Part shown: piece by piece, positions 1-64,000 of the stretch | Numbering within the stretch: the stretch's first letter is position 1 | Layout: every line of letters starts with the position of its first letter | Program-made: the position numbers and the translations under genes | The notes under the pieces: generated by a model | Seen by the model: only the letters and a program-made list of their open reading frames with translations | What the model was told of the DNA's origin: nothing | Database searches by the model: none | Assembly: GCA_029547705.1 (NCBI GenBank) | Contig: JAKPOU010000055.1 | Location: 124,001 to 188,000 of the forward strand | Reading direction: 5' to 3' | DNA: 64,000 bases | Source of the DNA: Bacteroidota bacterium | GTDB taxonomy: Bacteria; Bacteroidota; Bacteroidia; Bacteroidales; VadinHA17

Positions 1-426
1 CTGGGCTGCGTTTATCACCTTCCCTACAAGGACAATATAGCGGATGATTATTTTTCGACCAGATGGTTTGTCAGGAGCTATAATACATTGACTGGTAAAG
101 AAATAAAAGGGGTAAAGGAACTTTCTGAAATGGCGCCACATGATCAGATAGCAATGAATCTTTTTCAGGAATTCGGATATAACCTGGGAACATTCCTGAC
201 TCCCTTTCTCATCACATTCAATGCCGGAATTATTGTTATGGGTGGAAATATTTCCTTTTCATACAACTTTTTCGGTCCGAGGTTCGAGAAAAGACTTAAG
301 CAGGAGGGTTGTGAATGCAAGGTGGCACTGTCGGACCTGAAAGAAGATGCGGCCCTTATCGGCGCAGCTTTTCTTCTGGATAACCGTTTCTGGACGGATA
401 TCCAGCATGCTCTTCCGCTGATGTAA
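1..426 (+). CDS. ROK family protein, C-terminal part (5' truncated by window edge)
   Basis: Open frame 1 from base 1 to stop at 424-426; GIIVMGGNIS...AALIGAAFLL resembles the ROK C-terminus. Confidence 0.7.
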   Translation: MGCVYHLPYKDNIADDYFSTRWFVRSYNTLTGKEIKGVKELSEMAPHDQIAMNLFQEFGYNLGTFLTPFLITFNAGIIVMGGNISFSYNFFGPRFEKRLKQEGCECKVALSDLKEDAALIGAAFLLDNRFWTDIQHALPLM

Positions 427-551
427 AACCGAAATTCAGAACCGGAATCCGGAACTGGTATTTAATAGAAAACTCAAAGAAAGCATAAAAGAAAACCGCA
501 AAACCCAAACAAACGCGTACTAATAAACGCGTTATCATAAAAACCCTGATA

Positions 552-1706
552 ATGAATACACAAAAAATCAATCTGGCAAAAATAGCTCCTGTTCTCATGG
601 CCTGTTTTGTCATGAGTTTTGTCGACCTGGTCGGAATAATTGTCGACCGTGTCAGCAGTGATATGCATCTCAGTGCAAGCGTGGCACAGCTGATACCCTC
701 AGCCATATTCCTGTGGTTCTTTCTGTTGTCAGTTCCCATAGGAGTGCTTCAGGCAAGAATAGGAAAACGCAATATGCTGAATATCGGAATGGGTATAACC
801 GCACTCGGATTACTGGTTCCCTGGGTTTTTTACTCATTTGCAATGGTGATGGTTGGTGCAGCCTTGCTGGGCATAGGAAATACCATCGTCCAGGTATCGG
901 CAAATCCGCTGCTGGTCGATGTGGTTCCCGGAAACAGAAGGTCGAGTTTCCTGAGCTTCTCCCAGTTCATAAAGGCAGTGGGATCAATGCTGGGCGCTCC
1001 GCTTGCCGCACTTTTTGCCGCACAGTTCGGCGACTGGAAAATACTTTTCCTGGTGTTTGGTATTGTTTCCATCCTGTCTGTAGTCTGGCTAGGAAATGTC
1101 AGAATTGAAGAAACCCGGACAGAGGGCCTGAAAGTGTCAATAGGGTCGGCTTTCAAGCTTCTGGGGAATAATTTCATACTCCTGATGGTGCTTTCAATAT
1201 TCCTGGTAGTGGGTGTGGATGTCGGATTCAACTCCAATTCCGGACAGTTTCTGATGAAACAGTTCGGAATAGCGCAGGTGGCCGCGGAATCGGGCAGGAG
1301 CGTCTATTTTCTCGGACGTATGCTCGGCACTTTTGCCGGAGCCATCATGCTTACAAAAATTTCTTCATCAAGATTTTTCATGTGGACTTCCCTTCTGGGA
1401 ATTCTTTTCCTGCTGGCCATTCTTCTCATTAAATCATCAGCCCTCGCCTGGGTACTGGTTTTTCTGATAGGACTGGCTGTCGCAAACATATGGCCCCTGG
1501 TTTTTTCCATCGCCGTCGGGAAACATCCTGATAGGAGCAACGAGATTTCCGGACTTATGATGATGGCTATCTCCGGAGGAGCGATCATTCCTTTCCTGGT
1601 TGGCTGGATAGGGGAGGTCACCAATCTCAGCATCGGTATGCTTGTGCTTGTCGCATGTATGGTTTACCTTGCTGCCGTCGGGGCATATTGTATTAAAAAT
1701 GAATAG
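552..1706 (+). CDS. MFS sugar transporter
   Basis: 384 aa, about 12 hydrophobic segments; LQARIGKRNMLNIG and NPLLVDVVP motifs typical of sugar MFS carriers. Confidence 0.8.
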   Translation: MNTQKINLAKIAPVLMACFVMSFVDLVGIIVDRVSSDMHLSASVAQLIPSAIFLWFFLLSVPIGVLQARIGKRNMLNIGMGITALGLLVPWVFYSFAMVMVGAALLGIGNTIVQVSANPLLVDVVPGNRRSSFLSFSQFIKAVGSMLGAPLAALFAAQFGDWKILFLVFGIVSILSVVWLGNVRIEETRTEGLKVSIGSAFKLLGNNFILLMVLSIFLVVGVDVGFNSNSGQFLMKQFGIAQVAAESGRSVYFLGRMLGTFAGAIMLTKISSSRFFMWTSLLGILFLLAILLIKSSALAWVLVFLIGLAVANIWPLVFSIAVGKHPDRSNEISGLMMMAISGGAIIPFLVGWIGEVTNLSIGMLVLVACMVYLAAVGAYCIKNE

Positions 1707-1726
1707 AACCAACAATCACTAATGTT

Positions 1727-2995
1727 ATGAAAAATATTAAAATTGGCAGACGTGATTTTCTGAGAAAAACCGGTGCTGCCACGGTTGCTTTTACTGTTGT
1801 ACCCAGGTTTGTGCTCGGGGGCAGGGGATATACTGCTCCAAGCGATCAGCTTACAAAGGGCATAATAGGAGTGGGAGGAATGGGACGCGGCCATATCAGT
1901 TATGAAGGTACCCGTTTGATTGCAGTATGCGATGTTGACAGGAATCATATGGCACAGGCCATTGCCCAGGCCGGTGGCAATATAGCCGCTTATCATGATT
2001 TCCGGGAACTGATTGCAAGGGATGACATAGATATTGTCCATATTGCGACACCGCCCCACTGGCATGGCATAATGTCGGTTATGGCAGCGGAAGCCGGCAA
2101 GGACATTTGGTGCGAGAAGCCCATGACAAGAACCATTGGTGAAGGGAAAAAAGTTGTTGAGGCCGTTCAGAAACACGGTAGAATGTTTCGTCTGAATACA
2201 TGGTTCAGGTTCAAGGATACTTTCTATGGTATGGGTACGGAAGTTAAGCCCATCAAAAAACTTGTTGAAAACGGTGTCTTCGGATGGCCCCTGAAAGTAA
2301 CCGTAAGCGGAATAACCGGATATGACTGGAAATTTTACTGGAGCGGATTGCATAACCTGAAACCGGAACCCGTGCCGCCTGAACTGGATTATGATTTCTG
2401 GCTGGGACCGGCCCCGTATAAACCATATAACGTTGAAAGGGTCCATTCAAAATTCCGCGGATACTGGGATTATGACGGTGGTGGCCTGGGGGACATGGGC
2501 CAGCATTATCTTGATCCCGTGCAGTATTTCCTCGGCAAGGATGAAACCGGACCGGTATCGGTTGAAATAGATTCACCCCAGCAGCATTATGATGCCGTGG
2601 GATCATGGAGAAGGATAACCTACACCTACGAGGACGGATGCCAGATAATCCTTGACGGTGAAAACAGGGACAAGGATGCGGCATATATTGAAGGTCCCAA
2701 AGGAAAACTGTACAGGGGATTCAGATCAGATATAAAGGATATTGACAAAATTGTGGCTTCACTGCCCGATCCCGAACCGCAGGTCACAACATTCACGGAA
2801 TCGGTGATAAGCAGAAAGAAATTCGCACTCAATGAATCCAACGGCCACAGGTCATGTTCCATGGTGAACCTTGGAGTGATTGCACTCAGACTGGGAAGGA
2901 ATCTCAGGTTTGACCCTGTAAAGCAGCGTTTTATTGATGATGATGGAGCCAACAGGCTGATTGACCAGCCAATGAGGGATCCCTGGAGAATATGA
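1727..2995 (+). CDS. Gfo/Idh/MocA family oxidoreductase with Tat-type signal
   Basis: [11 protein letters not shown] twin-arginine start; GVGGMGRGH nucleotide-binding motif; CEKPMTRT motif. Confidence 0.88.
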
Positions 2996-3029
2996 ACGAT
3001 ACAACCTTAAAATACAAAATGCGAAAATC

Positions 3030-6000
3030 ATGAAGATCAAAAATATATTTCTAATCTGTTCCTCATTTCTGCTGATATCGGTTTTGTCATATTCACAGGA
3101 CAGGAGGACGCTTGAGACGAAAGTCGCTGATCTGCTGGCTCAGTTCCCTGCAACCAGCCTTTCCTATACCGACAGGCTTATGGAAGACATGATGACTCTG
3201 GGAGAGGCCGGTCTCAAACAGATTTGTGACCAGATCATACCCGCCGGTACAGGAGATGATACCAGGGCCAGGTTTGCTGTCGACACCTATTCCAGATTTC
3301 TTTCGTCGGCAGGAAGGGAAAGCGAAAGAGAACTTTGGGAAAAAATCTGTATTTCATATGCTTCCAGGAAAGCTGAACCCGATGTCACGGACTTTTTCAT
3401 AAAGCAGCTTCAGCTCATTGGCAGTGAGCAGGCAGCTGAAGCACTTAAAATCTATATTGCCGACAAAATTAACTGTACTTCCGCAATATCGGCTATTACT
3501 GCCATCGGCGGACGGGTTGCCGAACAGATACTGGCAGAATCGCTGAAAGACTGGGATCTTCCCTGTGCTGCAGCGGTCATGAATGCTCTTGCATCCATGA
3601 GATCGAAGGCAGCCGTTAATGATATTATTTTCTGGTCAGGCGAGCTGAATACGAATATTAAGGCTTCTGCATACAATGCACTTGCAATGGGCGGGACCCG
3701 TGAGGCATATTCCGTTCTCCTTAAAGCGGCAAAGAGCCATGAATACCGCTGGGAGCGAACCGGTGCCACCGCTGCACTGATCAACTATGCCAATACCCTG
3801 GGACTCAATGGTGATATCAAAACCTCTAACAAGATAACCAGGATGCTCATCAAAAAATGCAACGACAGGCTTACCTATCAGAATAAGGCTGCAGCACTGA
3901 AAACCTATGTCACTTTCAATGGAATCGATGCATTTCCCGAACTGCAGAAGGCAGCCGGACATCCCGATGTGAAATACAGGAATGCAGCCATCGGTTTTAC
4001 CGGATTGATAGAAGGAGGTGAGGTCGTGAACAAATGGATCAGTCATTTTCCCAGGGCAGGTCAGGCGGCCAGACCGGAAATAATCAGAATGCTTGGAAAA
4101 CGCGGGGATGAACAGGCGCTCGGTCTTATCAATTCATCCCTGTCGGATGCTGACGTTAATGTAAGGACTGCGGCAGCGGAGGCGCTTGCAGGGATGACCG
4201 GCAGCAAAGCCGTTCCGGCACTTATAGCCTATATGATGCAGAATGATTCTCCAGCGGATCAGGAGGCAGCAGTGTCAGCCCTGAAAAGTGTTTCGGGCGA
4301 CAGGGAAATACCTGCACTGAAGGATGTTCTGGCCAAAGGCTCGCCGGCAGCAAAAATAAGTGCAATGGAACTGATGGCCTGGAACAGGAGCAGTGAAAAT
4401 TTCAGGGAGATACTGCCTTTCGCAGCATCCGATGACAGAAATGTGAGGGCCGCTGCATTCAGGGCCCTGCCCGGACTGGCTGGGGAGCAGGACCAGGAAG
4501 CCCTGATCAGTCTTTTGAAATCGGAAGAAAATTCCGGCTATGTTGCGGAATTGCAACAGGCACTTGCTGCAGCTGCAAATCAGGCAGCAGATCCTGAAAA
4601 GAGAGCGGCACAGATACTGAAAGCCATGGATGGCAGAATGGATAAAAAGCTTCTTATTCCCGTACTTGCCAGAACCGGGGGAAGAGAGGCGCTTGCAGCC
4701 GTTCTGAAGGAATTTGAAGCCGGTACTCCCGAAATGCGGGAAGTATGCTTCGGGGCACTTACTTCCTGGACCGATTATTCCGCATCCTCGGCATTATACG
4801 AAATATGCGCATCAGGTAATAAAACTTACGAAGCCCCTGCCTTTGCAGGGTATGTCAGGCAGATCAGAAATGCAAACATCAAACCTGAACAAAAGCTTCT
4901 GCTTTTCAGAAAGATAATGCCATATGCCCTGTCAGCCGAACGGAAGAACCAGATTCTGAATGAACTCGGCAGGGTAAAAACATGGCAGTCACTCTTCTTT
5001 GTGGCAGGGTATCTTGATGATCCGTCAACATCCGCCACGGCAGCAAGGTCGGTAATGTATATCGCACTGCCTTCAGCAGACGAGGCAACAGGGATGTACG
5101 GTACAAATGTGAGGGAGATACTTGTGAAGGCAATGTCGAAAATATCCGGGCAGGAAAGTGAGTACGACAGGGAGATGATCAGCAAATACCTTGAATCAAT
5201 GCCTCCGGATGAAGGATTTGTTTCAATGTTCAACGGCAGGGATCTTACAGGCTGGCAGGGACTGGTTGAAAACCCGGTGAGCCGTGCAAGGATGAAACCT
5301 GCGGAACTTGCACGGAAACAGGCTGAGGCTGACAGGAAGGTTTCAGAAAACTGGAGCGTGAAAGACGGATGCATCTGGTTCAGCGGGCGGGGGGATAATC
5401 TCTGTTCGGTGAAGCTCTATGCCGACTTTGAAATGCTTGTCGACTGGAAGATAACAAAGGGAGGAGACAGCGGAATATATCTCAGGGGTTCACCCCAGGT
5501 ACAGATCTGGGATACCTCAAGAGTTGCAGTCGGGGCCCAGGTAGGATCTGGCGGATTGTACAACAATCAGATCCATCCCTCAAAGCCCCTGAAAGTAGCC
5601 GATAATCAGGTTGGCGAGTGGAATACATTCAGAATCATTATGATCGGAGAAAAGGTGTCAGTGTGGCTCAACGGTGAACTTGTGGTGGACAATGTTACGA
5701 TGGAAAATTACTGGGACCGCAGTATACCGATCTTTCCGACCGGACCGATCGAGCTTCAGGCTCACGGAACCGATCTGGCATTCCGCGATATTTATGTCAG
5801 GGAGATAAGTGATAAGGAATATAATCTTACACCGGAGGAGAAAGCAGAAGGATTTGTTTCCCTGTTTAACGGAAGAAATCTTGATAGCTGGACAGGCAAC
5901 AAGGAATCATACGTTGCGGAAGATGGCATGATAGTGATCAGGCCGGAAAGGGGCAGCGGGGGGAATCTGTTTACAAATGAAGAATACAGTGATTTCATAT

Positions 6001-6428
6001 TCCGTTTCGAATTCCTTCTCACACCCGGGGCTAACAACGGTCTCGGTATAAGGGCGCCTCTTGAAGGAGATGCAGCTTATGCAGGAATGGAACTTCAGAT
6101 CCTTGATGACAGTGCGCCGATCTATGCAAACCTGGAGCCTTACCAGTACCACGGATCGGTTTACGGGGTTATCCCGGCCAGGAGAGGTTACCTGAAACCG
6201 GTCGGTGAATGGAATTATGAGGAAGTTACTGTGAAGGGAACATCCATCAGGATAGTTCTGAACGGAACAGTCATTGTTGACGGAGACATAGCCGGACCCC
6301 GCGATAAAGGAACCATGGACAACAGGGATCATCCCGGACTGAAAAGGAAGTCAGGGCATATAGGCTTTCTGGGACATGGTTCGGTTGTTAATTTCCGCAA
6401 CATCAGAATCAGGGACTTGTCAGAATAA
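3030..6428 (+). CDS. Secreted HEAT-repeat protein with two C-terminal DUF1080 (3-keto-disaccharide hydrolase-like) domains
   Basis: Signal peptide; HEAT-like alpha repeats; '[16 protein letters not shown]' and '[16 protein letters not shown]' mark two DUF1080 domains. Confidence 0.85.
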
Positions 6429-6559
6429 AGAACTTTCCGGACTAATATTCTGGATTTTAAAAACAGATTGAAAATAAACGGATAAGAACACAAGGATCAT
6501 TATCCCTGCATTATTGTTTTCATAAGCCTTTCATGACACTTTCATTAAACTTTATTAAA

Positions 6560-8005
6560 ATGAGAAAGTTATTTATTCCCGCAATTATCCTGATCAGCCT
6601 GGCAGCCTGCAGGCATGCCGGACCACCGGAACCTTACGGTCCTCTGCCTTCGGAGCGTCAGTTGGCCTGGCATGAGATGGAGTATTATATGTTCGTTCAT
6701 TTCACTGTCAATACCTTTACAGGCAAGGAATGGGGATACGGAGATGAAGGAGAATCGGTTTTCAATCCTTCTGAAATGGATTGCAGGCAGTGGGCCAGGG
6801 TGGCTAAAGATGCCGGAATGAAGGGAATCATAATAACCGCGAAGCATCATGACGGCTTTTGTCTGTGGCCGTCGGATTATACTGAACATTCCGTGAAAAA
6901 TTCAGTATGGAGAAACGGAAAGGGTGATGTTTTAAGGGATCTCAGGGAGGCATGCGATGAATTCGGACTGAAGATGGGAGTGTATCTTTCTCCGTGGGAC
7001 AGGAACATTGCTGTTTACGGAACGCCGGAATACCTTGAATATTACCGTAATCAGCTTCATGAGCTGCTTACATCCTACGGCGACATTTTCGAAGTATGGT
7101 TTGACGGGGCCAACGGAGGCAGCGGTTATTACGGGGGTGCACGCGAAACACGGCGGATTGACAATAAAACCTATTACGACTGGCCGAAAACGCATGAACT
7201 GGTAAGAAAGCTGCAGCCTGACGCGGTGATGTTCAGTGATGCCGGGCCGGATGTCAGATGGGTTGGCAATGAAAGCGGAATGGGCAGTCTGACGAACTGG
7301 TGCCTCCTGCGCCGCGACGAACTGTGGCCCGGCGGGGATTTTGCAAGAATCCTCGGAGAAGGCCATGAAGATGGCAATTACTGGGTTCCCGCGGAGGTGG
7401 ATGTCTCAATACGCCCCGGATGGTTCTATCATCCGGAAGAGGATTCCCGGGTCCGTTCACCGGAAAACCTTCTGGAACTTTACTATTCTTCAGTAGGGCG
7501 GAACAGTAACCTGCTGCTGAATATTCCTCCGGATAAAAGGGGATTGCTGCATGAGAAGGATGTTGAATCGCTTCTGGCTTTCAGAAAAATAAGAGAAAGG
7601 GAATTTGAAAATGAACTGGCCGGAGGCAAGGCTGCAAGGGCTTCTTCTGTCAGGGGAAGGGATTTTAAGGCAGGAAATGTGACAGACGGAAATCCGGATA
7701 CATACTGGACCGTGAAGGACGGGCAGACTGCAGCAGACATTACCATTGACCTGGGACAGGAAACGGAAGTGAACAGAATACTTATCCAGGAATATATAAG
7801 ACTCGGACAGCGTGTTAGGGAGTATAAGGTCGAGGCCCTCAGCGACGGGGAATGGATTCCGCTTACGGAAGGCACAACAATAGGATACAAGGTGATCAGG
7901 AAATTTCCCACAGTCAGAACTTCACGGGTCAGGCTGACAATAAGCAAATCGGGGGCCTGTCCGGTGATCTCCAATATAGAACTTTACAGGGCTCCCGGGG
8001 AGTAA
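6560..8005 (+). CDS. Alpha-L-fucosidase (GH29) with C-terminal F5/8-type C domain, lipoprotein
   Basis: Lipobox-like ISLAAC; WHEMEYYMFVHFTVNTFTGKEWG and EVWFDGANG typical of GH29; C-terminal discoidin-like domain. Start at 6560 preferred over 6533. Confidence 0.88.
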   Translation: MRKLFIPAIILISLAACRHAGPPEPYGPLPSERQLAWHEMEYYMFVHFTVNTFTGKEWGYGDEGESVFNPSEMDCRQWARVAKDAGMKGIIITAKHHDGFCLWPSDYTEHSVKNSVWRNGKGDVLRDLREACDEFGLKMGVYLSPWDRNIAVYGTPEYLEYYRNQLHELLTSYGDIFEVWFDGANGGSGYYGGARETRRIDNKTYYDWPKTHELVRKLQPDAVMFSDAGPDVRWVGNESGMGSLTNWCLLRRDELWPGGDFARILGEGHEDGNYWVPAEVDVSIRPGWFYHPEEDSRVRSPENLLELYYSSVGRNSNLLLNIPPDKRGLLHEKDVESLLAFRKIREREFENELAGGKAARASSVRGRDFKAGNVTDGNPDTYWTVKDGQTAADITIDLGQETEVNRILIQEYIRLGQRVREYKVEALSDGEWIPLTEGTTIGYKVIRKFPTVRTSRVRLTISKSGACPVISNIELYRAPGE

Positions 8006-8110
8006 TTGGCTCAGGGCACAGGGCTCAGGGGGAGTAATTGGCTCAGGGCACAGGACACAGGACTCAGGGTTCAGGGTGCAGGGTTTCGGGTGCAGGGTTC
8101 AGGGTGCAGA
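7997..8110. repeat. Short tandem/degenerate repeats (32-bp-period duplication of the gene end, then CAGGGTGCAGGGTT-type units)
   Basis: GGGGAGTAATTGGCTCAGGGCACAGG at 7997-8022 and again at 8029-8054; then gactcagggttcagggtgcagggtttcgggtgcagggttcagggtgcag. Confidence 0.85.
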
Positions 8111-8152
8111 GGGAGGGACTTTAAGTGGCCGGTATTAACTGATCAATTATTG

Positions 8153-9130
8153 TTACAGTAAATTCGCTGCTACGGAAAGGGCTGCGTAGTCACCAAGATC
8201 CTCCCCGAGCTGTGCGGGTACTATCCGGCATACATTCCTGGAAAGGGCAAGGGCTTCGGCTTCGATGATCCTTAGTGTATGGGGTTCCAACAATTTCCCG
8301 GACCTTGCAAAAATGCTTCCGATCACTATCACTTCGGGATTCAGAATGTCGATAAGTATTGACAGACCTCTGCCGAGATATTCTCCGGAAGTACGGTATA
8401 CCCCAAGTGCCGTCTCATCTCCCCTGATTGCAGCTTCGGCCACGATCTGCGCGTTCAGGTTATCAAAGTCATCCCTGGTTTTGCAGAAGCTTACTCTTTC
8501 TCCCATCTGCCATTTTTCCATGACCATGGTTCTGGCCAGCTGGGCAATACCGCTTCCGCTGCAGAAGCCTTCCCAGCTTCCTGCCTTGCCGTAGCCCACG
8601 GGACCGGCAGAACACATCCTGATATGGCCTATCTCTCCCGCCATATCATTTGTGCCCGAATACAGGCGGCCGTTGAGAATCAGTCCGGCCCCGAGCCCTG
8701 TTCCGAAGGTCATGAATATCATGTTTTCGCTTCCTCGTCCGGCCCCGGATTTCCATTCGGCAAGAGCACAGGCATTTGCATCATTCTGAATGCCGGATTT
8801 AATGCCGTATCTGTCAGTCAGCAGCTTTACCAGCGGCACATTGTCCCATCCCGGCAGATTCGGCGGTGACATCACAATGCCTGTTTTACTGTCAAGAGGC
8901 CCGCCACAGCTTACCCCAAGGGCTTTCACTTTTCCGGATGAAAGGCCGTGCTTTCCTATCATCAGGTCAATGTGACTGAATATGGTGCCGAGGGAGTGCT
9001 CAAGTCCCAGGTGGGTTTCAGTGGGGAAAGTAAACCGGTCAATTATGTCGAGGCCCCCGTCGCCCGTTTTGCCATGGATAACGGTACATTTTGTGCCTCC
9101 TATATCCAGGCCTAATAGTAGTTCAGCCAT
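8153..9130 (-). CDS. ROK family sugar kinase/regulator
   Basis: LLLGLDIGGTKCTVI; GTGLGAGLILNG; GEIGHIRM ROK signatures. Confidence 0.88.
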   Translation of the reverse strand: MAELLLGLDIGGTKCTVIHGKTGDGGLDIIDRFTFPTETHLGLEHSLGTIFSHIDLMIGKHGLSSGKVKALGVSCGGPLDSKTGIVMSPPNLPGWDNVPLVKLLTDRYGIKSGIQNDANACALAEWKSGAGRGSENMIFMTFGTGLGAGLILNGRLYSGTNDMAGEIGHIRMCSAGPVGYGKAGSWEGFCSGSGIAQLARTMVMEKWQMGERVSFCKTRDDFDNLNAQIVAEAAIRGDETALGVYRTSGEYLGRGLSILIDILNPEVIVIGSIFARSGKLLEPHTLRIIEAEALALSRNVCRIVPAQLGEDLGDYAALSVAANLL

Positions 9131-9184
9131 GTTTCATATGTTAATCCGTTCATACTGACTAAAAGTAATAATTTAATTCATATT

Positions 9185-9335
9185 CTGTATTTCTCTTTCA
9201 TTGCCGTTTTGCCGGTTTCACAGTTACCTTCTTCCTTCATGCTGTCAATTAAGCCGTTTCGCAGTTTCCTTCCGCTTTCCGGCTGTCTCCCTGCCCGTTT
9301 CTCCCTCACCGTTTCACTTTTCCCTCTCACCTATT
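9185..9335. repeat. Pyrimidine-rich intergenic region with degenerate CCGTTT/GCCGTTTYGCMG-like iterations
   Basis: gccgttttgccggtttcacagtt ... gccgtttcgcagttt ... gcccgtttctccctcaccgtttcac. Confidence 0.5.
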
Positions 9336-9383
9336 AAATATATCTTCCATAATCCTTATCTTTAGCACCACATAGACTCCTTT

Positions 9384-10622
9384 ATGGCTTTAAACTATAT
9401 CTGGATAGCTTTTTTTCTGATCGGATTTCTGGCAGCTCTCGGGCAACTGATTTTTGCAGGCAATACACAGATATTCAACGAAATCATTAATTCCATCTTT
9501 GACAGCGCAAAAACCGGATTTGAGATATCTCTGGGACTTACGGGTGTGCTTGCCTTGTGGATGGGACTGATGAAGGTTGGTGAAAGGGGAGGAGTGGTTT
9601 CAATACTGGGCAGGCTCTTCGGTCCCCTTTTTGAGAGATTGTTTCCCGGTTTGCCGAAGGGACACCCGGCCTACGGCTCCATCATGCTTAATTTCTCAGC
9701 CAACATGCTTGGCCTAGACAATGCCGCTACTCCGATGGGACTGAAGGCTATGAAGGAGATGCAGGATGTAAACCCGGATAAGGAAAGCGCCTCAAATGCC
9801 CAGATAATGTTTCTGGTACTGAATGCATCGGGACTGACCATTATTCCCGTAACGATAATAGTGTACCGGACACAGCTTGGTGCGGCAAACCCGGCGGATA
9901 TTTTCATTCCGATAATGATCGCAACATTTGCTGCGACATTGGCCGGACTCATCAGTGTTTCCATCGTCCAGAAAATAAATCTGCTTGACAGGGTGGTAAT
10001 CGCATATCTCGGGGTTCTTACAGCTGTTGTGGCCGGAATAATAATCTTTTTCATGAATCTTCCGAAGGAGAAGATAACTTCAATTTCAACATTTGCCGCA
10101 AATTTCATTCTGCTTCTGATCATAGTACTGTTCATTGTCCTGGCGATGCTTAGAAAGGTGAATGTGTACGATGCATTCATCGAGGGAGCAAAGGACGGAT
10201 TCGGAATAGCGGTCAGGATTATACCCTTTCTTGTGGCAATACTGGTTGGTATAGGAATATTCAGGGCATCGGGTGTAATGGATTTCATTGTAAAGGGGAT
10301 GGCAGGATTCTTTGCATGGCTGGGACTGGATACCGAATTCACCGGCGCTCTTCCGGTTGCTTTGATGAAGCCGCTGAGCGGCAGTGGTTCAAGGGGGCTG
10401 ATGATAGATGCAATGAAGACTTTCGGGGCCGATTCATTTGTAGGGCGTATGTCATGTGCATTGCAGGGCTCAACCGATACCACCTTCTATATCCTCGCGG
10501 TTTATTTCGGATCGGTGGGAATAAAAAACACAAGACATGCCGTGGGCTGTGCACTGATCGCCGATATAACGGGGGCAGTGGCTGCCATACTGGTCTCTTA
10601 TTTGTTTTTCGGCCCGGGCTGA
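9384..10622 (+). CDS. SpmA/SpmB-like nucleoside recognition (Gate) domain membrane protein, fused form
   Basis: 412 aa; LNFSANMLGLDNAATPMGLKAM and GSTDTTFYILAVYFGSVGIKNTRH are SpmA- and SpmB-like. Confidence 0.85.
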   Translation: MALNYIWIAFFLIGFLAALGQLIFAGNTQIFNEIINSIFDSAKTGFEISLGLTGVLALWMGLMKVGERGGVVSILGRLFGPLFERLFPGLPKGHPAYGSIMLNFSANMLGLDNAATPMGLKAMKEMQDVNPDKESASNAQIMFLVLNASGLTIIPVTIIVYRTQLGAANPADIFIPIMIATFAATLAGLISVSIVQKINLLDRVVIAYLGVLTAVVAGIIIFFMNLPKEKITSISTFAANFILLLIIVLFIVLAMLRKVNVYDAFIEGAKDGFGIAVRIIPFLVAILVGIGIFRASGVMDFIVKGMAGFFAWLGLDTEFTGALPVALMKPLSGSGSRGLMIDAMKTFGADSFVGRMSCALQGSTDTTFYILAVYFGSVGIKNTRHAVGCALIADITGAVAAILVSYLFFGPG

Positions 10623-10654
10623 TTTGACCGTGATAGATTATTCCTAAGCTGATC

Positions 10655-11986
10655 ATGAGTGTACTTGCTGTTTCCATACTGGTTCTGATAAGCATTATTG
10701 CAATTATCATCCTGACTTCAACCCTGAAGCTCAATGCCTTTGTTTCACTGTTCCTGGTTTCGGTATTCCTTGCCTTTGCCACACTTCCGGGCGATACGAT
10801 AGTTACTTCGATCAGACAGGGCTTTGGCAATACCATGGCCTCCATCGGGCTCCTTATCATTTTCGGAGCCATGATAGGTGTTATTCTTGACAGGACGGGT
10901 GCCACGCTGAGTATAGCCGGCTATATGCTTTCCGTTACGGGAGAAAAGAACAGTCCGTGGGCCCTGGGCATCACGGGTTTTATAACCGGTCTGCCCATTT
11001 TCTGCGATTCGGGATTCATTGTTTTAAGCGGACTGACAAAATCATTCAGTGCCAGGTCAGGGATGGCGCTTCCCTTTATGGCTACCGTTCTCGCAACATC
11101 GCTTTATTCGGTTCACTGTCTGATACCTCCGCATCCAGGGGCTCTTGCGGCAGCCGGAATAATTGACGCGAATATCGGCAATCTCATAATAGCGGGAATT
11201 TTATTCGCCATACCGGGTGCCCTTGCTGCAGGAGCATGGGCCGGATTTATGGTCAAAGGGAAGAATTATCCCGCTTCCGTTTATTCAGAAGGCGATTTCC
11301 GGCGAGACAAAAAAGATCTTCCCCCGGTATTTCTCTCATTTCTGCCTGTTGTACTTCCCTTGCTGCTGATAACAACCAGGTCGCTGATCAACCTCTTTGA
11401 TACTGAAGGAGCGGGACTGGCGGCACGGATCTTCCGTTTTCCCGGAGAACCTGTATTTGCTCTTGCAGCAGGAGCTCTGTCAGGATTGCTGCTGATGAGG
11501 GACAGAAAGATCAGTTCACTGAACGAGGTGTTTTCAGAAGCCATTGTCAAGGCGGGTCCTATTCTCATTGTGACAGCCGCAGGGGGTATGTTCGGAATGA
11601 TAATCGCACAGACAGGAGCAGGTGAGTCAATGGGCAAACTCCTTGCGGATACCAACGCGGGATTGCTTGTTCCCTTCCTGATAGCCCTGATCCTGAAAAC
11701 CGCACAGGGTTCTTCCACTGTGGCAATCATCACGGCAGCGTCCCTGGTTCTTCCCATGATGAATATGCTTGGACTGGATTCCGAATGGGGACGCCTTCTG
11801 GCAATGCTGTCGATGGGAGCCGGATCAATGATTGTTTCACATGCAAATGATTCCTATTTCTGGGTTGTAACAAACTTCTCGGGGATTGATATAAAAGCTG
11901 CCTTAAGGGTTTATTCCACCTCAACCATCGTAATGGGGGTTGTGATATTCGTACTGATCTGGATATCATCGTTCATTCTTATATAG
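10655..11986 (+). CDS. GntP family permease
   Basis: GLLIIFGAMIGVILDRTGA; GIPIFCDSGFIVL-like (GLPIFCDSGFIVL); AQGSSTVAIITAAS. Confidence 0.88.
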   Translation: MSVLAVSILVLISIIAIIILTSTLKLNAFVSLFLVSVFLAFATLPGDTIVTSIRQGFGNTMASIGLLIIFGAMIGVILDRTGATLSIAGYMLSVTGEKNSPWALGITGFITGLPIFCDSGFIVLSGLTKSFSARSGMALPFMATVLATSLYSVHCLIPPHPGALAAAGIIDANIGNLIIAGILFAIPGALAAGAWAGFMVKGKNYPASVYSEGDFRRDKKDLPPVFLSFLPVVLPLLLITTRSLINLFDTEGAGLAARIFRFPGEPVFALAAGALSGLLLMRDRKISSLNEVFSEAIVKAGPILIVTAAGGMFGMIIAQTGAGESMGKLLADTNAGLLVPFLIALILKTAQGSSTVAIITAASLVLPMMNMLGLDSEWGRLLAMLSMGAGSMIVSHANDSYFWVVTNFSGIDIKAALRVYSTSTIVMGVVIFVLIWISSFILI

Positions 11987-12060
11987 CCAGGTCAGAGGAA
12001 ATGCTTTACAGAAGTGACTGAAAACGGATGTGCGGCTTTCATTCATCCGGGACCGGTGGC

Positions 12061-12117
12061 AGAGAAAGGGGAAGGGAAGGGAAAAAGAAAAAGAAAAAGT
12101 AAAAGTAAAAAAAGGAT
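12061..12117. repeat. Polypurine low-complexity tract with GAAAAA iterations
   Basis: agagaaaggggaagggaagggaaaaagaaaaagaaaaagtaaaagtaaaaaaagg. Confidence 0.8.
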
Positions 12118-12158
12118 AATTGCGGTGAATACGTCGTTTGTAATAATCTGTTCTATAT

Positions 12159-13481
12159 ATGGATAATCGTGAAACCGGCAAGAAGATACTGATGGCAGGC
12201 ATAGAAGGAGTTCTTCCCGGAAGGCTTATGGACGACCTGGTTTCGGTACAGGGCCCTGTGCTTAAAATAGGCTACCGCAGCTATAATCTTGCAGAGCTGG
12301 ACAGGATATTCGTAGTCGGGGCAGGAAAAGCCAGTGCAGCGATGGCTCATTATCTTGAATCAAAAACAGGCAGCAGAATAAGCGGCGGCCATGTTGTTAC
12401 GAAATATGGCCATTCATGCAGGCTCAGACATGTCACGGTTTCAGAAGCGGGTCATCCGGTGCCGGATTCCGGAAGCTATGAAGCTGCAAGGGAGATCCTG
12501 AGGATAGTATCAGAAGCTGGTGACAGGGACCTGGTGATCTGTCTGTGGTCAGGCGGAGGATCTGCCCTTATGTCGGATCATCCGGAAAATTCGTCTCCTG
12601 AAGAAATGGCGGTCCTCAATGATCTGCTTGTCAGGTGTGGTGCGGATATTGGAGAAATCAACGCTGTACGCAAGCATCTTTCAGGAATCAAGGGGGGACA
12701 GCTGGCCGTAAGGATCAGGCCGGCTGATATGGTCACAATTCTTCTTTCAGATGTAACAGGCGATCAGCCGGATATTATTGCTTCGGGTCCCACTGTTCCC
12801 GACAAGTCCACATTCGGGGATGCCCTGAATGTCATTCACAGGCATCAGCTTGCGGACCGGCTTCCTGTTTCCCTTGTAAATTACCTGAGGGAAGGTACGG
12901 AGGGTCTGAGACCGGAAACACCCAAGCCGGGTGACGGGATTTTCAGCGGATCCGCTGTTTTTATGGCAGGGACTAACAGAACTGCTCTCCGTTCTGCAAA
13001 AACTGAAGCGGAAAAGCATGGTTTCGATACCCATATTATAACCGATTCCCTCAGAGGGGATACTTCAGAGGCATTTTCCTATATTGCCGGGCAGATAGAG
13101 GATTACCGCCGCCGGGATGATCTGAAAAAGCCAGTATGCCTTCTTTTCGGCGGGGAAACAACGGTAAGGGTTGAAGGCAGCGGAAAGGGGGGAAGGAATC
13201 AGCACCTGGCACTCTATGCTGCACTGAAGCTGAAGGATATGCCCGGAGTTACCCTTGTTGCCGCCGGAACAGACGGCAATGACGGTGACACGGATGCAGC
13301 AGGGGCGGTGGTGGATTCGGGTACGGTGAAGGAATCCCTTAACATAGGCATGGATCCGGAAGCTTATCTGAGAAATTTCGATTCATATAATTTTTTCAGG
13401 CGTGCCGGCGGACATATTAAAACCGGACCGACACTTACCAATGTAATGGACCTTGTAATAATCCTTATTTCTGATAACTAA
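12159..13481 (+). CDS. Glycerate 2-kinase, DUF4147/MOFRL family
   Basis: FVVGAGKASAAMA; WSGGGSALM; NAVRKHLSGIKGGQLA; GGETTV; GTDGNDGDTDAAGAVVD. Confidence 0.9.
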   Translation: MDNRETGKKILMAGIEGVLPGRLMDDLVSVQGPVLKIGYRSYNLAELDRIFVVGAGKASAAMAHYLESKTGSRISGGHVVTKYGHSCRLRHVTVSEAGHPVPDSGSYEAAREILRIVSEAGDRDLVICLWSGGGSALMSDHPENSSPEEMAVLNDLLVRCGADIGEINAVRKHLSGIKGGQLAVRIRPADMVTILLSDVTGDQPDIIASGPTVPDKSTFGDALNVIHRHQLADRLPVSLVNYLREGTEGLRPETPKPGDGIFSGSAVFMAGTNRTALRSAKTEAEKHGFDTHIITDSLRGDTSEAFSYIAGQIEDYRRRDDLKKPVCLLFGGETTVRVEGSGKGGRNQHLALYAALKLKDMPGVTLVAAGTDGNDGDTDAAGAVVDSGTVKESLNIGMDPEAYLRNFDSYNFFRRAGGHIKTGPTLTNVMDLVIILISDN

Positions 13482-13495
13482 TTCACAAACCAGAC

Positions 13496-14857
13496 ATGTC
13501 TCCAGCCTATATTTTCCTCATAGTAATAGCGGGAGTCAGCATGCTCCTGCTTATGGTGCTTAAATTCAGACTGAATGCATTCATTGCCCTTCTGATCACT
13601 TCGATACTGGTGGGAATTCTTGCCGGGATGCCATTGCCCGCAATAACGGAAAGCATTCAGGAGGGCATGGGCAGTACCCTGGGTTTTATTGCAACTATTG
13701 TGGGGCTGGGGGCAATATTCGGACAGATGCTGGAAAGTTCCGGAGGAGCAAGGGCACTTTCAAAATACCTGCTGAAGAAATTTGGCAGGAAAAGAGCTCC
13801 CTGGGCTCTGATGCTCAGCGGATTCATGATAGGTATACCCATTTTTCTCGATGTCGGATTCATTATTCTGATTCCTGTCATTTATGCTCTTACAAGAGAG
13901 ACGAGACGTTCATTGCTTTATTTCGCAATGCCCCTCCTGGCAGGTCTTGCCGTGGGACATGCCATGATCCCTCCCACACCGGGCCCGGTAGCGGTATCAA
14001 ACATACTGGAAGCAGATCTCGGATGGGTAATCCTTTTCGGAGTGATCACCGGTCTGCCTGCCGCCGTCATAGGTGGTGTGTTTTTCGGCAGGTATATTTC
14101 CGGGAAAATAGACATTCCTGCACCGGAAGGTCTTGAGATACCCGGGGAGGAACCTGATCCGGCTACAAAGAAGGTACCTTCATACGGCATAACTGCATTA
14201 CTGATTTTCATACCGCTTCTTCTCATCCTCACGGGAACTTTTACAAAAGTAGGAGTGGAAAAGAATATGATACCCGCATCACTCCTGAGTGATATTATTA
14301 TATTTACCGGACATCCCTTCACGGCACTTATCATTGCCACCCTGCTTTCCATTCTCCTCTGTGTAAGATTGAAAATGACCGGTCAGATGATACTCGACCT
14401 GAGTACCAGGGCACTCGGGCCTGCAGGAATAATCATACTGGTTACCGGAGCAGGGGGAGTCCTGAAACAAATACTTGTTGACAGCGGCATAGGAGTGATC
14501 CTTGCAGAATCAATAGCAGGATCGTCAATACCTCTTGTGTTTCTGGCCTGGGCCCTTGCCGCCCTGGTAAGGGTGACACAGGGATCTGCAACGGTAGCCA
14601 TGATAACCGCTGCCGGAATAATCTCGCCGGTATTGCCGCTCATGAATCTCAGTCAGCCCCAAACGGCTATAATTGTGGTGGCAATAGCATCCGGAGCCAC
14701 AATTCTTTCACACGTCAACGACAGCGGATTCTGGATTGTAAACAGGTATCTCGGGATGAATGAGAAACAAACACTTCAGTCCTGGACCGTTATGGAAACA
14801 ATCATTTCAGTTGTCGGTCTGCTTCTGTCTCTTCTGCTGAGTGTTCTGATCAGATAA
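13496..14857 (+). CDS. GntP family transporter
   Basis: GMGSTLGFIATIVGLGAIFGQMLE; GIPIFLDVGFIILIP; TQGSATVAMITAAG. Confidence 0.9.
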   Translation: MSPAYIFLIVIAGVSMLLLMVLKFRLNAFIALLITSILVGILAGMPLPAITESIQEGMGSTLGFIATIVGLGAIFGQMLESSGGARALSKYLLKKFGRKRAPWALMLSGFMIGIPIFLDVGFIILIPVIYALTRETRRSLLYFAMPLLAGLAVGHAMIPPTPGPVAVSNILEADLGWVILFGVITGLPAAVIGGVFFGRYISGKIDIPAPEGLEIPGEEPDPATKKVPSYGITALLIFIPLLLILTGTFTKVGVEKNMIPASLLSDIIIFTGHPFTALIIATLLSILLCVRLKMTGQMILDLSTRALGPAGIIILVTGAGGVLKQILVDSGIGVILAESIAGSSIPLVFLAWALAALVRVTQGSATVAMITAAGIISPVLPLMNLSQPQTAIIVVAIASGATILSHVNDSGFWIVNRYLGMNEKQTLQSWTVMETIISVVGLLLSLLLSVLIR

Positions 14858-14936
14858 GACCGGTGCGGACTCATTGAAGATCAGGATATTCCGAATTCAG
14901 GCCCACAGGAAAGCGGCATGATCATTTTATTTTTTA

Positions 14937-16160
14937 TTACCTGCTGTTTTCCACAAAGACTTTTTTAACTGCCTCAAGGTATCCGTAACCGAACATTGTA
15001 CATGGCTGAAGATAGCTTGTTTCAGTCCATTCATTCCAGCTGTTGATTGTTATCAGGCGTACCTGCCCGGGATGGGCATCGGCATAATCCTTTGCCCTGA
15101 TCAGGGCATTTTTAAAATTTTCCGGGGTATTGTTCCTGACTATCCCTGCCCTGAACATTTCAAAGCGGGGATTGTTATCCCAGCCGATTGAAACATGGGG
15201 ATAATATGGTATTTTAAATTCCCTGTCAATCAGCTTCCATTCCTTTTCCACATCAGTCATAATGTCATTGTATTCCCTGTCGATGTCGGTGAAATGTACA
15301 AACTGGTAGTGGGTAATCCCGTCAAAACCAAGTTCCTTTATTATGTTTTCCTGGGAACCCAGTATGTCCCCGCTGCTTCCCCTCACACTGCTTCCGCTCC
15401 GGCGAAGTGAAAGCTGCAGATCCAGACCGCTGAAACCTGCCTTCCGGGTTTCTTTCCGGAACCATTCAAGGGCATCTTTTGTTTCACTGATTCCGCCCAG
15501 TCCCAGGATCAGGGCTTCGAGGTCATAGATCATGAAGCTTGGCCTGTTATCGTTTTTGTAATAGGAAGGATGTGAGAAATAATTTCCGATTACCCTGTGA
15601 CATATTATTTCGAATTCCTTCCTGTCCACGGCCCCCTTCCATATTAGGGCATCATTCGGTTTGCCGGCATTGCGCCTGTCCCATGTCATGTCAACATCAT
15701 GATTGGCCCACATGAGGTAGAATTTTACCCGGTCGTTGTTCCTGGCCCGGAGGTAGCCGTTGTTCAGGTGTCCTTCAAGGTATGGCATGCCGTCGTACCA
15801 GTACCAGTCGAAGATGAACACGTTAACCCCATGGTCGGCAGCAGCGCTGATCTCCATTTCCGCAACATAGGGGTCAGCCTCGTTGATATATCCCCAGAGG
15901 GGATAACGCGGCTGTTCATGTCCTTCAAAAGCGGGTTTATTCTTCATGACCGTTTCCCATTCCCCTATGCCTGCCGGCCAGAAAATCCTTGCACGGTCAT
16001 CCGGGTGATATGACGGCCATACGTAAGCCGCCACGTCATACTTTCCGGCTGTTTTCTGTTCTGGGTTGCCCCTTTCATCACCGGCAGGGGATGTGCCGTG
16101 AATAAAAAAAAGACCACAGGCGATGGTAGTCAGTAAAAAGCTTTTTGTCCGGATTCTCAT
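14937..16160 (-). CDS. Secreted GH99-like/WbsX-type glycan-processing protein
   Basis: AAYVWPSYHPDDR; HGVNVFIFDWYWYDG; NSWNEWTETSYLQP. Confidence 0.8.
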   Translation of the reverse strand: MRIRTKSFLLTTIACGLFFIHGTSPAGDERGNPEQKTAGKYDVAAYVWPSYHPDDRARIFWPAGIGEWETVMKNKPAFEGHEQPRYPLWGYINEADPYVAEMEISAAADHGVNVFIFDWYWYDGMPYLEGHLNNGYLRARNNDRVKFYLMWANHDVDMTWDRRNAGKPNDALIWKGAVDRKEFEIICHRVIGNYFSHPSYYKNDNRPSFMIYDLEALILGLGGISETKDALEWFRKETRKAGFSGLDLQLSLRRSGSSVRGSSGDILGSQENIIKELGFDGITHYQFVHFTDIDREYNDIMTDVEKEWKLIDREFKIPYYPHVSIGWDNNPRFEMFRAGIVRNNTPENFKNALIRAKDYADAHPGQVRLITINSWNEWTETSYLQPCTMFGYGYLEAVKKVFVENSR

Positions 16161-16220
16161 GATGGAAGTATTGGTTCAGGTTAACTCATTGGATAAAATT
16201 AAACATTAAAAATTGTCAGG

Positions 16221-16916
16221 CTAGCGGATACGGTAATTTCTCAGTTCCTTCCTTAGCTGTTTGTATCCGGGAAGCAGTTCCGACAGCAGTTCATAGAAGC
16301 CGGGACCGTGGTTATGGTGTTTCAGATGGCACAGTTCATGAATGATCACATAATCGATTATTTCCGGCTTTAGTTTGACCAGTTCGGAATTAAGAGTGAT
16401 CCTTCCGCGTGAACTGCAACTGCCCCACCGGCTTTTCATTGAACGTACAGTCAGTCCCGCCGGCCTGAATCCTGCATGACTGTATTTCCTGATGATCCCG
16501 GCCAGTCTCTCCGGCAGTATTTCACGTGCTTTCACGGCATACCACCCTGAAACAAGATGCCTTGTCATATTCGCATCCTCAGGATCTTTCTGTCCTGTCA
16601 GGATTTCATCCTCATCAAGCCACACCCCGGATGTTTCCGAGCGGATCCTCCGCAGCCTGTACTCACTGCCGAGGAAAAGAAAGGTTTCACCGTCGGTGAA
16701 TGTCCTGTCATGGTATGTAAGCAGCATACGTCTGTCACCTTCGGTGTGCTTCTTTATCCAGGCGGATTTTGAAAGGACGAACCGGTTAATGTCTTTCAGT
16801 GGTGTTCTGAATGGCGCTCTTACCGTTATGCTTTTATCGGGACGGACAATAATGCTTATTGACCGCCGGCGGGAAAAAACCAGTTCATATTTTATTTTTC
16901 CTGTTTCAGCTGGCAT
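16221..16916 (-). CDS. YgjP/DUF45 family zinc metallopeptidase
   Basis: MKSRWGSCSSRGRITLN; YVIIHELCHLKHHNHGPGFY (HExxH). Confidence 0.9.
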   Translation of the reverse strand: MPAETGKIKYELVFSRRRSISIIVRPDKSITVRAPFRTPLKDINRFVLSKSAWIKKHTEGDRRMLLTYHDRTFTDGETFLFLGSEYRLRRIRSETSGVWLDEDEILTGQKDPEDANMTRHLVSGWYAVKAREILPERLAGIIRKYSHAGFRPAGLTVRSMKSRWGSCSSRGRITLNSELVKLKPEIIDYVIIHELCHLKHHNHGPGFYELLSELLPGYKQLRKELRNYRIR

Positions 16917-18101
16917 TTATCCGGTTCTGAGAGTGATAATGGTTATTTCGGGTGGCATTCCTATCCTGAAAGGGATTCCGAGTACACCCAGTCCGCGGTT
17001 CACATACAGATACTGATTTCCTTCGGAGTATAATCCGTTCCAGCGGGGATAATAATATGCTGCAGGGCTCCACCTGTACTTTCTGGTTATGATTCCTATC
17101 TGCATTCCGTGGGTATGCCCGGCCAGTGAAAGCTGAATGTCTGTCCTGCCGGCCACCTCACTGTCCCACTGATTCGGATCATGGCACAGCAGAATCTTCA
17201 GGCCGGCACTACCGGTTCCGGAAATGGCTTTCCCGATATCCCCGTGTATTATCCGGGGATGCCGTCCGCTGGTTGTGATTCCCATGACAGCCACTTTAAC
17301 TCCGTGTATATCAATTATATCATTTTCATCATTCAGTACCCTGTATCCCGAAGCGGATATCAGGCTGTCCATCAGTACAGGAGTCATTCTTTTTTCTTCA
17401 GTTTCACCGGAAGGAAAATATGTTCCCATGTCATGATTTCCGAGTATGGCATAATTTCCGTATCTGCCCCGGTATTTTGACAGGATGGTGTCAAAGCCGG
17501 TGAACTCCCTGCTTCCGACAGTAACAAAATCACCCGTGTTGATTATCAGGTCGGGCTGATATTTTTCTATTCTTTTCATTACATCGTCAAGGCGGCCGGG
17601 ATGTCTGAAGAAACTGCTGAGGTGAAGGTCCGACAATTGTGCAATTACCAGTCCGTCAAGTGAAGGGTTCAGATTTTTCAGCCTGACCGTGACTTCTTCC
17701 GTCCTGAAATTATATCTGCCTGTATAAGAGCCATGCACTACAACAAGAAATATCAGTCCGGAGAATATAAGACCACTTTCCGTCAGCAGGCGGCTGTGGC
17801 CTCCTTTTTTAGTTCTCAGGAGTTTTCCCGTGAAATGGAGAAAGCAAAGCAGTATCCTGGGGGTCAGTATGGCGCTTAACAGTCCGGAAAAAATGAGCTG
17901 CTTGTTTATATACTCCGGATCATCGGCATGTCCCTTGAAGAAAATTACAGTCAGCGCATAAAACCAAACTGCAAGGGAGAGGGCCGAATGGACTGCCATG
18001 ATTCCATAATATGCTGACCGTGAGCCTCGTGAAAAATGATCCTTCAGCGTGAGGAATGAGAGAATCTCAAACAGGAGCAGTATGAAAAGCAAGAATGTCA
18101 T
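16917..18101 (-). CDS. Membrane-anchored metallophosphoesterase (YkuE-like)
   Basis: AQLSDLHL...INTGDFV...ILGNHD...LAGHTHGMQ; N-terminal TM segments. Confidence 0.9.
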   Translation of the reverse strand: MTFLLFILLLFEILSFLTLKDHFSRGSRSAYYGIMAVHSALSLAVWFYALTVIFFKGHADDPEYINKQLIFSGLLSAILTPRILLCFLHFTGKLLRTKKGGHSRLLTESGLIFSGLIFLVVVHGSYTGRYNFRTEEVTVRLKNLNPSLDGLVIAQLSDLHLSSFFRHPGRLDDVMKRIEKYQPDLIINTGDFVTVGSREFTGFDTILSKYRGRYGNYAILGNHDMGTYFPSGETEEKRMTPVLMDSLISASGYRVLNDENDIIDIHGVKVAVMGITTSGRHPRIIHGDIGKAISGTGSAGLKILLCHDPNQWDSEVAGRTDIQLSLAGHTHGMQIGIITRKYRWSPAAYYYPRWNGLYSEGNQYLYVNRGLGVLGIPFRIGMPPEITIITLRTG

Positions 18102-18183
18102 AGTCAGCAGGCAGATTTCAAAAATAAATGAAATAAAATTAAGACAGGAATATTTACTTTAGTCTGCATAAATTTGTGCGATT

Positions 18184-18621
18184 ATGTCTGTAGTCAGGTT
18201 TTATGACAAATCCCATATTCCGGAAGGGAAGCTTATCTATTCGGTAATTCCTGCAAGGTACAGGGGAAAATGGATTTTTCTCCGGAAGACAACACGGCCG
18301 ACCTGGGAGATATGTGCAGGTCATATAGAAGATGGTGAAACTTCAGATGAGGCTGCAGAAAGGGAACTGATGGAAGAAACCGGGGCGCTTGAATTCTCAC
18401 TCAGCCTGATAGCCACTTATTCAGTTGAAAATGAAGGCAGGACAGGATATGGCAGGCTTTATTATGCCGAAGTCACTGATATCGGTGATGTTCCTGACAG
18501 GTCTGAAATTGCGGAAAGGATATTTGCTGACGGGCTTCCTGATGATCTGACCTATCCTGAGGTACAGCCTGTGCTTTTCGGCCGTGTTCTGAACTGGCTT
18601 GGTGAGGGGCACGGGGATTAG
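18184..18621 (+). CDS. NUDIX hydrolase
   Basis: GHIEDGETSDEAAERELMEETGAL Nudix box. Confidence 0.9.
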   Translation: MSVVRFYDKSHIPEGKLIYSVIPARYRGKWIFLRKTTRPTWEICAGHIEDGETSDEAAERELMEETGALEFSLSLIATYSVENEGRTGYGRLYYAEVTDIGDVPDRSEIAERIFADGLPDDLTYPEVQPVLFGRVLNWLGEGHGD

Positions 18622-19802
18622 ATATATTCAAAGCTTACCTTTTTCAGCCACTTATCTTCAAGGAGTCTTGCGATTCTTTTTACCACTGTCCTGCGGATCT
18701 CGAGCTCGACAGGCAGGCTGGGATCCTGATGGGCTATATTTATCCTGGTGCCTATGATAAAATGTATTTCATCGCTTTCCATCAGCAGTTTCACTATTTT
18801 GTCAGCCGGGCCCTTTCCGAGATGAACACTGTTATTGAATGTTTTGAGGATTTCATTTACCTTCTGAAGGGTAAGGATGCCTTCCGTCACCAGGTCTATT
18901 TCCTCAATGAAGCTTTCGGGAGGCAGTTCGGGATCTTCAAAAATCAGCTCGTCAACAATTTTCCTGTTCAGTTCCCTTGCAACAATGTCGGCGGTGGTTC
19001 CCCCGCAGATTATGACCTTTCCTTGGTAGTTTTTGATTTTGGAGGCGAGCTCCGTATCCTTGTCCTTTTCATAGGGCGGTCCTGTGCTGATGAGCAGTTT
19101 CCTGGGCTCCCTGAAGTATATGACAGAACAGCTTATATCGTCTCTTGCCCTGTAGCCGTCATTCTTATGAGCCATTGTGACTATCTTGGCTGCAAGCGTA
19201 TTTGCTGAAAGGGAAGCATCAGCCGTTACGAGTCCGGAAACATAGCTCAGTATGTTTTCCCTTTCCCATCCAAAGGGAAAGTCATCGCTTCCCATGCCGC
19301 TTTGCGATACCCCGTCGGTGAAAAATATTATGCGGTCTTCCTTTTCTGGTTCGAGAGTGCAGGTTTTCAAAACTTTTCCCTCGTGTTTGCCCTTTTCCAG
19401 GATCACTTTTTTCCATGAGGGATCAAACTCCTGGTTACCCCTCAGGATTATTGCGGACGGATTGTCATATTCAAGAATATTTGTCCTGCCGCTGCTTTCT
19501 ATATCAACTATGGTGAAGGTTGAATAGGCTATTTTCCTCTCGCTGCATACGGGAAGGGTGTTCATGATTATTTCCGCAATCCTGTCAACTTCCTTGTGTT
19601 CCCTGGTAAAGTTAAGTGCCATGGTGGATGTGAGAGTTGCCAGGATATTGGCCTTGACGCCATGTCCCATGCCGTCGGAGAGAACAGCAATGATCCGGTT
19701 TTCCTCCCGGATTGACCTGTACAGGAACACGTCGCCGCATATCCTTTCCCCGTCGTGGTTGCGCTGCTGGGAATTAACCTCTATGTAAAAGTCCTGCTTC
19801 AA
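18618..19802 (-). CDS. SpoIIE/PP2C-type serine phosphatase with extra C-terminal domain
   Basis: GDVFLYRS...VLSDGMGHGVKA...FFTDGVSQ...RDDISCSVIYF; about 150 aa extension with GKVIICGGTTADIVAREL. Confidence 0.88.
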   Translation of the reverse strand: MKQDFYIEVNSQQRNHDGERICGDVFLYRSIREENRIIAVLSDGMGHGVKANILATLTSTMALNFTREHKEVDRIAEIIMNTLPVCSERKIAYSTFTIVDIESSGRTNILEYDNPSAIILRGNQEFDPSWKKVILEKGKHEGKVLKTCTLEPEKEDRIIFFTDGVSQSGMGSDDFPFGWERENILSYVSGLVTADASLSANTLAAKIVTMAHKNDGYRARDDISCSVIYFREPRKLLISTGPPYEKDKDTELASKIKNYQGKVIICGGTTADIVARELNRKIVDELIFEDPELPPESFIEEIDLVTEGILTLQKVNEILKTFNNSVHLGKGPADKIVKLLMESDEIHFIIGTRINIAHQDPSLPVELEIRRTVVKRIARLLEDKWLKKVSFEYI

Positions 19803-19811
19803 TAACGGGCT

Positions 19812-28874: not shown

Positions 28875-30011
28875 ATGGCAGTATTGAAAGTACTTGTCAT
28901 AGATGATGAACCTGGAATCCGCTCCGGTGTCACCAGGATACTCAGGGATTTTCAGGTTACCTATCCCTTCATGGATGAGGATTATACATTCGAGATGTAT
29001 GAAGCACCCACGGGTGAGCAAGGTATTGAAATGCTTGAGAAGGACAAGCCGGACATTATTCTTCTCGACAATAAACTGCCCGGCATGCAGGGAGTGGAAG
29101 TCCTTGAATACATTCACAACAAGAATTATGACATCATGGTTGCGATGATAACCTCATACGCTTCCCTTGATGTGGCGGTCAAGGCTACGCGTGACGGAGC
29201 CACCGATTTCATTCCCAAGCCTTTTACACCCCAGGAGCTTAAATCGAGTATTGAAAATATAACCAAACAGCTATATCTCAGAAGAATAACCCGCCGCCTC
29301 ACCGAGGAGGGGAAACAGATAAGGTATCAGTTTCTTTCCGTTCTTTCACATGAGCTGAAAGCACCTCTCAATGCCGTGGAGGGCTATCTCAGGATGATGC
29401 AGGGGAGGGAAGCGGGCGACAGGATAAGTGATTATACCGACCATATTGACAGATCATTGCAGAGAATACAGGGAATGAGGAACCTGATCATGGATCTGCT
29501 GGATTTTACCAAGATACGTCTGGAAAAGAAGGAAGGCAGGATCAGAACCCTTGATCTTGCTGAAATAGCCAGGGGGGCAATAGTTACAGTGCAGCCCTAT
29601 GCCATCCAGATGGAAGTCACCGTCAGTCTGGATGTGAGATCAGACGCTTTCATAGAGGCAGATCCCGCCGATATGGACATAATCTTCAACAATCTTGTTT
29701 CCAATTCGGTAAAATACAATAAACCCGGAGGCAGGGCGGACATCATTATAGATTCGGACGATAAGGAGGTTGTTATCAGGTTTGCAGACGGGGGAATAGG
29801 TATCAGCGAGGAAGATATTCCCGATCTCTTTACTGAATTTGTAAGGATAAAAAATGAAAAAACAAGAAATATAACAGGAAGCGGACTGGGGCTTTCCATA
29901 GTAAAGAAGATTGTTCAGCTTTATTTCGGGACAATCACAGTGGAGAGCACCCCGGATGTAGGAACGGTTTTTACTGTAAGATTACCAAAGAACTCCTCAT
30001 CCGTAACCTGA
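28875..30011 (+). CDS. REC-HisKA-HATPase hybrid sensor kinase
   Basis: VIDDEPGI; LLDNKLPG; IPKPF; LSHELKAPLNAVEGY; NNLVSNSVKYN; GSGLGLSIVKK. Confidence 0.9.
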   Translation: MAVLKVLVIDDEPGIRSGVTRILRDFQVTYPFMDEDYTFEMYEAPTGEQGIEMLEKDKPDIILLDNKLPGMQGVEVLEYIHNKNYDIMVAMITSYASLDVAVKATRDGATDFIPKPFTPQELKSSIENITKQLYLRRITRRLTEEGKQIRYQFLSVLSHELKAPLNAVEGYLRMMQGREAGDRISDYTDHIDRSLQRIQGMRNLIMDLLDFTKIRLEKKEGRIRTLDLAEIARGAIVTVQPYAIQMEVTVSLDVRSDAFIEADPADMDIIFNNLVSNSVKYNKPGGRADIIIDSDDKEVVIRFADGGIGISEEDIPDLFTEFVRIKNEKTRNITGSGLGLSIVKKIVQLYFGTITVESTPDVGTVFTVRLPKNSSSVT

Positions 30012-30066
30012 AGCAATGTGAGATTTTCATGCTCCGCGGATTTTTTCTGGAATTAATGATGACTGT

Positions 30067-30195
30067 ATGAAATCCTTATCCTGTGAGTGCTGTGGACAAA
30101 TACCTGCAAATGTGAAAACAAACTGCAGGAATGAAGCTTTGCCCTTTAAATCCGGTAGGCTTATGCAAATCAGTAAATCTTCAATAAAAGAGTAA
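30067..30195 (+). CDS. Putative small Cys-containing ORF (42 aa)
   Basis: ATG..TAA in frame: MKSLSCECCGQIPANVKTNCRNEALPFKSGRLMQISKSSIKE; not in the supplied track (below the size cut-off). Confidence 0.25.
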   Translation: MKSLSCECCGQIPANVKTNCRNEALPFKSGRLMQISKSSIKE

Positions 30196-30207
30196 TAATG
30201 TTTTTCT

Positions 30208-30831
30208 ATGAAATTACCGGGTAAAACAGTTGAACGGCTCAGCGAATACAGAAGGACACTCCTCGGATGTCTGGAAGAAAAGAAGAATTTTATTTTTTCC
30301 CATGAACTCGCGGCAAGACTGCATATTACAGCGGTTCAGGTAAGGCGCGACCTGATGCTTATAGGTTATTCCTCGGTGCTGCGAAAGGGATATGATGTAA
30401 GGGAACTTATCGAGACAATCGGAACCATCATTGATTCGGATGTTACGCTGAATGTTGCGATAATAGGTATTGGCAATCTCGGCAGAGCCGTTGCGGGATA
30501 CTTCCGGGGAAAAAGATCAAAACTCAGTCTTGTAGCCTCCTTCGACACCGATCCGCACAAGGTGAACAAGGTTATTTCCGGAGTCAGATGCTATCCTGCC
30601 ACGGAAATGGAAAAGATAATAGGTGAGCTTGACATCAGGATAGCTATAATCACGGCCCCGGCAGATTCAGCCAGGGAGATTGCCGCTGAGGCCGTCCGCT
30701 GCGGGATAAAGGGAATCATGAACTTCACCACCATATCGCTTGTTGTTCCTTCATGGGTGTATCTGGAAGAATATGATATGATAACCTCCATAGAAAAAGT
30801 TGCTTATTTCGTTAAGGAAAACAAGGTTTAG
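30208..30831 (+). CDS. rex: Redox-sensing transcriptional repressor Rex
   Basis: RLSEYRRTL; QVRRDLMLIGYS; IIGIGNLGRAVAGYF; FDTDPHKV. Confidence 0.93.
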   Translation: MKLPGKTVERLSEYRRTLLGCLEEKKNFIFSHELAARLHITAVQVRRDLMLIGYSSVLRKGYDVRELIETIGTIIDSDVTLNVAIIGIGNLGRAVAGYFRGKRSKLSLVASFDTDPHKVNKVISGVRCYPATEMEKIIGELDIRIAIITAPADSAREIAAEAVRCGIKGIMNFTTISLVVPSWVYLEEYDMITSIEKVAYFVKENKV

Positions 30832-30844
30832 AATCATATTCATA

Positions 30845-31765
30845 ATGAGAATTTTCAGAGGATTTGAAGAAGTAAGGGGAATCAGAAATCCCGTTGTTAC
30901 AACCGGATCATTCGACGGGGTTCATATAGGCCATAAAACCATTCTTAACCGGCTCAGGATGCTTGCCACGAAGCATGAGGGAGAATCGGTTCTGATCACC
31001 TTCCATCCGCATCCCAGGAAAGTGCTTTATCCCGACACTGCCGGAAAGGACCTCAAACTTATTAACACACAGGAGGAAAAGCTTGAACTTCTCAGGAAAG
31101 CCGGACTTGACAATGTGATAATAGTGGAATTCACCAGGGAGTTTTCAAGAGTCACCAGTGAGGAGTTTGTCAGGGATTACCTGCACAGCATCCTGAAGGC
31201 GAGAGTAATAGTGGTGGGATTTAATCACCATTTCGGATTTAACCAGGAAGGGGATTACAGGCATCTCTGGAACTGGAGGAAAAAGTATGACTTTGAAGCC
31301 GAGGAGATTCCCGAACAGGAAGTACAGCACGAAACGGTCAGTTCCACAAAGATCCGTAAAGCCATAAGGGAAGGTTATATACAGAGGGCAAATGCATATC
31401 TTGATCATTATTATCTTGTTATGGGAATGGTGACAGAAAGCGCTTTGCCGGGAATTGCAGACAAAGTACATTTTGTCCGCATGCCCGTGACTGAAGAGAG
31501 CAAGCTCCTTCCTTCACCCGGGCTTTATGCAGTGTCCCTTGTGTCGGAAAATGCTGCTTCAAAGGCAATGGCCTTCATCGCCCAGACTGACGGATCCGGA
31601 CAGGAGTTATTCATCAATATATTTGAGAATGAGGAATCATTCCCAGGAGAAAGAATCTCAGTGCTTTTTCATAAGAAGATACACGGAGCCTTGTCGCCGG
31701 ATGATCTGCACTTTGAATACCGCCTCGTAACTGCAAGGGATGAAATATCCGAACTCATTTACTGA
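30845..31765 (+). CDS. ribF: Bifunctional riboflavin kinase/FAD synthetase
   Basis: TTGSFDGVHIGHKTIL; FHPHPRKVL; GFNHHFGF; SSTKIRKAI. Start at 30845 preferred over 30800. Confidence 0.9.
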   Translation: MRIFRGFEEVRGIRNPVVTTGSFDGVHIGHKTILNRLRMLATKHEGESVLITFHPHPRKVLYPDTAGKDLKLINTQEEKLELLRKAGLDNVIIVEFTREFSRVTSEEFVRDYLHSILKARVIVVGFNHHFGFNQEGDYRHLWNWRKKYDFEAEEIPEQEVQHETVSSTKIRKAIREGYIQRANAYLDHYYLVMGMVTESALPGIADKVHFVRMPVTEESKLLPSPGLYAVSLVSENAASKAMAFIAQTDGSGQELFINIFENEESFPGERISVLFHKKIHGALSPDDLHFEYRLVTARDEISELIY

Positions 31766-31840
31766 CATTAAGGCAGCGGAACAGATACTTTCTATATACT
31801 TTCTGTGCACTTCTTAAGCCTCCTTTCTTCCGGATGCTGT

Positions 31841-34381
31841 TTACAGTAACTGTCCGAAGAATACCGCATTCAGGAATATCTTGTTTGTACCGTACCATAT
31901 TGCCCTGAAGTTGGTATTGTCGTAAATGGAAATGATCCTGCCGCGGTGAACCGAAACAAATGAGCTTCCTTTCAGCCGTTCGGTATTTTCCCTGGTGCAG
32001 TAGCCGCTGAGCAGCGGATCTGAGGTATAAACTGCCGGGTTAGCGTAAATATCCCCGACCTTCTTTACTGCAGCTGTTCCTGTTTTCATTACCGGGACGA
32101 TATCCCCGGTATATCCGTAACACAGGGGGTGGGTGAGATCAAGTTTTACTGAAAATATTGAACCGGGTATCTGGCGTACCTGATTATTCATGGCCCTGTG
32201 TGCATATATTCCTTCCTTCAGGACTGATTCCGCCGGGGGTATGTATTCAATCTCAGCCAGTTTGTTTGCAGCCAGCCAGTTGTTGCCGCCCTTGTAGCCA
32301 ATGATGGTCCCGCCCTGCCTGTTCCATGACATGATTTTCTCAATTCCCCGGGGACCCAGTGCGGGGGAGCCTGCAATGACAAGCACGTTATAGCGGTTAA
32401 GGTCGGCATTGTCAAATGCTGCCGGACGTATCATGGTCACCGGCATCCGGAAGCGGGTGTCGAGCATATGCCATATTTCACCGGCGTCCAGGCTGTTTAT
32501 TCCATCCCCGGCAATCAGGGCCACCGATGGTTTTTCAAGCACCACAAAATCACTGCTTCCAAGGTCAATTCCCTCTTCCGTGAAACCGGTGCTGACACCG
32601 TGTACAGTCAGGCGGAATTTTTCAGCTGCCGACAGAATGATTTTTTTCAGTTCTGTCCTGCTGACCGGCTGATCATTTGCATGGATCATAATTGTGCCGC
32701 AGCCGAATGCATGGTTCAGTTCACTGTTCCTGTATGCGAATCCGGCCTTTGCGACCCTTGTCCTTATTCCTGCATTCTGCAGTTCAAAAAGCGCTGCGGG
32801 AGCAAGGTATTCCTTCCATTCAAAGAGATATGCAAAGGGATCTTCCGGTCCCAGCAGCTTTCCTTCGGCAAGCGGAACTTCCCTGATTTCCTTCCCCCTT
32901 AGTGCTTCGGCTTCCCTGGTCTGTGTGATTGCTGCATACCGGATGTTGAAGGACATGGGAAGTATCCAGGTGGAAATGTCATAAAAAGTACTGTCTGTAA
33001 ATTCCTTAACGGGTTCAAACAGGCTTCTTACAAACCTGTGTTCATTCTGTTTCAGGGGAACAATATAGGAGGCGCCTGCACTGTAGCTGATTCCGTTTAT
33101 GACTGCATCCCTTGAGAGACCGTAGACCTTTATCTGATGGCTTTTCAGAATGCGGATAAATTCAGAAAGCCTTCCCTTGTCGTCAGGTTCGGTGAAAATA
33201 TAGGCTTTCACAGGATGCTTGTCAGCCAGTGCCGCTGCTTCCCTGTAAAAACCCGCCAGGCTGTTCAGGAGCTTTTCCCTCATTGCCAGTCCTGCTTCAA
33301 GGGTTGAAAGGGATACTGCAACCTGGTTCCGGATGGTATAGGGAAAGGACAGGAGCATGTTGGAAGTTTCGCGGAGATGTCCTTTCACTCCGGCCTGTTC
33401 AAAAAGAATGCCGACCGATCCGTGAATGTCGGGGTAGGATGAACCTTTTCCGATATAGAAATCGTCATAGCTTTCTTCCGTAACATAAAGGGTTCCGATC
33501 CGGTTGAGGAACTTTTCGTGGAATTTCCCGATTTCTGCCGTCAGCTGCTGGTTTTCTGAGGGTGTTAACGGATTGTTGCGGGTCGGGATCCCGGGCTGGT
33601 AAAAAAATGTTGCATTCGGACCCTGTTCGTGATGGTCGGTAACAATGTCGGGCCTCCATCTGTAAAAGGCCGCCACGCGTCCTACCGATTCGGGATGCTG
33701 CAGCAGAAGGTAGTCCCTGTTCAGGTCGAACATGTAGTGATTGCTTCTTCCGCCCGGCCAGTTTTCGCTGAATTCCCAGGAGCGGGGATCCGGGTTGTCG
33801 TTAAGGCTGCGGCTGAAATTGACCCATGTTGAGTGGCGCTGCATGCCATCCGGGTTAAGTGCAGGGTCAATCAGTACCACGATGTTCCTCAACAGTTTAT
33901 CAATGGACGGACCTTCCCCTGCAGTCAGGTAATAGGCAACCAGTACGGATGCATTCTGGGAACTGGATTCATTGCCGTGAATACCATAGCCAAGCTTTAT
34001 AAAAACCGGTGCATTGCTGATATCCGTTCCGGAGGATTTTTCCGGATCAGCCAGACTGATATGCTGCAGCCTGAGCCGTTCAAGGTTCCTGATATTCTCA
34101 GGTGAGCTTATAATGAGGTGACCAAGCGGCCTGCCCTCATGGCTCCTGGCATATTCCTCCCACAGGGCCCTGTCGGAGGAGCGGGCGAGCTCCTGCATGT
34201 AGTAGTAAAGCTTGTCGTGAGACAGATGCCATTCCCCGATCTGGTGACCCGCGAATTGTTCCGGTGTGATAATCTTCCCGTTAAAGGTCACGTCATCGGG
34301 AAAATACCAGGAAGTGGCAGGCTGGGACAGGATTACCTGGCTCATCAGAAGAGCCGGAATTAAAGCTGTTATGATCCTCAT
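31841..34381 (-). CDS. Secreted M14-family zinc carboxypeptidase
   Basis: GIHGNESSS (HxxE), NPDGMQRHS, FDLNRDY, DHHEQGPNATFF; signal peptide. Confidence 0.88.
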   Translation of the reverse strand: MRIITALIPALLMSQVILSQPATSWYFPDDVTFNGKIITPEQFAGHQIGEWHLSHDKLYYYMQELARSSDRALWEEYARSHEGRPLGHLIISSPENIRNLERLRLQHISLADPEKSSGTDISNAPVFIKLGYGIHGNESSSQNASVLVAYYLTAGEGPSIDKLLRNIVVLIDPALNPDGMQRHSTWVNFSRSLNDNPDPRSWEFSENWPGGRSNHYMFDLNRDYLLLQHPESVGRVAAFYRWRPDIVTDHHEQGPNATFFYQPGIPTRNNPLTPSENQQLTAEIGKFHEKFLNRIGTLYVTEESYDDFYIGKGSSYPDIHGSVGILFEQAGVKGHLRETSNMLLSFPYTIRNQVAVSLSTLEAGLAMREKLLNSLAGFYREAAALADKHPVKAYIFTEPDDKGRLSEFIRILKSHQIKVYGLSRDAVINGISYSAGASYIVPLKQNEHRFVRSLFEPVKEFTDSTFYDISTWILPMSFNIRYAAITQTREAEALRGKEIREVPLAEGKLLGPEDPFAYLFEWKEYLAPAALFELQNAGIRTRVAKAGFAYRNSELNHAFGCGTIMIHANDQPVSRTELKKIILSAAEKFRLTVHGVSTGFTEEGIDLGSSDFVVLEKPSVALIAGDGINSLDAGEIWHMLDTRFRMPVTMIRPAAFDNADLNRYNVLVIAGSPALGPRGIEKIMSWNRQGGTIIGYKGGNNWLAANKLAEIEYIPPAESVLKEGIYAHRAMNNQVRQIPGSIFSVKLDLTHPLCYGYTGDIVPVMKTGTAAVKKVGDIYANPAVYTSDPLLSGYCTRENTERLKGSSFVSVHRGRIISIYDNTNFRAIWYGTNKIFLNAVFFGQLL

Positions 34382-34453
34382 TGCTTGATAATGAATGTTG
34401 ATCCTGCAATTTAGGAAAAAATGATTCAGAAAGACAGGCTGTGCAATCCTTTT

Positions 34454-35920
34454 TCAAAGAGTGTCGCCGAAATCCTTTCTGTATGCTTCAGCCAGTCTTT
34501 CGGGCCAGTCACTGACAGGCTCCAGCCTGCCGGTGAAAAACCTCAGTACCGGAGGTTCTTCCACAAACCTTAATCCGCCCACCAGTTCCCTGTTTTTGTA
34601 CAACCAGTTAAGACGGTCAATAGTGTATTCCACCTGGGAAAGGGTAAATACCCTTCTCGGCAATGCCAGCCTCATCAGTTCAAGATCGGCATATATCTCA
34701 TTACCATCCTCATCACGGGTGCTGCTCATGGTACCCCTTTCCATTCCCCTCACTCCCGAAGCAATGTAAAATGCTGAAACAAGGGATGCGGCAAGATATT
34801 CCGACTGCGGCAGATGGGGGAGGAACTGGGTGGCATCAACATGGCAGCCAAGTGCCCCGCCGGGTGTTACCACGGGAATACCGAGCTTTACAAGCTCTCC
34901 TATCATGTATTCTATGAACATCGGAGACTGACCGACAACATCCTCTTCCAGTGTCTCTGCAAGTCCCTGCGCCATTGCTTCTATTTCCCGGACCGAAATA
35001 CCCCCGTAGGTGAGAAATCCTTCATATAATGGAACCAGATGCTTCATACTTGTATATATATCTTCGGAATTGGTACAGATAGCACCGCCTTTGGCCGAAC
35101 TGACCTTCCTGCCGGAAAAATAAACAATATCGCATAATTCACACATTTTCAACAGTATGGATCCGATTGTCTCTTTTTCACATCCGGCTTCCCTCTTTAA
35201 AATGAAATAGGCATTTTCTCCTATAAGACTGGCATCCAAAACTATCAGAAGATTATACTTATCTGCAATCTTTCTCACATCCCTCAGATTTGCCAGGGAG
35301 AAGGGCTGACCGCCGATAAGGTTTGTTGAGGCTTCCATTCTGATGAAGGGGATATTTTCAGGCTTCACCTCAAGGATGGTTTTTTCCAGTCTTTCCGTGT
35401 CAATGTTTCCCTTGAAGGGATGAGAGCTGCTTATTTTCATGGCCTCAGGAGTATACAGCTCGAGTATGCTGCCTCCGTTGAGTTCGATATGGGCACGGGT
35501 GGTTGTGAAATGGTAGTTCATGGGAATAACCGATCCTTCACTGATAAAGGCTTTTGAAATAATGTTTTCAGCCGCCCTTCCCTGGTGTACCGGAAGAATA
35601 TATTTCTTTCCGAAAACCTCATTTACACTTTTCTCGAATCTGCTGAAACTGACCGAGCCGGCATAGGCATCATCAGCCACGAACATTGTCGAAAGCTGCC
35701 TGTCGCTCATGGCATTGGTTCCGCTGTCGGTCAGCATGTCGAGAAAAATATCCTTTGTCGACAGAAGAAATGAATTGTATCCGGCTGCCTTTACAGCCTT
35801 CAGCCTTTGTTCAACAGGCACGAGATTCAGTGACTGGACAATGCGTACCTTGTGCATCTCAAGGGGAATCTGCTTGCCGTTGAAAAATTTTACGGTGCGG
35901 TTGTTGCTTATCTTTTCCAT
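34454..35920 (-). CDS. Tryptophanase/tyrosine phenol-lyase family protein (retains PLP Lys)
   Basis: LLTDSGTNAMSDRQ; PVHQGRAAEN; ASTNLIGGQPFSLAN; SGRKVSSAKGG; FVEEPPVLRFFTGRL. Start at 35920 preferred over 35962. Confidence 0.85.
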   Translation of the reverse strand: MEKISNNRTVKFFNGKQIPLEMHKVRIVQSLNLVPVEQRLKAVKAAGYNSFLLSTKDIFLDMLTDSGTNAMSDRQLSTMFVADDAYAGSVSFSRFEKSVNEVFGKKYILPVHQGRAAENIISKAFISEGSVIPMNYHFTTTRAHIELNGGSILELYTPEAMKISSSHPFKGNIDTERLEKTILEVKPENIPFIRMEASTNLIGGQPFSLANLRDVRKIADKYNLLIVLDASLIGENAYFILKREAGCEKETIGSILLKMCELCDIVYFSGRKVSSAKGGAICTNSEDIYTSMKHLVPLYEGFLTYGGISVREIEAMAQGLAETLEEDVVGQSPMFIEYMIGELVKLGIPVVTPGGALGCHVDATQFLPHLPQSEYLAASLVSAFYIASGVRGMERGTMSSTRDEDGNEIYADLELMRLALPRRVFTLSQVEYTIDRLNWLYKNRELVGGLRFVEEPPVLRFFTGRLEPVSDWPERLAEAYRKDFGDTL

Positions 35921-36158
35921 TTTTAAGAGTTTAAGTTGAAAAATGGCTGCTGATACTGCCATTATGCTTTTAAATCGACTCCAAACCTACTGTAATTTTA
36001 GATAATATCAAACAGGGTCCCTGATGCTGACAGTAATAAGCAGGCTTTTTTGAGCTTAAAAATTTCTTATATTGCTTATTGTATGGGGAGATCTGCCTGA
36101 CTGAAAATTATTTTCGGTGTTCGTTTTGAATTATTTTCTTTGTATCTGAATTTGTGAA

Positions 36159-38216
36159 ATGATAAATGAAAAACTTATAAATCCTTCCGGCATTGTTGTT
36201 GTCGGGGGCTCGGAAGATCTTTTCAAGCCCGGGGGAAAGATTCTGAAGAACATTATTGACGGCAATTATACCGGAAGCCTTTATGTTGTAAACCCCGGAC
36301 ATGACATGGTTCAGGGTATAAAATCGTACCGCGATCCGGCCCTGCTGCCTCAGGTTGATCTGGCAATAATAGCGGTTCAGGCAAAATACTGCCTTCCGCT
36401 GGTTGATTTGCTGCTTAAAGAGAAGAATACCCGGGCATTTATTATACTTTCCGCCGGATTCAGTGAATCGGGAGAGGAGGGAAGGGTGCTTGAGGAATCA
36501 ATTGCCCGCATGATAAGTGAAGCAGGTGCAACGCTTATCGGTCCGAACTGCATCGGCGTGATAAGTCCTTATTACAATGGTATTTTCACTACGCCCGTAC
36601 CCGGACTGAGCCCCATGGGATGTGATCTGGTTTCAGGTTCGGGAGCAACTGCAGTTTTTATTTTTGAATCAGCAATATCAAAGGGTCTCAGTTTTTCAGG
36701 TTTTTATTCCGTTGGAAACAGTGCCCAGACAGGTGTTGAGGAGGTTCTGGAATACTGGGACAGAACATTCGATCCGGAAACAAGTTCATTTATAAAACTT
36801 ATTTATGTGGAAGTTATCCGGGATCCTGACAAGCTGCTTTACCACGCATCGTCCCTCATACGGAAAGGCTGCAGGATCGCGGCGATCAAAGCCGGGACAA
36901 GCGAGGCCGGAATGAGAGCAGCTTCTTTTCACTCCGGTGCCCTTGCCTCATCGGATTCAGCGGTGGAAGCCCTTTTCAGGAAGGCAGGAATTGTCAGGTG
37001 TGCCGGCAGGGAAGAACTTACAACAGTAGCCTCTGTATTCTGGCACAAGCATCTGAAAGGCAGAAACATTGCCATCATTACCCATGCCGGGGGACCGGCA
37101 GTAATGCTTACTGATGCCCTGTCGGCCGGAGGAATGAATATCCCCCGGATCAGAGGTGAACATCATGACAACCTTCTTGCAATGATGAATCCCGGTGCTT
37201 CGGCAAGCAATCCCATAGATATGATAGCCACGGCGACAAGTGAGCAGCTGGAGAAAATAATCGATTATACTGACAGGAAAATGCCTGAAATAGACGGAAT
37301 GATCGTCATTTTCGGAAACAACGGGCTGAACGACATGTCGGTAATCTATGATCTTCTTCACCGCAAAATCGAAGAATGCGAAAAGCCCCTGTATCCGATT
37401 CTTCCTTCTGTGTCAAGTTCACAGAATGAGATAGAGTATTTCCTCAGGAAGGGCCATGTCAACTTTCCCGATGAGGTTGTCCTGGGAAGGGCACTGATCA
37501 GGATCTCAAACACCCCTTACCCAGCTGAGGAAAAGATTTTCCTTGAAGGCATAGATCTGTCCCGGATAAGGCGTATTGTTGATAATTCGCCTTCCGGCCA
37601 CCTGGATCCGGACACGGTCCAGGAGCTTCTCAGTGCGGCAAAGATTCCGGTGGTCAGGGGGACAGTTGTCAGAACAACGGGCGAACTGGCAGCTGTAGCC
37701 GGCAAAACGGGATTTCCCCTTGCAGTCAAGGTGGTTGGACCCGTCCATAAATCCGATGTCGGAGGGGTCACTCTGAATATCAGAAGCCCGGAGCATCTTG
37801 AGGCAGAATTCAGGAGGATGATGAAGATAAGGGATGTGCAGGCAGTCCTTGTTCAGAAAATGTTAAGCGGAACAGAACTTTTCATTGGTGCAAAGTATGA
37901 ACCCAAGTTTGGTCATGTGATAATGTGCGGACTGGGAGGAATTTTTGTGGAGGTTCTCCGGGATATTTCCTCCGGACTTGCCCCTCTCACTCACGATGAA
38001 GCGCGATCAATGATCCGGAGCCTGAAAGGCTACAGTATAATTCGCGGAACAAGAGGCCAGCCGGGAGTTGATGAAGGGAAATTCACCGAAATAATTGTCA
38101 GATTGTCCAGTCTGCTCAGATTTGCAACAGAAATAAAGGAAATGGATCTTAATCCGCTCATCGGTAATCCTGAGGCAATTACGGTGGTTGATGCAAGGGT
38201 CAGAATAGAAAAATGA
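36159..38216 (+). CDS. ADP-forming acyl-CoA synthetase (acetate--CoA ligase family)
   Basis: VGGSEDLFKPGGKILKN; GPNCIGVI; FHSGALASSDSAVEALFRKAGIVR; ATP-grasp FPLAVKVVGPVHKSDVGGV. Confidence 0.9.
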   Translation: MINEKLINPSGIVVVGGSEDLFKPGGKILKNIIDGNYTGSLYVVNPGHDMVQGIKSYRDPALLPQVDLAIIAVQAKYCLPLVDLLLKEKNTRAFIILSAGFSESGEEGRVLEESIARMISEAGATLIGPNCIGVISPYYNGIFTTPVPGLSPMGCDLVSGSGATAVFIFESAISKGLSFSGFYSVGNSAQTGVEEVLEYWDRTFDPETSSFIKLIYVEVIRDPDKLLYHASSLIRKGCRIAAIKAGTSEAGMRAASFHSGALASSDSAVEALFRKAGIVRCAGREELTTVASVFWHKHLKGRNIAIITHAGGPAVMLTDALSAGGMNIPRIRGEHHDNLLAMMNPGASASNPIDMIATATSEQLEKIIDYTDRKMPEIDGMIVIFGNNGLNDMSVIYDLLHRKIEECEKPLYPILPSVSSSQNEIEYFLRKGHVNFPDEVVLGRALIRISNTPYPAEEKIFLEGIDLSRIRRIVDNSPSGHLDPDTVQELLSAAKIPVVRGTVVRTTGELAAVAGKTGFPLAVKVVGPVHKSDVGGVTLNIRSPEHLEAEFRRMMKIRDVQAVLVQKMLSGTELFIGAKYEPKFGHVIMCGLGGIFVEVLRDISSGLAPLTHDEARSMIRSLKGYSIIRGTRGQPGVDEGKFTEIIVRLSSLLRFATEIKEMDLNPLIGNPEAITVVDARVRIEK

Positions 38217-38301
38217 TAAGAATGACAGGGAATGCATTGATGAAAAAAGGATATAATTATTAAATTCGGATTTTTTTTAATCATCTTTTCAGACTAAGCC
38301 G

Positions 38302-38730
38302 ATGTTAATTCAACAGTTGTCAGTATTTCTGGAAAACAAATCAGGCCGGCTGACTGAAGTGCTTGAAGTTCTTGGCAGCAAGAGCAGTATCAGAATCAAG
38401 GCGCTGACAGTTGCGGACACCACGGAATTCGGGATATTGCGCCTGATAGTATCCGATCCCGAAAAGGCCAGGAGCATTCTCAGGGAGCAGAAGTTCACGG
38501 TGAACATGACAGAAGTCATTTCGGTTGTTGCACCCAATGAGGCGAAGGACTATGCCAAGGTGCTTAAAATATTGTCAGATATTGATATAAGTGTGGAATA
38601 CACCTATGCATTCACCACAGGGAAAAGCTCGGTTATTATACTTCGCTGCAGCAACAATGAAAAGGCAATCAGGGCCCTTAAGGATAATGAGATGGACCTG
38701 CTGATGGCCAGCGATCTTTATGAAATCTAA
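38302..38730 (+). CDS. Tandem ACT domain protein
   Basis: QLSVFLENKSGRLTEVLEVL ACT start; 142 aa; adjacent to PaaK-like gene. Confidence 0.85.
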   Translation: MLIQQLSVFLENKSGRLTEVLEVLGSKSSIRIKALTVADTTEFGILRLIVSDPEKARSILREQKFTVNMTEVISVVAPNEAKDYAKVLKILSDIDISVEYTYAFTTGKSSVIILRCSNNEKAIRALKDNEMDLLMASDLYEI

Positions 38731-38754
38731 TATTAAAAATTCTGTTTTTCTCCG

Positions 38755-40062
38755 ATGAATACGAATATCTGGAACAGGCACTTTGAGTGCATGGAAAGGG
38801 ATGATCTCCGTTATAATCAGGAAAGAAGGCTGAGGGAGACTGTGGAGCGGGTGTATTTCAATGTGCCCTATTACCGGCATAAGATGCAGGAAGCAGGACT
38901 TGGTCCCGAATCCGTCAACACTCTTGAGGATCTGAGGAAACTGCCTTTCACCACCAAGGACGATCTGAGGGATAATTACCCTTTCGGCCTGTTTGCCGTG
39001 CCGATGAGCGAGATTGTAAGGCTTCATGCTTCTTCTGGTACAACAGGCAAGCCTACAGTAGTGGGCTATACCAGGAATGATATTGCAACATGGTCGGAAG
39101 TCATGGCCCGTACTCTTGCATGTGCAGGGGCGGGTCGTGATGATTTTATTCATATTGCCTACGGATACGGCCTGTTTACGGGAGGCCTGGGACTTCATTA
39201 CGGCGGGGAGAAGATAGGAGCATCGGTGATTCCGATATCAGGCGGCAATACCACCCGTCAGTTGCAGCTTATGCGCGATCTTGGCTCAACCATTCTTGCC
39301 TGTACTCCTTCCTATGCACTTTTTCTGGCTGAAGCCATTCAGGAAAACGGGGTGAACCGGAGTGACCTGAAACTGAAGGCCGGCGTTCTCGGAGCCGAGC
39401 CATGGACAGAGAATATGCGGAAGGAAATAGAGAAAAAGCTTGAGATAAAAGCCATTGATATTTACGGTTTAAGTGAGGTGATCGGACCGGGTGTGGCAAG
39501 TGAATGTATGGTACAGAACGGACTGCATGTGAATGAGGATCATTTCTATCCCGAAATAATCGATCCGGATACCCTCGAGGTCCTCCCGGAAGGGGCTATG
39601 GGTGAACTGGTTTTTACTACCATTACAAAGGAGGGGCTTCCTCTAATTCGTTACCGGACCCGCGATCTGACGAGACTGAATTATGAAAAATGCGAGTGCG
39701 GCAGAACATTTGTAAGAATGGAGAAATGTCTCGGACGGAGTGACGACATGCTGATAGTGAGGGGAGTCAATCTCTTCCCGTCACAGATTGAGACAGTGCT
39801 GCTGGAAATGAAGGAAATAAAACCACATTATCTGATAATAGTTGACAGAATTCATAATCTTGACACTCTTGAACTTCAGGTTGAAGTGGATGAGGAATTC
39901 TTCCAGGACAAGATCAGTCAGTTGCAGATAATCAGGGGCAGGCTGCAGGACAGGCTTGAAAATGCCATTGGTCTTTCAATAAAGGTAACCCTGGTTGAAC
40001 CAAAAACAATTGAAAGGAGCGAAGGCAAGTCCCAGAGAGTAATTGACAGACGTAAGTTTTGA
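38755..40062 (+). CDS. Phenylacetate--CoA ligase family protein (PaaK-like)
   Basis: [66 protein letters not shown]. Confidence 0.93.
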
Positions 40063-40077
40063 TTAAATTATAGTTAC

Positions 40078-41400
40078 ATGCACAACATACCAATTCCTTC
40101 CGGAATTATTGAAAGGCTTGCCTGTGACAACGGTATAAAATCGGTCGGAACCGCTTCCATAAGGGAAATATCCTTACTGGCCGATCTTCTTGAAAAGGAA
40201 ACGGGAATACCTTTTATAAGGATGGAAATGGGAGTTCCGGGCCTGGCTACCCCGTCAGTTGCCATTGAGGCAGAGATAGACGCATTGCAAAGGGGTGTTT
40301 CATCAAAATATCCCAATGTTGCAGGTGTACGTGCATTGAAAAATGAAGCATCAAGGTTCATAAAACTGTTCCTTGATACTGATATCAGCCCGGAAAGCTG
40401 TATCCCGACAGCAGGTTCAATGATGGGAGGGCTGCTAAGCTTTCTGGTGGCAAACAGGAATGACCGCAGCAAGGAAGGCACTCTTTTCCTCGATCCGGGG
40501 TTCCCTGTACATAAGCAGCAGGTTAAAATGCTCGGGCATGAGTATCATTCCTTTGATCTTTATGATTACCGGGGTGAGAAGCTCAGGGAAAAGCTTGAAT
40601 CCTGCCTGGAAGGCGGTAAAATATCCTCCCTGCTGTATTCCAATCCGAACAATCCCGCCTGGATCTGTCTTAACGGGGAGGAACTCCGTATCATAGGCGA
40701 GCTTGCCTCAAAATACGATGTCATAGTGATAGAGGATCTGGCATATTTCGGAATGGATTTCAGAAAGGATTATTCACATCCGGGTGTTCCGCCGTATCAG
40801 CCTTCGGTGGCACCCTATACCGACCACTATATCCTTCTTATATCGAGCTCCAAAATATTCAGCTATGCCGGTCAGAGGATAGGGCTGATGGCAATATCCG
40901 ACAAGCTGTTCAACAGATCCTACCCCGATCTTTTAAGATATTATTCCAGCGACAGATTCGGTCATGCCCTCATTTTCGGAGCCTTGTACGGAATCTCCGC
41001 CGGTGTTACCCATTCGGTACAGTATGGCCTGGCCGCACTTCTCAGGGCCGTAAATGACGGGACATACAACTACCGCGATGATGTCAGGGAATATGAGGAG
41101 AAAGCTTCCCTGATGAAAAAGTTCTTCCTGTCAAACGGCTTTGATATTGTATATGATACAGATCTGGATGTGCCTATTGCCGACGGATTCTATTTCACAA
41201 TCAGCTATCCGGGCATGACGGGAAGGGCATTGCTTCAGGAACTTCTGAAATATGGCATCAGTGCCATAACCCTTGATATAACGGGCAGTGAGCGGGAAGG
41301 ACTGAGAGCATGTGTTTCCAAGGTTCCGAGGGACCTGTTCCCTGAACTGGAGAAACGCCTCTTAAAATTCAAAGAAGATCATCTTGTGAAAAGGAAATAA
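40078..41400 (+). CDS. PLP-dependent aminotransferase class I/II
   Basis: LYSNPNNPAWICL; VIVIEDLAYFGMD; LISSSKIFSYAGQRIGLMA. Confidence 0.9.
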   Translation: MHNIPIPSGIIERLACDNGIKSVGTASIREISLLADLLEKETGIPFIRMEMGVPGLATPSVAIEAEIDALQRGVSSKYPNVAGVRALKNEASRFIKLFLDTDISPESCIPTAGSMMGGLLSFLVANRNDRSKEGTLFLDPGFPVHKQQVKMLGHEYHSFDLYDYRGEKLREKLESCLEGGKISSLLYSNPNNPAWICLNGEELRIIGELASKYDVIVIEDLAYFGMDFRKDYSHPGVPPYQPSVAPYTDHYILLISSSKIFSYAGQRIGLMAISDKLFNRSYPDLLRYYSSDRFGHALIFGALYGISAGVTHSVQYGLAALLRAVNDGTYNYRDDVREYEEKASLMKKFFLSNGFDIVYDTDLDVPIADGFYFTISYPGMTGRALLQELLKYGISAITLDITGSEREGLRACVSKVPRDLFPELEKRLLKFKEDHLVKRK

Positions 41401-41410
41401 ATTCGATTCG

Positions 41411-41635
41411 ATGGCAAAGATCAGAGGAAGTATAGTAATAGATATTGAACGCTGCAAGGGATGTGAGATCTGCATGGTTACCTGCCCGACAGGTACTATA
41501 AAAATGGCGGGACAGGTGAATCACAAGGGTTATTTCTATGCCTGGCCTGCAAATCCTGAATTATGTATAGGATGTGCCAACTGTGCGGTGGTATGCCCTG
41601 ACGGTGTGATAACTGTTTATAAAACAAAAATTTAA
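41411..41635 (+). CDS. 4Fe-4S ferredoxin subunit of 2-oxoacid:ferredoxin oxidoreductase
   Basis: CKGCEICMVTCPTGTI; CIGCANCAVVCPDGVI. Confidence 0.9.
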   Translation: MAKIRGSIVIDIERCKGCEICMVTCPTGTIKMAGQVNHKGYFYAWPANPELCIGCANCAVVCPDGVITVYKTKI

Positions 41636-41642
41636 CTTTCTG

Positions 41643-42713
41643 ATGGAGAGAGAGCTTAGACTGATGAAAGGGAATGAGGCGGTTGCCGAAGCGGCGATAC
41701 GTGCGGGAACTGACGGTTATTTCGGGTATCCCATCACTCCCCAGAGCGAGATAGTGGAATATCTGATGGAGGCAAATCCCGCTGAAACGACGGGAATGGT
41801 TGTTCTTCAGGCTGAAAGCGAGATTGCTGCAATAAACATGGTATACGGCGGTGCCGGCTGCGGGAAAAAGGTTATGACAACATCTTCCTCGCCCGGAATA
41901 AGCCTGATGCAGGAAGGAATCACCTATATCGCCGGTGCAGAGCTGCCCTGCCTTATTGTGAACATAGTCAGGGGCGGTCCCGGACTCGGAACGATTCAGC
42001 CGGCACAGTCAGACTATTTCCAGGCGGTAAAGGGCGGGGGACACGGGGATTATCACCTGATAGTGCTTGCTCCTGCATCGGTTCAGGAAATGGCCGATTT
42101 TGTGGAACTGGGATTCGAACTTGCCTTCAGGTACCGGAATCCGGTGATGATGCTTTCCGATGGCGCGCTAGGACAGATGATGGAGAAGGTATATCTCAAC
42201 CCTCAGAAGGAAAGATCCGGAATATCACCTGACTGGGCTACCACGGGAAAACCCCCGGGAAGGGAAAGGAATATCATTACTTCACTGGAACTGGATTCCG
42301 CGAAGCAGGAATTGTTCAACCTGAAGCTCATCGAAAAATACAATGAAATACGCGAAAAGGAAGTGAGATTTGAGGAATATCAGTGTGAGGATGCTGAATA
42401 TCTGTTTGTCGCTTACGGAACAAGCGCCAGGATCTGCCAGAAATCAGTACAGCTCGCACGTAATGAGGGAATAAGGGCAGGGCTTCTCCGGCCGGTCACT
42501 CTTTTCCCCTTCCCCGAAAAGCAGATCAGCAGGCTGGCAGAAAAGGTGAAAATAATTCTGTCAGTGGAAATGAGTGCGGGTCAGATGATTGAAGATGTTA
42601 TACTGGCCGTTGGGGGAAAGGTGCCGGTGTTTCATTTCGGCAGAATGGGAGGAATGGTACAGACACCCGAAGAGGTGCTGGATTTTTTGAAGTTAAAAAT
42701 AAAGGAGGCTTAG
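41643..42713 (+). CDS. 2-oxoacid:ferredoxin oxidoreductase alpha subunit (VorB-like)
   Basis: LMKGNEAVAEAAIRAGTDGYFGYPITPQSEIVEYL; GPGLGTIQPAQSDYFQ. Confidence 0.92.
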   Translation: MERELRLMKGNEAVAEAAIRAGTDGYFGYPITPQSEIVEYLMEANPAETTGMVVLQAESEIAAINMVYGGAGCGKKVMTTSSSPGISLMQEGITYIAGAELPCLIVNIVRGGPGLGTIQPAQSDYFQAVKGGGHGDYHLIVLAPASVQEMADFVELGFELAFRYRNPVMMLSDGALGQMMEKVYLNPQKERSGISPDWATTGKPPGRERNIITSLELDSAKQELFNLKLIEKYNEIREKEVRFEEYQCEDAEYLFVAYGTSARICQKSVQLARNEGIRAGLLRPVTLFPFPEKQISRLAEKVKIILSVEMSAGQMIEDVILAVGGKVPVFHFGRMGGMVQTPEEVLDFLKLKIKEA

Positions 42714-42716
42714 GAA

Positions 42717-43526
42717 ATGGCAGAAGTAACAGGAATAAAGGATTATATCAGGCCTGAAAATCTCGTATACAGCAAAACCCGGCTTATGACGGACAATGTT
42801 CTTCATTACTGTCCGGGATGCGGTCACAGCACGGCACACAGGATACTGGCCGAAATCATTGATGAGGAAGGGCTTCAGCAGGATGCAATAGGCATTTCCC
42901 CGGTGGGATGCTCTGTGTTTCTGTATAATTACATTGATATTGACTGGCAGGAAGCGGCTCACGGAAGGGCTCCGGCACTTGCAACTGCAATCAAGAGACT
43001 GTGCCCGGACAAGTTTGTGTTTACCTACCAGGGCGACGGTGACCTTGCTGCAATAGGAACCTCCGAAACAATACATTCCTGCAACAGGGGAGAGAATTTT
43101 CTCATTATCTTCATAAACAACGGGATATATGGCATGACCGGCGGACAGATGGCACCCACCACAATTCCCGGAATGAAATCATCCACTTCACCTTACGGAA
43201 GGGATACAGTGCGGATGGGATTTCCGCTGAAAATAACTGATATTGTTGCAACACTCCCGGGTACTTATTATGTAAGCCGGCAAAGTGTTCACACAGCGCT
43301 TAATGTAAGAAGGGCTAAGCGGGCTCTGAAAAAGGCTGTTCAGTATCAAAGCCTTAACAGGGGAACCTGTTTTGTTGAAATAGTATCAAACTGTCCGGCA
43401 GGCTGGAAAATGACACCGGTTGAAGCAAATAAATGGCTTGAGGAAAACATGCTCCCCTACTATCCCCTCGGAGACCTCAAGGTCCCGCAGCCGGAAAAGG
43501 ATCTGAATCCCGGCAGCACGGACTGA
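42717..43526 (+). CDS. 2-oxoacid:ferredoxin oxidoreductase TPP-binding beta subunit
   Basis: YCPGCGHSTAHRI; HGRAPALATAIKR; YQGDGDLAAIGTSE; NNGIYGMTGGQMAPTT. Confidence 0.93.
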   Translation: MAEVTGIKDYIRPENLVYSKTRLMTDNVLHYCPGCGHSTAHRILAEIIDEEGLQQDAIGISPVGCSVFLYNYIDIDWQEAAHGRAPALATAIKRLCPDKFVFTYQGDGDLAAIGTSETIHSCNRGENFLIIFINNGIYGMTGGQMAPTTIPGMKSSTSPYGRDTVRMGFPLKITDIVATLPGTYYVSRQSVHTALNVRRAKRALKKAVQYQSLNRGTCFVEIVSNCPAGWKMTPVEANKWLEENMLPYYPLGDLKVPQPEKDLNPGSTD

Positions 43527-43569
43527 CGGAATAAATTGGCTGAAAGGATAAATAGACTGAAAGGATAAA

Positions 43570-44115
43570 ATGACAGAAGAGATAATAATTGCAGGTTTTG
43601 GCGGACAGGGAATCCTGTCAATGGGAAAGATCATGGCTTATTCCGGGGTAATGCAGGATATGGAAGTAAGCTGGATGCCTTCCTATGGCCCGGAAATGAG
43701 GGGTGGCACGGCAAATGTTACAGTGATTCTGAGTGATGAAAAAATAAGTTCACCCATCCTCCGGCAGTTTGATACGGCAATCATTCTGAATCAGCAGTCT
43801 CTCGACAAGTTTGAGGATTCCGTAAAGAAAGGCGGAATCCTTATTTACGACAGTCATGGGATAGTCCGTCATCCTGAGCGAACGGATATTTCCCTCTATT
43901 GTATCAGCGCGGTTGAGGAGGCAGCGAAAATGAATAATCCGAGAACCTTCAACATGATTGTTCTTGGTGCTTATCTGAGGATCAGACCTGTTCTGACTCT
44001 GGAAAATGTTGTAAAGGGTCTGGGAAAATCACTGCCGGAAAGATACCATTACCTCATTCCGGATAATGAAAAAGCACTCAGGAGGGGAATGGAAATAATC
44101 GGTCCGGCAAGCTGA
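43570..44115 (+). CDS. 2-oxoacid:ferredoxin oxidoreductase gamma subunit
   Basis: IIAGFGGQGILSMGKIMAYSG; PSYGPEMRGGTANVTV. Confidence 0.92.
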   Translation: MTEEIIIAGFGGQGILSMGKIMAYSGVMQDMEVSWMPSYGPEMRGGTANVTVILSDEKISSPILRQFDTAIILNQQSLDKFEDSVKKGGILIYDSHGIVRHPERTDISLYCISAVEEAAKMNNPRTFNMIVLGAYLRIRPVLTLENVVKGLGKSLPERYHYLIPDNEKALRRGMEIIGPAS

Positions 44116-44123
44116 TAATCTCA

Positions 44124-44732
44124 TTATTTCCTGTAGAATCCCATTTCATCTATATATTTCCATACCGCTGCCGGCATGAAATATGACATGTCCTTGCCCT
44201 GTCTGATCCCCTTTCTGATAAATGTTCCCGAAATGTCCATCAGGGGTGCCCTGACGTGGCGGACCGCTGCCCTGGACATCAGGGTGTCAAGTGCAGGGGA
44301 ATGGGGTTTCCCGGATCCGGGCCGCGGATAAACATATATTTCATATCTTTTTACCAGTTCTGCTGCATTTTTCCATTTGTCAAGAGTATGCAGATTGTCC
44401 TCACCCATCACCAGGCAAAAATTGTGATTCTGATATTTTTCCTCAAGATAGGCCAGTGTATGGATGGTGTAGGAGGGCAGGGGCAGGCGGAATTCAATAT
44501 CTGATGCTTTCATCCTGTAGTTCCTGCCAATACCCAGGTTTACCATGTGAAGCCGCTGGTAATTATCAAGAAGGCTTCCTTTTTTTTTCAGGGGATTCTG
44601 GGGACTGACAACAAACCAGATTTCTTCAATGGGAGTAAATTCGGTCATATAGCCCGCGATTACGATATGACCGATATGGATGGGGTTGAATGATCCGAAA
44701 TAGAGTCCGATTTTACTCATCCTGTCTTTCAA
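44124..44732 (-). CDS. nadD: Nicotinate-nucleotide adenylyltransferase
   Basis: GLYFGSFNPIHIGHIVIA; VVSPQNPLK; SGTFIRKGIRQG. Confidence 0.93.
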   Translation of the reverse strand: MKDRMSKIGLYFGSFNPIHIGHIVIAGYMTEFTPIEEIWFVVSPQNPLKKKGSLLDNYQRLHMVNLGIGRNYRMKASDIEFRLPLPSYTIHTLAYLEEKYQNHNFCLVMGEDNLHTLDKWKNAAELVKRYEIYVYPRPGSGKPHSPALDTLMSRAAVRHVRAPLMDISGTFIRKGIRQGKDMSYFMPAAVWKYIDEMGFYRK

Positions 44733-45303
44733 TGAAATTTTTTATAATGGTATAGATTTCCTTCTGAGCCTGTTCCAGTATGTCGTTGACCACAGTGTAA
44801 TCAAACAGTCCGGCAAGCTTCATTTCTTCAAGAGCTTTTTCAAGCCTCATTTTTATTTTTTCCGGGGAATCGGTTCCCCTGCCGGTAAGCCTTTTTTCCA
44901 GCTCCTCCACCGATGGAGGCCTAATAAAAACCGACAATGACTTATTGCCAAAAATGTTTTTAAGATTTATTCCTCCTTTTACATCAACATCGAAGAGGAC
45001 ATTTTTTCCTTTTCTGAAAATCCTTTCAATCTCTTCCCTGGGTGTTCCATAGTACTGGTTCCTGTATACTTCCTCCCATTCAATAAAATCTCCCCTCCTG
45101 ATTCTTTTCCTGAATTCCCTGACGGTGATGAAATGGTAATGACTCCCGTTTTTTTCACTGCCTCTTGGTTCCCTGGTAGTTGCCGAAACAGAAAATTCCA
45201 GGTCAAGTTCCGGGCGGTCCATAAGAAAGTTTACAAGAGTGCTTTTTCCTGCGCCCGAGGGGGCTGAAATGATTATCAGTCTGCCGTTCATTGAACTGTC
45301 CAC
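44713..45303 (-). CDS. gmk: Guanylate kinase
   Basis: IISAPSGAGKSTLV; SATTREPRGSEKNGSHY; FDVDVKGG. Confidence 0.94.
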   Translation of the reverse strand: MDSSMNGRLIIISAPSGAGKSTLVNFLMDRPELDLEFSVSATTREPRGSEKNGSHYHFITVREFRKRIRRGDFIEWEEVYRNQYYGTPREEIERIFRKGKNVLFDVDVKGGINLKNIFGNKSLSVFIRPPSVEELEKRLTGRGTDSPEKIKMRLEKALEEMKLAGLFDYTVVNDILEQAQKEIYTIIKNFIERQDE

Positions 45304-45309
45304 GGAATC

Positions 45310-46185
45310 TCAGAGTATGTTAAGTGTCTGTTCCTTTATTTTTTCAAGGTCGTCCTTCATCATCACCACCAGTTTCTGGATTTTTGAATCATTTGCCTTG
45401 GAGCCGATGGTATTGATTTCCCGGCCTATTTCCTGTGCTATGAAATTCAGTATTTTTCCGTTGGGCGGCGGTGTTTCAATCTTTTCAATAAAATATTCGC
45501 AATGATTCCTCAGTCTTACCTTCTCTTCATTGATGTCGAGTTTTTCCAGATAAAAAAGTATCTCCTGTTCAAACCTGTTCCCGTCGATATTTTCTCCGCC
45601 CACATTTTCCTCAAGAAGCCTGTGCAGCCTTTCCCTTATTCTCTCAATTCTGTTTCCCTCATATCTTCCTATCTCGTCGAGGAGGGAGATTATCCTGCCT
45701 ATACACAGTCTGAGATCAGATTCAATTGATCTGCCTTCTTCCGTCCTGAAAGTATCGAGTTGCTGAAGCGATTCATCAAGTTTTTCCAGTACCTCGTTCC
45801 ACTCTTCTACGGGCAGTTCCGTTTTTTCTGTTTTCAGGGATTCCGGGAATTTCAGTACAGCCGACAGCAGGTCCATACCCGGTTCAATGCCGAGTTCTCC
45901 GGATATTTCCCTGATCTGGGTGTAATAGGATCTTACCACAGCTTTGTTGATCAGCGGAACTGATTCAGCATCCGTTATATCGAAAGATATTACCAGATCA
46001 ATTTTCCCCCTGTCAAGCAGCCTGCTTATACGGTTGCGTATTTCACTTTCTTTTTCCCTGTACAGCCATGGCAATCGTGTATTCAGATCGAATTGCCTGG
46101 AATTAAGTGATTTCAGTTCTATTAATACCTTCTTTCCGGGAATTTCCGCTACGGCTTTCCCGTAGCCTGTCATGGATTTTATCAT
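45310..46185 (-). CDS. YicC family endoribonuclease-like protein
   Basis: MIKSMTGYGKA; LNSRQFDLNTRLP; C-terminal DLEKIKEQTLNIL. Confidence 0.93.
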   Translation of the reverse strand: MIKSMTGYGKAVAEIPGKKVLIELKSLNSRQFDLNTRLPWLYREKESEIRNRISRLLDRGKIDLVISFDITDAESVPLINKAVVRSYYTQIREISGELGIEPGMDLLSAVLKFPESLKTEKTELPVEEWNEVLEKLDESLQQLDTFRTEEGRSIESDLRLCIGRIISLLDEIGRYEGNRIERIRERLHRLLEENVGGENIDGNRFEQEILFYLEKLDINEEKVRLRNHCEYFIEKIETPPPNGKILNFIAQEIGREINTIGSKANDSKIQKLVVMMKDDLEKIKEQTLNIL

Positions 46186-46255
46186 CTCTGGCAGGGATTG
46201 GTTTTAAATGGCAAAAATATGCAAAAGGATTCAGACTGGCTGCATTCCGTTAAAA

Positions 46256-47632
46256 TCAGGCCACTTCCAGCTCAAGGGTGAAATAGCGGAGGATGGGCTC
46301 TTCCTTTATGATCCTGTATCCCTTGTTTATTGCTCCTTTTCTGTTGAATACATTTTTCACGACAGCCGCTACATATGACATATGGTTGTCTGTATAAACC
46401 CTCCGGGGGATAGCCAGCCTGACAAATTCATTTGCAGGATAACGGTTTTCACGTGTTAGCGGATTCCGGTCAGCCAGCAGGGTGCCCACTTCGCTTCCTC
46501 TTACACCGCCTTCAATAAATATTTCACAGACAAGCACCTGTGCGGGAAATTCTTCTTTTGGCACAAGCGGAAGGAATCTGTCCACATCAATGAAAATTGC
46601 ATGTCCGCCGAAAGGTTCCACAACCGGGATTCCGTATTCCTTAAGCTTTGAACCAAGAAATGCCGTCTGGTTTATTCTTGATCTGATGAAATCTGTATTC
46701 GTGCCTTCATACAGTCCGCGTGCCAGGGCATTCATGTCGCGCCCGCTCATTCCCCCGGTGTGGATCAGTCCTTCATGTACCATGTTGAACCTGACAGCTT
46801 CATGATACAAGGTCTCATCCCTGAATGCGGTAAATCCGCCAGTGTTGGAGATGGCATCTTCCTGTGCGCTCATTGTCATTGCATCCGCATGGGAAAACAT
46901 TTCAAGCAGAATCTCCCTGATACTTTTATCGGCATACCCGGCTTCCCTGGTTTTGATGAACCAGGCATTTTCGGCAAACCTCGACGAGTTGAGGATTAGT
47001 TTTACACCATATTTATATGATAGTTCACGGATATTTCTGATATTTTCCATGCTTACCGGCTGGCCTCCGGTCGAATTGTTGGTAACAGACAGGATGATAC
47101 AGGGAATTCTTTCCCTGGAATTGTTGCTGAGAATGTCATCCAGCCTTCCCAGGTCCAGGTTTCCCTTAAATGGATGATATGCATAAAGATCATTTGATTC
47201 CCTGATGGTGCAGTCGACCGGAATTGCCTTCCTGTACTCAATGAGTGCCCTTGATGTGTCGAAAAGTGAATTGCAGGGGACAATATCGCCCTCTTTAAGC
47301 ATTGCGGAAAAAAGAATACTGTCGGCAATCCGGCCCTGGTAGGTTGGTATGATCCTTTGGAATCCGGTAATGTCGTAGATTGCCTGCCGGAGGTTATCAA
47401 ATGATGAGGTGCCGGCATAACTTTCATCTCCTGTGAACAGGGCTGACCATTGCCTGTCGCTCATGGCACCGGATCCGGTATCAGAGACAAGATCAATGGT
47501 TACCTGTTCGGATTTCAGATTGAAAACGTTGAATGAAGCATCCCTTATCCATTTTTCCCTTTCTTCTCTGGAGCTTGTGTATACAGGCTCCGTCATTTTT
47601 ATCTTGTAGGGCTCAAATAATGGTAATTTCAT
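46256..47632 (-). CDS. Tryptophanase/tyrosine phenol-lyase family protein lacking the PLP-binding lysine
   Basis: LVSDTGSGAMSDRQWSALFTGDESYAGT; TNNSTGGQPVSMEN; MSAQEDAISNTGG (canonical MSAKKDA); EPFGGHAIFID; IPRRVYT. Confidence 0.88.
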   Translation of the reverse strand: MKLPLFEPYKIKMTEPVYTSSREEREKWIRDASFNVFNLKSEQVTIDLVSDTGSGAMSDRQWSALFTGDESYAGTSSFDNLRQAIYDITGFQRIIPTYQGRIADSILFSAMLKEGDIVPCNSLFDTSRALIEYRKAIPVDCTIRESNDLYAYHPFKGNLDLGRLDDILSNNSRERIPCIILSVTNNSTGGQPVSMENIRNIRELSYKYGVKLILNSSRFAENAWFIKTREAGYADKSIREILLEMFSHADAMTMSAQEDAISNTGGFTAFRDETLYHEAVRFNMVHEGLIHTGGMSGRDMNALARGLYEGTNTDFIRSRINQTAFLGSKLKEYGIPVVEPFGGHAIFIDVDRFLPLVPKEEFPAQVLVCEIFIEGGVRGSEVGTLLADRNPLTRENRYPANEFVRLAIPRRVYTDNHMSYVAAVVKNVFNRKGAINKGYRIIKEEPILRYFTLELEVA

Positions 47633-47739
47633 AATTACAGATGATACAAAATAATAACTAACCGTAGAGTCAAAATACTCCCCTGCAGCCAGCTATTGGA
47701 TTTGTATAATTATGAGGAATTCCCTTATAAAATATAACC

Positions 47740-47794
47740 GGTTAAATTACCGTTATCTGTTTGCCTTATGATCCGGAAGGTAATTTACCGTTAT
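47740..47794. promoter_or_regulatory. Repeated candidate operator TTACCGTTAT, 2 copies
   Basis: GGTTAAATTACCGTTAT (47740-47756) and GGTAATTTACCGTTAT (47779-47794) between divergent genes. Confidence 0.4.
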
Positions 47795-47886
47795 AAGAAA
47801 AGTCCATTTTTCTGGGATCATCAGACAGGTAAAATTATAAATATTTTATAATATATTCAACGAAAAAAATTAGAGTTTTAATTATA

Positions 47887-49797
47887 ATGAGTTTAAAAAA
47901 TTTAAAATATCTGGGATTAATATTTATTTCATTACTTGCCTATAATGCTTATTCTCAGGATAAAACACAGACTGACAGTCTGAAAAGGGCAATGACAGAC
48001 GGTCAGGCAGTGGAAATGGCTGACAGTTCCGGAGTGGAAACAGCCGACAGCTCCGGCGTGGAGCTGATCGACAATCCCGGAAAGATTGTGATTGATTCGC
48101 TGAAAAGGAAGGGAATAATACTCAGTGACCAGAAAGAAATGCCGGAAATAGTACTTTCTGCTGAACAGGCAGTAAAATTCCTTCAGGAACGCAGCATGCC
48201 GGGATACTGGAAAAATCCTGATGATCCTCTGAGGGCTGCAATCCGTCAGCTGGTATTCAAAGCCATCAATCCTCCCTGGGATTCCGCGGAACTGTTCATC
48301 TCAAAATACCCTTTTGACTCCCTGAATGTTTCGTGGGATAAATTTTATGTCTGGAAGCCCGTCAGAATGAAGATTCCTGCCATCTCTCCCCCTCCTTTGC
48401 CCACAGTTGCCGATACGATGGCACTGCCAGTAATCCCGGTCTGGGATTATCCCCCCGACACGGCCCGGATCATTGATATTAAAATCCCTGAGTTTCCGGA
48501 ACGATCAGTACGCAGGGCATATTTAAAGGATACTGTCATATACGTGGTTGCAGATACTTTGCGGGAAGTGGTTCCGGATTATCCCGGATTCCCGTTTACG
48601 CATTACGATGCACCATTCCAGGGTGATTCTCTAAGGACAGCAGTAAGAACACTCAGCAGTTACATTCAGGCAAAGGATTCAAGCATAGTCTATTTCACTG
48701 GTCTCGGGGATGTTATAACTCCGGTCTGGCTCAATTCCCGTTCAGGGATGATGCACCGGTACTGGCTGAAGACTGATCTGAATGATTCGGTAACGGTATG
48801 GATTGGCTCACAGGACAGAAATACCATTGGTCTTTACCTTGAGACGGGCGTGAGTTTTGCCAGGCCCGTGAGACAGGGTTATCAGTCAACAGCAAGAATC
48901 GAATTGCAGGAGATAGACAAATCCACATTGCTTGCAGTAAAAAAAATCATCACAAAACCTCTCCGCTGGAAGTATCACACCGAAACTTCATTTGCCCTGA
49001 ACCAGGCTGCACTTTCAAACTGGGTAAAGGGAGGGGAAAGCAATATATCAACATCCATTGATATTACCGGGTATGCCGACTATACAAACAAGCCATACAA
49101 CATCACATCCAATAATTTTGCCCGTATCAAGTATGGTCTGGTTGCTTCGGGCGATAAAGGGGTAAGAAAGAACCTCGACCTGCTGGAAACCAATTCCAAG
49201 ATCAACCACAAGGCTTTCGGGAAGTTTGATTTCAGCGGGATACTTTTGTTTAAAACGCAGATAGCCAAGGGATATAATTATCCCAATGATTCGGTGCCGG
49301 TGTCGAAATTTCTTAACCCGGGAATTCTTACACTCGGTGTGGGACTTGATTATAAACCGGATAAAAATACTTCCCTCAACTTTTCACCGGTATCCTACAA
49401 GGGTACTTATGTGCCGGATACGGCAAATATTGACCAGACTAAATACGGTATTGCAGCAAACCGGAGATCAAAGAATGAGTTCGGGGCCAGCTTCATGATA
49501 AGCAATGTATATAAACTGACTCCAACCATTGCGCTGACAAACAGGCTTCAGCTCTTTACCAATTATATTAATAATCCGCAGAATATTGATATAGACTGGG
49601 AAATGATAGTTACGGCCAAACTCAACTGGTTTACCGATGTAAGGCTCAACACCCATCTTATATTTGATGATGATACAAAGACAGCTGTTTATGACAAGGA
49701 TAACAAGCCGGTGATGGGACCGGATAATCAGATTAAGAAAACTGCCCGGGTCCAGTTCAAGCAGTTACTGGGTTTTTCCTTTATATTCAGGTTTTAA
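47887..49797 (+). CDS. DUF3078-like outer membrane-associated protein
   Basis: Signal peptide; WKYHTETSFALNQAALSNWVKGGESNIS...; terminal FSFIFRF typical of beta-barrel outer membrane proteins. Confidence 0.7.
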   Translation: MSLKNLKYLGLIFISLLAYNAYSQDKTQTDSLKRAMTDGQAVEMADSSGVETADSSGVELIDNPGKIVIDSLKRKGIILSDQKEMPEIVLSAEQAVKFLQERSMPGYWKNPDDPLRAAIRQLVFKAINPPWDSAELFISKYPFDSLNVSWDKFYVWKPVRMKIPAISPPPLPTVADTMALPVIPVWDYPPDTARIIDIKIPEFPERSVRRAYLKDTVIYVVADTLREVVPDYPGFPFTHYDAPFQGDSLRTAVRTLSSYIQAKDSSIVYFTGLGDVITPVWLNSRSGMMHRYWLKTDLNDSVTVWIGSQDRNTIGLYLETGVSFARPVRQGYQSTARIELQEIDKSTLLAVKKIITKPLRWKYHTETSFALNQAALSNWVKGGESNISTSIDITGYADYTNKPYNITSNNFARIKYGLVASGDKGVRKNLDLLETNSKINHKAFGKFDFSGILLFKTQIAKGYNYPNDSVPVSKFLNPGILTLGVGLDYKPDKNTSLNFSPVSYKGTYVPDTANIDQTKYGIAANRRSKNEFGASFMISNVYKLTPTIALTNRLQLFTNYINNPQNIDIDWEMIVTAKLNWFTDVRLNTHLIFDDDTKTAVYDKDNKPVMGPDNQIKKTARVQFKQLLGFSFIFRF

Positions 49798-49842
49798 TCT
49801 GTTGAGGCTTTAATTTGTTCAGATTTTGATCTTTTTCAGGTT

Positions 49843-50964
49843 TTAGAGCGGTTTGTGGTATATCCTCCATTTCTTGAGTATCTGTCCGCCTATTCTCTCA
49901 CATTCGCCTATCATGGTTTTATTGGTTTCCAGAACCAGGTGGACATCAATGGAATCCATTTTGTGCCGTATGCATGAATCTATTATTTTAACTGCCATCA
50001 GCACGTCGATTCCCTGATTCCTGAATTCCTTCTTTATGCCGCCCAGCATCATAAGGAGCTTTCTTGACCTTCTTGAGGCTTTCAGAATCCTGATGAAACC
50101 GAATGGAAACAATTTTCCTTTTGCTGCCTTTATACCCTCACTGATATCCGGTATGCCAACGGCGAAGCCCACCATCTTTCCTTCAGATTCCACAACTTTT
50201 ACAAATTGAGGGTCAAGTATCATGAGATATCTTTTTGCAAGGTCCATCTTTTCCTGGTCATAAAGCGGAACAAAGCCGTATATCTCTATGAAAGTCTGGT
50301 TCAGGAGTTCCAGGACAGGCAGGATATATTTTTTTATCTCCTGCTTCGATTTGAATTCGATTACTCTGAACTGATTGTTTCTGCTGATTCTCGTGTAGGC
50401 TCTTTCATATATCTCCGGGAGTTTTTCAGGGATCCTGATGAAGTAGTTTACCAGGTCAACTTTCTTTTCAAAGCCTTCCCTTTCCAGCATAACAGGCATA
50501 TAGGGGGAGTTTGTGGCACTGACAATGAAGGAAGGATATTCGAATCCCTCAATCTGGAAACCCTGGGGATCCTTGTCGGAGAATCCCAGTGGTCCCACGA
50601 GCTTTTCCATTCCTTTTTCCCTGGCCCATTTCTCGGCCGTGGAGATCAGTGCATGAAATACTTCCTGATCTTCAAAGCATTCCATGAAGCTGAAACGGCC
50701 ATGATTCTCCCCGTGTATCTCGTTGTAACGCCTGTTAATTATTCCCATTATCCTGCCCACCGGCTTCTTTCCCCTGAAAGCCAGCCAGAGGGCAGTATCC
50801 GAATAATTGAATGCCCTGTTTCTTTTACTGTCAAATAATTCCCACTCATCCATATAGATGGGTGGCAGCCATTCAGGATCATTTTTGTGGATTTCAGCGG
50901 GAAGATAAATGAATTTCCTGAGGTCTCTTTTTGTCAGAACCTCTCTGACAAGCAGTTCAGCCAT
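49843..50964 (-). CDS. GNAT-like N-acetyltransferase family protein
   Basis: FIYLPAEIHKNDPEWLPPIYMDEWELFDSKRNRAF; conserved Bacteroidetes-type hypothetical with GNAT fold features. Confidence 0.65.
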   Translation of the reverse strand: MAELLVREVLTKRDLRKFIYLPAEIHKNDPEWLPPIYMDEWELFDSKRNRAFNYSDTALWLAFRGKKPVGRIMGIINRRYNEIHGENHGRFSFMECFEDQEVFHALISTAEKWAREKGMEKLVGPLGFSDKDPQGFQIEGFEYPSFIVSATNSPYMPVMLEREGFEKKVDLVNYFIRIPEKLPEIYERAYTRISRNNQFRVIEFKSKQEIKKYILPVLELLNQTFIEIYGFVPLYDQEKMDLAKRYLMILDPQFVKVVESEGKMVGFAVGIPDISEGIKAAKGKLFPFGFIRILKASRRSRKLLMMLGGIKKEFRNQGIDVLMAVKIIDSCIRHKMDSIDVHLVLETNKTMIGECERIGGQILKKWRIYHKPL

Positions 50965-51161
50965 GTTAGTTCAGTTTACAATGCAGGTTAAAATAAAACA
51001 AATATATGAAAAAAACTGATCTGTGTTTCATTCTTTTATCTTTTTTATGCTTTTATTCTTCTGAGGTGCCGGAAAAACAGGGGATGTCGTCCGGGCAACA
51101 GGAAAAATCAGGGCAAGGGAATAATGATTGCAGGCTGCTGCAGGTGTTTACGGAATTATGT

Positions 51162-52034
51162 TCAAAGCAGGATCAGATCGAGTATGACAAAGGCGGCAAA
51201 GACAATGCTTGCGATGCCGTTAGTGGTTCCGAAGGCCAGGTTTACCCTGCTCAGGTCATCTTTCTTCACAATGAGATGCTGATATATTAGCAGGGAGATG
51301 AATATCAGGGCACCCGTCCAGAAAAGAAAGCGGCCGTTTCCTGCAGTTCCTGCCACGATGACGAGGATAATTGTCAGCAGGTGAACAAGCACTGATACCC
51401 TTATTGCTTTGCTGATGCCAAGGGCTGAGGGTATTGAGTGCAGCCTGTTATACCTGTCAAAGGAATCATCCATCAGCGAATAGATGATGTCAAAGCCGCT
51501 CACCCATGTCAGTACGATGAATGAATATACAAGGGGCAGAAATGAAAAGCGGCCGGTGACGGAAATATATGCCCCGATGGGAGCCAGGCTCAGTCCGAGG
51601 CCGAGTATGAAATGACAGAGTGAGGTAAAGCGTTTTGTAAGACTGTAACCGAGAATAATCAGCAGTGCCAGGGGTGCAAGCATCAGGGTGAGCCTGTTGA
51701 TAAATCCGGCTGCAGCGATAAACAGTACGGAATTTACTGTCACAAAAATGGCAGCTGATGCCGGACTGATTTTTCCAGAAGGAATTTCCCGGTCTTTTGT
51801 CCTGGGATTCAGTGCATCATACTTCCTGTCGGCAATCCTGTTAAAACCCATGGCAGCATTCCGTGCGAGAACCATGCAGAGTATTATCAGCAGAAAAAGC
51901 CTGAAACTGAATTTCTCACTGTCTCCGGTCACTGCCAGTGTAAAGCCGATCAGGGCAAAAGGCATGGCAAACACAGTATGGCTGAACCTGACAAGAGACA
52001 GGTAATTCCTTACCGACCTGAAAAAAACACTCAT
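51162..52034 (-). CDS. UbiA family prenyltransferase
   Basis: NAAMGFNRIADRKYDALNPRTKDREIPSG; FDIIYSLMDDSFDR. Confidence 0.92.
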   Translation of the reverse strand: MSVFFRSVRNYLSLVRFSHTVFAMPFALIGFTLAVTGDSEKFSFRLFLLIILCMVLARNAAMGFNRIADRKYDALNPRTKDREIPSGKISPASAAIFVTVNSVLFIAAAGFINRLTLMLAPLALLIILGYSLTKRFTSLCHFILGLGLSLAPIGAYISVTGRFSFLPLVYSFIVLTWVSGFDIIYSLMDDSFDRYNRLHSIPSALGISKAIRVSVLVHLLTIILVIVAGTAGNGRFLFWTGALIFISLLIYQHLIVKKDDLSRVNLAFGTTNGIASIVFAAFVILDLILL

Positions 52035-52552
52035 TGACAGAGAAGCTTCTGGTATATATCGTAGCTTTCATCATCGAATGCAACGAATATAACTCTCGAG
52101 GGGGAGGAATTATTTTTCAGGAATCTCTTTGTTTCATTGACTGCAATCAGGGCTGCAAGATCTTTCGGAAACCTGTATGCACCTGTGGATATTCCCGGGA
52201 AGGCTATCGATTCAATATTATTGGATTTGGCCAGTGCAAGGCTTGACTTGTAGCATGAAGCCAGCAAATCGGTTTCATTCCGGCTGCCTCCATGCCAGAT
52301 AGGTCCTACTGTGTGAATAATATTTCTGGCTTTCAGATTGTAACCCTTCGTGATTTTTGCTTCGCCCGTCCGGCATCCGTCAAGTTTCAGACATTCGGTA
52401 TAGAGTTCAGGTCCTGCAGCCTTGTGTATGGCCCTGTCAACCCCGCCGCCCCCCAGAAGTGAGTTGTTTGCAGCATTCACTATTGCATCGACGTCAAGAG
52501 TGGTAATATCTCCTTTTATGAGTTCAATTCTCTCCTTACACATCTTTTCCAT
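52031..52552 (-). CDS. Macro domain protein (O-acetyl-ADP-ribose deacetylase-like)
   Basis: IELIKGDITTLDVDAIVNAANNSLLGGGGVDRAIHKAAG; FPGISTGAYRFP. Confidence 0.94.
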   Translation of the reverse strand: MEKMCKERIELIKGDITTLDVDAIVNAANNSLLGGGGVDRAIHKAAGPELYTECLKLDGCRTGEAKITKGYNLKARNIIHTVGPIWHGGSRNETDLLASCYKSSLALAKSNNIESIAFPGISTGAYRFPKDLAALIAVNETKRFLKNNSSPSRVIFVAFDDESYDIYQKLLCQ

Positions 52553-55005
52553 TATCTTATACTTGCTTTAAGTTCTGTTTTAAACACCTCGATCAGATTA
52601 TTCATGGTTTTATCAATGGTCCTGTCAGTGAGTGTTTTCATTTCATCCCTCAGAATGAAGCTCACTGCATAGGATTTCTTGTTATGGCCAAGCGATTCGC
52701 TCTCGTATACATCAAAGAGGTCCACTTCCCTGAGAATTTGCTTTTCCGTTTTAAAAGCTATCTCCTTTATCCGGCTGAAAGGGATTTCCTTGTCGAGGAG
52801 AAGCGCAAGATCCCTTCTTACCCAGGGGTATCTGGGAAGCTCCCTGAACAGGATCCTGTGTCTGCTGATCAGCCGGATGAGCTGATCCCACTCTATATGA
52901 GCGTAAAACACATCCTGGCCGATATCGAATTTTTCCAGGTACTCCCCGGAAATTTTTCCTGCTTCGGCAATGAGTTTATTGCCGGACAGGTAAGTTACTG
53001 ATTCGGAGAAATATTTTCTGTCGCTTTCGGAATTGCCGATGTTTCCGGGATCCAGACCGAGTCTTGTGAAAACCATTTCAACCGCTGCCTTGATATTATA
53101 GAAATCGGTTGGGGAGGTCTTGTAATTCCATCTCTGCTTTCCCCTGTTTCCTGAAATAAAAATATCAAGACATTTTTTTTCAGAGTAATCATCCACAACA
53201 GGGAAAGCTCCGCCGGATTTTTTGTGGAAATAGCAGTTCCCGAATTCGTATAGCTTAAGATCGGTGTTCTGGCGGTTTATGTTCCGTGCCACCGAGCTGA
53301 GCCCCCCGTACAGAAGGGACTGTCTCAGTGCATTGAGATCTGAACTGAGGGGATTTGCCAGTACCACCAGCCGGTCGCGGTCGAAATCACCGCTTTCGTA
53401 AAAGGATGCCGGATTGAGGGAATTGCACATTATTTCTGCATATCCGTTGGCTGTCAGCATATCGGAGATGATATTCTGAAGCTTTTCCCTGTCGGGTTTG
53501 GGAGGGAAATAAAGTGTTGAGTTGACATGGTCGTCAATCTCAATATTATTATATCCGTATATTCTCAGTATCTCTTCCACCACGTCGGCTTCACGGTGGA
53601 CATCAACCCGGTACAGGGGTATCTCAAGGGTCAGCCTGTCGCCGTCCTCTTTCAGTATCCTGATATCCAGCAGATCCAGTATTTTTTTAATGATCTGTGA
53701 ATCGATCTGTTTCCCGATCAGCCTGGCAATGTTTCTGTAGCTTACATCAACAGTCCTGCGTTTAATCTTTTCCGGATAAACATCCACCACATCCGATGAT
53801 ATTTTTCCCCCTGCAATATCCTTAATAAGCATTATTGCTCTTTTGAGGGCCCAGCCGGACCTTTCAGGGTCGGCACCCCTTTCGAAACGGAATGATGCAT
53901 CGGTATTGAGGCTATGTCTTTTTGCTGTTTTCCTTATGGTTACCGGATTGAAATATGCACTTTCCAAAAAGACATTCCTCGTATTTGCGGTAACACCCGA
54001 TTTTATTCCCCCGAATACACCTGCAATGCACATTCCCTCATTGACATTGGTGATCATGAGGTCTCTGGAAGAGAGTTTTCTCTCCACACCGTCGAGTGTG
54101 ATGAATGGTGAATTGTCGGGAAGATTGCGTATGATCACTTTTCTTCCGTCAATCTTGTCGGCATCGAATGCATGCAGAGGCTGGCCAATTTCATGATGGA
54201 CAAAATTGGTGATGTCAACCACATTGTTTATCGGACTCTGTCCTATAGCCCGGAGCCTGTTTTTGAGCCATGCCGGTGATTCGCCCACTTTCACCCCGCT
54301 TATGGTGATACCGGTGTATCTGGGGCATGCTTCCCTGTTCTCAATTATCACTTCATAGGGATTGTCGTTGTTATCAGGCCTGAAGTTTTCCACTGACGGA
54401 AGAACCGCTCTTTCCGAGAAATCTTCATTTATGTTCAGATAGGCTGCGATATCCCTGGCCACTCCGAAATGGGAGCCGCTGTCGATCCGGTTTGGTGTCA
54501 GGCCTATTTCAAATACTGTATCCCTGACTACTTCGAAATATTCTGAAAGGGCCGTGCCCGGCACGGCATTCTCATCCAGTACCATGACACCCTCATGCGA
54601 TGTTCCGAGGCCCAGTTCATCCTCGGCGCAGATGTTGCCTTCGGAAAGTTCGCCCCTTATCCTTGTTTTCTTGATTACAATACTCTCATCACCCTTAAAA
54701 ACCCGGGTACCTGTGGTGGCTACCGGAACTTTCTGTCCGGGTGCAACATTCGGCGCACCGCATACTATCTGCAGGGGCCCTCCTGTGCCGGTATCAACGG
54801 TTGTAACCGTAAGCTTGTCGGCTCCGGGATGTTTTTTGCATGTCAGCACCTCCCCGACAACAATGCCTTCCAGCCCGCCTTTTACAGATTCCCATTCTTC
54901 GACAGCTTCCACTTCAAGGCCGATGGCTGTGAGAATGGCAGACAGCTTCCCCGGATCTATGTCAATGTCGAGATAATCCCTGAGCCAGTTGTATGAGATC
55001 TTCAT
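52552..55005 (-). CDS. pheT: Phenylalanine--tRNA ligase beta subunit
   Basis: MKISYNWLRDYLDIDIDP; tRNA-binding VVGEVLTCKKHPGADKL; RFERGADPE; C-terminal FDX-ACB domain. Confidence 0.96.
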   Translation of the reverse strand: MKISYNWLRDYLDIDIDPGKLSAILTAIGLEVEAVEEWESVKGGLEGIVVGEVLTCKKHPGADKLTVTTVDTGTGGPLQIVCGAPNVAPGQKVPVATTGTRVFKGDESIVIKKTRIRGELSEGNICAEDELGLGTSHEGVMVLDENAVPGTALSEYFEVVRDTVFEIGLTPNRIDSGSHFGVARDIAAYLNINEDFSERAVLPSVENFRPDNNDNPYEVIIENREACPRYTGITISGVKVGESPAWLKNRLRAIGQSPINNVVDITNFVHHEIGQPLHAFDADKIDGRKVIIRNLPDNSPFITLDGVERKLSSRDLMITNVNEGMCIAGVFGGIKSGVTANTRNVFLESAYFNPVTIRKTAKRHSLNTDASFRFERGADPERSGWALKRAIMLIKDIAGGKISSDVVDVYPEKIKRRTVDVSYRNIARLIGKQIDSQIIKKILDLLDIRILKEDGDRLTLEIPLYRVDVHREADVVEEILRIYGYNNIEIDDHVNSTLYFPPKPDREKLQNIISDMLTANGYAEIMCNSLNPASFYESGDFDRDRLVVLANPLSSDLNALRQSLLYGGLSSVARNINRQNTDLKLYEFGNCYFHKKSGGAFPVVDDYSEKKCLDIFISGNRGKQRWNYKTSPTDFYNIKAAVEMVFTRLGLDPGNIGNSESDRKYFSESVTYLSGNKLIAEAGKISGEYLEKFDIGQDVFYAHIEWDQLIRLISRHRILFRELPRYPWVRRDLALLLDKEIPFSRIKEIAFKTEKQILREVDLFDVYESESLGHNKKSYAVSFILRDEMKTLTDRTIDKTMNNLIEVFKTELKASIR

Positions 55006-55061
55006 TTTGTAATTTTATTAACAGAAGTGCAAAAGTAAGAATTTTGCAAAATGTTTTGATC

Positions 55062-55086
55062 ATTGCCGGCTATTTCAGCCGGTAAT
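55062..55086 (-). terminator. Candidate hairpin/terminator between the secreted hypothetical and pheT
   Basis: ATTGCCGGCTatttcAGCCGGTAAT, 10-bp stem with one wobble pair; no clear T-tract. Confidence 0.4.
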
Positions 55087-55193
55087 TTATGTGAGAATCT
55101 CGGTGCGGCCAATTGAATTAAATAATGTGAGATCCTCGGTTCCGGCATTAAGCAAAGCGGGGAATATACTGCCGGATTCTGTAATTCTGATGA

Positions 55194-56228
55194 TTATCTA
55201 GGTGTTGATAATTTAAATCCGCTCTTATTCAGTACGGGATCAAAATTTGGATTATAGCTTTGCTGGTCTGTATATATTATTTCCCCGAGATTATTCACCC
55301 ATCTGTATTTCCAGTGGTTTGTATCTGTTTCAGTTTCCCCTGTGTGAGGGTTGCTGAATTCATTCTGGCCTGTCAGGTTGAGGTACATATCTTTGTTGAT
55401 CTCCGAATTGGTCCGGTTGTGGCTTTCACTGATCGCCCTGTCCAGCGCCTGGATCTCCTGCTGGGTAAGGATCATCTGTCCGGCCCGTTGACGCTGACCA
55501 TTTGCCTCATTCACAACCCATGAAGTATTCCATTTACCTGAATTCTGGATTACGCTCAGTACCGGCTCCCATTTGTCCAGTTCACCGAAGGGCGCTCTGA
55601 TCAGCATGGTGCTCCTGTTTTTCCACATACCCGCTCCGCTGTACCCGTAATCCTCTATCACTGTAATCATTCTTTCCTGGTATTTTTTACCCCGTTCGGA
55701 ATAACTGTATTCAAGCATTCCTGCCTGGTACGATAAATTCGTAAATGCAAGTACAGAAGGATCCGTAAGTCTATGAAACAATTCCGCAAGTTCCTGAAGC
55801 GGCTTTTCTGAAATAATATTTACATCCACAGCTTCAGGATGTGCATAGGGTATCGCAACCTCGTAAATGAATCCTGACGGAGTTCTTTTTCTTCTTACAA
55901 GGCAATTATTGAAGACAGATCCTTCCGGATATCCGAAGGCTCGGGACTGATCCACGCACATCATTTCCGGAAGCCAGCGTATCATTACACTTCCCGTCTG
56001 ATCATCCTTTACAGCCATATCAAATTTACAGTCAATCATATTGGCTGCACCGGCAATCTGGTCAGACATTATTCTGATTGCGCCGCCATCTATTGTCCAT
56101 CCTGAAGGAATCAGGAGGCTGAGGGCTTTCTCCCTGGGCTCATCAACACGCTTGAAATATATACCTTGTGTTTGTCCGGAAACCCCTGGGTAAAATACAC
56201 TTAATACAAACCAGAGCAAATAACGCAT
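55194..56228 (-). CDS. Secreted hypothetical protein
   Basis: 344 aa ORF with N-terminal signal peptide-like segment; no family recognised. Confidence 0.65.
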   Translation of the reverse strand: MRYLLWFVLSVFYPGVSGQTQGIYFKRVDEPREKALSLLIPSGWTIDGGAIRIMSDQIAGAANMIDCKFDMAVKDDQTGSVMIRWLPEMMCVDQSRAFGYPEGSVFNNCLVRRKRTPSGFIYEVAIPYAHPEAVDVNIISEKPLQELAELFHRLTDPSVLAFTNLSYQAGMLEYSYSERGKKYQERMITVIEDYGYSGAGMWKNRSTMLIRAPFGELDKWEPVLSVIQNSGKWNTSWVVNEANGQRQRAGQMILTQQEIQALDRAISESHNRTNSEINKDMYLNLTGQNEFSNPHTGETETDTNHWKYRWVNNLGEIIYTDQQSYNPNFDPVLNKSGFKLSTPR

Positions 56229-56466
56229 TACTTTCTTTTTTTTATAATATAAATTTATGAATTCGAAACAGAATAATCAATAATTATGGAAGTATTATCA
56301 GTATCCTTTCTGTAACAGCCTCTTGCCTTGCCGCAAGTCTGACACACATGACTGTTTCCGGTTCACAATTCAGTAAAGCTGTAAAAGTGTACAACTATTT
56401 AAGTTTCCTTTATTCTATTGCAGGGAAGGCCGGTATTTCCTTATCTTTGCAGGCAAAGTCTGCTAT

Positions 56467-57258
56467 ATGATAATAGAAAAAGAAGACAAGCTGATTCTTG
56501 TTACAAATGATGACGGTCTGTATGCAGCCGGCCTGAGAACCCTTCTGGAGGTTATGGAAGAGTTCGGCAAGGTTGTTCTTATATCAACCCTCGAAAGCCA
56601 GTCGGGGATGTCACAGGCACTAACCGTTAAGACACCGCTGCGGACAAAACTGCTTGAAGAGAACGAAAGGCACAGAATATATGCCTGCAACGGCACTCCG
56701 ACCGACAGTATTAAGCTGGCAATCAATCAGCTTCTTGAAAGGAAACCCGATTTTGTCGTGTCGGGCATCAATCATGGTGCAAATGCATCGGTGAGTGTTT
56801 TATATTCCGGTACCATGGCTGCAGCACTTGAAGGCTGCCTGTATGGGATTACATCGGTGGGCTTTTCCCTTAACAGCTTCTCACGTGAGATAGATTTCTC
56901 CGTGTGCAGGGATTTCATCCGCATTATTATGAATGATTTGTCAGCCGGGCCGCTTCCTGAAGGAATTTGCCTCAACGTGAACATTCCGGCTGTAAAAAGG
57001 GAAGAAATCCGGGGGATGCTTGTTTGCCGGCAGTCAAGGGGCAACTGGAAGGAGGAGTTTGACAAGCGCAAGGATCCCATGGGAAGAACATATTACTGGC
57101 TGACCGGCCTGTACAACAACCATGAACCGGATGCTGAGGATACTGACGAATGGGCCCTCAGGAACAACTATGTTTCGGTTGTTCCGGTATCAATTGACAT
57201 GACGGCCCACGGATATATTGATACTCTAAGGAACAGGCTGAATGGATCTTCCCGCTAA
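56467..57258 (+). CDS. surE: 5'/3'-nucleotidase SurE
   Basis: LVTNDDGLYAAGLRTL; SGINHGANAS.SVLYSGTMAAALEG. Confidence 0.95.
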   Translation: MIIEKEDKLILVTNDDGLYAAGLRTLLEVMEEFGKVVLISTLESQSGMSQALTVKTPLRTKLLEENERHRIYACNGTPTDSIKLAINQLLERKPDFVVSGINHGANASVSVLYSGTMAAALEGCLYGITSVGFSLNSFSREIDFSVCRDFIRIIMNDLSAGPLPEGICLNVNIPAVKREEIRGMLVCRQSRGNWKEEFDKRKDPMGRTYYWLTGLYNNHEPDAEDTDEWALRNNYVSVVPVSIDMTAHGYIDTLRNRLNGSSR

Positions 57259-57260
57259 GT

Positions 57261-57428
57261 TTGACAGACAGCGGTATTGCAACGCAGATGATTACTCTTT
57301 GCGTGGTGCCGAATGTACTGGTTTTTTTGATTTTCAATCATTATGACATGCTGAAGGCAGCAAGGGGAGTCCTTGGCCTGACAATTGCATGGGCATTCCT
57401 GATCTTTGCGGTTAAATTCCTTGTATGA
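57261..57428 (+). CDS. Small hydrophobic membrane protein (46 aa from ATG 57288, 55 aa from TTG 57261)
   Basis: In-frame translation (M)TDSGIATQMITLCVVPNVLVFLIFNHYDMLKAARGVLGLTIAWAFLIFAVKFLV*, two TM-like segments; below ORF track cut-off. Confidence 0.55.
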   Translation: MTDSGIATQMITLCVVPNVLVFLIFNHYDMLKAARGVLGLTIAWAFLIFAVKFLV

Positions 57429-57551
57429 AACTTTCACAAGCCAATACCGGAGGGAAGCAATGAAGCCGGTCCTGCATATTCTGCCGCAGGAAGGATACAG
57501 GCTGCCCGGTTTACAGCGTTGTCATAATAATTTTCCGAATGAACTAAACTG

Positions 57552-64000: not shown

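Follow-up and report, generated by a model that had tools for sequence, protein, structure and literature searches.

The gene analysed here lies in a 64,000-nucleotide stretch of a Bacteroidales genome (G000; 3.78 Mb in 70 contigs), hereafter referred to as the window, and its reading frame of 458 codons runs without an internal stop (Table 1). Sequence and fold both place the encoded protein in the TnaA/TPL family. It passes the PF01212 profile with 215.6 bits (cut-off 27) and the NCBIfam tryptophanase subfamily model NF009709 with 587.6 (cut-off 285); its score with the TnaA equivalog model NF053783, 681.7 bits, falls below the cut-off of 750. An AlphaFold2 model of the protein (pLDDT 88, pTM 0.89) retrieved, as its top Foldseek match, the holo tryptophanase of B. 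thetaiotaomicron (8sbg; TM 0.92, 54% identity), and it aligns with the nearest TPL/TnaA structures at TM 0.92-0.95. The fold is thus intact by prediction. Judged by the residues that define the enzyme, the protein is not a tryptophanase.

Since the gene sits between yicC and the DUF3078 gene in the same way as the ordinary tnaA of other species of the genus, we regard it as the genus's tnaA ortholog and not as a spare copy; by this gene order it is a tnaA altered in place at its ancestral locus. An extra divergent paralogue was ruled out by the same synteny. The earlier note on this DNA had viewed the gene as one of two paralogues, which is correct insofar as a second family gene is present in the window, but it did not recognize the locus as that of the altered ortholog.

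Table 1. Coordinates, within the window, of the altered tnaA gene, its diagnostic codons, its upstream elements and the genes discussed with it.
Feature	Position	Strand	Remarks
TPL-like paralogue	34454..35962	(-)	Schiff-base Lys kept (FSGRKV); closer to TPL
yicC, downstream neighbour	45310..46185	(-)	same position beside ordinary tnaA genes elsewhere in the genus
TnaA-fold CDS, 458 aa	46256..47632	(-)	PF01212; translation and profile search
Tyr450 = TnaA His463	46283..46285	(-)	Y/Y/Y/Q across the Glu clade
Arg405 = TnaA Arg419 / TPL Arg404	46418..46420	(-)	kept 4/4
Thr292 = TnaA Tyr307	46757..46759	(-)	T/T/N/G across the Glu clade
Gln257-Glu258, codons CAG (46862-46864) GAA (46859-46861)	46859..46864	(-)	= E. 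coli TnaA Lys269-Lys270
Asn215, codon AAC	46988..46990	(-)	= PLP pyridine-nitrogen Asp, TPL D214
Upstream block of 63 bp, non-coding	47678..47740	(-)	Glu clade only
Probable relic of tnaA leader ORF, MIPEKWTFLITVNYLPDHKANR*	47753..47821	(-)	N-terminal remnant, core missing
Divergent DUF3078 gene, 636 aa, upstream neighbour	47887..49797	(+)	likewise syntenic

Residues 257 and 258 of the window protein align with K256 and K257 of TPL, and both the codons CAG GAA and the alignment to TnaA and TPL confirm the Gln-Glu pair that had been read in place of the family's Lys-Lys. Position 258, that of the Schiff-base lysine, is Glu in all four members of the clade described below and Lys in 109/109 other orthologues; in the latter, ordinary Bacteroidota proteins that were chosen by their KKD motif and outside of which there are only the four Glu proteins and more distant paralogues, Lys257, Lys258, Asp215 and the phosphate Arg are invariant. 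In structures of TnaA and TPL, the ring aspartate at position 215 pairs with the PLP nitrogen, His463 sits on the substrate side of the TnaA pocket and Arg419 (TPL Arg404) contacts the substrate carboxylate; Asn198 likewise lies in the cleft. The exchange of this aspartate for Asn, as reported in the earlier note, holds for the window protein and two of its relatives but not for G012, which retains the Asp found in 109/109 ordinary orthologues.

Throughout the four Glu proteins the equivalents of Lys270, Tyr307 and His463 are gone, and that of Lys269 is replaced in three. Of the four, only the window protein retains Tyr at the Tyr74 equivalent, which is Phe in its three relatives, and the Arg103 equivalent has become Pro in G066 alone. 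Retained are the equivalents of Gln101, Gly102, Ser267, Asn198, Asp137 and the carboxylate Arg419. In E. coli TnaA, Lys270 bears the PLP, the phosphate of the PLP in the adjacent subunit is held by Tyr74 and Tyr307 (the latter through a hydrogen bond), and a Y74F variant has negligible activity (PMC2770544). The Lys270Ala variant of the same enzyme is inactive, yet it is still made and localised (PMC4323232).

Of 146 columns with a conservation of 98% or more among ordinary proteins, 109 proved intact in each of the four Glu proteins; the other 37 are altered, and these are enriched for PLP/substrate residues (9/17 versus 28/129, p = 0.009, with the list of such residues drawn from the literature and general background rather than from structure coordinates). 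Each Glu-clade protein deviates at 16-31 of the invariant columns; ordinary members do so at 7 at most, with a median of 0. Of the motifs that the earlier note listed as well preserved, TYQGR is in fact changed: the window protein carries Tyr98, a position occupied by His in 109/109 ordinary proteins. Another lysine taking over the pocket had been named as a possible objection to the loss of the cofactor residue. A comparison of the four Glu proteins revealed no new Lys fixed clade-wide near the pocket at a plausible replacement site; the sole near-clade-wide gain, K432, is far from the pocket in sequence, and a replacement Lys elsewhere was thereby ruled out. We also judge it highly improbable that the protein is still a PLP or PMP enzyme with a non-covalently bound cofactor in the manner of ColD, although some weak non-covalent binding of PLP may persist. 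Kept Gln101, Gly102 and Ser267, an Arg103 present in three of the four proteins and the Asp215 of G012 would be in keeping with such an enzyme, but the ring Asp is Asn in three members, the phosphate tyrosines acting in trans are lost or altered (Tyr307 in four, Tyr74 in three) and G066 has Pro in place of Arg103.

Glu at the Lys270 position occurs in 4/63 genomes of the genus: that of the window, G069 (QE at positions 257-258; 93% identity to the window protein), G066 (contig DNOQ01000414.1 of isolate UBA8908; RE; 77%) and G012 (KE; 72%). Homologues with the same QE pair, for which the earlier note had suggested a search together with an analysis of purifying selection, are hence represented by G069 and joined by the RE and KE forms, and purifying selection was found (see below). 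In the phylogenetic tree the four species, all uncultured Bacteroidales, form one clade with 100/100 support, nested among the genus's ordinary TnaAs, one of which is its nearest neighbour. At codons 257-258 the ordinary relatives read AAA AAA, G012 reads AAA GAA, G066 AGA GAA, and the window and G069 CAG GAA, a series that fits an order of events in which the Schiff-base Lys would have been lost first and the neighbouring Lys later. As Glu is present in four separate genomes, a sequencing or assembly error was ruled out; the earlier view that the change is not a single-base error is borne out by the three further species.

Beyond the genus, our searches turned up no additional case. A scan for a restricted ED motif in a sample of 399 genomes of the phylum returned the window only, and a pattern admitting most non-Lys codons, applied to 395 genomes of the order, returned the window and one chance match (L050), with the proviso that patterns of this kind do not detect copies whose neighbouring residues vary, as happened to G066 with the initial pattern used in the genus. 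Among the best 80 GTDB loci, only G066's own contig was added.

A family search detected no second tryptophanase in the four Glu genomes, a statement with a margin of 5-10% given that the assemblies, some or all of which derive from metagenomes, are incomplete and in pieces; besides the Glu gene they contain only the TPL-like paralogue, and this in three of the four. Loss of tnaA is common in the genus, with no match in 12/63 genomes and further genomes having the paralogue only. In two other members of the genus, tnaA is broken by stops or frameshifts (G062:C4:6242-7467 and G028:C92, locus L020), and these two copies provide a picture of real decay in the genus. The G069 copy (L043, at about 11967) has AGG in the position of the ATG; the upstream in-frame start listed for it, a GTG, lies some 12 codons before this position. 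This copy may use another start or may be newly disabled.

Our selection analysis speaks against the possibility that tryptophanase has become dispensable in these species and that we are looking at a pseudogene in the making. All four Glu genes maintain uninterrupted frames of 456-458 codons over a near-saturated synonymous divergence. The window gene and its G069 counterpart differ with a dN/dS of 0.047 at a dS of 0.72, and ordinary pairs have values of 0.03-0.09. A purpose-written branch codon model gave an omega of 0.065 for ordinary branches; for the Glu clade it was 0.20 on the stem and 0.071 inside. Separating the stem improved the fit by 2dlnL 7.9 for one parameter, and in the branch-by-branch test the stem was raised (2dlnL 9.6), this being one of 16 branches tested and the estimate depending on branches that are long and nearly saturated at synonymous sites. 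Within the clade, terminal branches range from 0.037 to 0.096, with 0.037 for the window and 0.038 for G069. Amino-acid change was faster on the stem, after which purifying selection regained its usual strength. Slow decay would find some support in the frequent loss of TnaA in the genus and its broken state in G062, in the missing ATG of G069 and in the disappearance of the leader peptide described below. We nevertheless consider it improbable: four intact frames and a dN/dS that stays within 0.04-0.10 along most of the clade's branches strongly disfavour it, the 109 invariant columns and an upstream block of 89-97% identity have been kept in all four species, and true decay in this genus comes with stops and fragments, as in G062. 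What we found is the loss of essential catalytic residues in a protein that is, as a whole, under purifying selection, the combination that characterizes a pseudoenzyme. The earlier note's proposals that selection rather than decay has acted on the gene, and that its PLP chemistry has in all likelihood been lost, both gain support from the four-species clade, from the dN/dS of its closest pair and from the fixation of Glu in 4/4 members.

The region upstream of the gene has been altered as well. Ordinary tnaA genes of the genus are preceded by a short leader ORF with the core IY[R/K]N[I/L]KNRD (also rendered as [I/L/V]Y[R/K]NIKNRD), usually followed by FF, that was detected in 28/28 members with enough upstream sequence; it sits about 60-350 bp upstream of tnaA (for instance at L006, L010, L042 and L047, among others). 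It is also present at 7 or more loci outside of the genus, with LYLNIKNRDTY and IFRNIKNRDRY as variants. As the leader varies mostly at third codon positions (minor-base fraction of 0.25, compared with 0.08 at first and 0.06 at second positions), the peptide is the conserved entity. No Pfam or NCBIfam model matched it. Its position resembles that of TnaC, the tryptophan-sensing leader of E. coli, and by this analogy we view it as a candidate TnaC-like leader peptide of Bacteroidales tnaA. The core is present in 0/4 Glu species, and is absent from positions 47633-47886 of the window; a short ORF in this interval is a probable relic of the leader (Table 1).

Between this relic and the gene lies a block of 63 bp, CGGTTATATTTTATAAGGGAATTCCTCAT...AAATCCAATAGCTGGCTGCA, that includes the palindrome GGAATTCC. 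It occurs in 4/4 Glu species, whose copies are 89-97% identical to that of the window, and in 0/59 other genomes of the genus. An Rfam search with the block gave nothing credible, and its predicted structure showed neither compensatory changes nor covariation; on these grounds a reading as a riboswitch was dropped. A regulon search found the block to be single-copy, bar one match with three mismatches to its core in G069. Its conservation identifies it as a putative cis element and no more.

The second family gene of the window, closer to TPL and still in possession of its Schiff-base Lys, had been proposed (as 34454-35920) to be the partner that the altered protein regulates. Where TPL has Arg217, this protein reads Leu (LDASL), and the copy in G012 does the same. 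The paralogue occurs in 23/63 genomes of the genus. A hetero-oligomer in which the Glu protein would be the lysine-less subunit, in the way of SPTLC1, could draw on the co-occurrence of both genes in G000, G069 and G012 and on their distance of about 11 kb in G000 and G012. A similar spacing (12-21 kb), however, separates the paralogue from an ordinary TnaA in G076, G002, G009 and G017, 11 genomes contain the paralogue but no TnaA, no copy of it was detected in G066, and the would-be partners share only about 35% identity. Moreover, the residues lent to the neighbouring subunit's PLP across the interface, Tyr307 (4/4) and Tyr74 (3/4), are lost in the Glu clade, and the paralogue keeps both of these tyrosines alongside its Lys. 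With no consistent co-occurrence and with the interface-donated tyrosines gone, we hold such a partnership, whether structural or regulatory, to be very unlikely, and the earlier proposal of it finds no support.

Taken together, our data show an in-place loss of cofactor residues with a single origin, purifying selection and an altered upstream region, in so far as gene sequences can establish this. We consider it quite probable that this lineage's tnaA ortholog has turned into a PLP-independent pseudoenzyme, and the protein very probably has a new job other than the breakdown of tryptophan. In the ancestor of the four species, the Schiff-base Lys was replaced by Glu, with Tyr307, His463 and neighbouring pocket residues changed as well; Asp215, Tyr74, Lys257 and, in one species, Arg103 were altered in some members, with the remainder of the protein staying under ordinary purifying selection. 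The leader peptide was lost en route to the same ancestor and the new conserved upstream block gained. The resulting protein should fold and oligomerise as TnaA does, should form no internal aldimine and should have no tryptophan indole-lyase activity, and it would have been recruited to another role under different expression control.

As to the nature of this role, Glu258 itself deserves attention. Given the neutral branch lengths of the model, its neutral survival in all four species has a probability of 8e-4, and the residue is therefore itself constrained, for reasons of chemistry or of structure. The main alternative to a non-catalytic role is a new PLP-free enzyme in which Glu258 would serve as acid/base and Arg405, Asn186 and Asp125 would hold an amino acid or aromatic acid as substrate. 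The constraint on Glu258, the retention of the carboxylate Arg and of the Asp137 and Asn198 equivalents, and an accelerated stem followed by constraint would agree with this. We still find it unlikely, since the pocket varies among the members (292 T/T/N/G, 257 Q/Q/R/K, 101 R/R/P/R, 450 Y/Y/Y/Q), unlike a conserved new active site, and no new gene neighbours hint at a pathway. If the protein is a pseudoenzyme, a non-enzymatic role is moderately favoured, be it the binding of an amino-acid-like ligand in the remodelled cleft, an option suggested by the kept equivalents of the carboxylate Arg419, Asn198, Asp137 and Ser267, or a structural or scaffold function. Either of these two roles is more likely than a newly acquired chemistry. 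A more specific reading, in which the tryptophanase ortholog has been converted in place into a PLP-independent protein with a new selected function, Glu258 plays a positive part as a new catalytic base or ligand contact, and control by the leader has given way to the new cis element, can be put forward only tentatively.

PLP enzymes form a large and well-studied superfamily with one defining lysine, and a single-copy orthologous member that loses this residue under continued strong selection seems to be rare. The progression from KK via KE to RE and QE in close relatives is an unusually readable record of the passage from enzyme to pseudoenzyme, for which the ordinary sister proteins serve as controls. 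There is also a practical side to it: annotation at the level of NF009709 names the Glu proteins 'tryptophanase', and their hosts would be counted as indole producers, which is very probably wrong.

With the tryptophanases of B. thetaiotaomicron (8sbg) and E. coli, the window protein shares the full-length fold, family membership and the Arg419, Asn198 and Asp137 equivalents, and its gene occupies the locus at which ordinary tnaA is found in the genus. Unlike them, it carries Glu, Gln, Asn, Thr and Tyr in place of Lys270, Lys269, the PLP-nitrogen Asp, Tyr307 and His463, respectively, and its gene has lost the leader core. Lys-less proteins of the PLP fold are known elsewhere; within the TnaA/TPL family, our search of the open literature found no precedent. 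In a sequence survey of the type I PLP domains in PKS/NRPS, the Lys was noted to be replaced by Thr or Val (PMC3870968). These are natural fold-type-I cases as well, but they are embedded in modular synthases and represent isolated substitutions that come with no selection analysis. In ColD (GDP-4-keto-6-deoxymannose 3-dehydratase), a fold-type-I enzyme that uses PMP, the Lys is replaced by His; ColD keeps its cofactor pocket, whereas the Glu clade has given up phosphate anchors and, in three of four members, the ring Asp. SPTLC1 (LCB1) of serine palmitoyltransferase is a fold-type-I protein without the PLP Lys, and the antizyme inhibitor is the fold-type-III counterpart of such proteins. While both have an active paralogous partner or target and the Glu gene is an altered ortholog with no partner indicated, they have in common with it a PLP-enzyme fold that is held under selection after the cofactor chemistry has, by all appearances, been lost.
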